Origin: Actinomycetota bacterium | Lineage (GTDB): Bacteria > Actinomycetota > Acidimicrobiia > Acidimicrobiales > Acidimicrobilacustridaceae | Assembly: GCA_005787345.1 (NCBI GenBank) | Contig: SYBH01000062.1 | Location: 1-35,828, forward strand | DNA length: 35,828 bases | Direction of reading: 5' to 3' | Shown here: piece by piece, positions 1 to 35,828 of the stretch | How the letters are laid out: the number at the start of each line of letters is the position of its first letter | How positions within the stretch are numbered: position 1 is the stretch's first letter | The notes under the pieces: model-generated | The model's database searches: none | What the model was told of the DNA's origin: nothing | The model's input: only the letters and a program-made list of their open reading frames with translations | Made by a program: the position numbers and the translations under genes

Positions 1-417
1 GAATACGAAGAACTCGGCTTCGGGACCAAAGAATGCTGTGTCGGCAATACCAGTGGTCTTGAGGTAGGCCTCGGCCTTCGTTGCGACATAACGCGGATCA
101 CGCGTGTAGCTCTCGTGTGTCACCGGGTCGGCCACGTAGCAGTGGATGACGGCGGTCTTGTGCTTCATGAACGGATCCATGTACACGGTGTTCGGATCGG
201 TGATGAGCACCATGTCCGATTCCTGAATCTCCTGGAAACCTCGAACCGAGGAGCCATCGAAACCGTGGCCTTCGGTGAAGTGGTCTTCACTGAGCACGTG
301 AGCCGGAATGGTCACATGCTGCATGATGCCGGGCAGGTCCGAGAAGCGGAGGTCGACGAACTCGCAGCCTTCGTCCTTCACCAGCTTCAGTACTTCTTCG
401 GGAGTGCGTTCCTGCAC
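1..417 (-). CDS. glnA: Glutamine synthetase type I (partial, N-terminal 139 residues)
   Basis: Makes glutamine from glutamate, ammonia and ATP in the cytoplasm. The visible N-terminal part has the family beta-grasp segment, the GHGFDGSSVRGFQEIQESDM stretch and the start of the catalytic domain (GPEAEFFVF at the window edge), where the glutamates of the metal site begin. The C-terminal two thirds lie outside the window. The start is GTG at 417, chosen because a perfect AGGAGGA ribosome binding site sits at 421-427. It is divergent from a second glutamine synthetase followed by a GlnR-like regulator, so nitrogen control of this intergenic region is likely. Whether the adenylylation tyrosine is present cannot be seen here. 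Identification is firm; the orthology to the housekeeping GlnA rather than another paralogue is inferred from the close match to the canonical motif. Confidence 0.96.
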   Translation of the reverse strand, partial: MQERTPEEVLKLVKDEGCEFVDLRFSDLPGIMQHVTIPAHVLSEDHFTEGHGFDGSSVRGFQEIQESDMVLITDPNTVYMDPFMKHKTAVIHCYVADPVTHESYTRDPRYVATKAEAYLKTTGIADTAFFGPEAEFFVF

Positions 418-471
418 GGTTCCTCCTGTGGGGGTGCGATCCGGTCTGATCCGGACCGCTGATCGTTGGGG

Positions 472-477
472 ACACTA
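472..477 (-). promoter_or_regulatory. Candidate -10 box of glnA
   Basis: TAGTGT on the minus strand fits the actinobacterial -10 pattern TAnnnT. It would place the transcription start near 465 and give a leader of about 48 bases that contains the strong ribosome binding site at 421-427. No convincing -35 box is visible, which is common for activator-dependent promoters. The repeat array at 532-571 lies upstream of it, where an activator would bind. Confidence 0.4.
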
Positions 478-531
478 CCCCCGGCGCCAAGGCGGCTCCT
501 GAGGAGTGACAGTGCCATGGTGTCAGGCCCT

Positions 532-571
532 GTTTTCCCAACTGTTGCCCAATTGTGAACGGAACGTGAAC
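532..571. promoter_or_regulatory. Candidate GlnR-type operator array
   Basis: Four related hexamers recur at one helical turn: GTTTTC at 532, GTTGCC at 544, GTGAAC at 555 and GTGAAC at 566 (steps of 12, 11 and 11 bases). Known GlnR boxes are built from GTnAC and GAAAC half sites at 11-base spacing, so this array is a plausible operator. It lies between the divergent glutamine synthetase genes, and a GlnR-like protein is encoded one gene away. The match to the consensus is loose, so the assignment is inference. Confidence 0.4.
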
Positions 572-632
572 TCAGACCGGGAGCCGAAGAACGGCCTTGG
601 GGCCAGAGGGCCGGGCGTGGGACACTTACCCC

Positions 633-1967
633 ATGGAACGTCAGCAGGATTACGTGCTCAGGACCGTCGAAGAGCGTGGGGTTCGCCTCATCCGCTTGTG
701 GTTCACCGACGTGCTGGGCCAGCTCAAGTCCGTGGCCATCTCACCGGCCGAACTCGAGAACGCCTTTGAAGAGGGTCTCCACTTTGATGGTTCGGTGATC
801 GACGGGTTCAGCCGAGTACAGGAATCGGACGTGCTCGCCAAACCCGACCCCAACACCTTCGAGATTCTCCCGTGGGGGAAGGGCTCGGAAATCTCCGGCC
901 GCATGTTCTGCGACATTCTCAACCACGACGACACCCCGTTCGAGGGCGACCCTCGCCAGGTACTCAAGCGCAACCTCGATAGGGCACACGACCGCGGCTT
1001 CTCATTCATGACCGCGCCCGAAATGGAATTCTTCTACTTCGCCGAGGGCGATCCTTCGAAGCCGCTTGTTCCGCTCGACTCCGGTTCGTACTTCGACCTC
1101 ACCACTGCCGACGTTGCCAGTGACCTTCGCACGCGCACGTTGCTTGTTCTTGAAGCAATGGGCATTCCGGTTGAGTACTCGTTTCACGAAGATGCACCGA
1201 GTCAGCACGAAATCGATCTGCGTTACACCGACGCACTCACCATGGCCGACAACATCATGACGTTCCGCCTCATCGTGAAAGAGATCGCGATGGAGCAGGG
1301 CGTGTTTGCATCGTTCATGCCCAAGCCTCTTGGCGGTGTGCAGGGTTCGGGTATGCACACTCACATGTCGCTGTTTGAAGGCGACGAGAATGCATTCCAT
1401 GAACCTGGCGATCCCGTTGGATTGTCAAAGGTCGCGCGCGGTTTCATCGCTGGTTTGTTGCACCATGCGCCTGAGATCACCGCAGTCACCAATCAGCTCG
1501 TGAACTCCTACAAGCGTTTAGTGTCTGGTTACGAAGCACCGGTGTACATCACGTGGGCACGCAACAATCAGTCATCTCTTGTTCGGGTTCCGGTCACCAA
1601 GCGAGGCAAGCAATCGTCAACTCGTATCGAATACCGCGCACCCGATCCGGCGTGTAACCCATATCTCGCGTATTCAGTCATGCTCGCCGCCGGCCTCAAG
1701 GGAATCGAAGGTGGCTACGAATTGCCGCCCGAAGCGGCAGCGAACGTTTTCGAACTCACTCCCGAGCAGCGCGCTGCCGAAGGCATCCGCCCTCTTCCGC
1801 AATCGCTTTCGGAATCACTCGATGTCATGGAGAGCTCGGAACTCGTTGCCGAAGCACTTGGCGAACATATTTTCGAATGGTTCCTGCGCAATAAGCGTGC
1901 GGAATGGTCCGATTACAAGGCTCAGGTCACGCAGTTCGAACTCGATCGGTACCTTCCGGCTTGGTAA
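633..1967 (+). CDS. glnA2: Glutamine synthetase family protein, GlnA2-like
   Basis: A 444-residue type I glutamine synthetase paralogue. Visible are the N-terminal FDGSVIDGFSRVQESD segment (about 51-66), the metal-site motif MTAPEMEFF (126-134), GSGMHTHMSL near 250, NQLVNSYKRL near 300 and the RIEYRAPDP substrate loop. The C-terminal part reads YELPPEAAANVFELT, without the tyrosine that GlnE adenylylates in GlnA. The overall pattern matches actinobacterial GlnA2, some members of which are gamma-glutamylpolyamine synthetases, so the substrate may be a polyamine rather than ammonia. The ATG at 633 is preferred over an in-frame start 12 codons upstream because homology begins here. It ends 5 bases before the GlnR-like gene, so the two are probably cotranscribed. 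Family is certain; substrate is not. Confidence 0.93.
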   Translation: MERQQDYVLRTVEERGVRLIRLWFTDVLGQLKSVAISPAELENAFEEGLHFDGSVIDGFSRVQESDVLAKPDPNTFEILPWGKGSEISGRMFCDILNHDDTPFEGDPRQVLKRNLDRAHDRGFSFMTAPEMEFFYFAEGDPSKPLVPLDSGSYFDLTTADVASDLRTRTLLVLEAMGIPVEYSFHEDAPSQHEIDLRYTDALTMADNIMTFRLIVKEIAMEQGVFASFMPKPLGGVQGSGMHTHMSLFEGDENAFHEPGDPVGLSKVARGFIAGLLHHAPEITAVTNQLVNSYKRLVSGYEAPVYITWARNNQSSLVRVPVTKRGKQSSTRIEYRAPDPACNPYLAYSVMLAAGLKGIEGGYELPPEAAANVFELTPEQRAAEGIRPLPQSLSESLDVMESSELVAEALGEHIFEWFLRNKRAEWSDYKAQVTQFELDRYLPAW

Positions 1968-1972
1968 CCATC

Positions 1973-2653
1973 ATGGAACCAATCCTCATCTTCCCCGATC
2001 CTCCACCCCCGGAACTCGCACAAGCACTCGACTTGTCCGGGTATCCGTGGAAGTCCGCAAGTGACGAACTCGCCGCGTCCCGAATCGAACCCGAAAGCGG
2101 TTGGGGTGGCGCAATCATTTGTGCCTATCTCGACCCTGAGCGCGCGTTCGCTCTGTGCCGCGCACTGCGCAAGCGCGATGTTCCACTTGAACCACTATTG
2201 CTCTTAGTAAGCGGAACGCAATTGGGCGACCTCGAACTGCGCGACGACCTCTACGACGATTTCTGTTTGGCGCCATTCCACCCGCGCGAACTCGAAGCCC
2301 GTCTCAAGCATTTGTATTGGAATACCGGAGCAGGCGTCCGACCCGAACTCGTTGAGTACGGCGAACTCGTGCTCAACCTTGAGACCTATCAGGCCGCAAT
2401 CGGTGGCGCACCACTCGATCTCACCTACATGGAATACGAACTACTGAAGTTCCTTTCCTCGAACCCAGGCAAAGTGTTTACTCGTGAAACTCTGCTTAGC
2501 CGTGTGTGGGGCTACGAGTACTACGGCGGCGCCCGCACTGTCGATGTTCACATCCGACGTCTACGCGCCAAGCTCGGCGAACATCACGCCAACCTGATTC
2601 AAACTGTTCGCAGTGTTGGCTATCGCTTCGGCCAATCGCGCTGGGGTGCTTAA
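1973..2653 (+). CDS. glnR: GlnR-like OmpR/PhoB-family nitrogen response regulator
   Basis: A 226-residue regulator with an atypical receiver domain (about 1-118) and a C-terminal winged-helix domain (about 125-220). The DNA-binding part (LDLTYMEYELLKFL, VWGYEYYGGARTVDVHIRR, VGYRF) closely follows actinobacterial GlnR, which activates glnA, amtB and other nitrogen genes without a cognate kinase. The receiver is eroded: at the end of the third strand (IICAYLD, 48-54) the phospho-acceptor position is occupied by C50/A51, and acidic residues near the N-terminus are not in the usual place. Streptomyces GlnR also works without phosphorylation. Position directly after a glutamine synthetase gene supports the nitrogen role. 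It ends before a bidirectional terminator. The symbol rests on motif similarity and context. Confidence 0.85.
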   Translation: MEPILIFPDPPPPELAQALDLSGYPWKSASDELAASRIEPESGWGGAIICAYLDPERAFALCRALRKRDVPLEPLLLLVSGTQLGDLELRDDLYDDFCLAPFHPRELEARLKHLYWNTGAGVRPELVEYGELVLNLETYQAAIGGAPLDLTYMEYELLKFLSSNPGKVFTRETLLSRVWGYEYYGGARTVDVHIRRLRAKLGEHHANLIQTVRSVGYRFGQSRWGA

Positions 2654-2714
2654 GCACGCTTCGTCACCCATCGCGTTCACAACACTCTGCAAAACGAAAC
2701 ACTCTGCAAAAACG

Positions 2715-2744
2715 AAACACGCCGCCCCGAAGGGCGGCGTGTTT
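2715..2744. terminator. Bidirectional intrinsic terminator
   Basis: A perfect 13-base-pair stem (2715-2727 with 2732-2744) with a CGAA loop. It starts with AAA and ends with TTT, so it works in both directions. It lies between the converging glnR-like and cold-shock genes and can end both. Confidence 0.9.
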
Positions 2745-2761
2745 GCGAAACGAGCATGGTC

Positions 2762-2962
2762 TCAGACAGGACGAACGTCCTGTGCCTGATCGCCCTTCGG
2801 GCCACTGGTGACCTCGAATTCGACGGCTTGACCTTCCTCGAGTGAGCGGTAACCCGAGCCGCTGATCGCGCTGTAATGCACGAACACGTCGGGGCCTCCC
2901 TCACGTGAGATGAAGCCGAAGCCCTTTTCAGCGTTGAACCACTTGACGGTACCGGCAGCCAT
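2762..2962 (-). CDS. Cold-shock domain protein (CspA family)
   Basis: A 66-residue single-domain nucleic-acid-binding protein of the usual CspA length. It starts [15 protein letters not shown], which includes RNP1 (KGFGFI), followed by RNP2 (VFVHY near 40-44) and the C-terminal [13 protein letters not shown] strand. Such proteins melt RNA secondary structure, and in actinomycetes they are often abundant at all temperatures. The ATG at 2962 is preceded by AAAGGGG, a good ribosome binding site; an in-frame start further upstream has no homology. It has its own promoter at 3027-3056 and shares the terminator at 2715-2744 with the glnR-like gene. Confidence 0.97.
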
Positions 2963-3026
2963 TCCGGGACCCCTTTCTGTCCTGCGGGGTCGGAACACCT
3001 TCCCAGCACCTTCTTAACGAATCGGC

Positions 3027-3056
3027 ACGCTACCGCTCTCTGCCGCTCCGTGTCGA
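3027..3056 (-). promoter_or_regulatory. Candidate promoter of the cold-shock gene
   Basis: On the minus strand TCGACA (3056-3051) and TAGCGT (3032-3027) are separated by 18 bases, a good match to a sigma-70-type promoter in actinomycetes. A start near 3020 would give a leader of about 58 bases before the ATG at 2962. TAGCGT recurs before several other genes in this window. Confidence 0.45.
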
Positions 3057-3114
3057 TGAAAAGTTGTGGGGCCGCGAAAAGTTCATCTCGAGCCAGCGAG
3101 AGACCAAGATCCGA

Positions 3115-3282
3115 TCAGGATTCGGGATAGGCCAGGGCCAAGTCTTCAGTGCCCGCATAGTTGACGTCGACCTCGTCTTCGACACTCCAGCCCAACACAC
3201 CCGCCACGATCGACATGGTCATGAGAAACCCAACAGGGATTGCGATCAGGAGCACGAGAACGATGATGACGACACCAGCCAT
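3115..3282 (-). CDS. Small single-pass membrane protein, unknown function
   Basis: A 55-residue protein with one strongly hydrophobic segment (about 4-29) and an acidic C-terminal tail (EDEVDVNYAGTEDLALAYPES, about 35-55). The ATG at 3282 is 10 bases after the ridA stop codon, so it is probably read in the same transcript by reinitiation; the ribosome binding site is weak. I do not recognise a named family. The hydrophobic-then-acidic layout and codon use look like a real gene. A longer reading frame upstream overlaps ridA and is less likely. Confidence 0.65.
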   Translation of the reverse strand: MAGVVIIVLVLLIAIPVGFLMTMSIVAGVLGWSVEDEVDVNYAGTEDLALAYPES

Positions 3283-3292
3283 GGCCGAAACC

Positions 3293-3649
3293 TTACTTCT
3301 CGGCGGGCGACCAAGCCCACGCTTCGATCTCGACGAGGGCCACACGAGGCAGTTCGGCCACTGCGAAGGCGCTGCGAGCCGGGCGATGATCACCAAATGC
3401 CGCCATGTAGGCCTCGTTCATGAGGTCGAAATCACGCATATGGCGAAGGAAGACCGTGGTCTTCACGACGTCAGCAAGCGAAGCGCCTTCTCTTTCAAGA
3501 AGCGCCGCCATATTTGCCAGAGCCTGCGTGGTCTCGTGTATCACGCCGCCCACGATCATTTCCCCGTTGACCAATCCAAGTTGACCGGAGACCACAAGGA
3601 AGTCTCCGGCGCGAACGATGGGAGTGTACGGACCGATCGGTGTACTCAT
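3293..3649 (-). CDS. ridA: RidA/YjgF/UK114 family enamine/imine deaminase
   Basis: A 118-residue protein of typical RidA length. RidA proteins are trimers that hydrolyse reactive enamines and imines released by PLP enzymes. The conserved C-terminal block RPARSAFAVAELPRVALVEIEAWA contains the arginine that binds the substrate carboxylate and the EIEA signature; the N-terminal GPYTPIVRAGDFLVVSGQ block is also typical. The ATG at 3649 follows the stop of the upstream molybdenum-hydroxylase-like gene by 4 bases, which implies an operon with it and with the small membrane protein downstream. The exact subfamily cannot be told from sequence alone. Confidence 0.93.
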   Translation of the reverse strand: MSTPIGPYTPIVRAGDFLVVSGQLGLVNGEMIVGGVIHETTQALANMAALLEREGASLADVVKTTVFLRHMRDFDLMNEAYMAAFGDHRPARSAFAVAELPRVALVEIEAWAWSPAEK

Positions 3650-3653
3650 GAAC

Positions 3654-5297
3654 TCACTGTGTCACAGGTTCGCCGTCGAGAACACCGCGACCCGTCGGCC
3701 AATCGGTCGGCCAACCTTGAGCCGACCACACCGCTGCTGCTGCTGCGGCAAAGACCGCATCAGAGCCATTGACCGGTTCGCTGTCTTGCTCATGCAATGT
3801 CACCTCAATCTGTGGCATGTCAGCCGAACGAAGGACGCCAAAGGAACGAATCGTCAAATCACTGATCGTTCCGTCGTCGCCGACAGACAGACCCTCGCTT
3901 GTTACCCAACCGAGTGCCATGTGAACCGCACCGATTGCATACGAGCGAAGGACGATCGCGTCGAGCAAACGACCACAGCGAAGATCAACGTGTATGACAC
4001 CATCGAGTCCAATCGCAACTGACGCGACTGCACCTTCTTCGCTTGTCACCGTTACAGCGTGCGTCACGCCATCGATAGCTTGTGCATTCTTCCTTGCCTC
4101 AAGCGCTGCAATGAGAAGTTGAGCTTCAACTGTTCCAGCGCCGCGGATATCGACCGAGGTTGGTGGTCCGACAACATCGACTTCCTCAACAACCAACTGC
4201 GGGGCGACGCGCGCGATTGCGTCTGCAATTCCGGCGGTGCGAACAACTCGAATTACACCTGAACCATCAGAGCGAATACCGGCGGCAATTGGCGGACGCT
4301 TTGGTCCAGTACGCACAACGTCCTCGCGAGACAACACCACACGAACCGCTTGTCGATATTCATAGGCAAGTTCGCGGGCAACGCTACCAACCTCGGTCGT
4401 CAACTTGCCGCCAAATGCTCCGCCGTTCGCGAGCGAGGTAAACGGCTCGCCCCCGGGTTCGCACCACGACGCGTCGGTCTCGAGATAGGCCGGCTCGACC
4501 CAACCAGTTCGGAGCGTCAGTTCCCACTCGCCCTCAGGAAGCTCAAGCGGCGGCTCCGGCGACGTTGTTCCGTGCCGACCCTGCACCTTGCCCGCCAACG
4601 CGCGGGCTTCAGGCAACGATCCAGCGACAACCCATCCACCTTCACCATTGGGAATGGCAACGAGCGCATCGGGAGGCGCAGTGTCTTCGGAAAACCCTCC
4701 GCGACCAAGCACAACCTCTGTAGATACCTGCTGTGTTGATCGACCCTCGATAGTCGCCCGACGGGACGCATCTTCGAAATTCCGGTTTTCACTTCGCGAA
4801 TGTTCCACGACAGACGAACCGCTCACGACCATTGACCATGCTTCACGGATCGTTTGCCAGCCGGTACATCGACACAGATGCGCAGCCAAGGCGCGATCAA
4901 CTGCATCAAGATCGTCGGCCGCGGTGTTCTTCGAACGCAGGCCCTCAAGTCGACACACAATGCCCGGGGTGCAGAAACCGCATTGACTTCCACCAGTTGC
5001 TAACAGCGCATCGGACCAGCGCTCCCGATCTTCTTCGGCCAATCCGTCGACCGTAGTAATCACGCGGCCAGCGATGCGGCGAACTGGAGTGACACAAGCA
5101 ACTCGCGGTGCACCGTCGACCAACACGGTGCAGCAACCGCACTGACCCTGTGGATTGCATCCAGCTTTTGGCGCCCGATTTCCGAGCCGACCGCGCAACG
5201 CCGCCAACAACGACACGCCGTTGTCGGGAACGCTCACCTGTTCGCCGTCAACGACGAACGTGATCTGCGCTATTTCGGCTGGAGAGGAATCGGTCAT
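3654..5297 (-). CDS. Fused [2Fe-2S] / truncated molybdenum-hydroxylase-like protein
   Basis: A 547-residue protein. Residues 1-155 are the two-cluster iron-sulfur subunit of the xanthine dehydrogenase family: a plant-ferredoxin domain with C47, C53, C56 and C68, and a four-helix domain with C106, C109, C142 and C144. Residues about 195-540 resemble parts of the large molybdopterin subunit: NGGAFGGK at 291-298 matches the cofactor-contact loop, VRVVLSREDVVRTGPKRPP (318-336) is typical, and TIRSFGVLRSADMPQIEV (482-499) is a C-terminal landmark. About half of the large subunit is missing, and the final GxGE-type motif with the catalytic glutamate is replaced by PVNGSDAVF (509-516). No FAD subunit is encoded nearby. 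Related fused proteins occur in actinomycetes; this one looks catalytically dead or altered. Function unknown. Confidence 0.8.
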   Translation of the reverse strand: MTDSSPAEIAQITFVVDGEQVSVPDNGVSLLAALRGRLGNRAPKAGCNPQGQCGCCTVLVDGAPRVACVTPVRRIAGRVITTVDGLAEEDRERWSDALLATGGSQCGFCTPGIVCRLEGLRSKNTAADDLDAVDRALAAHLCRCTGWQTIREAWSMVVSGSSVVEHSRSENRNFEDASRRATIEGRSTQQVSTEVVLGRGGFSEDTAPPDALVAIPNGEGGWVVAGSLPEARALAGKVQGRHGTTSPEPPLELPEGEWELTLRTGWVEPAYLETDASWCEPGGEPFTSLANGGAFGGKLTTEVGSVARELAYEYRQAVRVVLSREDVVRTGPKRPPIAAGIRSDGSGVIRVVRTAGIADAIARVAPQLVVEEVDVVGPPTSVDIRGAGTVEAQLLIAALEARKNAQAIDGVTHAVTVTSEEGAVASVAIGLDGVIHVDLRCGRLLDAIVLRSYAIGAVHMALGWVTSEGLSVGDDGTISDLTIRSFGVLRSADMPQIEVTLHEQDSEPVNGSDAVFAAAAAAVWSAQGWPTDWPTGRGVLDGEPVTQ

Positions 5298-5338
5298 GCC
5301 ACCACGGTCAGGTTGAGAAAGAAGAGGGCACTACGCGA

Positions 5339-5364
5339 CGACGACCGCCCGAAGGCGGCCGTCG
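5339..5364 (-). terminator. Hairpin downstream of erpA
   Basis: An 11-pair stem with one mismatch (5339-5349 with 5354-5364) and a CGAA loop, just after the erpA stop codon on the minus strand and before the start at 5297. The following minus-strand bases are pyrimidine-rich but lack a clean T run, so it may be a weak terminator or a mRNA stabiliser. Confidence 0.5.
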
Positions 5365-5384
5365 ATCCGAAAGTGAAAGAAAGA

Positions 5385-5705
5385 TCAGCTGAACGAGTTA
5401 CCGCAACCACAGGTCTTCTGCGCGTTGGGGTTGTCGATCGCGAAGCCCGCACCCTGAAGGCCATCTTTGTAATCAAGGGTGGCGCCGGTGAGGAGCTGAG
5501 CGCTTGAAGGGTCGACCACGACCGGAACACCGAACTCGGTGTTCACGACGTCTTCTGAATCCTTTTCGGAATCAAAGAACATTTCGTAGGAGAAGCCACT
5601 GCAGCCGCCGGGGCGCACTGCGACGCGGAGCATGAGATCTCCCTGGCCCTCTTGGGCGATGAGTTCGGCAACCTTTGAAGATGCGGTTTCGGTGAGCGTG
5701 ATCAC
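5385..5705 (-). CDS. erpA: Iron-sulfur cluster carrier, HesB/IscA/ErpA family
   Basis: A 106-residue A-type carrier that delivers Fe-S clusters to target enzymes. The three conserved cysteines are visible: C35 in GGCSGFSYEMFFD and C99/C101 in the C-terminal TCGCGNSFS. Length is normal. The start is GTG at 5705, chosen because GGAGGA lies just upstream at proper spacing; longer frames lack homology. It is divergent from mrp, another Fe-S assembly factor, across about 107 bases, and is upstream of an Fe-S flavoprotein-type gene. ErpA versus IscA cannot be separated by sequence alone; the symbol follows usual actinobacterial naming. Confidence 0.92.
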   Translation of the reverse strand: MITLTETASSKVAELIAQEGQGDLMLRVAVRPGGCSGFSYEMFFDSEKDSEDVVNTEFGVPVVVDPSSAQLLTGATLDYKDGLQGAGFAIDNPNAQKTCGCGNSFS

Positions 5706-5800
5706 TGTTGTCCTCCGTGATTCAGCGGTGTAACGCAAAAGGCTAGCGGAATCATCGCCAAGAACACACGTCTGGGCGGGGTTTGCCCCGTCCTCGCCGG

Positions 5801-5806
5801 TAGATT
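5801..5806 (+). promoter_or_regulatory. -10 box for leaderless mrp transcript
   Basis: TAGATT ends exactly 6 bases before the ATG at 5813, and no Shine-Dalgarno sequence is visible. This spacing puts the transcription start at the A of the ATG. Confidence 0.55.
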
Positions 5807-5812
5807 TCCCGT

Positions 5813-6985
5813 ATGGAAGCCCTTCCCACCAGCGATGAGATCCTCGCTGCACTCCGAGGTGTCGTCGATCCCGAGCTCGGGGCCGACATCGTGGAACTGG
5901 GTATGGCCCGATCAGCAACCGTTTCCGAAGCCGGCGCTGCGATCGTCGTGGTGGCCCTGACCACCGCTGGCTGCCCGCTCAAGGCCCAACTAAAGCGAGA
6001 AATCCTCACCCGTATCGAGAGTCTGCCCGGTATCACCTCGGCCTCAATCGATTGGGTCGAGATGGATGCCGAGCAGAAGGCCGCGGCCATGGATGTCGCT
6101 CGCAAGCACGCCCAATCCGCCGCCGGTCCCAACCGAGTTCCACCGGGTGCTCGAGTGCTTGCCGTTGCTTCAGGCAAGGGCGGGGTCGGAAAGTCGTCAG
6201 TTACCGCCAACCTCGCGGCAGCCCTGGCCAATCGCGGTTTCGCCGTCGGTGTCATCGATGCCGACATTTGGGGTTTCTCGATTCCGCGCATGCTTGGCAT
6301 CGAAGGCCGACTTGAAGCAACAACCGGCCCGAACGAAGAACGCACGATTATCCCGAAGTCAATCCCCATTGGCACTGGCCGACTCGATGTCGTGTCGATG
6401 GGATTGCTCGTCGACGACGAAACCGATGCACTCATGTGGCGCGGGCTCATTTTGAATCGCGCCGTGCAGCATTTCCTCGAAGACGTCTCGTGGGCGAAGG
6501 ATCTCGATTACATCGTCATTGACCTTCCACCTGGCACCGGCGATGTCCAAATGGGCCTTGCGCGCATGCTTCCGCAAGCCGAAATGATTGTGGTCACGAC
6601 CCCCGCAGTTGGCGCGCAACGCGTCGCAACTCGTGCCGTCACGATGGCGCGTAAGAGTCATCTTCATGTTCTCGGTGTGATCGAAAACATGAGCGCGTTC
6701 ACTTGCGATCACGGCCACACACATGCGGTGTTTGGTGAGGGTGGCGGCGCTGCACTCGCCGAAAGTGAAGGGCTTCCGCTTCTTGGTTGCATTCCGCTCG
6801 AACCAGCTGTTTCACAAGGTGGCGATACCGGCGCACCGATTGTGCTCACCGAAGGTGAAGCATCCACCGCACTTCGAGCGATAACCGAACTCCTTGTGAC
6901 CGAACTTGCACCACCAATTTCAATGAGTGGTTGTTCGGCCCGAATGCTCGATGCCGCTCTTGCTGCGCTCGACGCAACTGACTAA
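5813..6985 (+). CDS. mrp: Mrp/ApbC/NBP35-type Fe-S cluster carrier ATPase
   Basis: A 390-residue cytoplasmic P-loop ATPase that loads or transfers Fe-S clusters. Residues 1-95 form a MIP18/DUF59 domain (VVDPELG at 17-23, TTAGCPLK at 50-57). The deviant Walker A motif GKGGVGKSS is at 121-129, DADIWGFSIPR follows, then DLPPGTGDVQ and the IENMS block. In the C-terminal part the usual CxxC pair is not complete: after the first cysteine the sequence runs DHGHTH, so cluster binding by two cysteines per monomer is not obvious. The start ATG has a TAGATT -10 box 6 bases upstream and no ribosome binding site. It converges on the thioesterase gene with a 16-base gap and no visible terminator. Confidence 0.95.
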   Translation: MEALPTSDEILAALRGVVDPELGADIVELGMARSATVSEAGAAIVVVALTTAGCPLKAQLKREILTRIESLPGITSASIDWVEMDAEQKAAAMDVARKHAQSAAGPNRVPPGARVLAVASGKGGVGKSSVTANLAAALANRGFAVGVIDADIWGFSIPRMLGIEGRLEATTGPNEERTIIPKSIPIGTGRLDVVSMGLLVDDETDALMWRGLILNRAVQHFLEDVSWAKDLDYIVIDLPPGTGDVQMGLARMLPQAEMIVVTTPAVGAQRVATRAVTMARKSHLHVLGVIENMSAFTCDHGHTHAVFGEGGGAALAESEGLPLLGCIPLEPAVSQGGDTGAPIVLTEGEASTALRAITELLVTELAPPISMSGCSARMLDAALAALDATD

Positions 6986-7001
6986 TTCCCAGCGCGAGAA
7001 C

Positions 7002-7847
7002 TCAGTGACGAGATGTCAACTGCGCAGTGACATACACCGATTCTCCATCGGTTGACCACAACGCAACATCGAGAACGCCATCGGCAACTCGATATGCAAT
7101 CGTCAATGGCATCGCGGCGATAACAACTCCGTGATCAATCGCATCACGAAATTCCACTTCCGCACGTAGCGAACCCGCGGGATCGAGATCAATCAGTTCG
7201 CGCGCACGCACGCGCTCAAGGGTTTGCTCAACAACTTCCCATGCCACTGCGTTGTTCACATGATTCAGCACATCGAGATCGGTGACACGCGGCCACCACG
7301 GCATCGTGTGGACGTCGTCATCGCCCGGAATAACTGGTTCGTGTACTTGGCGCGCGGTGACCTCCCGACCGCCCGAAGGTTCGGTGTAGGTCGCAACGAA
7401 CTCTGCGGGCAATGTCTTTGGCCGACCGGTAACGGGGTCGAGATGCACCCACAACGTCACGGCTTCTACCGAGCCGCCAACTGCGCCAGCCATCGACACC
7501 CGCCGTTCGGCCCAGCGATTGCCCATCCCCGAACAGAACGTGGCCAGCGCAAGATCCTCACTGTTACGCGGGGCCTGATGCTGTTCGATCAATGTGCGGC
7601 GCACCACCCAAGCCCGAGCCTCGAGACTCCCAAGATCATCGGAATCATCGGTGGCGACGTCCTGCAGATAGCGGGCTACCGCATCGAGACGGAGGCGCCC
7701 GGTGGCATCGACATCACCCAATCGAACACGACGCTCGCGCCGGAAAACTCGACCCAAACTCGGAATGGGCAGCACCCGGCTCGCGCCGTTTTCGCGCTCG
7801 GTTCGCCGGGTCGAACCCTTCTTCCCCGTCGATTCCACATCTCCCAT
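7002..7847 (-). CDS. Acyl-ACP thioesterase (FatA/FatB-like, double hotdog)
   Basis: A 281-residue protein with two hotdog folds. The first covers about 35-150 (RRERRVRLGDVDATGRLRLDAVARYLQD, RTLIEQ). The second (about 170-281) has RVTDLDVLNHVNNAVAWEVVE, which matches the family catalytic D-x-N-x-H block. These enzymes release fatty acids from acyl carrier protein. The start is uncertain: ATG 7847 is chosen because a TAGCGT -10 box lies 8 bases upstream and because the longer in-frame N-terminus (to 8135) is arginine/glycine-rich and unlike the family. It is monocistronic and converges with mrp. Confidence 0.85.
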   Translation of the reverse strand: MGDVESTGKKGSTRRTERENGASRVLPIPSLGRVFRRERRVRLGDVDATGRLRLDAVARYLQDVATDDSDDLGSLEARAWVVRRTLIEQHQAPRNSEDLALATFCSGMGNRWAERRVSMAGAVGGSVEAVTLWVHLDPVTGRPKTLPAEFVATYTEPSGGREVTARQVHEPVIPGDDDVHTMPWWPRVTDLDVLNHVNNAVAWEVVEQTLERVRARELIDLDPAGSLRAEVEFRDAIDHGVVIAAMPLTIAYRVADGVLDVALWSTDGESVYVTAQLTSRH

Positions 7848-7921
7848 GACCAGCGACGCTAGCCCCCGATCCCTTGGCAGGAACGGGAACACGCCGATTT
7901 CCATTAATTCAGTTGACGCGG

Positions 7922-8062
7922 CTATCGCCGGCATGGTTCGGTGGTGTCCATGTTCACGTCTGCCACCACTTCGCGTACTTCGGCCATTCCGGCCTCCGTC
8001 GCGCCTGTGGCGTCGCGCGCCAACGTGACCATTTCCGCCACTTGGTATGCCACCGGGACCAA
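7922..8062 (-). CDS. Possible small protein upstream of the thioesterase gene
   Basis: A minus-strand frame of up to 46 codons, different from the thioesterase frame, with amino-acid composition like a real helical protein (alanine-, valine-, glutamate- and methionine-rich: AYQVAEMVTLARDATGATEA near its start). Possible starts are TTG 8062, GTG 8053 or ATG 8032; none has a good ribosome binding site. It ends with TAG at 7922, 75 bases before the thioesterase start. It overlaps the start of the plus-strand upstream ORF of the whiB leader, and both need not be real. Unrecognised. Confidence 0.28.
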   Translation of the reverse strand: MVPVAYQVAEMVTLARDATGATEAGMAEVREVVADVNMDTTEPCRR

Positions 8063-8109
8063 CGCTTTTACGACTTTCGGTCATAAGCACCCGTCCCGGC
8101 GATCTCTGA
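8047..8109 (+). CDS. Candidate leader peptide (upstream ORF) of whiB
   Basis: A 20-codon frame from ATG 8047 to TGA 8107-8109, rich in proline, leucine and arginine, placed just before two tandem hairpins. Its codons at 8095-8101 (CCCGGCG) are exactly complementary to the left arm of the terminator stem (8146-8152, CGCCGGG). A ribosome finishing this ORF would cover 8095-8109 and allow the terminator; a ribosome stalled earlier would leave it free to disrupt the terminator. No clear ribosome binding site precedes the ATG. Inferred by analogy with whiB7 leaders. Confidence 0.4.
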   Translation: MPPGPTLLRLSVISTRPGDL

Positions 8110-8113
8110 GCTG

Positions 8114-8131
8114 ACGCAGTAACGACTGCGT
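8114..8131 (+). other. Hairpin in the whiB leader
   Basis: A perfect 7-base-pair stem (8114-8120 with 8125-8131) with an AACG loop. It sits between the candidate leader ORF and the terminator, within the region that would be enclosed by the antiterminator pairing 8095-8101 with 8146-8152. Confidence 0.5.
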
Positions 8132-8142
8132 ACATGCACTGA

Positions 8143-8170
8143 GGCCGCCGGGTTCCCCCGGCGGCCTTTC
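8143..8170 (+). terminator. Intrinsic terminator/attenuator upstream of whiB
   Basis: A 10-base-pair G+C stem (8143-8152 with 8157-8166), TTCC loop and a T-rich tail (TTTCTT) on the plus strand only. There is no plus-strand gene upstream for more than 1 kb to which it could belong: mrp ends at 6985 and the region between is minus-strand. It therefore probably ends a short transcript that starts in the whiB leader, that is, an attenuator or a small RNA. Confidence 0.75.
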
Positions 8171-8186
8171 TTCATGTGCGGCCACG

Positions 8187-8262
8187 CCCCCTGTCCATCA
8201 ACCTCCATCCCTCTACCTCTGTCCAACAACCCTCCACCACCAACATCAACCCCATCTGCACT
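8187..8262 (+). promoter_or_regulatory. C-rich, G-poor leader segment (rut-like)
   Basis: About 75 bases between the terminator and the whiB start contain many C and only about three G. Such C-over-G bubbles are typical of Rho utilisation sites and of unstructured leaders. It could add Rho-dependent control to whiB. An in-frame start at 8174 would read through it as a proline/serine/threonine-rich extension, but the ribosome binding site at about 8277-8285 favours the start at 8291. Confidence 0.35.
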
Positions 8263-8290
8263 CCGGTGCACCCACGAAAGGAAAGAACCG

Positions 8291-8635
8291 ATGCTCGCCG
8301 AGACGCTCGACGACATCTCACCGGCCGTCAGGGCCGACGCCGCATGCAACGACCTCAACGCAACGTTGACCGGCGTCTATTTCTCTGAAGAGCTCCAGGA
8401 CATCGCCATGGCCAAGTCGATCTGTTCGACCTGTCCGGTGATCGTCGAATGTCTCGAAGGGGCCATTGAGCGCCACGAGCCATGGGGCGTGTGGGGTGGA
8501 CAAATGTTCATCAACGGAAAGATCCTCGCCACCAAGCGTCGCCGCGGCCGCCCGCCGAAGCTCGCTCGAGCCGAGGATGAGCTGCCCGACATTCCCGTGC
8601 CGGTGCACCTTCAGTCCTGGTTGCGCTCCGCCTAG
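8291..8635 (+). CDS. WhiB-family transcriptional regulator with AT-hook-like tail
   Basis: A 114-residue WhiB-like protein. The four cysteines for the [4Fe-4S] cluster are C19, C45, C48 and C54 (AAC, CSTC, C spacing as in the family), followed by the beta-turn GVWGG (66-70). The C-terminal part has KRRRGRPPK (82-90), an AT-hook-like motif comparable to that of WhiB7. WhiB proteins bind the primary sigma factor and redirect transcription. The ATG at 8291 follows AAGGAAAG at good spacing. The unusually long and structured leader (8047-8290) suggests attenuation control. Which WhiB class it belongs to cannot be fixed without a phylogeny; AT-hook-bearing WhiB proteins may be common in this class. 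Confidence 0.93.
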   Translation: MLAETLDDISPAVRADAACNDLNATLTGVYFSEELQDIAMAKSICSTCPVIVECLEGAIERHEPWGVWGGQMFINGKILATKRRRGRPPKLARAEDELPDIPVPVHLQSWLRSA

Positions 8636-8655
8636 CAACCACCTGCCTGCAGCCG

Positions 8656-8687
8656 GGTGGGATCGCCGCCATCAAGCCGATCCCACC
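8656..8687. repeat. Inverted repeat after whiB
   Basis: Perfect 10-base inverted repeat (8656-8665 with 8678-8687) with a 12-base loop, 20 bases after the whiB stop codon. No T run follows, so it may be an mRNA 3' stem or a weak terminator. Confidence 0.5.
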
Positions 8688-8739
8688 TGCCGCCTCGGAC
8701 AGTCGGACCTATCACCGAACCGGCTTCGCCGAGAGGTGA

Positions 8740-8769
8740 TTGGGAGTGGTGCGGGGGTCCAAGTACGGT
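8740..8769 (+). promoter_or_regulatory. Candidate promoter of tlpA-ccdA
   Basis: TTGGGA (8740-8745) and TACGGT (8764-8769) are 18 bases apart, giving a predicted start about 23 bases before the ATG at 8799. Confidence 0.42.
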
Positions 8770-8798
8770 CGGAACTGCCTCTCGCAGTCGGATCTCAT

Positions 8799-9413
8799 AT
8801 GGAACCCGCACCGCTTCCTCCCCAACCCCGATCGGCCATGCGCCGTTATCTCCCGCTCACTGTGGCGGGACTGATTGCCGTGGGTTTCGCAATTGCCCTC
8901 ATCATCTCGATCTCGGGCGGTTCATCGACGACATCATCCGATGTCACCAAGCTCGACCCCAATGCCACGCAACCGCCTGAGCTCGTCATCACGAACGACG
9001 TGGCCGGCACCAGGTTGCCGAACATCTCCTACGTCGCCTTCGATGGTTCGACCAAAGATCTCGCACCAAATGACAAACCACTACTCATCAACGTATGGTC
9101 CTCAACCTGCGTACCCTGCATAACGGAAATGCCAGCGCTCGAAAAGGTGTGGCAAGCCAACCGCAACGACATCGATGTTCTTGGTCTTGATTATCTGGAA
9201 CCTCCCGAACTCGGACAAGCGATGGCCGATCGCACAGGTGTTACTTATCCGCTTGGACGCGACGTCAACGGGTCGATTCTGCGCTCACTCGGTGGAATCG
9301 GACTTCCCTACACCGTCCTTGTGGCATCAAACGGAACCATTCTGGCCACACACTCCGGTGCGCTCACCGAAGCACAGTTCGCCGCACTCGTGAAGACCGC
9401 AACCGGTAACTGA
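8799..9413 (+). CDS. TlpA-like membrane-anchored thioredoxin
   Basis: A 204-residue thiol-disulfide oxidoreductase. An N-terminal anchor (about 16-38, YLPLTVAGLIAVGFAIALII) places the thioredoxin domain (about 65-204) outside the membrane. The active site is CVPC in WSSTCVPCITEMPAL, as in TlpA/ResA proteins that keep apocytochrome c cysteines reduced. The cis-proline region GIGLPYTVLVASNG is also visible. Start ATG 8799 is uncertain; ATG 8838, just before the anchor, is an alternative. The gene ends one base before ccdA, which supplies electrons to such thioredoxins, so the pair likely serves cytochrome c maturation, including the c domain of CtaC. Confidence 0.9.
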   Translation: MEPAPLPPQPRSAMRRYLPLTVAGLIAVGFAIALIISISGGSSTTSSDVTKLDPNATQPPELVITNDVAGTRLPNISYVAFDGSTKDLAPNDKPLLINVWSSTCVPCITEMPALEKVWQANRNDIDVLGLDYLEPPELGQAMADRTGVTYPLGRDVNGSILRSLGGIGLPYTVLVASNGTILATHSGALTEAQFAALVKTATGN

Positions 9414-9414
9414 T

Positions 9415-10275
9415 ATGAACTCAGCGATCGTTTACGCGTTTGGTGTTGGCATGGTCGCAACATTTAATCCGTGTGGCTTCGCGATGCTCCCGGCGTACTT
9501 GTCCTACTTCTTGGGACTCGAGAACGCGAGAGAAACCGAGAGCCGAGCCGACGCAACGGTGATGCGTGCACTCGCTGTTGGTGCCGCAATGACTGCAGGC
9601 TTTGTTGTCGTATTTGGAGTCCTTGGACTCGTCCTTGACCCGATTCTTTCTTCCATTATCGACAAATTGCCGTGGCTCACCATCGTGTTAGGCGTCGTGC
9701 TCGTGATTCTCGGCATTCGCTTGCTCATGGGTCGAGAAATCACCGTGAGTTTGCCAAAAGTTTCAAAAGGCCCCGAAGGGCGAGAGCTCGGATCGGTTTT
9801 CGTCTTCGGCATTTCCTATGCACTCGTATCTCTAAGCTGCACGTTGTCGTTGTTTATTGCTGCGATATCAACCGTGATCGATCAGCAGAACTTCTTTATT
9901 GGTCTTGGCGCATTCATCGCCTATGCACTTGGCATGGGGCTCGTGTTGATCGTTCTCACACTTGCCATCGCACTTGCTCGCCAAGGAGTCGTGAAGAAGA
10001 TGCGCGGCGTACTGCCCTACATCAACCGCATTTCAGGCGTGCTGCTCGTTCTCGCTGGTGTCTACGTGGCCTATTACGGCTGGTACGAACTGCGCGTGTT
10101 GAATGGCAACATCTCAGGCGGCGGCATTGCCGGTTGGATGTTCAATCTCAATGGCCGCATCACCCAATGGATCAACGAAGTTGGCCCCACCCGCATCGGT
10201 CTCATCCTCGGCCTTGTGATAGCGCTCGTTGTGTTCATCGCATTGCTCAGTAAGGCCCGGACCGCCGACAAGTAG
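9415..10275 (+). CDS. ccdA: CcdA-type cytochrome c biogenesis / thiol electron-transfer membrane protein
   Basis: A 286-residue integral membrane protein with at least six hydrophobic segments. It carries the family motif NPCGFAMLPAY near the N-terminus and a second conserved cysteine in SLSCTLSLF, the pair that relays electrons from cytoplasmic thioredoxin to an extracytoplasmic thioredoxin. The start overlaps the tlpA stop region (TGATATG), showing translational coupling. The C-terminal segment beyond residue 220 (GIAGWMFNLNGRITQWINEVG and a last helix) is longer than in minimal CcdA. The stop codon TAG is itself part of a -10 box for the next gene. Confidence 0.93.
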   Translation: MNSAIVYAFGVGMVATFNPCGFAMLPAYLSYFLGLENARETESRADATVMRALAVGAAMTAGFVVVFGVLGLVLDPILSSIIDKLPWLTIVLGVVLVILGIRLLMGREITVSLPKVSKGPEGRELGSVFVFGISYALVSLSCTLSLFIAAISTVIDQQNFFIGLGAFIAYALGMGLVLIVLTLAIALARQGVVKKMRGVLPYINRISGVLLVLAGVYVAYYGWYELRVLNGNISGGGIAGWMFNLNGRITQWINEVGPTRIGLILGLVIALVVFIALLSKARTADK

Positions 10276-10278
10276 CCT
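10273..10278 (+). promoter_or_regulatory. -10 box for leaderless oxidoreductase gene
   Basis: TAGCCT begins with the ccdA stop codon and ends 6 bases before the ATG at 10285. No ribosome binding site is visible, so a leaderless transcript is likely, although read-through from ccdA is also possible. Confidence 0.45.
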
Positions 10279-10284
10279 CGGAAC

Positions 10285-11217
10285 ATGGAACTTCGGATCT
10301 TCGTTGAACCCCAGCAGGGCGCGTCGTATCGCCAACAGCTCGCCGTCGCGCAACTCGCCGAGAGCCTCGGATTCGATGGCTTCTTCCGTTCCGATCATTA
10401 CCTGCGCATGGGCGCCGGCGATCCACTTCCTGGCCCCACCGATTCTTGGGTCACCCTCGGTGCCATCGCACGAGAGACAAGCACCATTCGTCTCGGCACA
10501 CTCGTCGCTTCGGCAACGTTCCGTTTGCCAGGTCAGTTGGCTGTTGCCGTCGCGCAGATCGACGACATGAGTAACGGTCGCATCGAACTTGGTCTCGGTG
10601 CCGGGTGGTTCGATGCTGAACACACCGCCTACGGCATTCCGTTCCCCACACTTGGGCAGCGCTTCGACATTCTCGAAGAGCAACTCGAAATCATCACCGG
10701 CATGTGGAACACACCGCTCGATTCGCAGTACTCATTCGAAGGGCAACACCACACCATCGTGGGCTCGCCCGCGATTCCCAAGCCGGTTCAACTTGGTGGC
10801 CCGCCCATCATCATGGGCGGCTACGGCCCCAAGCGCACACCTGCGTTGGCCGCAAAATACGCCAATGAATTCAACCTTCCATTCCCTCCCCTCGAGATCT
10901 ATCGCTCCTCATGCGACAACGTGCGCGCCGCGTGTGAAGCACGCGGCCGGGATCCCGAGTCGATGACCTACTCAGTCGCGCAGGTGCTGTGCGTTGGCTC
11001 GAACGACGCGGAAATTGCACGACGTGCGCAGAACATCGGTCGAGAAATCGACGAACTCATTCAGAACGGTGCTGCGGGTTCTCCCGCTCAGGTGATCGAC
11101 AAGATCGCGTCGTTTGCCGAAGCCGGCGCAACGCGCATGTATCTGCAGGTACTCGACATGGACGATCTCGACCACATTCACTTGTTGGCCGAAGAAGTGA
11201 TGAAGATTCTTCCCTAA
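10285..11217 (+). CDS. Luciferase-like monooxygenase, probable F420-dependent oxidoreductase
   Basis: A 310-residue TIM-barrel protein of the LLM superfamily. The N-terminal block LAESLGFDGFFRSDHYLRMG, the ARETSTIRLGTLV strand, DDMSNGRIELGLGAGWFDAEH and the GGPPIIMGGYGPKRTPALAAKYANEFN block are diagnostic. Actinobacterial members usually use coenzyme F420 rather than FMN. The substrate is unknown. The C-terminal YLQVLDMDDLDHIHLLAEEVM is typical of a subgroup annotated only as LLM oxidoreductase. It converges on pdxH with a 12-base gap. Confidence 0.9.
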   Translation: MELRIFVEPQQGASYRQQLAVAQLAESLGFDGFFRSDHYLRMGAGDPLPGPTDSWVTLGAIARETSTIRLGTLVASATFRLPGQLAVAVAQIDDMSNGRIELGLGAGWFDAEHTAYGIPFPTLGQRFDILEEQLEIITGMWNTPLDSQYSFEGQHHTIVGSPAIPKPVQLGGPPIIMGGYGPKRTPALAAKYANEFNLPFPPLEIYRSSCDNVRAACEARGRDPESMTYSVAQVLCVGSNDAEIARRAQNIGREIDELIQNGAAGSPAQVIDKIASFAEAGATRMYLQVLDMDDLDHIHLLAEEVMKILP

Positions 11218-11229
11218 GCAGTTTCGTGT

Positions 11230-11883
11230 TCAGGGGCTGAGTCGTTCGATACGCCATCCGGTTTGCTGCGACGCGTCGGCCATGTAGCGGAATCGATCAT
11301 GCAGTCGTGATTGTCGTCCTTGCCAGAACTCAATCTCGCTCGGCAGAACACGAAAGCCACCCCAATGGGGAGGACGAGGAACGTCTACGCCCTCAAAACG
11401 CTCATCGGTTTCTGCCCAGCGCGATTCAAGAACCGAACGGTCGGCCATCACTTCGCTCTGATGCGAGGCCCATGCACCGATCTGACTACCTCGTGGTCGG
11501 GTACTGAAGTACTCATCGCTTTCGGTCTCAGTGACTTTCTCAACAGTGCCGACTACGCGAACTTGTCGAGAAAGGATGTTCCAAGGGAAACAGATCGACG
11601 CCTGCGGATGATCAATGAGTTCGCGGCCTTTCTGACTCGTGTAGTTCGTGAAGAACACAAAGCCGTGGTCTAAACCCTTCAACAGCACATGTCGAGACGA
11701 TGGCATTCCGTCAGCACCGACACTCGAAAGCACCATGGCGTGAGGCTCATGGGTATTCACACTCTTGGCGAACTCAAACCATGCATCGAACTGCGCAAAT
11801 GGATCGTTCAGCAGATCGGCACGACGCAAACCTTTTTCCTGAAGTTGCGCACGTAAGACATCGAGTTCCGGGGCTGCGCTCAT
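11230..11883 (-). CDS. pdxH: Pyridoxamine/pyridoxine 5'-phosphate oxidase
   Basis: A 217-residue FMN enzyme that makes pyridoxal 5'-phosphate. Landmarks are SSRHVLLKGLDHGFVFFTNY (FMN and substrate site), SQKGRELIDHPQASICFPW, QVRVVGTVEKV, STRPRGSQIGAWAS and the C-terminal RLHDRFRY...GWRIERLSP. Length is normal. It is the last of four minus-strand genes (serS, two crcB, pdxH), 46 bases after the second fluoride-channel gene. A GGAG at about 17 bases before the ATG is far for a ribosome binding site. Confidence 0.97.
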   Translation of the reverse strand: MSAAPELDVLRAQLQEKGLRRADLLNDPFAQFDAWFEFAKSVNTHEPHAMVLSSVGADGMPSSRHVLLKGLDHGFVFFTNYTSQKGRELIDHPQASICFPWNILSRQVRVVGTVEKVTETESDEYFSTRPRGSQIGAWASHQSEVMADRSVLESRWAETDERFEGVDVPRPPHWGGFRVLPSEIEFWQGRQSRLHDRFRYMADASQQTGWRIERLSP

Positions 11884-11929
11884 TGGACCAGTTCACTCCA
11901 GGTTTCTTGTCCATACCAAGCCGAAGTCA

Positions 11930-12298
11930 TCAAAGGCGACCGAGAGCGATGCCGGCATAGGCAGCGAGACCACCGCCGAGCACCATCAGCGCCGCCCACT
12001 GCAGTGCCATCCGGTGGTTGCGATCATTCACAAGATCGACAAGTTCGGCGGCAAAGGTCGAAAACGTGGTGAACGCTCCACAGAATCCGGCAGCCACACC
12101 GAGCCGGAGGTTCTCGTCAAGTCTTTGCGTTGCGACAACTCCGACAACTATTCCCAGAACGAACGAACCAAGAATGTTGGCCACGAGAATGCCAATGGAG
12201 GGTCCCTTCGGGAACCAACGCCGAAGGCCAATGTCCACTGCGTGGCGACTCATCGCCCCAAAAGCACCAGCGAGTCCAACAACAAGCCATGCGGTCAT
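11930..12298 (-). CDS. crcB: Fluoride channel FluC/CrcB (second of a tandem pair)
   Basis: A 122-residue four-helix membrane protein. Conserved elements are GAFGAMSRH near the N-terminus, the asparagine in ANILGSFVLG and the phenylalanine-box segment GAFTTFSTFAAE. Fluc proteins are dual-topology dimers that export fluoride. Its ATG overlaps the stop of the preceding crcB by 4 bases (ATGA), so the two are translationally coupled and may form a heterodimer of opposite orientation, as proposed for tandem pairs. No fluoride riboswitch is seen upstream. Confidence 0.95.
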   Translation of the reverse strand: MTAWLVVGLAGAFGAMSRHAVDIGLRRWFPKGPSIGILVANILGSFVLGIVVGVVATQRLDENLRLGVAAGFCGAFTTFSTFAAELVDLVNDRNHRMALQWAALMVLGGGLAAYAGIALGRL

Positions 12299-12696
12299 GC
12301 CACAACCCCAAAACGAATGACCCGACGCGTGAAACGCATCGCCACCAACGCCATTACGACCCCGCCAACCACAGAGATAACAACATAGGCAAAGGCAGTG
12401 AGCGGTTCCGATTGCCGCAACAACTCGGCACTCTCAACCGTGAATGTTGAGAATGTCGTAAACGCGCCAAGGATTCCGGTTCCGAGAAACGAGTGCGTGA
12501 GCAACCGCGGCGGCTGTCGGTCGAGAAACAACACCAGCACCGCGCCAATGAGCGCAGAACCTGCGAGATTGATCGCAAGCGTTGTCGTTGGGAAGGTTCC
12601 TGATGCAACCGGGAACCACACTGACAATCGCCATCGCATCCACGAGCCCAGTACGCCGCCAACCGCGATGACAGCGAATCGACGAAGAAGGATCAC
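12295..12696 (-). CDS. crcB: Fluoride channel FluC/CrcB (first of a tandem pair)
   Basis: A 133-residue four-helix membrane protein with VGGVLGSWMRW, the asparagine in AINLAGSALIG and the phenylalanine box ILGAFTTFSTFTVE. It ends in a basic tail (RFTRRVIR). The start is GTG 12696, seven bases after the serS stop; no ribosome binding site is visible, so coupling to serS is likely. A much longer open frame upstream overlaps serS and is not coding. It pairs with the adjacent crcB. Confidence 0.92.
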   Translation of the reverse strand: MILLRRFAVIAVGGVLGSWMRWRLSVWFPVASGTFPTTTLAINLAGSALIGAVLVLFLDRQPPRLLTHSFLGTGILGAFTTFSTFTVESAELLRQSEPLTAFAYVVISVVGGVVMALVAMRFTRRVIRFGVVA

Positions 12697-12703
12697 GTGA
12701 TGA

Positions 12704-13996
12704 TCAGCCGATCGAGGCTGCGCCGCGCATGTATGGCTGCAGAATCTCAGGAATGCGCACGGTGCCATCGGACTGACGATGAGTTTCAACAACCGCAGCC
12801 CAAACACGCGGAACAGCAAGCGCAGAGCCATTGAGGGTGTGGGCAATCTCATTACCCTTGGCCCCTTCGACCTTGTAGCGAATGTTGGCGCGACGAGCCT
12901 GGTAATCGGTAAACCACGACACCGACGACACTTCAAGCCACTGATCGACACCCGGCGCATAGACCTCAATGTCAAAGGTGCGGGCTGAAGAGTTTCCGAT
13001 GTCGCCGGTGCAAAGATCGAGCACTCGATAGGTGAGCCCGAGTGCGCCGATAAGTCCTTCGGCACGAGCAAGAAGTTCCTCGTGTAACGCAGGCGCTTGT
13101 TCTGGAGTTGCGTAGGCAAGGATCTCGACCTTGTCGAACTCGTGCACGCGCAACAAGCCACGAGTGTCGCGGCCAGCTGAACCCGCTTCACGACGGAAGC
13201 ATGCGGTTTGTGCCATGAGACGCATCGGTAGATCGGCACCACGCAGAATTTCATCGCGAGCTAACGACGTAAGCGGAACTTCAGCAGTGGGGATTGCCCA
13301 AAGGTCATCGCGCTCGAGGTGATACGCGTCGTCGATGAACTTTGGAAGATGGCCGGTACTGATCATCGTGTCGGTCAACACAACCGTGGGCGGTCGAACC
13401 TCTTCAAACGCGTCGGCATTGCGATCAAGCGCAACCTGACACAACGCCCGAGACAGCGTGGCGCCCTGCCCACGGAACATAGTGAACATTGCGCCCGACA
13501 TTTTGACGGCACGTTCCAAATCAAGAATGCCGAGTTCGGTACCAATGTCCCAGTGGGGAACACGCTGGTGTTCGGCCCACGCAGCAGGATCGTCGCCAAC
13601 ACCTACGCGCTTCACTTCGACGTTGTCGGCTTCGCCCTTGCCATCGGGACAGTCAGGTGATGGAAGGTTCGGGATATGCAGCAGAAGATCGCGCATCTGA
13701 CCAGCGATCTCGTCGGCCGCTGCGGTCACTTCACGCTCGCGCTCGCCAAGAGCACGACTTTGTTCCTGCAACGCTTCGGCTCCGTCCACATCGCCGTCAC
13801 GACGTAATTGCCCGACCTCTTTGGATAGGCCGTTCACCTGCGCTCGAAGATCGTCCCGTTCGGCGGCGATCTGACGACTTTTTTCGTCGAGTTCGGCCAC
13901 CTGAGCGAGGTCGCGCAAAGCCCCTTCGTCACCACGGCGAGCAAGAGAGGCTCGAACAGCGTCGTAGTCGGAACGGATTCGGCGAACGTCGATCAC
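12704..13996 (-). CDS. serS: Seryl-tRNA synthetase
   Basis: A 430-residue class II synthetase that charges tRNA-Ser. The N-terminal long coiled-coil arm is visible (about 30-105, rich in E, R, Q: ELDEKSRQIAAERDDLRAQV). The catalytic core has LTSLARDEIL, the motif 2 region FRREAGSAGRDTRGLLRVHEFDKVE and motif 3 NGSALAVPRVWAAVVE. Start is GTG 13996, which gives the standard IDVRRIRSDYDAVR N-terminus; a TACGGT box lies 8 bases upstream. It heads a minus-strand operon with crcB-crcB-pdxH and is divergent from the ABC exporter across 39 bases. Confidence 0.97.
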   Translation of the reverse strand: MIDVRRIRSDYDAVRASLARRGDEGALRDLAQVAELDEKSRQIAAERDDLRAQVNGLSKEVGQLRRDGDVDGAEALQEQSRALGEREREVTAAADEIAGQMRDLLLHIPNLPSPDCPDGKGEADNVEVKRVGVGDDPAAWAEHQRVPHWDIGTELGILDLERAVKMSGAMFTMFRGQGATLSRALCQVALDRNADAFEEVRPPTVVLTDTMISTGHLPKFIDDAYHLERDDLWAIPTAEVPLTSLARDEILRGADLPMRLMAQTACFRREAGSAGRDTRGLLRVHEFDKVEILAYATPEQAPALHEELLARAEGLIGALGLTYRVLDLCTGDIGNSSARTFDIEVYAPGVDQWLEVSSVSWFTDYQARRANIRYKVEGAKGNEIAHTLNGSALAVPRVWAAVVETHRQSDGTVRIPEILQPYMRGAASIG

Positions 13997-14004
13997 GGTT
14001 CTGA

Positions 14005-14029
14005 ACCGTAGTCGTCGGCCCGGTAGCGT
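14005..14029. promoter_or_regulatory. Back-to-back -10 boxes of serS and the ABC exporter
   Basis: TACGGT on the minus strand (14010-14005, 8 bases before the serS GTG) and TAGCGT on the plus strand (14024-14029, 6 bases before the ABC GTG at 14036). Both genes lack ribosome binding sites. The two promoters must overlap within 39 bases, so their expression may be mutually exclusive. Confidence 0.5.
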
Positions 14030-14035
14030 CAGATC

Positions 14036-15007
14036 GTGATTTCTCCTGAGTCCCAGCCTGCGATCGAGGTCACCGACCTCACCATTCGCTATGGCGACCG
14101 CGTTGCCGTCAATGGTCTGTCGTTTTCGGCCATGTCTGGGCAGATCACTGCTCTCCTTGGTCCCAACGGCGCGGGCAAAACCTCCACGGTCGAAACCCTC
14201 GAGGGCTATCGCCGCCCCACCGCCGGTTCCGTTCGGGTACTGGGCCTCGATCCGGTTAACGACCATCGCCAACTCGTGGCCCGCATCGGCGTGATGTTGC
14301 AATCAGGCGGCGTTGCGACCGGCATGCGACCCGCCGAAGCGCTACATCTCTTCGCTTCGTACTACGACAACCCCCTTAACCCCGATGAACTGCTCGAACT
14401 TGTGGGGCTGGCCGATCATCGGTCCTCGACCTGGCGTTCGATGTCTGGCGGAGAACAACAACGCCTCTCGTTGGCTCTGGCGTTGATTGGTCGTCCCGAT
14501 GTCGCGTTCCTCGATGAACCGACCGCAGGCATTGACCCAGCCGGCCGCCAACTCATTCGCCGGGTGATTGCTGATCTTCGCGATCGTGGTGTGGCCGTGC
14601 TTCTCACAACGCACGATCTCGAAGAAGCCGAAAAACTCGCCGATCACGTGGTCATCATCGACCACGGTGTTGTGCTCGCCGATGGAACGCCCACCGAACT
14701 CATGCGCACCTCACAGGGTGACGATGTTCGTTTCGGTGCACCTTCGGGACTCGACGTTTCTTCGCTCGGTGAGCGAATAGGCGCTGTGGTTACCGAAGCC
14801 TCACCTGGCGAATATGTCGTTTCATCCGCAGCAACACCAACGATGGTCGCAGCAATAACCGCATGGCTGGCCGAGATGGATCTCCCCTTAGCCGATTTGC
14901 GCGCCGGGCGTCAGCGTCTTGAGGACGTGTTCTTGCGCCTCACCGCCGACGCCGCAGAGCCTGCTGCAGAACCCGCAACCACCCGTCGACGGAGGTCACG
15001 TCGATGA
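14036..15007 (+). CDS. ABC-2 type exporter, ATP-binding protein
   Basis: A 323-residue ABC ATPase. Walker A GPNGAGKTS is at 42-50, the signature MSGGEQQRLS at 136-145, Walker B VAFLDEP at 156-162 and the H-loop histidine at 193. The C-terminal 90 residues form the extra domain seen in DrrA/CcmA-like exporters and end in an arginine-rich tail. Start is GTG 14036 with a leaderless-type promoter. It overlaps the permease by 4 bases. In mycobacteria a similar ATPase/permease pair lies next to ctaA, and here the pair adjoins the oxidase cluster, so a link to heme or oxidase biogenesis is possible but unproven. Substrate unknown. Confidence 0.94.
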   Translation: MISPESQPAIEVTDLTIRYGDRVAVNGLSFSAMSGQITALLGPNGAGKTSTVETLEGYRRPTAGSVRVLGLDPVNDHRQLVARIGVMLQSGGVATGMRPAEALHLFASYYDNPLNPDELLELVGLADHRSSTWRSMSGGEQQRLSLALALIGRPDVAFLDEPTAGIDPAGRQLIRRVIADLRDRGVAVLLTTHDLEEAEKLADHVVIIDHGVVLADGTPTELMRTSQGDDVRFGAPSGLDVSSLGERIGAVVTEASPGEYVVSSAATPTMVAAITAWLAEMDLPLADLRAGRQRLEDVFLRLTADAAEPAAEPATTRRRRSRR

Positions 15008-15732
15008 AAGCGCTACTTGCCCAGACGCGATCCGAATTGACGCTCAGCCTGCGCAACGGCGAACAGTTACTGGTCAATGTCGCGATTCCGCTTTTGCTCC
15101 TGGTGTTCTTCTCTGCAGTGGAAGTTCTGCCGATTCCGACTGGCGTTGAAAAGCGCGTTGACTTTCTTGCGCCTGGCATCATTGCGCTTGCAGTGATGTC
15201 GAACGCGATGGTTGCACTCGCCATAGGTACCGGTTTCGAACGTCACTACAAAGTGCTCAAGCGCCTTGGCTCGACGCCACTTGGTCGCGGGCGTTGGGTG
15301 TTGGCCAAGATCGGAATGGTGAAGATTCTTCTCATCCTGCAAATCGCGCTGATCGTGATCGCAGCATTTCTTCTGGGCTGGAACCCAGGTGGCACACCGT
15401 TACTGGCTATTCCCGCTGTGGTGCTCGGTGCGTTTGCATTCGGTGGAATCGGCCTGTTGATGGCCGGCACGTTGCGCGGAACGGTGACCCTTGCACTGGC
15501 CAACGGTCTTTACCTACTGCTTCTTCTGCTGGGCGGAATGATCATTCCGTTCAGCGAAATGCCGGGTTTCTTCGGCACCATTGGCAAGGTGCTGCCATCG
15601 GGAGCGCTCAGCGAGGTACTGCAGTCGTGCCTGCGGACTGGCGCGGAACCGGCGGGCTCGGCCTGGGTCGTTCTTGGCGTGTGGGCTGTTCTTGCGCCGC
15701 TCGCAGCAGTGAAGTTCTTCCGCTGGGAGTAG
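15004..15732 (+). CDS. ABC-2 type exporter, permease
   Basis: A 242-residue membrane protein with about six hydrophobic segments (starting near residues 22, 53, 101, 130, 160 and 215). It matches the ABC-2 permease pattern: FLAPGIIALAVMSNAMVALAIGTGFER after the first segment and LLGGMIIPFSEMPGFF before the last. ATG overlaps the ATPase stop codon. The stop codon TAG abuts the complement of the ctaG stop with no gap, so the two converging genes end at the same point. Confidence 0.9.
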   Translation: MKALLAQTRSELTLSLRNGEQLLVNVAIPLLLLVFFSAVEVLPIPTGVEKRVDFLAPGIIALAVMSNAMVALAIGTGFERHYKVLKRLGSTPLGRGRWVLAKIGMVKILLILQIALIVIAAFLLGWNPGGTPLLAIPAVVLGAFAFGGIGLLMAGTLRGTVTLALANGLYLLLLLLGGMIIPFSEMPGFFGTIGKVLPSGALSEVLQSCLRTGAEPAGSAWVVLGVWAVLAPLAAVKFFRWE

Positions 15733-16632
15733 TTACGTCGGTGACGTCTTGCGGGGAGTGCCAGCCGGTAATGAATCAAGGCCGCCACGTTCGCCTTCTT
15801 CCCATTCAAGGATTTCACGTTCGGTGAGATAAAGGCCCTCTTGATCGGCATTGTGGTGCCGCGCTGCCCAACGGAAGAACAGCACACCGATAATTCCCCA
15901 AAGGTATGCGGCTTCGATCACTTTCATAATGAGGCCAGCAGCTTCTTGATCGCTCTTCGCCGAGATCCCCCACAATCGAATGGGCTGGTCGTACGCGTCG
16001 TACACCACCGTGTGCGAGAGCCACATCCAGGCCGCAGGAAGTGTCGGAAGAAGTGATTGGGCAAACAGATAGACCATCTGGCCGGGTATTGATAGCCGCA
16101 ACTGCGGCCATGGCCCGCATACCGGTAGCCACATGATGAGAGCGGTAACCACGAAGAGAACATGTGCGGTGAAATGGAATGGCCCACTCGTTGTCGAGGC
16201 ATTCACGAACTGCGGCATATGGCTAAGCATGTTGAACGAGTTGAACAACGCGAACGCCAAAATCGGTGTTGCGAGCACTTGGACCACTCGCCATAACCGC
16301 CCACCTGAAGTCACAAAGAGTTCGGCCAGCCATGTTGGACACGAGAGGAGAAAGAGCGGCGGTACAACCATTGTCAGCACAAGGTGCTGAAACATGTGTC
16401 CTGAATACAGCCGTTGTTCGGCGATGTCATGAAGCGGCCACACCGACACTGCCGTCATAAAAGCGACTGCCAACCAAAATGAAACAGCCTGTCGTGTCGA
16501 GACAACCTGAGTTCCTGGCTCGACAACTTTCGGACCAATCACTTTGGCAACGAAGAGGCCGCCCACAACTACAGCAAGCACCAACCCCCAAACTTCCCAA
16601 TGGGGAGCGAATGAGGGCATCGCCGAGAACAT
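15733..16632 (-). CDS. ctaG: Cytochrome c oxidase assembly factor CtaG (caa3 type)
   Basis: A 299-residue polytopic protein of the CtaG family known from Bacillus caa3 oxidase, needed for copper-site assembly. Landmarks are SGHMFQHLVLTMVVPPLFLL, FNSFNMLSHMPQFVN, HFTAHVLFVVTALIMWLPV and an SLLPTLPAAWMW helix, with conserved histidines in the helices. The hydrophilic C-terminus (about 265-299) is acidic then serine/threonine-rich. Start ATG 16632 or the ATG four codons downstream are equally likely. It is the last gene of the oxidase cluster, 66 bases after ctaF. Confidence 0.92.
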   Translation of the reverse strand: MFSAMPSFAPHWEVWGLVLAVVVGGLFVAKVIGPKVVEPGTQVVSTRQAVSFWLAVAFMTAVSVWPLHDIAEQRLYSGHMFQHLVLTMVVPPLFLLSCPTWLAELFVTSGGRLWRVVQVLATPILAFALFNSFNMLSHMPQFVNASTTSGPFHFTAHVLFVVTALIMWLPVCGPWPQLRLSIPGQMVYLFAQSLLPTLPAAWMWLSHTVVYDAYDQPIRLWGISAKSDQEAAGLIMKVIEAAYLWGIIGVLFFRWAARHHNADQEGLYLTEREILEWEEGERGGLDSLPAGTPRKTSPT

Positions 16633-16698
16633 GTGATCAGTCTTGTGCGTGAGAGTGCGCCTGGCCAGTCAGGGCCATAACTCGGTCGAGCTGTGCTA

Positions 16699-17040
16699 CT
16701 AGAACCAAAACCGAAAGGCCGCCAACATCGCGATGTACACAAACATCGCCAGTAACAAGCCCGAATAAAAGATACGGGTGAGGATCGGCTTATCGAACTT
16801 CAGATGCATGAAGATGTAGAGGATCGTGAAGAGTTTCACGGCCATCAGGATCATGAGCACCGGGATAAGGAGTTCTTCGGCCCAAAGCGGAAAATCCGGC
16901 GCGGTATAGGTGAAGACTTCAATAACGGTAAGAACCGCGAGGAAGATTGCGGTCAGAACATAGACCTTGTCGCGCGAATAGTCCTTGACTGCACCATCGA
17001 GCACGGTGGTGGGGACGTCGTCATGTGAGGTAATGGTCAT
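16699..17040 (-). CDS. ctaF: Cytochrome c oxidase subunit IV (prokaryotic COX4 type)
   Basis: A 113-residue protein with three hydrophobic helices (about 27-47, 52-76 and 86-112). The pattern ILYIFMHLKFDKP between helices 2 and 3 is the COX4_pro signature. It is a small structural subunit of caa3-type oxidase. ATG 17040 follows GAGGAG at proper spacing; an upstream in-frame extension overlaps ctaE. It follows ctaE by 14 bases. Confidence 0.92.
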   Translation of the reverse strand: MTITSHDDVPTTVLDGAVKDYSRDKVYVLTAIFLAVLTVIEVFTYTAPDFPLWAEELLIPVLMILMAVKLFTILYIFMHLKFDKPILTRIFYSGLLLAMFVYIAMLAAFRFWF

Positions 17041-17054
17041 GTGATACTCCTCGA

Positions 17055-17690
17055 TCAGGTTGGGATGAGGTACACGACGGCGAAGATGACGACCCAAACG
17101 ACATCAACGAAGTGCCAGTACAGACCGACGATTTCGACGCTCTCAGCCTTATGTTCCGGAATCTTGCCCCGCAGCGACAGAAGCACGACCGAGACGAGCA
17201 TGATGATGCCGACCGTGACGTGGATGCCATGGAATCCAGTGAGTGTGAAGAACGCTGAACTGAATCGGCTAGTGGTGAACCCGAGTCCTTCGCGAGCGAA
17301 CACCGTGAATTCATAGATCTGACCAGCCATGAACGTTGCGCCAAGAACAGCGGTTGCACCGAGCCAGACGCGCATGCGCTGATGCTCTCCACGCTCAATG
17401 GCCGAAACAGCCAACACCATGGTGAGTGACGACATGAGAAGGACGAACGACGAGGTTGATGTAAACGGAATATCGAAAATCTCGTCCGGGGTCGGACCTT
17501 CAAGAGGACGCCTGTAAAGCAAATAGGTGGTAATCAACCCGCCGAACAGCAAGCACTCTGATGCCAGGAACAACCACATACCCAACTTCGTGTTGGAAAT
17601 GCCGGTGTTGGTGTCGGCATCGATATGCGCGTGTGCCTGATGCGCATCGGCGTCAGCCAATGTCGGACGCGAGGTGAGAGTTTCAGCCAA
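17055..17690 (-). CDS. ctaE: Cytochrome c oxidase subunit III
   Basis: A 211-residue subunit III with five main helices. It has KLGMWLFLASECLLFGGLITTY (helix with the conserved glutamate), SAFFTLTGFHGIHVTVG and the C-terminal YWHFVDVVWVVIFAVVYL. The start is TTG 17690: GGAGG at 17704-17700 is spaced 9 bases from it, while the alternative TTG at 17699 directly abuts the GGAGG. This start lies inside the end of ctaD (8-base overlap), so the two are translationally coupled. The N-terminal 30 residues are histidine/aspartate-rich. Confidence 0.94.
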   Translation of the reverse strand: MAETLTSRPTLADADAHQAHAHIDADTNTGISNTKLGMWLFLASECLLFGGLITTYLLYRRPLEGPTPDEIFDIPFTSTSSFVLLMSSLTMVLAVSAIERGEHQRMRVWLGATAVLGATFMAGQIYEFTVFAREGLGFTTSRFSSAFFTLTGFHGIHVTVGIIMLVSVVLLSLRGKIPEHKAESVEIVGLYWHFVDVVWVVIFAVVYLIPT

Positions 17691-19698
17691 CGGTCTCAAC
17701 CTCCTTCACTACGTCGGCGGAGACGGGAACCGTGGCGTCGCCACCATCGGAGGCATGAGCCTCGGAGCCATGATCGTCATGAGCGGCATCGGGATCGTCC
17801 GGCGGTTCCATAACCCAGCCGTAAATAGCTGCGAGAACAACGATGCCGCCGATGAGGGCGAGCCAAAGGCTGAAGATGAGTCCGTAGGCAACGATCGGAA
17901 GGCCGAAGGCCAATACGATCGGCCAGTAGGACGGTGATGGAAGGTGAATGCCCTTGCCGTCGGTGCGCTGCTGTGCAACCTCTGCTGTCGAGGCAATGCG
18001 CACCAGCTTGCCGTCCTTGGTCTCGCCATACTTGCGATACCAGAAATCGTCGACGCGTGTGACTGTCGGGATTGGATCGAAGTTGTAGGCCGGCGTCGGA
18101 GACGGGGTCATCCATTCGATGGTGCGGCTATCCCACGGGTCGGGTCCGACCGGCGGAAGATTCTTCGCCTTTGACTTGCTGTAGAAAATGTTGAAGATGA
18201 ACATGGCGATACTGATGGCGAGTGTGAACGCACCAATAGTGGCGACCTTGTTCCAGAATTCGAACCCATAGCCCGCGTCGTAGGTATAGATACGACGACT
18301 CATTCCCTGAAGTCCGAGCACGTGCATCGGGGCAAAGGTGAGGTTGAAGCCAAGAAGCATCAGCCAGAAGTTGGCTTTACCGATGCTCTCATTGAGCATG
18401 TAGCCAAATGCCTTCGGCCAATAGAAGTAGAACCCGGCCATGAATCCGAAGAACGCTCCACCGAAGAGTACGTAGTGGAAGTGAGCGACGATGAAGTACG
18501 TATCGGTCTGCTGTGTATCCATCGGGGCAACTGAGTGCATCACGCCGGAGAGGCCACCAATGGTGAACATCGTGACAAGACCGATCGAGAACAGCATGGG
18601 CGCAGAAAAGTTCAACTTGCCGCCCCACATCGTGGCGGTCCAATTCAAGATCTTCACGCCAGTGGGCACCGCAATGAACATGGTGGTGAGCGAGAACGCG
18701 GTAACCGAGATCGGTCCGATACCGGACACGAACATGTGGTGGGCCCATACGCCCCAGCCCATGAAGCCAATGGCGATACCGGAGAACACGATGAATGGGT
18801 AACCGAAAATCGGCTTACGAGCGAAAGTCGGAAGGATCTCGGAGACCAAGCCAAAGGCGGGAAGGATCATGAGGTACACCTCGGGGTGTCCGAAGATCCA
18901 GAACAAGTGCTCCCACAGCAGTGGGTTGGCACCCTTGGCAACGTTGAAGAAGTTTGCGTCGAACAAACGGTCAAGCATGAGCAGAACCTGCGCCGACGTA
19001 AGAACGGGGATTGCGAAGAGCAACAAGAACTGCGAGACGAGTGCCATCCACGTAAAAATGGGCATTCGCATAAGTGTCATGCCAGGAGCTCGCATGTTGA
19101 GCACCGTGACGATGAGGTTCACTGCACCGGTAAGCGACGCGATACCGGTGATGATCAGACCAAGGTTCCAGAAATCAATACCATTGGTGGGCGAAAAGAT
19201 GACGCCGCTGTTTGGTGCGTACATGAACCAACCGCCGTCGGCGCCACCGCCAAGGAACCAGCTTGAGTTGAGGAAAACGCCGCCGGCCAAGAATGCCCAG
19301 AAACTGAACGCATTGATCCGGGGGAACGCAACGTCGCGGGCTCCGATCTGCAACGGGATCAGATAGTTCGCAAACGCAGCACCAATAGGCATAACGACGA
19401 GGAAAACCATCGTCGTTCCGTGCATTGTGTACACCTGGTTGTAGAGGTTGGCACTGAGCAGTGTTCCTCTAGGCGACCACAACTGCATACGAATCAGCAG
19501 CGCTTCAACGCCACCAATGATGAAGAAGAAAATTGCCGCAGCGCCGTACATGATGCCGATCTTTTTGTGATCGACAGTGGTGAACCATGAGCGCGGCCCC
19601 GTCTCGGCCGTCGGACGCCTGAACACACCAGTTGGCGTGTAACCGTCGTCGGAATCACCCGAAGGAAGGGCGAGGGGGCGGTCTTCAGTTAGTGCCAT
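17683..19698 (-). CDS. ctaD: Cytochrome c oxidase subunit I with C-terminal extension
   Basis: A 671-residue catalytic subunit that reduces oxygen and pumps protons. Ligands are all present: H93 and H408 (heme a), H406 (heme a3), H271, H320 and H321 (CuB), and the cross-linked tyrosine Y275 in HPEVY. The K-channel lysine is K349 in PTGVKILNW. The core ends near residue 540 (DPWDSRTIEWMTPSPTPAYNF). A further 130 residues follow: a linker, PSPSYWPIVLAFGLPIVAYGL (587-607), a second helix to about 630 and an acidic tail. This part resembles the C-terminal half of actinobacterial subunit IV, so it looks like a gene fusion. ATG 19698 follows GGAG at 8 bases. Confidence 0.97.
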   Translation of the reverse strand: MALTEDRPLALPSGDSDDGYTPTGVFRRPTAETGPRSWFTTVDHKKIGIMYGAAAIFFFIIGGVEALLIRMQLWSPRGTLLSANLYNQVYTMHGTTMVFLVVMPIGAAFANYLIPLQIGARDVAFPRINAFSFWAFLAGGVFLNSSWFLGGGADGGWFMYAPNSGVIFSPTNGIDFWNLGLIITGIASLTGAVNLIVTVLNMRAPGMTLMRMPIFTWMALVSQFLLLFAIPVLTSAQVLLMLDRLFDANFFNVAKGANPLLWEHLFWIFGHPEVYLMILPAFGLVSEILPTFARKPIFGYPFIVFSGIAIGFMGWGVWAHHMFVSGIGPISVTAFSLTTMFIAVPTGVKILNWTATMWGGKLNFSAPMLFSIGLVTMFTIGGLSGVMHSVAPMDTQQTDTYFIVAHFHYVLFGGAFFGFMAGFYFYWPKAFGYMLNESIGKANFWLMLLGFNLTFAPMHVLGLQGMSRRIYTYDAGYGFEFWNKVATIGAFTLAISIAMFIFNIFYSKSKAKNLPPVGPDPWDSRTIEWMTPSPTPAYNFDPIPTVTRVDDFWYRKYGETKDGKLVRIASTAEVAQQRTDGKGIHLPSPSYWPIVLAFGLPIVAYGLIFSLWLALIGGIVVLAAIYGWVMEPPDDPDAAHDDHGSEAHASDGGDATVPVSADVVKEVETVG

Positions 19699-19740
19699 GA
19701 CCAACTCCAAAGAATGCGGTGCGGACGTTCATCACAAAGC

Positions 19741-20961
19741 TCAGTTCAGCGTTTCGAGAAATGCGACCAGTTGGTCGATCTGCTCTTCGGTCAAATTCAG
19801 GTTTGGCATGCCGCGTCCGCCCTGCGGATACATCGGCTTCAGTGCTGGCGCATTACGCAGCCATGCTTCAAGCGTGACTCGATTGACGGTCGCCGTATTG
19901 ACTGGGCCGCCTGTGAGTACCGCACCTGGATCGCCAGCAGCGGCAACGTCGCTCATCGGGAGCGGTTGACCATCGCTGGAGACTGGTTGATAGAGGTTGA
20001 AGATTGAGCCGGCGAATGTTCCACGCGTCATGAAATGCGTGAGGTCCGGAGCAACACCAGCAACGAGCGGCGGAGGCGTTTCTTTCATCTTGGCGTCATT
20101 AATGCCCTTGATGACGTGGCACTGCGCGCAGAGCGAAAGCCAGACTTTCTTGCCTTCAGCGGCGGCGGGATTGGTGGGGTCAGCTGCGTGATCCTTCAGC
20201 TGATTGCGCACCCAAGCGTCGTAGTCGCTTGACGACACGGCACGAACAAGCATGCGCATGTTGGCATGGGAAAGTCCGCAGAATTCGGTGCACTGACCAC
20301 GGAAGACTCCGGGTTCATCGGCCTGCAATTTAAGCGGGTTATACAAACCAGGAACAGCGTCCTTCTTGCCGTTCAAACCAGGAATCCAGAACGAGTGGAT
20401 GACATCGTTCGAGGTAGTCGTGACCTGCACGGGCTTGCCGGCGGGGATGACCAATTCTGTTGCGGTAGTGATGTCTTCCGGACCATCGAAATTACCGTCG
20501 CCATTGAGGTCGTACTTGTACTCCCACCACCACTGCTGACCAGCGACCTGAACCTTGATTGCGTTGGGTTCTTCGCGGTTGAGATTGATGATCGTCAACA
20601 CCGTGCCGACAGCCACGCCAGCGAGAATGAGTGCTGGAAGAATTGTCCAACCAATTTCGAGGGTGGTCTTGCCGTGAATCTGTGACGGAAACTCGTCGGG
20701 ATTGGAATCCTGGCGCTCTCGGAATTTCCACGTGATGAAAATAATGGCGCCGATGACGAGAACAAAAATAACTCCAGCAATTGCCGTTACGGGGATGACG
20801 AGCTGCTGAATGCTTTCCGCCGAAGGTCCCTCGGGAGCAAGAGACGTAAGCGGCTTGCCGCTGTTTTGGAACGAGTTCACGATGAGCGCTGCAAAAAGCA
20901 CCACTACGGCCGTAAACGAGATCACCGCAAGGATGCGGACAATTTTTGGAAGGCGCTGCAT
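19741..20961 (-). CDS. ctaC: Cytochrome c oxidase subunit II fused to cytochrome c (caa3 type)
   Basis: A 406-residue protein. Hydrophobic segments at 11-30 (signal or helix), 53-78 and 104-126 are followed by the CuA domain. CuA ligands are H189, C224, E226, C228, H232 and M235. Between the aromatic motif QQWWWEY (142-148) and the next strand there is an insertion with a perfect EF-hand-like loop, DLNGDGNFDGPE (151-162). The C-terminal cytochrome c domain has CAQCH (278-282) and a likely Met ligand at M385 (GRGMPNL), with a long stretch of about 100 residues between them. ATG 20961 has a strong GAGGAGAG site. It donates electrons to CtaD, 42 bases downstream. Confidence 0.97.
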   Translation of the reverse strand: MQRLPKIVRILAVISFTAVVVLFAALIVNSFQNSGKPLTSLAPEGPSAESIQQLVIPVTAIAGVIFVLVIGAIIFITWKFRERQDSNPDEFPSQIHGKTTLEIGWTILPALILAGVAVGTVLTIINLNREEPNAIKVQVAGQQWWWEYKYDLNGDGNFDGPEDITTATELVIPAGKPVQVTTTSNDVIHSFWIPGLNGKKDAVPGLYNPLKLQADEPGVFRGQCTEFCGLSHANMRMLVRAVSSSDYDAWVRNQLKDHAADPTNPAAAEGKKVWLSLCAQCHVIKGINDAKMKETPPPLVAGVAPDLTHFMTRGTFAGSIFNLYQPVSSDGQPLPMSDVAAAGDPGAVLTGGPVNTATVNRVTLEAWLRNAPALKPMYPQGGRGMPNLNLTEEQIDQLVAFLETLN

Positions 20962-21057
20962 TTACTCTCCTCGAGAGGCGGGGATGAACCCGCTCCGGGG
21001 CGAACGAACCGACGACACAAGGCCGCGGCCACTAGGACTGCTGCAGTACTGAACGGT

Positions 21058-21074
21058 GTGAACAAAGTGTTCAC
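21058..21074. promoter_or_regulatory. Palindromic operator-like site upstream of ctaC
   Basis: GTGAACA-AAG-TGTTCAC is a perfect 7-base inverted repeat with a 3-base spacer, about 97 bases before the ctaC ATG in the only sizeable gap (185 bases) of the oxidase cluster. No T run follows, so it is more like a protein-binding site than a terminator. The binding protein is unknown. Confidence 0.4.
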
Positions 21075-21146
21075 CAGTCTGAGCCAAACGCGCCAACCGG
21101 GCGGAGGATTCCGCTCCGATCAGCATCGAACAAGAAATGGTCGAGC

Positions 21147-22007
21147 TCATGCCGGGGTGCCGCCCTGAATAACAACCGGTGCCCCGGGGTCCAAGCCAAT
21201 GGCGCCTTCGGACGAATGGGTCTCGGATCCGTGGTGTTTGATCTCGCGCTCTCCAACAACCGCACCGGCAATACCGGCCGCGATGATGGCAATGGCGCCA
21301 ACTACCACGACCGCAGTGGTGACCCACTTGGCCGACGAAGGCTTCAGCGCAAGCAGCACTGCCACAAGGAAGAAAAGCAGCGATGCCAGGCCAAAGACCC
21401 ACACTGCGCCGATCTTCGAAACGGCAAGGAGAACTCGGGAAATACCGAGAACAACCACGGCAATGATGACAATCGAGAGGACCGGAACTCGGAACGGATC
21501 AATGAAACGGTGGTAGAGCTCGGCGTTGGCGTGATCGTCGCCCGTGGCCCGTTCGGCCCATGTGCGCACTGTCCAGGTAAAGGCAACAACCACCATCACC
21601 GCAACCGCAGCGTAGGTAAGTCCGGTGCTTTCAGTGGCCAGGCCAATGAGCATGAGAACGAACGAAAGTGCGCCCAGAGAGGGGAGATAGTTGACGCCAG
21701 AGGGAGCCCGGGTGAGCGGCACTGACTCCATGTGCACGATCTGTGCTTCTGCATCGGGATCGGCATCGCGGAAGGCGATAAGGAGACCGGCAAGCGAGGC
21801 CGCAGCGAGGAACAAACCTACGAAGAACGTGTAGGCGAAATGATTACCAACACCGCCCTTCCATCCAAGGCTGAGCGGGCCGAGAACACGGTCCATCAGT
21901 GACTGATCTTGGCTGGTGAATCCGATGGCGAACGCGGCGATCAACGAGAAGATCGCCAGACCGGCGAAGAACCGAAACGCTGTTGTGAACATCCGCGAGG
22001 AAAGCAT
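21147..22007 (-). CDS. Seven-helix membrane protein of the oxidase cluster, unknown
   Basis: A 286-residue protein with hydrophobic segments at about 10-31, 57-78, 109-128, 131-150, 174-192, 199-220 and 229-251, and a hydrophilic, histidine-containing C-terminal tail (KHHGSETHSSEG, 257-268). I do not recognise the family; no heme or copper motif is obvious apart from the tail histidines. The ATG at 22007 is 6 bases after the stop of the subunit III-like gene, so it is cotranscribed with the two paralogue genes upstream. It may be a structural or assembly partner of the subunit I-like protein. It is separated from ctaC by 185 bases. Confidence 0.75.
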   Translation of the reverse strand: MLSSRMFTTAFRFFAGLAIFSLIAAFAIGFTSQDQSLMDRVLGPLSLGWKGGVGNHFAYTFFVGLFLAAASLAGLLIAFRDADPDAEAQIVHMESVPLTRAPSGVNYLPSLGALSFVLMLIGLATESTGLTYAAVAVMVVVAFTWTVRTWAERATGDDHANAELYHRFIDPFRVPVLSIVIIAVVVLGISRVLLAVSKIGAVWVFGLASLLFFLVAVLLALKPSSAKWVTTAVVVVGAIAIIAAGIAGAVVGEREIKHHGSETHSSEGAIGLDPGAPVVIQGGTPA

Positions 22008-22013
22008 GGCGGC

Positions 22014-22604
22014 CTACTTGGTGATGTAAATGGAGATCCAGATCAGGGCAAAGACGGCAACCATTGCGTACCAATAAACGGCAGCGGCGGTAATGCCATC
22101 GTGTTGGCGGGCAGTGAATTGCCCACCCAAGGCCCGAAGGGCCATGAGGGCGACAAATACCATCGCCAGTACCAGCATCACTGTGTGCGCGCCGGTAATT
22201 GTGTAGATGAGGACACCCTGAAGCCCAGAAGCAATATCGAGCTCCATGAGGGTCCAGAGATAGGTCGTCATCACGATCGTTGCGATACCAAGCATGAGCG
22301 TGAGGCCCAAAGCGAGATAGGCGTTCACCCGGTCATTTTTCGAAATGGCCGAAACAGCCCATTGCATGGTGACGACCGTCATGATCAGTGTGATGAATAT
22401 GGTGTTCGGCTGCTGAAGCGGAATCGTGGAGCCCTCGGGCAGCCACGCTGATCCGCCGCCAACGACGTCAGAACGGGCCGTGAAATAGACGCCGAACAGG
22501 GCGATAAAGACCATGAACGATGCCGCAGCGGCAAAGGCAGCACCAACAACCAGCACGCGAGGACGCTCAACGGGAGGGGCCGGGGGAAGGACGTGTGCGG
22601 TCAT
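22014..22604 (-). CDS. Divergent subunit III-like protein of heme-copper oxidases
   Basis: A 196-residue protein with five hydrophobic helices in the COX3 pattern: PRVLVVGAAFAAAASFMVFIALFGVYF, a FITLIMTVVTMQWAVSAI helix, TGAHTVMLVLAMVFVALMAL (in place of the canonical GFHGIHVTVG) and the terminal WYAMVAVFALIWISIYI (in place of WHFVDVVWVVIF). It is more diverged than the genuine ctaE of the same cluster. The start ATG 22604 follows the subunit I-like stop codon by 2 bases, so the pair is tightly coupled and they probably form a complex. Confidence 0.82.
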   Translation of the reverse strand: MTAHVLPPAPPVERPRVLVVGAAFAAAASFMVFIALFGVYFTARSDVVGGGSAWLPEGSTIPLQQPNTIFITLIMTVVTMQWAVSAISKNDRVNAYLALGLTLMLGIATIVMTTYLWTLMELDIASGLQGVLIYTITGAHTVMLVLAMVFVALMALRALGGQFTARQHDGITAAAVYWYAMVAVFALIWISIYITK

Positions 22605-22606
22605 GC

Positions 22607-24169
22607 TCAGGCCTCCTCGTCGAGCAACGGCTCGGGCGAACGAACAACGGCAAGGTCACCGAAGTTTCCGGTTGGGGGTGGGGATGGGCACGCCCATTCG
22701 AGGGTCTGACCGGTGCCCCACGCGTCATCGCCAGCCTCAGGCGCACCCTTTCGGGCGCCGCTCGCAAGCCCAAGGATCACGAGAATGCAGCCGATGGCAA
22801 AGAGCGCCGAACCAATCACAGAGATCACGACAAGCGTGTCCTGAGCGCCCGAGAGTCCACTAAATCGTGAGGCGAAACCAACCACACAGAGCGAGACGCC
22901 ACCGAGAATTCCGCCGCCGAGCATGACGAGAACGTTGAGCTTGCCAATGCCGTCGGCCAAATGGCCACCAGTCATCTTCGGGCCCCAATAGCCAATGCCT
23001 GCAGCCCCGGCGGCCAGGGCAGCGCCGAGCACAAGGATCGCTTGACCGTTGGCAAAGAAGTTCGTGGTGCGCAGTTCAAGAGGTGTGATGACAAGTAGTG
23101 CGCCAGCGAACACGCCAAGGAACGTGAGCACGATTGACACGACAGCGAGGCCAAGCGGGCTCTTCAGCGAAGGCTTGCCGTCCTTGAACGCAGCGGCGAT
23201 GCCCCCGAGTAAGAGCAAAAGCGGAAGCAGAATGAGCAGGCCCATGGCTTGCCAGACGAGATCCTCGGAGAACGAGGGGTAGATGGCTGCCTGGGCCCAA
23301 GCGCCAACGCTGAGCACACCAAAGGCGCCGATTGCGGTGAGGAGGAGATTTCGCTTCCCAAGTCGAGCACCAGTGAGGGTGGCAACGACGTCAGCGACGA
23401 TGCCCAGACCGGGGATGAGGAAGGCGTAGATCTGCGGTTGATGAGTGATCCACGACACCTGACCGAACTGGGATTCGGAAGCACCGAAAACCGTGCCGCC
23501 GCCGTAGCGATGGTCGACCCAGATAAGGACAAGATTGGCGAACAGCACCGGAAGCGTGAGCATCCAGATAGCGCCACCGACAAGCATCGAGAAGGTGAAC
23601 ATCGGAACACGGTCGAGCGTCATGCCTGGAGTGCGCAGCGTGATCGCCGTTGTGAGCACACACACTGTGCCGAGAAGCAGCGCAACGATGAGACCACCGA
23701 GTGCCAAAAGCGTGAGGCTCACCGACTTCGCACGCACACCACCGAAGCCACCTTCGATGAACGACGCAACAACGAACACGCCGGACGAAAGCAACCATGT
23801 CCACATCGCTGCTGCTGCAGCGCGGGGGAATGCAACGGTGCTCGCACCAACCTGCAACGGAACGATGTAGGTAGCAAGCCCAAGGAAGAGCGGCACAATA
23901 ACCAGCAAAATCAGGCCAATCTTGGAGGTCTGAAGTACCTGCGTGCCTACCGTCTCGCTCAGGAATGAACCTGACCCAATAATGTGCGCTGAGGCAAGAG
24001 CTGTTGCGATCCAACCAGCGATTCCGAAGACCAACGCGGCCAACACGTAAAACGTGCCAACGGCCTTGTGATCACCGGATCCGAAGATCGTGAGCGGACT
24101 GGGTACGACCGATGGAGCGACCGAAGTTACGTCGGTGCCGGTTTCCGGTCGGGTGTCGGTTAGAGCCAT
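22607..24169 (-). CDS. Subunit I-like heme-copper oxidase paralogue lacking all metal ligands
   Basis: A 520-residue protein with about twelve hydrophobic helices. It is clearly homologous to subunit I: GSGDHKAVGTFY (30-41), YIVPLQVGASTVAFPR (101-116), RTPGMTLDRVPMFTF (179-193), SWITHQPQIYAFLIPGLGIV (239-258) and the C-terminal TLEWACPSPPPTGNF (489-503). Compared with CtaD of this cluster, H93 corresponds to S82, H271 to Q244, H320/H321 to Q293/A294 and the HFHY pair to the NGQA region (374-377). Only the tyrosine (Y248) remains, and a histidine at 243 is one position off. It cannot bind heme a, heme a3 or CuB in the known way. ATG 24169 is chosen by homology to CtaD; the ribosome binding site is weak. 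Function unknown. Confidence 0.9.
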   Translation of the reverse strand: MALTDTRPETGTDVTSVAPSVVPSPLTIFGSGDHKAVGTFYVLAALVFGIAGWIATALASAHIIGSGSFLSETVGTQVLQTSKIGLILLVIVPLFLGLATYIVPLQVGASTVAFPRAAAAAMWTWLLSSGVFVVASFIEGGFGGVRAKSVSLTLLALGGLIVALLLGTVCVLTTAITLRTPGMTLDRVPMFTFSMLVGGAIWMLTLPVLFANLVLIWVDHRYGGGTVFGASESQFGQVSWITHQPQIYAFLIPGLGIVADVVATLTGARLGKRNLLLTAIGAFGVLSVGAWAQAAIYPSFSEDLVWQAMGLLILLPLLLLLGGIAAAFKDGKPSLKSPLGLAVVSIVLTFLGVFAGALLVITPLELRTTNFFANGQAILVLGAALAAGAAGIGYWGPKMTGGHLADGIGKLNVLVMLGGGILGGVSLCVVGFASRFSGLSGAQDTLVVISVIGSALFAIGCILVILGLASGARKGAPEAGDDAWGTGQTLEWACPSPPPTGNFGDLAVVRSPEPLLDEEA

Positions 24170-24269
24170 ATTCTGTAAGGACCTCGTACGAGCGTGCACA
24201 CTCGGGCCGGCATGGGCCGGTCTCGACCGAAGGGGGAACCCTCCGGATCAAGGGCGGGACGGATCTCAC

Positions 24270-24275
24270 CCTACA
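24270..24275 (-). promoter_or_regulatory. Candidate -10 box of the oxidase cluster
   Basis: TAGGGT, preceded by TGTG (extended -10 type), about 100 bases before the ATG at 24169. A TTCAAT lies 18 bases upstream as a poor -35. The leader would be about 94 bases and G+C-rich. Confidence 0.3.
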
Positions 24276-24294
24276 CACGCCCGCATGCCTGATT

Positions 24295-24323
24295 GAAAAC
24301 CAACGTCCGGATTCTTCCGGGAC
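24295..24323 (-). terminator. Candidate terminator of ctaB
   Basis: On the minus strand a stem of seven pairs with one bulged base (24323-24316 with 24311-24305), loop AGAA, followed by GTTGGTTTTC. It lies 27 bases after the ctaB stop and before the oxidase cluster. Confidence 0.42.
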
Positions 24324-24349
24324 TGGGAAGAAGGCCACGGCCCTCGACC

Positions 24350-25246
24350 TCAGAGGCCGGATCGAACCAGTTGATCGAGCGCCATTCCGGCGAAAAGCAG
24401 CGTCACCCAGGTAATCGAGAACGTAAAGAGTCGCATCGCTCGCGCAGTGGTCGGATCGCGCAGTAATTGCAAAGACAAATAGGTGAAAAATCCGCCCAAA
24501 CCCACGGCAAGTACCCCATAGATCCAGCCCATTTCACCAACAGGAATGAAGGCAATCGTCAGGGCCCAGACAATGAGGGTGTACACGAGGATCCGGACAG
24601 CGGTTTCGTGACGAGAAACCACTGAAGGAAGCATCGGGACATCGGCAGCCGTGTAGTCCTCTTCATAGCGAATCGCCAGAGCCCAGAAATGAGGTGGCGT
24701 CCAGAAGAAGATGATGGCGAAGAGCAAAAGCGGGGCCCAGGCAAGGGAGTCGGTGACTGCCGACCAGCCGATAAGCACCGGGGCCGCACCTGCTGCGCCG
24801 CCGATGACGATGTTGCTCGTCGATCTGCGCTTCAGCCACAGCGTGTAGATGAAGACGTAGAAGAGGCAGGCCGCTACGGCGAGAACAGCGCTGAGAAGGT
24901 TCACAAAGGCCCAAAGCCACACAAAGGCCAAAGCCTCGAGGCCGATAGCAAAAATGAGGCCATTGCGGGGCTGAATCAGCCCGGTCACCAACGGACGATT
25001 GCGGGTTCGGCGCATCAGTGCATCGATGTCCCGGTCGACGTACATGTTGATGGCGTTAGCGCCACCGGCCGCGCCGGTTCCACCCACCACGGTTGCCACC
25101 ATGAGCCACCATGACGGCAGACCACGCTCGGCCACGATCATCGTTGGCACGGTCGTGATGAGCAGAAGCTCAATGATGCGGGGTTTTGTGAGGGCGACGT
25201 ACCCCCGCAGTCGCGCTGCGAGGGGTGGTTGCGCGACCGATTCCAT
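24350..25246 (-). CDS. ctaB: Protoheme IX farnesyltransferase (heme O synthase)
   Basis: A 298-residue UbiA-superfamily membrane enzyme that farnesylates heme B to heme O, the first step to heme A. The first aspartate motif is NMYVDRDID (67-75, NxxxDxxxD), followed by RRTRNRPLVTG; the second lies in RYEEDYTAADVPML. Nine hydrophobic helices are expected and the pattern fits. The start is ATG 25246, with a TAGCAT box 8 bases upstream. An in-frame GTG at 25351 would add 35 residues of low-complexity sequence and would almost touch the divergent ctaA, so it is less likely. CtaA, encoded next door, converts heme O to heme A. Confidence 0.95.
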   Translation of the reverse strand: MESVAQPPLAARLRGYVALTKPRIIELLLITTVPTMIVAERGLPSWWLMVATVVGGTGAAGGANAINMYVDRDIDALMRRTRNRPLVTGLIQPRNGLIFAIGLEALAFVWLWAFVNLLSAVLAVAACLFYVFIYTLWLKRRSTSNIVIGGAAGAAPVLIGWSAVTDSLAWAPLLLFAIIFFWTPPHFWALAIRYEEDYTAADVPMLPSVVSRHETAVRILVYTLIVWALTIAFIPVGEMGWIYGVLAVGLGGFFTYLSLQLLRDPTTARAMRLFTFSITWVTLLFAGMALDQLVRSGL

Positions 25247-25356
25247 CGGGGCCGATGCTAGGGCGGCGGATCCAGACGCGGACAATCGCGGCCCTGCTTC
25301 GTCAGAATCATCGGTGGTGACGACCGGCGATGTGGGGGAGTTTGCGTTCACTCCCG

Positions 25357-25362
25357 TACGAT
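25357..25362 (+). promoter_or_regulatory. -10 box for leaderless ctaA
   Basis: TACGAT ends 7 bases before the GTG start at 25370; no ribosome binding site is visible. It lies in the ctaB-ctaA divergent region. Confidence 0.5.
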
Positions 25363-25369
25363 CGACACC

Positions 25370-26284
25370 GTGCGTTTGCCACGACTCTCCCCTCGGGCCT
25401 ATCGCCGCATCACCCTCGTGGCCCTGTTCGCGCAGGTGTTCATCACCATCAGCGGCGCTGCTGTTCGTCTGACTGGTTCGGGTCTGGGATGCTCCGATTG
25501 GCCAACCTGCGAAGAAGACCAGCTCGTCGCGCCCCTCGAGTACCACGCCATGATTGAGTTCGTAAACCGCACAGTCACCGGTTTCGTCTCCGTGGCCGTC
25601 ATTCTCGCGGTGCTTGGTTCGCTTGTACGCACACCACGTCGTCGCGATCTCACATGGCTTTCACTTGGTCTCGTCGCCGGAGTCATTGGGCAAATCATTC
25701 TTGGCGGGCTCACGGTGCTCTTCGAACTTCACCCGCCTTTCGTGATCGCACACTTCCTTGTCTCAATGGTGTTGATTTGGAATGCATTTGTTCTTCATGA
25801 GCGTTCAAAGTACGCGCAAGCACCTGCCCTACCCGTAGTTCCGCGCAACGTGCGCGTTCTCAGCCGAATCATTGTCATCATTGCTGCATTGACGTTATTC
25901 ACGGGAACAATCGTGACCGGCACCGGCCCTCACGGTGGTGACGAAACGGTCCCCCGACTTTCCTTCGATATCGGAAGTGTTGTCCGATTGCATAGCGTCA
26001 CCGTTTGGGTGTTTCTCGCACTCACCATCGCAGCACTGTTTGCGCTTCATAGATCTGGCGCGCCAGTGAACGTTGATCGGCGTGCCAAATACCTCGTTGC
26101 TGCGATCCTTGTTCAAGGAACAATTGGTTACGTTCAGTACTTCAACGGAGTTCCGCCCGGCCTTGTACTTCTTCATGTTTTGGGCAGTGTCATCGTGTGG
26201 ATTTCTGCTTTGGCGTTTGACCTTTCTCTCGTTGCGCGCCCAGTTGAGTCCGATGCAACCGAATCACTCTCGACGACGTCATGA
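25370..26284 (+). CDS. ctaA: Heme A synthase (COX15/CtaA family)
   Basis: A 304-residue membrane protein with about eight helices in two similar halves. Landmarks are [20 protein letters not shown] (28-47, with the first cysteine pair), [33 protein letters not shown] and [11 protein letters not shown] in the second half, with the heme-ligand histidines in the helices and the last in LLHVLGSVI. It oxidises heme O to heme A for CtaD. Start is GTG with a leaderless-type promoter. The stop overlaps the clpS start by 4 bases. Confidence 0.94.
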
Positions 26285-26586
26285 CACAACCAAAGGCCGC
26301 CGATGTTGCACCAATTGAAATTGATGAACCATCGATAGACACAAATCTCGACGTTGATCGACCGTGGATCGTTCTTGTGTGGAACGACCCGATCAATCTC
26401 ATGTCGTACGTGACTTACGTCTTGCAGAAAGTTTTTGGCTACAGCCGCGACAAGGCAGAGTCACTAATGCTTGACGTTCATGAAAAAGGTCGCGCTGTCG
26501 TTTCAAATGGTTCGAAAGAAAAAGCAGAACTCGATGTTTTCCGTCTGCACGAACATGGTCTTTGGGCCACCATGCAACAGGACTGA
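26281..26586 (+). CDS. clpS: Clp protease adaptor ClpS
   Basis: A 101-residue adaptor that delivers N-degron substrates to ClpAP/ClpCP. The core begins at [27 protein letters not shown] (about 29-55) with the conserved ND in the N-degron pocket, followed by A-x-x-M-x-x-x-V-H-x-x-G ([12 protein letters not shown]). The C-terminal [11 protein letters not shown] helix/strand is typical. It overlaps ctaA by 4 bases and is followed after one base by the DUF2017 gene, the usual actinobacterial clpS neighbour. Confidence 0.96.
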
Positions 26587-26587
26587 C

Positions 26588-27076
26588 ATGGCCTTCGGAT
26601 TCAAGCGCACCATTCAAAGCAAAGGGCCAGACCGATTCATCATCAACCTGCGAGACGACTTACGCGAAGTCATCGCCGCAGTATGCGAAGACGTTCTTGG
26701 TGCCCTCGATGACGAAGGCGCTCCCAACCGAGACCCGATGCTTCGCCGTGTCTTCCCCGTTGCGCATACGTCTGACGAATCGGTGAACGAGGCCTATCGA
26801 GACCTTGTCCAAAGCGATCTCCTCCGCACTCGACGCGAAGCCCTCGAACGCGTGGCGGCTAGCGCAAACGATGCCGAGCTTGATCGGGCGACACTCGAGA
26901 CCTGGATGATCGGGCTCAATACCGTCCGGCTTGTTCTCGGCACTCGCCTCGATGTGAGCGAGGACGGGTTCCCTCAGTTGGAACCCGACGACCCGGAACT
27001 CCCAGCATGGGCGCTCTATGAGTTCCTCGGAGTGTTCGTGGGCATGGTCGTCGACGCTCTTGCTCGCACCGCCTGA
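26588..27076 (+). CDS. DUF2017 family protein
   Basis: A 162-residue soluble helical protein recognised by the pattern RDPMLRRVFPVAHTSDESVNEAYRDL, LDRATLETWMIGLNTVRLVLGTRLDV and the C-terminal ALYEFLGVFVGMVVDAL. The family is found almost only beside clpS in actinobacteria; its function is unknown, and a link to regulated proteolysis is inference from gene order. ATG 26588 is one base after the clpS stop codon. A longer frame upstream overlaps clpS and is not used. Confidence 0.88.
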   Translation: MAFGFKRTIQSKGPDRFIINLRDDLREVIAAVCEDVLGALDDEGAPNRDPMLRRVFPVAHTSDESVNEAYRDLVQSDLLRTRREALERVAASANDAELDRATLETWMIGLNTVRLVLGTRLDVSEDGFPQLEPDDPELPAWALYEFLGVFVGMVVDALARTA

Positions 27077-27094
27077 TCCGGGTGCAGTCCAGCA

Positions 27095-27125
27095 TTGGGG
27101 CCCACGCTGAGGGTCCTGCTATGGT
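27095..27125 (+). promoter_or_regulatory. Candidate promoter of the tRNA operon
   Basis: TTGGGG (27095-27100) and TATGGT (27120-27125, with an extended TGC before it) are 19 bases apart, and the first tRNA begins 23 bases further. Confidence 0.42.
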
Positions 27126-27148
27126 CTGCAAGCCCTAGCGGCGCAAGA

Positions 27149-27221
27149 GCCCCCATCGTCCAGCGGCCTAGGACGCCTGCCTTTCACGCAGGTAACACGG
27201 GTTCGAATCCCGTTGGGGGTA
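27149..27221 (+). tRNA. tRNA-Glu (anticodon TTC)
   Basis: Cloverleaf folds: acceptor 27149-27155 with 27214-27220 (last pair G-U), anticodon loop CTTTCAC, T loop TTCGAAT with standard stem. CCA is not encoded. First of three tRNAs in the order Glu-Asp-Phe, which is also seen in mycobacteria. Confidence 0.95.
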
Positions 27222-27234
27222 CGCAGCAGTTTCT

Positions 27235-27309
27235 GGTCCCGTGGTGCAGTTTGGAGTGCACGCCGGCCTGTCAAGCCGGAGGTCGCGGGTTCAAATCCCG
27301 TCGGGACCG
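27235..27309 (+). tRNA. tRNA-Asp (anticodon GTC)
   Basis: Acceptor stem GGTCCCG pairs with CGGGACC (27302-27308); anticodon loop CTGTCAA; T loop TTCAAAT. CCA is not encoded. It is 13 bases after tRNA-Glu. Confidence 0.95.
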
Positions 27310-27362
27310 CCAACTGCCGCACCGGTTCGCCGGGGCGTCAGGGACGGAGACATCGTCTCCAC

Positions 27363-27435
27363 GGTCGGGTAGCTCAGTTGGCAGAGCGGCCGCCTGAAAA
27401 GCGGTAGGTCACCGGATCGACGCCGGTCCCGACCA
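27363..27435 (+). tRNA. tRNA-Phe (anticodon GAA), with unusual T loop
   Basis: Acceptor GGTCGGG pairs with CCCGACC (27428-27434). Anticodon loop CTGAAAA gives GAA. The T arm is ACCGG-ATCGACG-CCGGT, so position 54 is A instead of the near-universal T. CCA is not encoded. A terminator follows at 27441. Confidence 0.92.
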
Positions 27436-27440
27436 CAGTG

Positions 27441-27471
27441 AAAAGGCCCGGGCTCTGCGCCCGGGCCTTTT
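27441..27471. terminator. Bidirectional intrinsic terminator
   Basis: Perfect 13-base-pair stem (27441-27453 with 27459-27471), loop TCTGC, AAAA before and TTTT after. It ends the tRNA operon on the plus strand and the esterase gene on the minus strand. Confidence 0.93.
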
Positions 27472-27494
27472 GCATTTCGTTCTTGAAATGGCGC

Positions 27495-28415
27495 TCAGCG
27501 AGCGAAGGCGTCCCTTAAGGCCGCAGCAACCTGATCCTGCGCTTCAGAAGCAACGTCGATGGCAGCGTCCATCGAGAAGAACCCGTGGAACATACCTTCA
27601 TATTCGACAAGGTCAACGTCGACGCCTGCTTCAACCAGTTTGGCGGCGTAAGCGTTGCCCTGGTCGCGAAGCGGATCGAATCCGGCAGTGACAACAACCG
27701 CCGGCGGGGCGCCAGCGAGGTCCGAAAGGATCGGTGAGTAGCGAGGATCGCTGAGGTCTTCCACCGTGACGGTGTAGTGATTGTGGAACCAATCCATGGC
27801 AGTACGAGTGAGCATGTAGCCCTCAGCGTTTTCTGTCATCGAAGGACGATCACAGGTTCCATCGGTGACCGGATACAACAGCGCTTGCTGAATGACTTCG
27901 ACATGCTCGTGATCACGAGAAATGTTGGCGACAACCGCAGCAAGGTTGCCACCGGCACTGTCGCCAGCAACGGCGAGACGTGAGGTGTCGACGTTGAGTT
28001 CATCACCATGGGTTGCAACCCATTCGGTTGCCGCCCACGCATCGTCGATCGCTGCGGGGAACTTGGCCTCGGGAGCGAGGCGATAATCGACCGCAACGAC
28101 GACACAATCGGCCTTCGACGCAATCGTGCGACAGCAATGGTCGTGCGATTCAAGATCACCAATGACCCAACCGCCTCCATGGAAGAACACGGTCACGGGA
28201 AGGCCAGCGTCGTTACTCGGTCGATAGATGCGAACGGGGATGTCGCCACCGGGACCAGGAATGGTGCGGTCAGTGATGCTCGCCAATTCAATTGGGCTCG
28301 GCATCGCAGTCACGCCCATGCGTTCGCGGAGTTCCTCGGGGGTCGCCCCTTCAAACGTAAAGCCGGAATCAGCCATGAGATCAAGAATGAACTTTGCCTG
28401 CGGATCAAGTGCCAC
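27495..28415 (-). CDS. Alpha/beta hydrolase, HSL-family esterase/lipase
   Basis: A 306-residue serine hydrolase of the hormone-sensitive-lipase family. The oxyanion motif FFHGGGWVIGD is near 80, the nucleophile elbow GDSAGGN near 150, the acid in AGFDPLRDQG and the histidine in YEGMFHGF. Members hydrolyse short acyl esters; the natural substrate is unknown. The GTG at 28415 is chosen for the AGGGGG ribosome binding site 8 bases upstream. It is transcribed towards the tRNA genes and ends at the shared terminator. Confidence 0.93.
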   Translation of the reverse strand: MALDPQAKFILDLMADSGFTFEGATPEELRERMGVTAMPSPIELASITDRTIPGPGGDIPVRIYRPSNDAGLPVTVFFHGGGWVIGDLESHDHCCRTIASKADCVVVAVDYRLAPEAKFPAAIDDAWAATEWVATHGDELNVDTSRLAVAGDSAGGNLAAVVANISRDHEHVEVIQQALLYPVTDGTCDRPSMTENAEGYMLTRTAMDWFHNHYTVTVEDLSDPRYSPILSDLAGAPPAVVVTAGFDPLRDQGNAYAAKLVEAGVDVDLVEYEGMFHGFFSMDAAIDVASEAQDQVAAALRDAFAR

Positions 28416-28500
28416 GTGAGTTCCCCCTAGAAGCGGTGTGGAGCCCAACTGTGGCACAGCCGACTAAGGGCCGTCCCGCGAAACGAATGGCGAATTCGGG

Positions 28501-29226
28501 CTAGATGCCCAAAGCGGCGGGAACTTCGGCGTGGTCGTCAATGACGACGTCGCCTTCTGGCCCGTGATCGGGATCGTCGTCGGTCACGCCTCGGTAGCGC
28601 AACGCCAACATTCCCATCCCCTTAGCTCCAGCAATATCGGTGCGGCGAAGATCGCCGATATGGGCTGCACGCGTTGGATCAATCCCGCCTAAGCCCGCAA
28701 GCGCGTGTTCGAAGATCGCCACATCAGGTTTGTACACGCCGACTTCATCAGAGAACGACCAGTGATCGAACAGTTGCAAGATGCCGTGACCTTCGAGATA
28801 GTCACGCAGAACAGGCGATGGCGTGAGACCAACATCGCAAACGATACCGATGCGAAGTCCTGCGTCCTTCAGCACTCGCAAGGTTGACTCCAAGTTGTCA
28901 GTGAGACTGAGTTGCATCGTGCTCGGCGCCGACAAGTACGCGTCAATCACGCGAATACGCACCTGCTCATCGTCGGTATGGCCAAGAGCATCGAGCACTG
29001 TTTCGGCGGCGTGAAGACCGGTGAATTGCTCGCCGAGTCCCCATGACGCATCGAAGCGCTTCCAGGCTTCGTCGAAGGAGGCGTCAATCTCATCGTGCTC
29101 TGCTGGGAGTCCGTGTGATTCGAGGACCTCTGCGATTGCAAGACGCCGGCGCACGCGGGTCGCCGCAGTATCAGCTCGAACGAGCGTGTCCCAGAAATCG
29201 AATGTGATCGCGTCAAACCGCGACAC
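28501..29226 (-). CDS. HAD-superfamily hydrolase
   Basis: A 241-residue phosphatase-like protein. Motif I is FDFWDTL (9-15) with the nucleophile aspartate, followed by a helical cap (about 20-90), the GIVCDVG strand (motif II region), the lysine in GVYKPDVAIF (motif III) and HIGDLRRTDIAGAKGMGM (motif IV). The substrate cannot be told. The GTG start at 29226 is 5 bases after the malic enzyme stop, so it is probably the second gene of that transcript. Confidence 0.9.
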   Translation of the reverse strand: MSRFDAITFDFWDTLVRADTAATRVRRRLAIAEVLESHGLPAEHDEIDASFDEAWKRFDASWGLGEQFTGLHAAETVLDALGHTDDEQVRIRVIDAYLSAPSTMQLSLTDNLESTLRVLKDAGLRIGIVCDVGLTPSPVLRDYLEGHGILQLFDHWSFSDEVGVYKPDVAIFEHALAGLGGIDPTRAAHIGDLRRTDIAGAKGMGMLALRYRGVTDDDPDHGPEGDVVIDDHAEVPAALGI

Positions 29227-29231
29227 GATGT

Positions 29232-30638
29232 TCAGCGCTTTCGGATGACGCCGTCGCGTACTGCAGCTTCAGCAGCAGCCGCCGCAACAAGCGGAGCAAT
29301 GCGCTTGTCGAACACCGAAGGGATGACGTGATCAGGAGAGAGTTCTTCAGGGCTCACAGCGTTTGCAATGGCGTACGCAGCGGCAACCTTCATGTTCTCG
29401 GTGATCTGTGTTGCCCCGGCATCGAGCGCGCCACGGAACAACCCGGGGAACGCAAGAACATTGTTGATCTGATTCGGGAAATCGCTTCGGCCTGTTGCCA
29501 TAACGGCAACACAACCTTCGGCCTCTTCCGGCCGAATCTCTGGATCGGGGTTTGCCATGGCGAAGACGATTGGATCCTTCGCCATCGTAAGGACGTCTTG
29601 ACGATTAATCAGGTTCGGGCCGCTCACGCCGATGAACACGTCGGAGCCCGGCATGATGTCGGCCAGTGACCCCTTACGGCCTTCAGGGTTCGTGTTTTCA
29701 GCAAACCACTGCTTGGCCACGTTGAGGTTGCCGCGGCCGTTGTAAACAGCGCCCTCGCGATCAACACCAATGATGTTGCGTACGCCGGCATTCATGAGGA
29801 TCTTCGAGATAGCGACACCAGCAGCGCCAACACCTGCGATGACGACCGTGAGATCTTCCATCTTCTTGTTTACGATCTTCAGTGCGTTCATAAGCGCCGC
29901 AAGCGTCACGACTGCGGTGCCGTGCTGATCATCATGGAACACCGGAATGTCGAGAAGTTCCTTGAGGCGATCTTCGACCTCGAAACACGCCGGAGCGGCA
30001 ATGTCTTCAAGATTGATGCCGCCGAACGACGGAGCGATGTTCACGACAGTACGAATGATCTCTTCAGGATCTTTCGTGTCGAGACAGATCGGGAAACCAT
30101 CGACGCCCGCAAATTCCTTAAACAGGAGGGCTTTACCTTCCATAACAGGCATCGCGCCGAGCGGACCAATGTCGCCTAGACCAAGGACCGCGGTGCCGTC
30201 ACTCACAATGGCAACGGTGTTCTTGCGGATCGTGAGGTCATGGGAAAGCATCGGATCCTTCTCGATTGCCGAACACACGCGGGCAACGCCCGGCGTGTAG
30301 GCCATCGAGAGATCATCGCGATCGTTCACGGGAATCTGGCTAATGACATGGATCTTGCCGCCGGCGTGCAGCGCAAAGGTTCGGTCTTCCCATTCGAGAA
30401 GCTCAATTCCCGAAACGCTGCGAACAGCGTCGAGCACTTGCTGCTGATGGGCTTCGTTTGAACAGTTGACGACGACGTCTTCGTCAAGCGACTCCTTCTT
30501 GGCCTCGAATCCTTCGAGGGACCAAATGTTTCCGCCTACCGAACCAATAGCGGTGGCGAGACGACCGAGTGCACCGGGTTCATTACCCAGTCGGACGCGA
30601 AGGCGGATGCTGAAAGCGGCGGTAGTTGAGTCAGCCAT
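29232..30638 (-). CDS. NAD(P)-dependent malic enzyme with N-terminal ACT domain
   Basis: A 468-residue enzyme that decarboxylates malate to pyruvate. Residues 1-80 form an ACT-like regulatory domain (RLRVRLGNEPGALGRLATAIGSVGGNI). The malic domain has SMAYTPGVARVC (catalytic tyrosine), MEGKALLFKEFAGVDGFPI, EDIAAPACF and HDDQHGTAVV (metal site); the dinucleotide fold has VVIAGVGAAGVAISK. NAD versus NADP is not settled by eye. The ATG at 30638 has a TAGCGT box 9 bases upstream and no ribosome binding site. The HAD gene follows it. Confidence 0.95.
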   Translation of the reverse strand: MADSTTAAFSIRLRVRLGNEPGALGRLATAIGSVGGNIWSLEGFEAKKESLDEDVVVNCSNEAHQQQVLDAVRSVSGIELLEWEDRTFALHAGGKIHVISQIPVNDRDDLSMAYTPGVARVCSAIEKDPMLSHDLTIRKNTVAIVSDGTAVLGLGDIGPLGAMPVMEGKALLFKEFAGVDGFPICLDTKDPEEIIRTVVNIAPSFGGINLEDIAAPACFEVEDRLKELLDIPVFHDDQHGTAVVTLAALMNALKIVNKKMEDLTVVIAGVGAAGVAISKILMNAGVRNIIGVDREGAVYNGRGNLNVAKQWFAENTNPEGRKGSLADIMPGSDVFIGVSGPNLINRQDVLTMAKDPIVFAMANPDPEIRPEEAEGCVAVMATGRSDFPNQINNVLAFPGLFRGALDAGATQITENMKVAAAYAIANAVSPEELSPDHVIPSVFDKRIAPLVAAAAAEAAVRDGVIRKR

Positions 30639-30647
30639 AGGGCCGAG

Positions 30648-30653
30648 ACGCTA
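30648..30653 (-). promoter_or_regulatory. Candidate -10 box of the malic enzyme gene
   Basis: TAGCGT ends 9 bases before the ATG; a transcript would have at most a few leader bases. Confidence 0.4.
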
Positions 30654-30720
30654 CCCGTCAGGCCTATGCCGTCCCCAAGTCGGGATCCTGGCCCCCCCAA
30701 AGTTGCCCGATTTCGAACGG

Positions 30721-31278
30721 TCAAGCGCCTTCGTAGGGGAACCCAAGTTCGGGAGCGGTCACCAGCGCCCGGAACGCAAGCCCTTCGGCTTCGGCCATGG
30801 CCTGGCAGGTGCCGCCTCGGTCCACCACGACCATCACCATGACCGGTTCCGCACCGAGTTCACGAGCAACGTGCACTGCTTCCATGGGTGAGGTGCCACG
30901 GGTGACGGTGTCATCGGTGATTATGCACTTGTCGCCCGGTTCAAGAGGGCCGGCGAGACGACCAGCAACGCCGTGATCCTTGGCTTCTTTGCGAATGGTG
31001 AAGGACTTGAGCGAGCGGCCACGAGTCGCCGCAACCGCGGCGATGCCGTAGGCCACCGGATCGGCACCCACCGTGAGGCCGCCGATCGCAGTGACATCGT
31101 CGGGGATCAGGTCGAGCGCGAGATCGGCCACAAGCAGCAATCCATCAGGGCGACACGCGGTCTGCTTCGAATCGATGAACCATGAGCTTTTCTTGCCTGA
31201 CTTCAGTGTGAAGTCTCCGGTTCGGACTGAATAGCGAAGAAGGTGATCGATCAGTTGCTGTTTCGTCTCGTCACTCAT
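30721..31278 (-). CDS. pyrE: Orotate phosphoribosyltransferase
   Basis: A 185-residue enzyme of pyrimidine synthesis that makes OMP from orotate and PRPP. The PRPP motif is CIITDDTVTRGTSPMEAV (about 115-132); FTLKSGKKSSWFIDSK near the N-terminus and FTIRKEAKDHGVAGRLAG (flexible loop) are typical. The ATG at 31278 has TAGGTT 7 bases upstream and no ribosome binding site. It follows purM on the same strand with 51 bases between. Confidence 0.95.
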   Translation of the reverse strand: MSDETKQQLIDHLLRYSVRTGDFTLKSGKKSSWFIDSKQTACRPDGLLLVADLALDLIPDDVTAIGGLTVGADPVAYGIAAVAATRGRSLKSFTIRKEAKDHGVAGRLAGPLEPGDKCIITDDTVTRGTSPMEAVHVARELGAEPVMVMVVVDRGGTCQAMAEAEGLAFRALVTAPELGFPYEGA

Positions 31279-31285
31279 TCTCAGG

Positions 31286-31291
31286 AACCTA
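31286..31291 (-). promoter_or_regulatory. -10 box for leaderless pyrE
   Basis: TAGGTT ends 7 bases before the ATG at 31278 in a 51-base gap, without a ribosome binding site. Confidence 0.48.
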
Positions 31292-31329
31292 CCGTTCTGC
31301 GGCCTGCGACGGGGGCGGTTTCGAAAGAG

Positions 31330-32379
31330 TCAGACGATGCGGACGGTGCCATCGCCTTCGACAATGCGCCCGATCACGGTGGCCCGATGTCCAGCAGTAC
31401 GAGCAACATCGAGAGCCTTGAAGGAATCCGATTCGGGCACCACGACGACCATTCCGACACCCATGTTGAACACGCGCGCCATTTCATCGTCAGCTACAGA
31501 ACCCAAACGCTGGATTTCGTTGAAGATCGGCGGAACGTCCCAAGTACCCCACGTGACCTCGGCAGCTGTTCCGTGTGGAAGTACACGATTGAGATTGCCG
31601 GGAAGACCACCACCAGTGATGTGGGCGACACCGCGGACATCGACTGCCTTCTGCAACGCAGCGATTGCCGGCGAGAAGATCACCGAAGGGGCAAGCAGTT
31701 CGTCAGCAAGCGAGTGATGCGCACCGTCGTAGGCCGGACCATCGAGGGGAAGCTGGGCACGTTCAAGAAGCACACGGCGAGCCAATGAGAAACCGTTGGA
31801 ACGAAGATTCTGCGAAGGAAGTCCGATGAGGACGTCACCGGCAGAAATTTTGGCGCCGGTAATCAGCGCGTCGCGATCAGCAATTCCCACCGCAAAGCCG
31901 ACGAGATCAAACTCCCCCGCTTTCATTGCGCCGGGGTGTTCGGCCATCTCGCCGCCAACGAGTGCACAGCCGGCTTGGCGACAACCGTCGGCCACGCCTT
32001 CAACGAGTTGATCGATGTGGTCGGGGTCGAGCCGACCTACGGCGATGTAATCAAGAAAAAACAGTGGTTCAGCACCCTGACAGACGAGATCGTCGACACA
32101 CATCGCAACGAGATCGACACCGATTGTGGTGAAGCGGCCCGTTGCCTGAGCAACGAGGGCTTTGGTGCCGACACCGTCGGTTGAGGAAACGAGTACGGGC
32201 TTCTTGTAGCGAGCCAAATCAAGGGCAAAGAGTCCGCCGAAGCCGCCAATGTCGCCAATGACTTCGGGTCGAAAGGTTGAGCGAACGTGCGACTTGATGC
32301 GATCCACTGCTTCTTCGCCGGCGTCGATGCTGACACCAGCACCGGCATAGGTTTCGCCCTGCGTTGCGTCGTTAGCCAT
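31330..32379 (-). CDS. purM: Phosphoribosylformylglycinamidine cyclo-ligase (AIR synthetase)
   Basis: A 349-residue enzyme of the fifth purine step, making AIR from FGAM. Visible are TYAGAGVSIDAGEEAVDRIK (N-terminal signature), STDGVGTKALVA, GVDLVAMCVDDLVCQGAEPLFFLDYIA, CALVGGEMAEHPG and the C-terminal AHITGGGLPGNLNRVLP and NMGVGMV. The ATG at 32379 overlaps the purF stop by 8 bases and is preceded by GGAAGAG, so translation is coupled. Confidence 0.97.
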   Translation of the reverse strand: MANDATQGETYAGAGVSIDAGEEAVDRIKSHVRSTFRPEVIGDIGGFGGLFALDLARYKKPVLVSSTDGVGTKALVAQATGRFTTIGVDLVAMCVDDLVCQGAEPLFFLDYIAVGRLDPDHIDQLVEGVADGCRQAGCALVGGEMAEHPGAMKAGEFDLVGFAVGIADRDALITGAKISAGDVLIGLPSQNLRSNGFSLARRVLLERAQLPLDGPAYDGAHHSLADELLAPSVIFSPAIAALQKAVDVRGVAHITGGGLPGNLNRVLPHGTAAEVTWGTWDVPPIFNEIQRLGSVADDEMARVFNMGVGMVVVVPESDSFKALDVARTAGHRATVIGRIVEGDGTVRIV

Positions 32380-33928
32380 CGATCTCTTCCGATGAGGTGA
32401 AGGAAAGCGCGTCTTGTGCCGGAAGCGTGGGCGCAACCTCGAGTGTGTCGACAGGACCCGTCGTGTTCGTTGATGCTTCCGATGGAAGTTCGAGAATGTG
32501 CTTACCAAGTTCCACGGGAATCTCGACGGGATAGTTGCCGGTCAAACACGCGTCGCAGAATCCTGCGCCGACAGCACCAGTAGCCGACACCAATCGATCA
32601 AGCGCAAGATAGGAAAGCGAATCGACATTCAGGTATTCACGGATTTCGTCGACGCTCATATTTGCGGCGAGAAGTTCCCCGCGAGTGCCAGTATCCATAC
32701 CGTAGAAACACGGCCACTTGTAGGGCGGTGACGACACGCGCATATGAATTTCGGCAGCGCCGGCTTCGCGCAGCATCGAAACCATGGCGCGAGTTGTGGT
32801 GCCACGAACGATGGAATCGTCAACCACGATGAGTCGCCGACCAGCAATGTTGTCGCGCAACGGATTCAGTTTCATCCGCACACCGAGAGCGCGCATTTCC
32901 TGATTCGGAGCGATGAAGGTGCGGCCGATGTAACGGTTCTTCACGAGGCCTTGACCGAAGGGAATCCCCGATTTACGTGCGTACCCCTCAGCCGCAGGAA
33001 TGCCCGATTCGGGAACACCCATCACCAAATCGGCTTCAACTGGCGCTTGTTCGGCAAGTTGTTCGCCCATACGAACACGTGCTTGATGCACGCTCTGACC
33101 ATAAAGGCGCGTGTCGGGTCGAGCGAAGTAGACGAACTCGAACAAGCAGAGTTTCGGGTCGACCAGCGCCTGTTCAAAAACTCGAACGGCGCGGTAACCG
33201 GTGGCATCGATGACGATCATCTCGCCTGGTTCAAGTTCACGGACCAAATGCGCACCAACAACATCGAGTGCAGGGCTTTCCGAGGCGAGTACCCAACCGC
33301 TATCGAGCTTGCCAAGACAAAGCGGGCGGAACCCGTTGGGGTCGCGCACGCCAATGACATGGCCTTCGTCCATGACTACAACCGAGAACGCGCCCTTTAG
33401 ACGAGGAAGAATCGCCTGCATCGCGCGCTCAAGTGCACGATGGTCAGAACTTTCGTCGGGGTTTTTCGCGAGTTCCGAGGCGAGGAGTTCCGCCATGACA
33501 TCACTGTCAGAGCTCACGGTGCCTGGAAGCATTCCCAGTTCATCGGCGAGTTCGGCGGTGTTTACGAGATTGCCGTTGTGCGCGATTGCAACGGTGTGCG
33601 CACCGACATTGCGGTATACCGGCTGCGCGTTGTGCCACACACTTGAACCAGTCGTGGAATAGCGAGTGTGTCCGATTGCAAGATGACCAGTGAGCGCAGC
33701 GAGTGTTCGATCATCGAACGCGTTCGACACAAGGCCCGTGTCCTTGACAATAGTGACCGTGGAACCGTCGCTGACGGCCATGCCCGCAGCTTCCTGACCA
33801 CGATGTTGCAACGCATACAAACCTAAATACGTGAGATGTGACACCGCTTGGTCGGGTGCGTACACACCGAAGACACCACATGCTTCTTTCGGTGTGTCGT
33901 CATCAGGGTTCACGCAATCAGTTTCCAT
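32372..33928 (-). CDS. purF: Amidophosphoribosyltransferase
   Basis: A 518-residue enzyme of the first committed purine step. The N-terminal nucleophile is C17 in EACGVFGVY, after a 16-residue propeptide that must be removed. The PRPP motif is RRLIVVDDSIVRGTTTRAM. Cysteines in LCLFEFVYF, WPCFYGMDTG and GFCDAC fit the four ligands of the structural [4Fe-4S] cluster in the Bacillus-type enzyme. The ATG lies 3 bases after the purL stop. The C-terminal 40 residues (after KHILELP) are a serine/threonine-rich extension. Confidence 0.97.
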   Translation of the reverse strand: METDCVNPDDDTPKEACGVFGVYAPDQAVSHLTYLGLYALQHRGQEAAGMAVSDGSTVTIVKDTGLVSNAFDDRTLAALTGHLAIGHTRYSTTGSSVWHNAQPVYRNVGAHTVAIAHNGNLVNTAELADELGMLPGTVSSDSDVMAELLASELAKNPDESSDHRALERAMQAILPRLKGAFSVVVMDEGHVIGVRDPNGFRPLCLGKLDSGWVLASESPALDVVGAHLVRELEPGEMIVIDATGYRAVRVFEQALVDPKLCLFEFVYFARPDTRLYGQSVHQARVRMGEQLAEQAPVEADLVMGVPESGIPAAEGYARKSGIPFGQGLVKNRYIGRTFIAPNQEMRALGVRMKLNPLRDNIAGRRLIVVDDSIVRGTTTRAMVSMLREAGAAEIHMRVSSPPYKWPCFYGMDTGTRGELLAANMSVDEIREYLNVDSLSYLALDRLVSATGAVGAGFCDACLTGNYPVEIPVELGKHILELPSEASTNTTGPVDTLEVAPTLPAQDALSFTSSEEIDG

Positions 33929-33931
33929 GTT

Positions 33932-35828
33932 TCAGTCCTGCGCCGTTCCGGCACCAAGAGCAGACGGAATGTGATTGGTCCAAGCATCGACAACTTCCGA
34001 AAGCGGAAGATCAACAAGACCCTTCACGCTAAAACGACCGCCACCGGCAACACCGATACGCGAAACGGGAACACCGGCCTGTTCGCAGATGTTTTCGACA
34101 ATGCCCATCGATTCAGGGTCGACACACACCACAACACGCGATGGACCCTCGGCAAAAAGTTCAGCGGCATTCGCAACGCGAGCAACCGAAACGCCAATGC
34201 CCGACTTCGCTGCCATCTCGGCAAGTGCAACACCGAGGCCACCACCGGAAACATCGTGAATGCCCGCAACGACATTACCGATCACAAGTTGGCGAACAAC
34301 GTCGGCAACTTTGAGATGAAGCACGGGATCGAGGGTGGGAAGAGTTCCGCCGCGATGACCACGAGCGCGCGCCCAACGAGAACCGGAAACTTCAGGCTGG
34401 GTGACACCGATGAGCATGAGGCGGCCCTGCTCAATCAGACCAACACCAGGCGGACGACGATCGAGTGAATCGATCACGCCGAGCATGCCCACAACCGGAG
34501 TTGGGTCGATGTCGGTACCCTGGGATTCGTTATAAAGACTGACGTTCCCCCCGATAACTGGTGTATCGAAGGCCACGCAAGCCTCGGACATTCCGTCGAT
34601 TGCTTCCGATAACTGCCACATCACTTCGGGATGTTCAGGGTTACCAAAGTTCAAACAATTCACGACCGCAAGCGGGCGAGCGCCAACGCACGCGAGATTC
34701 AACAACGATTCAGCGACCGTGAGTGCCGTGCCCTGGCGGGGATCGACCGCACACCAGCGATGATTGCCATCGGTGGTGAGCGCAATGCCACGACCAGTGT
34801 CGACGCCGGAAGTCGGATGCTTCAAACGAAGCACTGCAGCATCGCCACCGGGACCTTCAACGGTGTTGAGGAACAACTGATGGTCGTACTGCGAGAAGAC
34901 CCATCGCGCATCGGCAAGGAGTTCGAGTAATTCCGCTGCGGTGTCGACTGACTCCGGAGCAGGTTCGGTGCCCATCGTGCGAGTCGCAGCATCAAAGATT
35001 GCCGGCGCAGCCATCGGACGGTTGTAGAGCGGCGCATCTTCGTGCAGTGACGCTGCGGGAATATCGCAAAGGACTTCGCCATCGAAACCGTCACGAATGC
35101 GGAGGCGACCGCCCTCGGGATGTCCAGTGGCGGGGCCATCTGTGACAATGCCGATAACGGAGGAACGAACTTCCCAGCGCGCACAAATTTCGAGCACCTG
35201 ATCGAGGTCGGCGGGCTCGACAATGGCAAGCATTCGTTCTTGGCTTTCCGAGGTCATGACCTCGAACGGCTCCATGCCTGCTTCGCGCCGAGGAATAGCG
35301 TTGACGTCAACATCCATGCCCATGCCACCGCGGCTAGCGGTTTCGCTTGTGGCACACGCAAGACCTGCGCCACCGAGATCTTGAATACCCACAACGAGAC
35401 CAGCGTCAAGAAGTTCGAGACAAGCCTCGATGAGGCGCTTCTCTTCGTAGGGATCGCCAACCTGCACCGAAGGACGCTTTTCCGCATCGGTTTCTTCGTC
35501 GGAGAAACCGGCGGAAGCGAGAACGCTCACGCCGCCGATGCCGTCGCGACCGGTGCTGGAACCCAGCAAAACGGCAAGGTTGCCGACGCCGGTGGCTTGT
35601 CCGAGCACCAGGCGTTCGGTGGGCAGAACCCCGAGGCACAGCACGTTGACGAGTGGATTGCCGGTGTAAGTGGCATCGAACACGATTTCGCCGCCGATGG
35701 TGGGAACGCCCACCGAGTTGCCGTAACCGGATACGCCGCTGATGACGCCTTCGGCAATCCAGCGACTGCGAGGGTCATCGAGCGGACCAAAACGAAGCGG
35801 GTCCATAAGCGCGATCGGACGTGCGCCC
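33932..35828 (-). CDS. purL: Phosphoribosylformylglycinamidine synthase subunit PurL (5' end cut by the window)
   Basis: The C-terminal 631 residues of the large FGAM synthetase subunit, which with PurQ and PurS makes FGAM from FGAR and glutamine. It enters at the window edge inside [14 protein letters not shown], so about 100 N-terminal residues are outside. Landmarks are [50 protein letters not shown] and the C-terminal [18 protein letters not shown]. The length fits the short PurL type that needs separate PurQ. It is the first of a purL-purF-purM operon. Confidence 0.97.

Follow-up and report, generated by a model that had tools for sequence, protein, structure and literature searches.

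A probable translation-coupled attenuator precedes whiB7 across the order Acidimicrobiales

In a member of the order Acidimicrobiales, the leader of whiB7, a master gene of the antibiotic response, very probably acts as a transcription attenuator that is coupled to translation, as in known whiB7/wblC leaders. The promoter elements, uORF and terminator lie within 7903-8174 of the window, by which we mean the whole stretch of 35,828 nucleotides analyzed here, and, judging from sequence comparison, the attenuator is conserved across this large, mostly uncultured order. Such a switch, mediated by an upstream open reading frame (uORF), was reportedly described for whiB7/wblC of Streptomyces and mycobacteria by Lee, Lee and Roe in 2022. 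Uninterrupted translation of the uORF favors a terminator, while drugs or amino acid starvation favor an antiterminator (PMC11550727, PMC13236596); early evidence for attenuation of whiB7 is also available (PMC4128351). The mechanism itself is already known, and what is new is its documentation in the Acidimicrobiales, with co-variation of the pairing segments. The features of the leader and gene are collected in Table 1.

Table 1. Features of the whiB7 leader and gene in the window.
Feature	Position	Strand	Basis
AT-rich box ATTAATTC, directly 5' of the -35 element; probably bound by the AT hook of WhiB7 for autoregulation	7903-7910	+	Motif comparison
-35 element TTGACG	7913-7918	+	TTGAC across leaders
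-10-like element TTCGGT (inferred), 18-nt spacer, weak match	7937-7942	+	Position and similarity in relatives
uORF, 54 codons, MFTSATTSRTSAIPASVAPVASRANVTISATWYATGTNAFTTFGHKHPSRRSLS, apparently leaderless	7950-8114	+	Conserved ORF, codon-position bias, family comparison
Antiterminator segment in the last uORF codons; core CCCGGCG 8095-8101, extension 8103-8106	8093-8106	+	Duplex, co-variation
Spacer hairpin CGCAGTAACGACTGCG, between uORF stop and terminator	8115-8130	+	Folds in window and near relatives
Intrinsic terminator, stem 8141-8152/8157-8168, then T-rich tail	8141-8174	+	Comparison of leaders
Shine-Dalgarno-like AGGAAAG 5' of whiB7	8279-8285	+	Sequence reading
whiB7 orthologue, 114 aa, AT hook RGRPPK	8291-8635	+	Structure match, reciprocal search, RGRP

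Results

The window derives from the 2.29-Mb draft genome (82% complete) of a freshwater bacterium, and this genome contains seven WhiB genes. The solved structure closest to the protein encoded at 8291-8635 is that of Mycobacterium tuberculosis WhiB7 (64 bits), followed by WhiB1 (34 bits), and a reciprocal search with the matched stretch of M. tuberculosis WhiB7 returned the window gene at 64.7 bits and the next paralogue of the same genome at 35.1. The protein combines an EPWGVWGG motif with the AT hook RGRPPK, and an RGRP AT hook is absent from the other six WhiB paralogues of the genome. Top scores in both directions, together with an AT hook confined to this gene, identify it at the sequence level as the genome's sole WhiB7/WblC orthologue, in agreement with the initial annotation, which had noted a WhiB7-like protein with an AT-hook-like RGRPPK tail. 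An NCBIfam search gave no match. Downstream of whiB7, at 8840-10275, two genes were named by eye, one for a TlpA/ResA-like thioredoxin-fold protein and one for a CcdA-like membrane protein.

For comparison, the proteins of 298 genomes from the order were searched, with a match at 1e-15 in 191 of them. Leaders were taken from 110 species, window included, and supplemented with 16 named loci of the genus and family, five of which duplicate genomes already in the set; the named close relatives comprise Microthrixaceae / Candidatus Microthrix and other Acidimicrobiales assemblies. Three loci (L123, L127, L133) come from public metagenome assemblies titled Bifidobacterium breve. Their whiB7 genes are 75-98% identical to the Microthrixaceae gene, and the labels are very probably wrong.

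Of the 110 orthologous leaders, 104 contain a T-tailed hairpin of 10 or more pairs (7 of them G-C) 5' of whiB7, versus 7 of 330 dinucleotide shuffles, and a terminator is visible by eye in three further leaders outside the 104 counted (L041, L093, L097). In the window, the leader folds far more stably than its shuffles (z = -5.9). Here, a core of 10 pairs (8143-8152/8157-8166) is lengthened by A-U and G-U pairs, and the T-rich stretch extends to 8174. The strong plus-strand terminator previously placed at 8143-8170 is present with a stem at 8141-8168, as is the hairpin described at 8114-8131, whose exact stem is given in Table 1. This spacer hairpin is generally weak, being stabler than shuffles in 68 of 104 leaders. 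Two leaders from one genus, g57 (L106, L116), contain no comparable hairpin, hence the attenuator has probably been lost there. In the window genome, the other six WhiB genes all lack such a hairpin. No Rfam family scored above its gathering score for the leader. A sub-threshold match of 8129-8180 to mir-769, a family of animal microRNAs (22.6 bits against a gathering score of 57), covers only the terminator hairpin and is due to chance.

Every one of the 119 leaders (114 distinct) with a located terminator stem contains an ORF that is 30 codons or longer and stops 10-40 nt short of this stem; the same criterion is satisfied by 17.7% of shuffled leaders and by 4-18% of windows shifted along the same sequences. 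The distance from uORF stop to stem has a median of 26 nt (range 18-34). In the window, the ORF comprises 54 codons with the stop codon at 8112-8114, and, at the sequence level, it is under coding constraint: sites variable within the genus are distributed over codon positions 3, 1 and 2 as 14, 11 and 4, and, for the final 29 codons, as 7, 1 and 2. The initial annotation had instead assigned the sensing function to a 20-codon ORF at 8047-8109. This string exists as an open frame from ATG to TGA, with its end only 5 nt from the conserved stop, but neither its start codon nor its frame is conserved. Its ATG is absent from relatives such as L012-L015, and six of nine within-genus variable sites are third positions in the 54-codon frame and second positions in the shorter one, i.e., substitutions spare the former frame and not the latter. 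We give virtually no credence to this shorter ORF as the sensing uORF; the originally proposed logic survives because the two stops are so close. On the minus strand, an open frame of 377 codons (7002-8135) extends antisense over the 3' end of the uORF region. The actual minus-strand gene, which looks by eye like an acyl-ACP thioesterase, probably starts near 7848.

The 54-codon uORF encodes a peptide that is partly constant within Microthrixaceae. In L008 and L012-L015, MFT at the start and WY and HKHP(S/A)RR near the end are the same, whereas uORF peptides vary widely between families while the RNA layout stays the same. Relative to nucleotide shuffles, residue content shows only a moderate rise in Ala (14.0% vs 11.3%) and Thr (10.7% vs 6.3%).

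The last codons of the uORF can pair with the left terminator arm. In the window, the duplex between 8093-8106 and this arm has an energy of -20.1 kcal/mol, and the exact complementarity of CCCGGCG (8095-8101) to CGCCGGG (8146-8152) pointed out in the initial annotation is confirmed; by position, antiterminator and terminator pairings exclude each other, as had been claimed. The same annotation had named a lack of conservation of the complementary segments in relatives as evidence against attenuation, and these segments turned out to be conserved. Nearly all leaders contain a segment able to pair with the left arm, usually 27 to 13 nt before the uORF stop. Its mean duplex energy is -17.6 kcal/mol. 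A control segment lying 65-110 nt from the uORF end reaches -12.9 (Wilcoxon p 3e-16) and shuffled segments -13.0, and the leader's own segment surpasses the control in 93 of 104 loci. Co-variation was separated from conservation by drawing one leader per family and exchanging the terminator arms, a design that lessens shared ancestry and does not remove it. Across 32 families, native pairs reached -18.0 and exchanged pairs -16.7, for a z of about -4; over 40 draws, the median p was 5e-4 and the worst 0.005. Clear individual cases are L068, where the arm GCCGCTGGGAGC faces ACTCCCAGCGGG in the uORF, and L019, where GAAGGCCGTCGGG pairs with CCCGACGACCCTTC; in the latter, the arm contains GGCCGTCGGG and the uORF CCCGACG, though the leader's own right arm still reads GGC. 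A second pairing in the window, between 8053-8059 and 8093-8099 (1:2 pairing), does not co-vary between families (z -0.8, p 0.19); this comparison lends no support to a conserved 1:2 protector hairpin, which in classical trp-type attenuators frees the terminator in the absence of a ribosome.

These data bear on the reading of the uORF as a sequence-specific arrest peptide, in which the WY...GHKHPxRR end would stall the ribosome for one ligand or drug, with no general monitoring of translation. Such a peptide would agree with the constancy of HKHP(S/A)RR in L008 and L012-L015 while third codon positions vary. Yet other families with the same RNA layout have widely different peptides, the conserved end overlaps the pairing segment, so that RNA constraint explains part of its conservation, and published whiB7/wblC leaders answer many drug classes as well as amino acid starvation. 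Taken together, we consider a dedicated arrest peptide improbable.

Promoter elements lie 5' of the uORF. TTGAC precedes the uORF stop in 111 of 114 leaders, and an AA-W-[TAG]-S box (form AAWTC) stands 2-3 nt 5' of TTGAC in 69 of 104 leaders; of the 153 remaining TTGAC sites in these loci, one has it. At known promoters, WblC of Streptomyces coelicolor uses the site GAAAWY, positioned 3 nt 5' of the -35 element (PMC7157823), and activation by mycobacterial WhiB7 needs an AT-rich motif immediately before the -35 element (PMC3905903). The corresponding position of the AT-rich box makes positive autoregulation of whiB7 likely. In the window genus and several other Microthrixaceae, the uORF ATG follows the start of TTGAC by 36-37 nt, which probably places the 5' end of the transcript on or beside the ATG; in the window, transcription would start at or next to 7950 and the uORF would be leaderless. 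In many other families, the first in-frame start codon lies 80-100 nt downstream. A strict search of the window genome for the promoter motif gave five matches, one of them at whiB7; the remaining four, on inspection, revealed no clear regulon, and the whiB7 match alone is convincing. Elsewhere, a WhiB7-box-like sequence, AAATTCCGTTGAC, occurs at about position 1501 of L168, within an ABC transporter gene pair (640-3011) that is CydDC-like by eye; this site looks coincidental.

An alternative arrangement would be a plain constitutive terminator behind a functional small protein encoded at 7950-8114, with whiB7 transcribed from a promoter of its own after 8174. The roughly 115 nt between terminator and whiB7 would leave room for this, and the coding constraint on the uORF would be expected of a functional protein. 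However, the left terminator arm co-varies with the uORF end, the layout goes with whiB7 in the order and the phylum alike, the WhiB7-type promoter motif sits 5' of the uORF, and the peptide sequence is not kept between families. In view of this evidence we regard such an arrangement as very improbable and favor attenuation.

To describe how the attenuator might operate, the leader was folded in silico at successive transcript lengths. When the RNA extends to 8153 or 8156 and the right arm is still to be made, antiterminator pairing has a probability of 0.77-1.00 with no ribosome or a stalled one, and of 0.00 with a ribosome on the stop codon, modeled as a mask over 8094-8126 (mask widths being our own choice). 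An early mask over 7948-7976 gives a probability of only 0.30 because the competing 1:2 hairpin forms. For early stalls, the terminator wins by 8163; for a stall at codons 35-40, it has not won by then, and such a stall keeps the antiterminator longest because the 1:2 hairpin, which co-variation does not support, is also blocked. Once the right arm is complete, the finished leader folds as the terminator in every case (P = 1.00). This rules out equilibrium folding as an explanation, and antitermination must therefore be kinetic, occurring during transcription.

In the mechanism we propose, RNA polymerase would start at the autoregulated promoter (7903-7950) and a ribosome would initiate on the 54-codon uORF. 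Running through without interruption, the ribosome would pause on the stop codon and cover 8093-8106, leaving the left arm free to pair with the right arm, and transcription would end near 8174. If a ribosome-binding drug or a shortage of charged tRNA stalled or slowed the ribosome within the uORF, the segment would be free when the left arm emerges; pairing of the two would delay the terminator and polymerase would read on into whiB7. The resulting WhiB7 would activate its own promoter and a resistance regulon. That antibiotics are the signal sensed is probable by analogy with published whiB7/wblC work. Points against this mechanism are the weak -10 element, the folding of the finished leader as the terminator and the dependence of the in silico outcome on stall position. 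On balance, comparison bears out the ribosome-dependent whiB7-type attenuator that was originally suggested, through the uORF (119/119), the hairpin (104/110) and the co-variation (z about -4).

The layout extends beyond the order. Distant WhiB7 orthologues from other families of the phylum present the same succession of uORF, left-arm-pairing segment and terminator, with the stop 19-31 nt from the stem in most, and several genomes of 7-10 Mb in this set have uORFs ending in MWAFRGPEPWSDPA. Pairing is weak in three distant loci (L151, L152, L165), and the same finder detected no hairpin in four (L144, L145, L148, L160). Three of the latter, L144, L145 and L148, belong to GTDB family f7 and represent AT-hook WhiB7-like proteins without a terminator hairpin; in this family, genomes G006 and G134 contain two and three matches, some close together, and L140 and L146 retain the attenuator. 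It is possible that L144, L145 and L148 represent a paralogue that lost the switch.

Discussion

The attenuator occurs with co-varying parts in more than 30 Acidimicrobiales families and is also found in further lineages of actinobacteria, which points to an ancestral origin, within the phylum, of whiB7 control by translation stress. Abundant, mostly uncultured bacteria of freshwater, soil and sludge probably use it for their antibiotic response. The more than 100 leaders also define the essential parts of the switch: a stop about 26 nt from the stem and a pairing segment roughly 11-27 nt before that stop. Among the papers searched, none names both Acidimicrobiia and whiB7.

Among known systems, the whiB7/wblC attenuator of Streptomyces and mycobacteria is the closest. 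Both have an orthologous AT-hook gene, a uORF followed by an intrinsic terminator, a competing antiterminator and an AT-rich box adjoining the -35 element for autoregulation. WblC leaders from Streptomyces-sized genomes have the same geometry, with uORFs ending in MWAFRGPEPWSDPA and a stop 22-23 nt from the stem. The window differs in belonging to another order, in its uORF peptide and in being known here from sequence. A further difference concerns the uORF start, as the mycobacterial uORF begins about 10 nt after a Shine-Dalgarno motif (PMC4128351), whereas that of the window genus appears leaderless. A leaderless start combined with a GHKHPxRR arrest end might cause Microthrixaceae to sense stresses different from those sensed through mycobacterial Shine-Dalgarno-led uORFs, e.g., not inhibitors of 30S initiation, a proposal that we consider conceivable but rather unlikely.

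Two other types of leader share parts of this logic. In the ilvB1 amino acid attenuator of M. tuberculosis (PMC13236596), the position of the ribosome on the uORF likewise selects between antiterminator and terminator; attenuators of that type contain codon runs for the regulated amino acid, whereas here Ala and Thr are only moderately raised. The drug-inducible leaders of antibiotic-resistance (ARE) ABCF genes in Streptomyces (tiaA, are5sc; PMC12421871) also place a uORF, a terminator and an antiterminator 5' of a resistance-related gene, but differ in their very short uORFs, in stalling at the start codon and in the gene family controlled. Kinetic action during transcription is common to the whiB7 switch described here and other attenuators.

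Follow-up and report, generated by a model that had tools for sequence, protein, structure and literature searches.

As far as we know, the characterised members of the haem-copper superfamily all catalyse the reduction of O2 or NO, by use of ligands which are lost in the protein described here. NorB, the NO reductase, keeps both haems and the histidines of FeB. A COX1-like protein of Acetobacter was reportedly treated as a remnant of COX by Matsutani et al. 2014 (BBA 1837:1810). According to the description given in PMC10715153, which cites Matsutani et al. 2014, this 'deranged' protein has lost all metal-binding residues and is clustered with CtaB, and its hosts are described as dependent on a quinol oxidase. 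Thus, a ligand-free subunit I is not unheard of. In Acetobacteraceae, bc1 subunits that lost their ligands have been retained, and a structural role was proposed for them (PMC10715153).

The window studied here, i.e. the whole stretch of 35,828 nucleotides, is contig SYBH01000062.1 (assembly GCA_005787345.1) of a member of the Acidimicrobiales. Bacteria of this order inhabit soil and water.

The oxidase locus and its second subunit I

The window contains the following genes of haem synthesis and of the terminal oxidase:

25370-26284, plus strand: CtaA/COX15, haem A synthase, divergent, upstream
24350-25546, minus strand: CtaB, haem O synthase, directly upstream of I'
22607-24169, minus strand: I', subunit-I paralogue without any metal ligand, 520 aa
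22014-22604, minus strand: III', divergent second subunit III, CtaE-like, 196 aa (COX3, 4.6e-16)
21147-22007, minus strand: M286, polytopic membrane protein of 286 aa with approximately seven predicted TM helices
19741-20961, minus strand: CtaC, subunit II of the active oxidase, with a CuA domain and a C-terminal cytochrome c domain
17683-19710, minus strand: CtaD, active subunit I with all six His and a C-terminal 2-TM extension
17055-17699, minus strand: CtaE, canonical subunit III
16699-17097, minus strand: COX4_pro, small subunit IV
15733-16632, minus strand: CtaG, caa3-type assembly factor

On one strand, the genes follow each other in the order CtaB, I', III', M286, CtaC, CtaD, CtaE, COX4_pro and CtaG. 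As I' is flanked by a second COX3 gene and by caa3 genes, it belongs to a second I+III pair, which separates ctaB from a caa3 oxidase that is apparently complete. The original prediction had placed I' correctly at 22607-24169, without naming the strand, which is the minus strand, but had presented it as the novelty of a single protein. The actual unit is a paired I'-III'-M286 core, nearly always situated directly behind ctaB. The longest CtaB ORF (GTG at 25546) overlaps the divergent CtaA gene at positions 25370-25546 of the window. Its UbiA domain begins only at residue 128, so the real start is probably located some 300 bases downstream, near 25250. Elsewhere in the window (3654-5297, minus strand), a protein of 547 aa combines a 2Fe-2S domain with a subsequent, only partial match to a molybdopterin-binding domain, and resembles a xanthine/aldehyde dehydrogenase that was fused or truncated.

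The frame of I' begins with an ATG at 24169, ends with a stop at 22607 and contains no internal stop. The product matched COX1 of Pfam (1.2e-32), and subunit-I families were its sole matches in NCBIfam, with scores below one third of the family cut-offs (178 bits versus 671 for CtaD). The identity to CtaD of the same cluster amounts to 28%. A model calculated by AlphaFold2 with 54 family members (pLDDT 89, pTM 0.91) revealed a complete 12-helix oxidase fold, which was superimposed on mycobacterial CtaD from end to end (Foldseek E 2e-22, TM 0.85; Z 39.6 across 493 residues). Thus, I' shares both the 12-TM COX1 fold and sequence homology with the catalytic subunits I of haem-copper oxidases, and it is a genuine paralogue of them, as had been assumed.

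The two partners of I' were analyzed as well. III', whose gene always stands immediately after I', lacks the COX3 invariants E129, H159, H195 and W201 (canonical III numbering) and possesses near-invariant residues of its own, W77 (100%) and R152 (99%), a gain that speaks for a new interface and not for decay. In M286, a middle segment (residues from about 104 to 150) shares homology with the C-terminal extension of two helices that is fused to CtaD (hhalign 95%), and three members of the family weakly match Cyt_c_ox_IV; the structure model of M286 was poor (pLDDT 69). By virtue of the homology to the CtaD extension, I', III' and M286 would jointly represent an oxidase core plus its extension.

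Ligand loss, distribution and selection

Ligand columns were read from a MAFFT alignment of I' with its neighbour CtaD and with other active subunits I. While the CtaD proteins of this set have His in all six columns, I' contains S82, Q244, Q293, A294, Q376 and I378. Hence the bis-His site of the low-spin haem is absent (S82, I378), the proximal His of the high-spin haem is replaced (Q376), and so are the three histidines of CuB (Q244, Q293, A294). The haem b/b3 and FeB histidine equivalents of the NO reductase NorB are all lost, too. Neither the D nor the K proton pathway of family A was found in I' (D132 is replaced by T, E286 by Q and K362 by L); in addition, N139 is changed to A, and the haem-propionate arginines R481/R482 to S/G. 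The position of the cross-link tyrosine (Y248) is the sole survivor among the active-site and channel positions compared.

Cofactors could also be bound by histidines at other positions. No substitute His or other likely haem ligand is conserved in the membrane core of the cofactor-less I' forms. The only conserved His of these homologues, H34 of the N-terminal DHK motif, is common to active subunits and is not a ligand; therefore, displaced histidines are excluded as a family-wide explanation, and we rejected this idea. For the window, the residue assignments of the original prediction agree with the alignment, and its claim that all histidines of heme a, heme a3 and CuB are replaced is borne out, but the claim does not extend to basal relatives, which keep haem ligands and a cupredoxin domain.

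The gradation of this loss was determined on 68 non-redundant I' proteins with pairwise identities below 72%. None of them possesses the CuB triad (0/68). All three haem histidines, the ligands of both haems, are present in nine proteins and the low-spin bis-His pair alone in eleven, while in 48 of the 68 the low-spin haem-a pair is lost, a few of which retain one of its two His. The loss is thus beyond chance; it is general among relatives for CuB and partial for haem a. Many basal members have Arg instead of the first CuB His and Ala-Gly instead of the other two, whereas the large clade without cofactors mostly shows Q at two of the CuB positions and has Q more often than any other residue at the a3 position. 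A tree calculated after removal of the ligand columns unites all I' proteins, against the active subunits, in one clade (support 100), on whose deepest branches the haem-bearing forms are found, and the haem-a pair underwent at least six changes.

The M286 proteins display a corresponding series. In basal relatives they carry a C-terminal cupredoxin with an intact C-x-H-x-M copper site, in family f7 (L065, L067, L068, L071-L073) a cupredoxin-like domain is kept whose copper motif is lost, and in M286 of the window the cupredoxin is gone. Since basal relatives keep haem ligands and the cupredoxin domain, the family was once a CuB-less haem protein; in the ancestral module, the cupredoxin domain may have stood in the place of subunit II. 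The haem-a pair is kept in 14 of 15 cupredoxin-bearing non-redundant members versus 6 of 52 without this domain, but a linked loss of both is not significant because the tree contains only three cupredoxin changes. One group (L137-L140, L142-L147, L060, L063, L066), in which I' is devoid of CuB, bears the haem ligands and an Arg at the first CuB His and has a cupredoxin-bearing partner, is possibly a distinct redox complex.

Sixty-one relatives were inspected. I' is 81-97% identical in most close members of the genus and 41-62% identical elsewhere in the genus and the family, and a second COX3 adjoins it in nearly all cases. With M286 as a marker, the module was detected in 195 of 298 sampled genomes of the Acidimicrobiales (149 of 226 good-quality ones) and in 105 of 171 genera. 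It is thus present across relatives, and signs of decay were not seen. Outside the order, no M286 of full length was detected; the matches obtained span only the second half of the protein, and those that were read represent a separate membrane-anchored cupredoxin encoded downstream of ctaCDE. Likewise, the best matches outside the order in a phylum-wide search with the haem-bearing form of I' all had six His, and they were therefore rejected as copies of I'. Two public MAG records titled Bifidobacterium breve (L041, L043) contain the Acidimicrobiales cluster with 81% identity and are probably mislabelled.

The gene order I'-III'-M286-CtaC-CtaD-CtaE occurred in 55 of 55 loci having the whole set on the stretch, and in 67 of the 71 loci long enough to show it, I' is directly preceded by CtaB. 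Each of 15 genomes tested disclosed one CtaB at the threshold used. A type-2 CtaD with readable upstream DNA but without I' was not found; this statement rests on the smaller, unbiased set of 61 relatives, as most loci had been selected by a module match. Checked genomes lacking I' have only other oxidase types (G039, G044, G051, G056, G057, G058) or contigs ending at CtaC/CtaD (G011, G028, G037), and we rejected them as counterexamples. In family f99 (L169, L171), CtaB-I'-III'-M286 is intact and forms a unit separated from ctaCDE by other genes. By eye, the genes between the two units resemble a Fur-type regulator and a TroA/ZnuA-type metal ABC transporter in L171 (5962-9133); L169 has a gap of equal size (5357-10053). 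Early-branching clusters contain a thioredoxin/TlpA-like gene between M286 and ctaC (L172, 5769-6350, minus strand; L189, 6226-6798, plus strand).

Selection was estimated from dN/dS values (Nei-Gojobori) between members of the genus. They ranged from 0.04 to 0.16 for I', the lowest value stemming from a pair with very few changes, from 0.04 to 0.14 for M286 and from 0.04 to 0.06 for CtaD, and reached up to 0.18 for III'. The module is clearly constrained, and evolves approximately two- to threefold faster than the active subunit. I' is under purifying selection, and with its 520 codons unbroken and embedded in an operon it was rejected as a pseudogene, in accordance with the original prediction.

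Possible functions of the I'-III'-M286 unit

A non-catalytic role of I', as suspected before, follows from a real paralogue whose ligands are lost and whose frame is intact and selected. As selection preserves the protein in spite of this loss, it is probably a structural or assembly partner and not an enzyme. We propose that I' is an oxidase-derived, redox-silent scaffold serving the neighbouring caa3 oxidase in docking or assembly, a proposal for which confidence and doubt are evenly balanced. I' descends from a duplicated A-type oxidase in which CuB was the first cofactor to be lost; a stage as haem protein devoid of CuB and equipped with a cupredoxin domain followed, and both haems (high-spin and low-spin) and the cupredoxin disappeared later, on several occasions. 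I', III' and M286, the latter with subunit-IV/CtaF-like helices, may build a second oxidase core, which lacks its own subunit II and, in the window lineage, any cofactor, and the folded I'-III' body would be what selection keeps. The most likely present job of this body would be that of a non-redox scaffold bound to the caa3 oxidase of the same operon. Such a scaffold would use the subunit-III face either to pair with or dock the active II-I-III unit or to hold this unit for the bc complex and biogenesis partners. Homology, fold, ligand loss and its order, the operon and the selection are shown by the data above, while a joint complex of the three proteins, its binding to the active oxidase and the purpose of this binding are proposed.

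Conservation along the protein agrees with a scaffold. With CtaD as the reference, conservation of I' peaks in loop II-III, helices III-V, loop IV-V and the C-tail and is lowest in helices VIII-XII, which form the copper/subunit-II half. In actinobacterial supercomplexes, the mouth of the D-pathway (loop II-III) is the site of subunit III and of the QcrB loop, and subunit III mediates docking contacts to complex III in M. smegmatis and F. johnsoniae (PMC8361435). The pattern is that of a kept, remodelled I'-III' body with a copper/subunit-II side free to drift, and therefore leads us to favour a role as structural or docking partner of the neighbouring oxidase, though the conserved blocks could in part reflect requirements of the fold. 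A candidate docking partner exists, since a bc-type cytochrome b is encoded in the source genome and in 22 of 24 relatives. Five genomes (G038, G039, G041, G044, G045) have a much more strongly matching QcrB-type cytochrome b besides or instead of the short type of approximately 280 aa, and two respiratory chains appear to coexist in the Acidimicrobiales. Against the scaffold counts that I' is linked to ctaB as strictly as to ctaCDE, that the module of family f99 stays with ctaB when parted from ctaCDE, and that type-2 oxidases outside the Acidimicrobiales function without I'.

The linkage to ctaB is the starting point of the main rival, in which I' mimics an apo-subunit I and serves as a platform where CtaB and CtaA dock during synthesis and hand-over of haem O/A, the ancestral haem forms having been transient holders of haem A (and copper). 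CtaB lies next to I' in most loci, is single in the genomes tested and goes with I' in f99, it was not located ahead of ctaC in the sister lineages read, basal modules also comprise the cupredoxin and the neighbouring thioredoxin-like gene, and the ligand-less Acetobacter protein is likewise described beside CtaB (PMC10715153). However, a genome of the same order without I' (L130) has an ordinary CtaB near its type-1 oxidase, so CtaB does not need I'. Moreover, most I' proteins lost the ability to bind haem, and ctaB commonly clusters with oxidase genes anyway. We regard haem delivery as rather unlikely, but worth keeping in sight.

Still less probable is a subunit in which the I' body moves electrons, protons or quinone by other means. 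The basal forms, where the bis-His low-spin pair is combined with a type-1 copper domain, do resemble a wire from copper to haem, but the window lineage is devoid of the haem pair, of the cupredoxin and of D132, N139, E286, K362 and R481/R482, and the membrane core of cofactor-less forms did not acquire a conserved His. That I' is an evolutionary relic heading to loss could be concluded from its faster evolution compared to CtaD, from the repeated, independent losses of haem ligands and from the degenerate COX1-like gene described for Acetobacter (PMC10715153). The selection data (dN/dS about 0.1) disfavour this reading, as do the occurrence in 105 genera, the consistent company of I', III' and M286 and the new conserved residues of III', and we judge it very improbable. 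A mis-set alignment hiding displaced ligands, conceivable at 28% identity, or a chimeric gene can practically be dismissed in view of the same loss in independent genomes with copies 41-97% identical, the end-to-end overlay of the model and the DHK motif as the place of the only conserved His.

Returning to the scaffold, we tentatively suggest a wider history, possible but falling somewhat short of probable. A whole oxidase core (I, III, IV-like) would have been duplicated in one order, have turned into a CuB-less haem/blue-copper complex and, after loss of all cofactors, have ended as a permanent non-redox partner of the caa3 oxidase. It would be the first complex of the haem-copper superfamily with a conserved structural function and with living intermediates for each step.

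Relation to known systems

The view that no family of this kind has been described needs to be narrowed by the Acetobacter protein, as far as PMC10715153 reports on it, and stands for the literature on Acidimicrobiia that was searched. In this literature, which covered few subscription papers, we found no account of an I' family of Acidimicrobiales, a paired III', CuB-less haem intermediates or a cupredoxin partner. A strongly selected, order-wide family that kept the fold and dropped the chemistry shows that a non-catalytic use of the oxidase core can be separated from its catalysis. The living intermediates of this family, which lack CuB, CuB and a3, or all cofactors, make the order of loss readable from present-day proteins, and provide biophysics with natural 'half oxidases' that bear haems without CuB or the low-spin haem alone. 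For annotation in the Acidimicrobiales, a pair of subunits I together with a pair of subunits III should not be counted as two oxidases.

With A-family subunits I (CtaD/COX1, M. smegmatis 6adq/6hwh) I' shares the 12-helix fold over nearly the whole length and the blocks DHK, PLQxGA..AFPR, RxPGM..R.P.F.W and EWxxPSPPPxNF. It differs from them by the lack of the six ligand His, E286, D132, K362 and the propionate arginines, and by its partners, which are its own III' and M286 instead of subunit II. NorB belongs to the same subunit-I superfamily and has a changed active-site metal, too, but retains both haems and the FeB histidines, none of which is left in I'. The ligand-less bc1 subunits of Acetobacteraceae are similar in that a respiratory subunit was kept after loss of its metal ligands. 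They are part of another complex, however, and there the cell's own bc1 lost the ligands, whereas here a paralogue did so beside a working copy. The closest counterpart by description is the COX1-like protein of Acetobacter, in which all metal-binding residues are said to be lost as well and which is adjacent to ctaB. The two are probably independent losses. Unlike the Acetobacter protein, as it is described, I' represents an order-wide family that stands beside a complete active oxidase, has its own subunit III and comprises graded intermediates.
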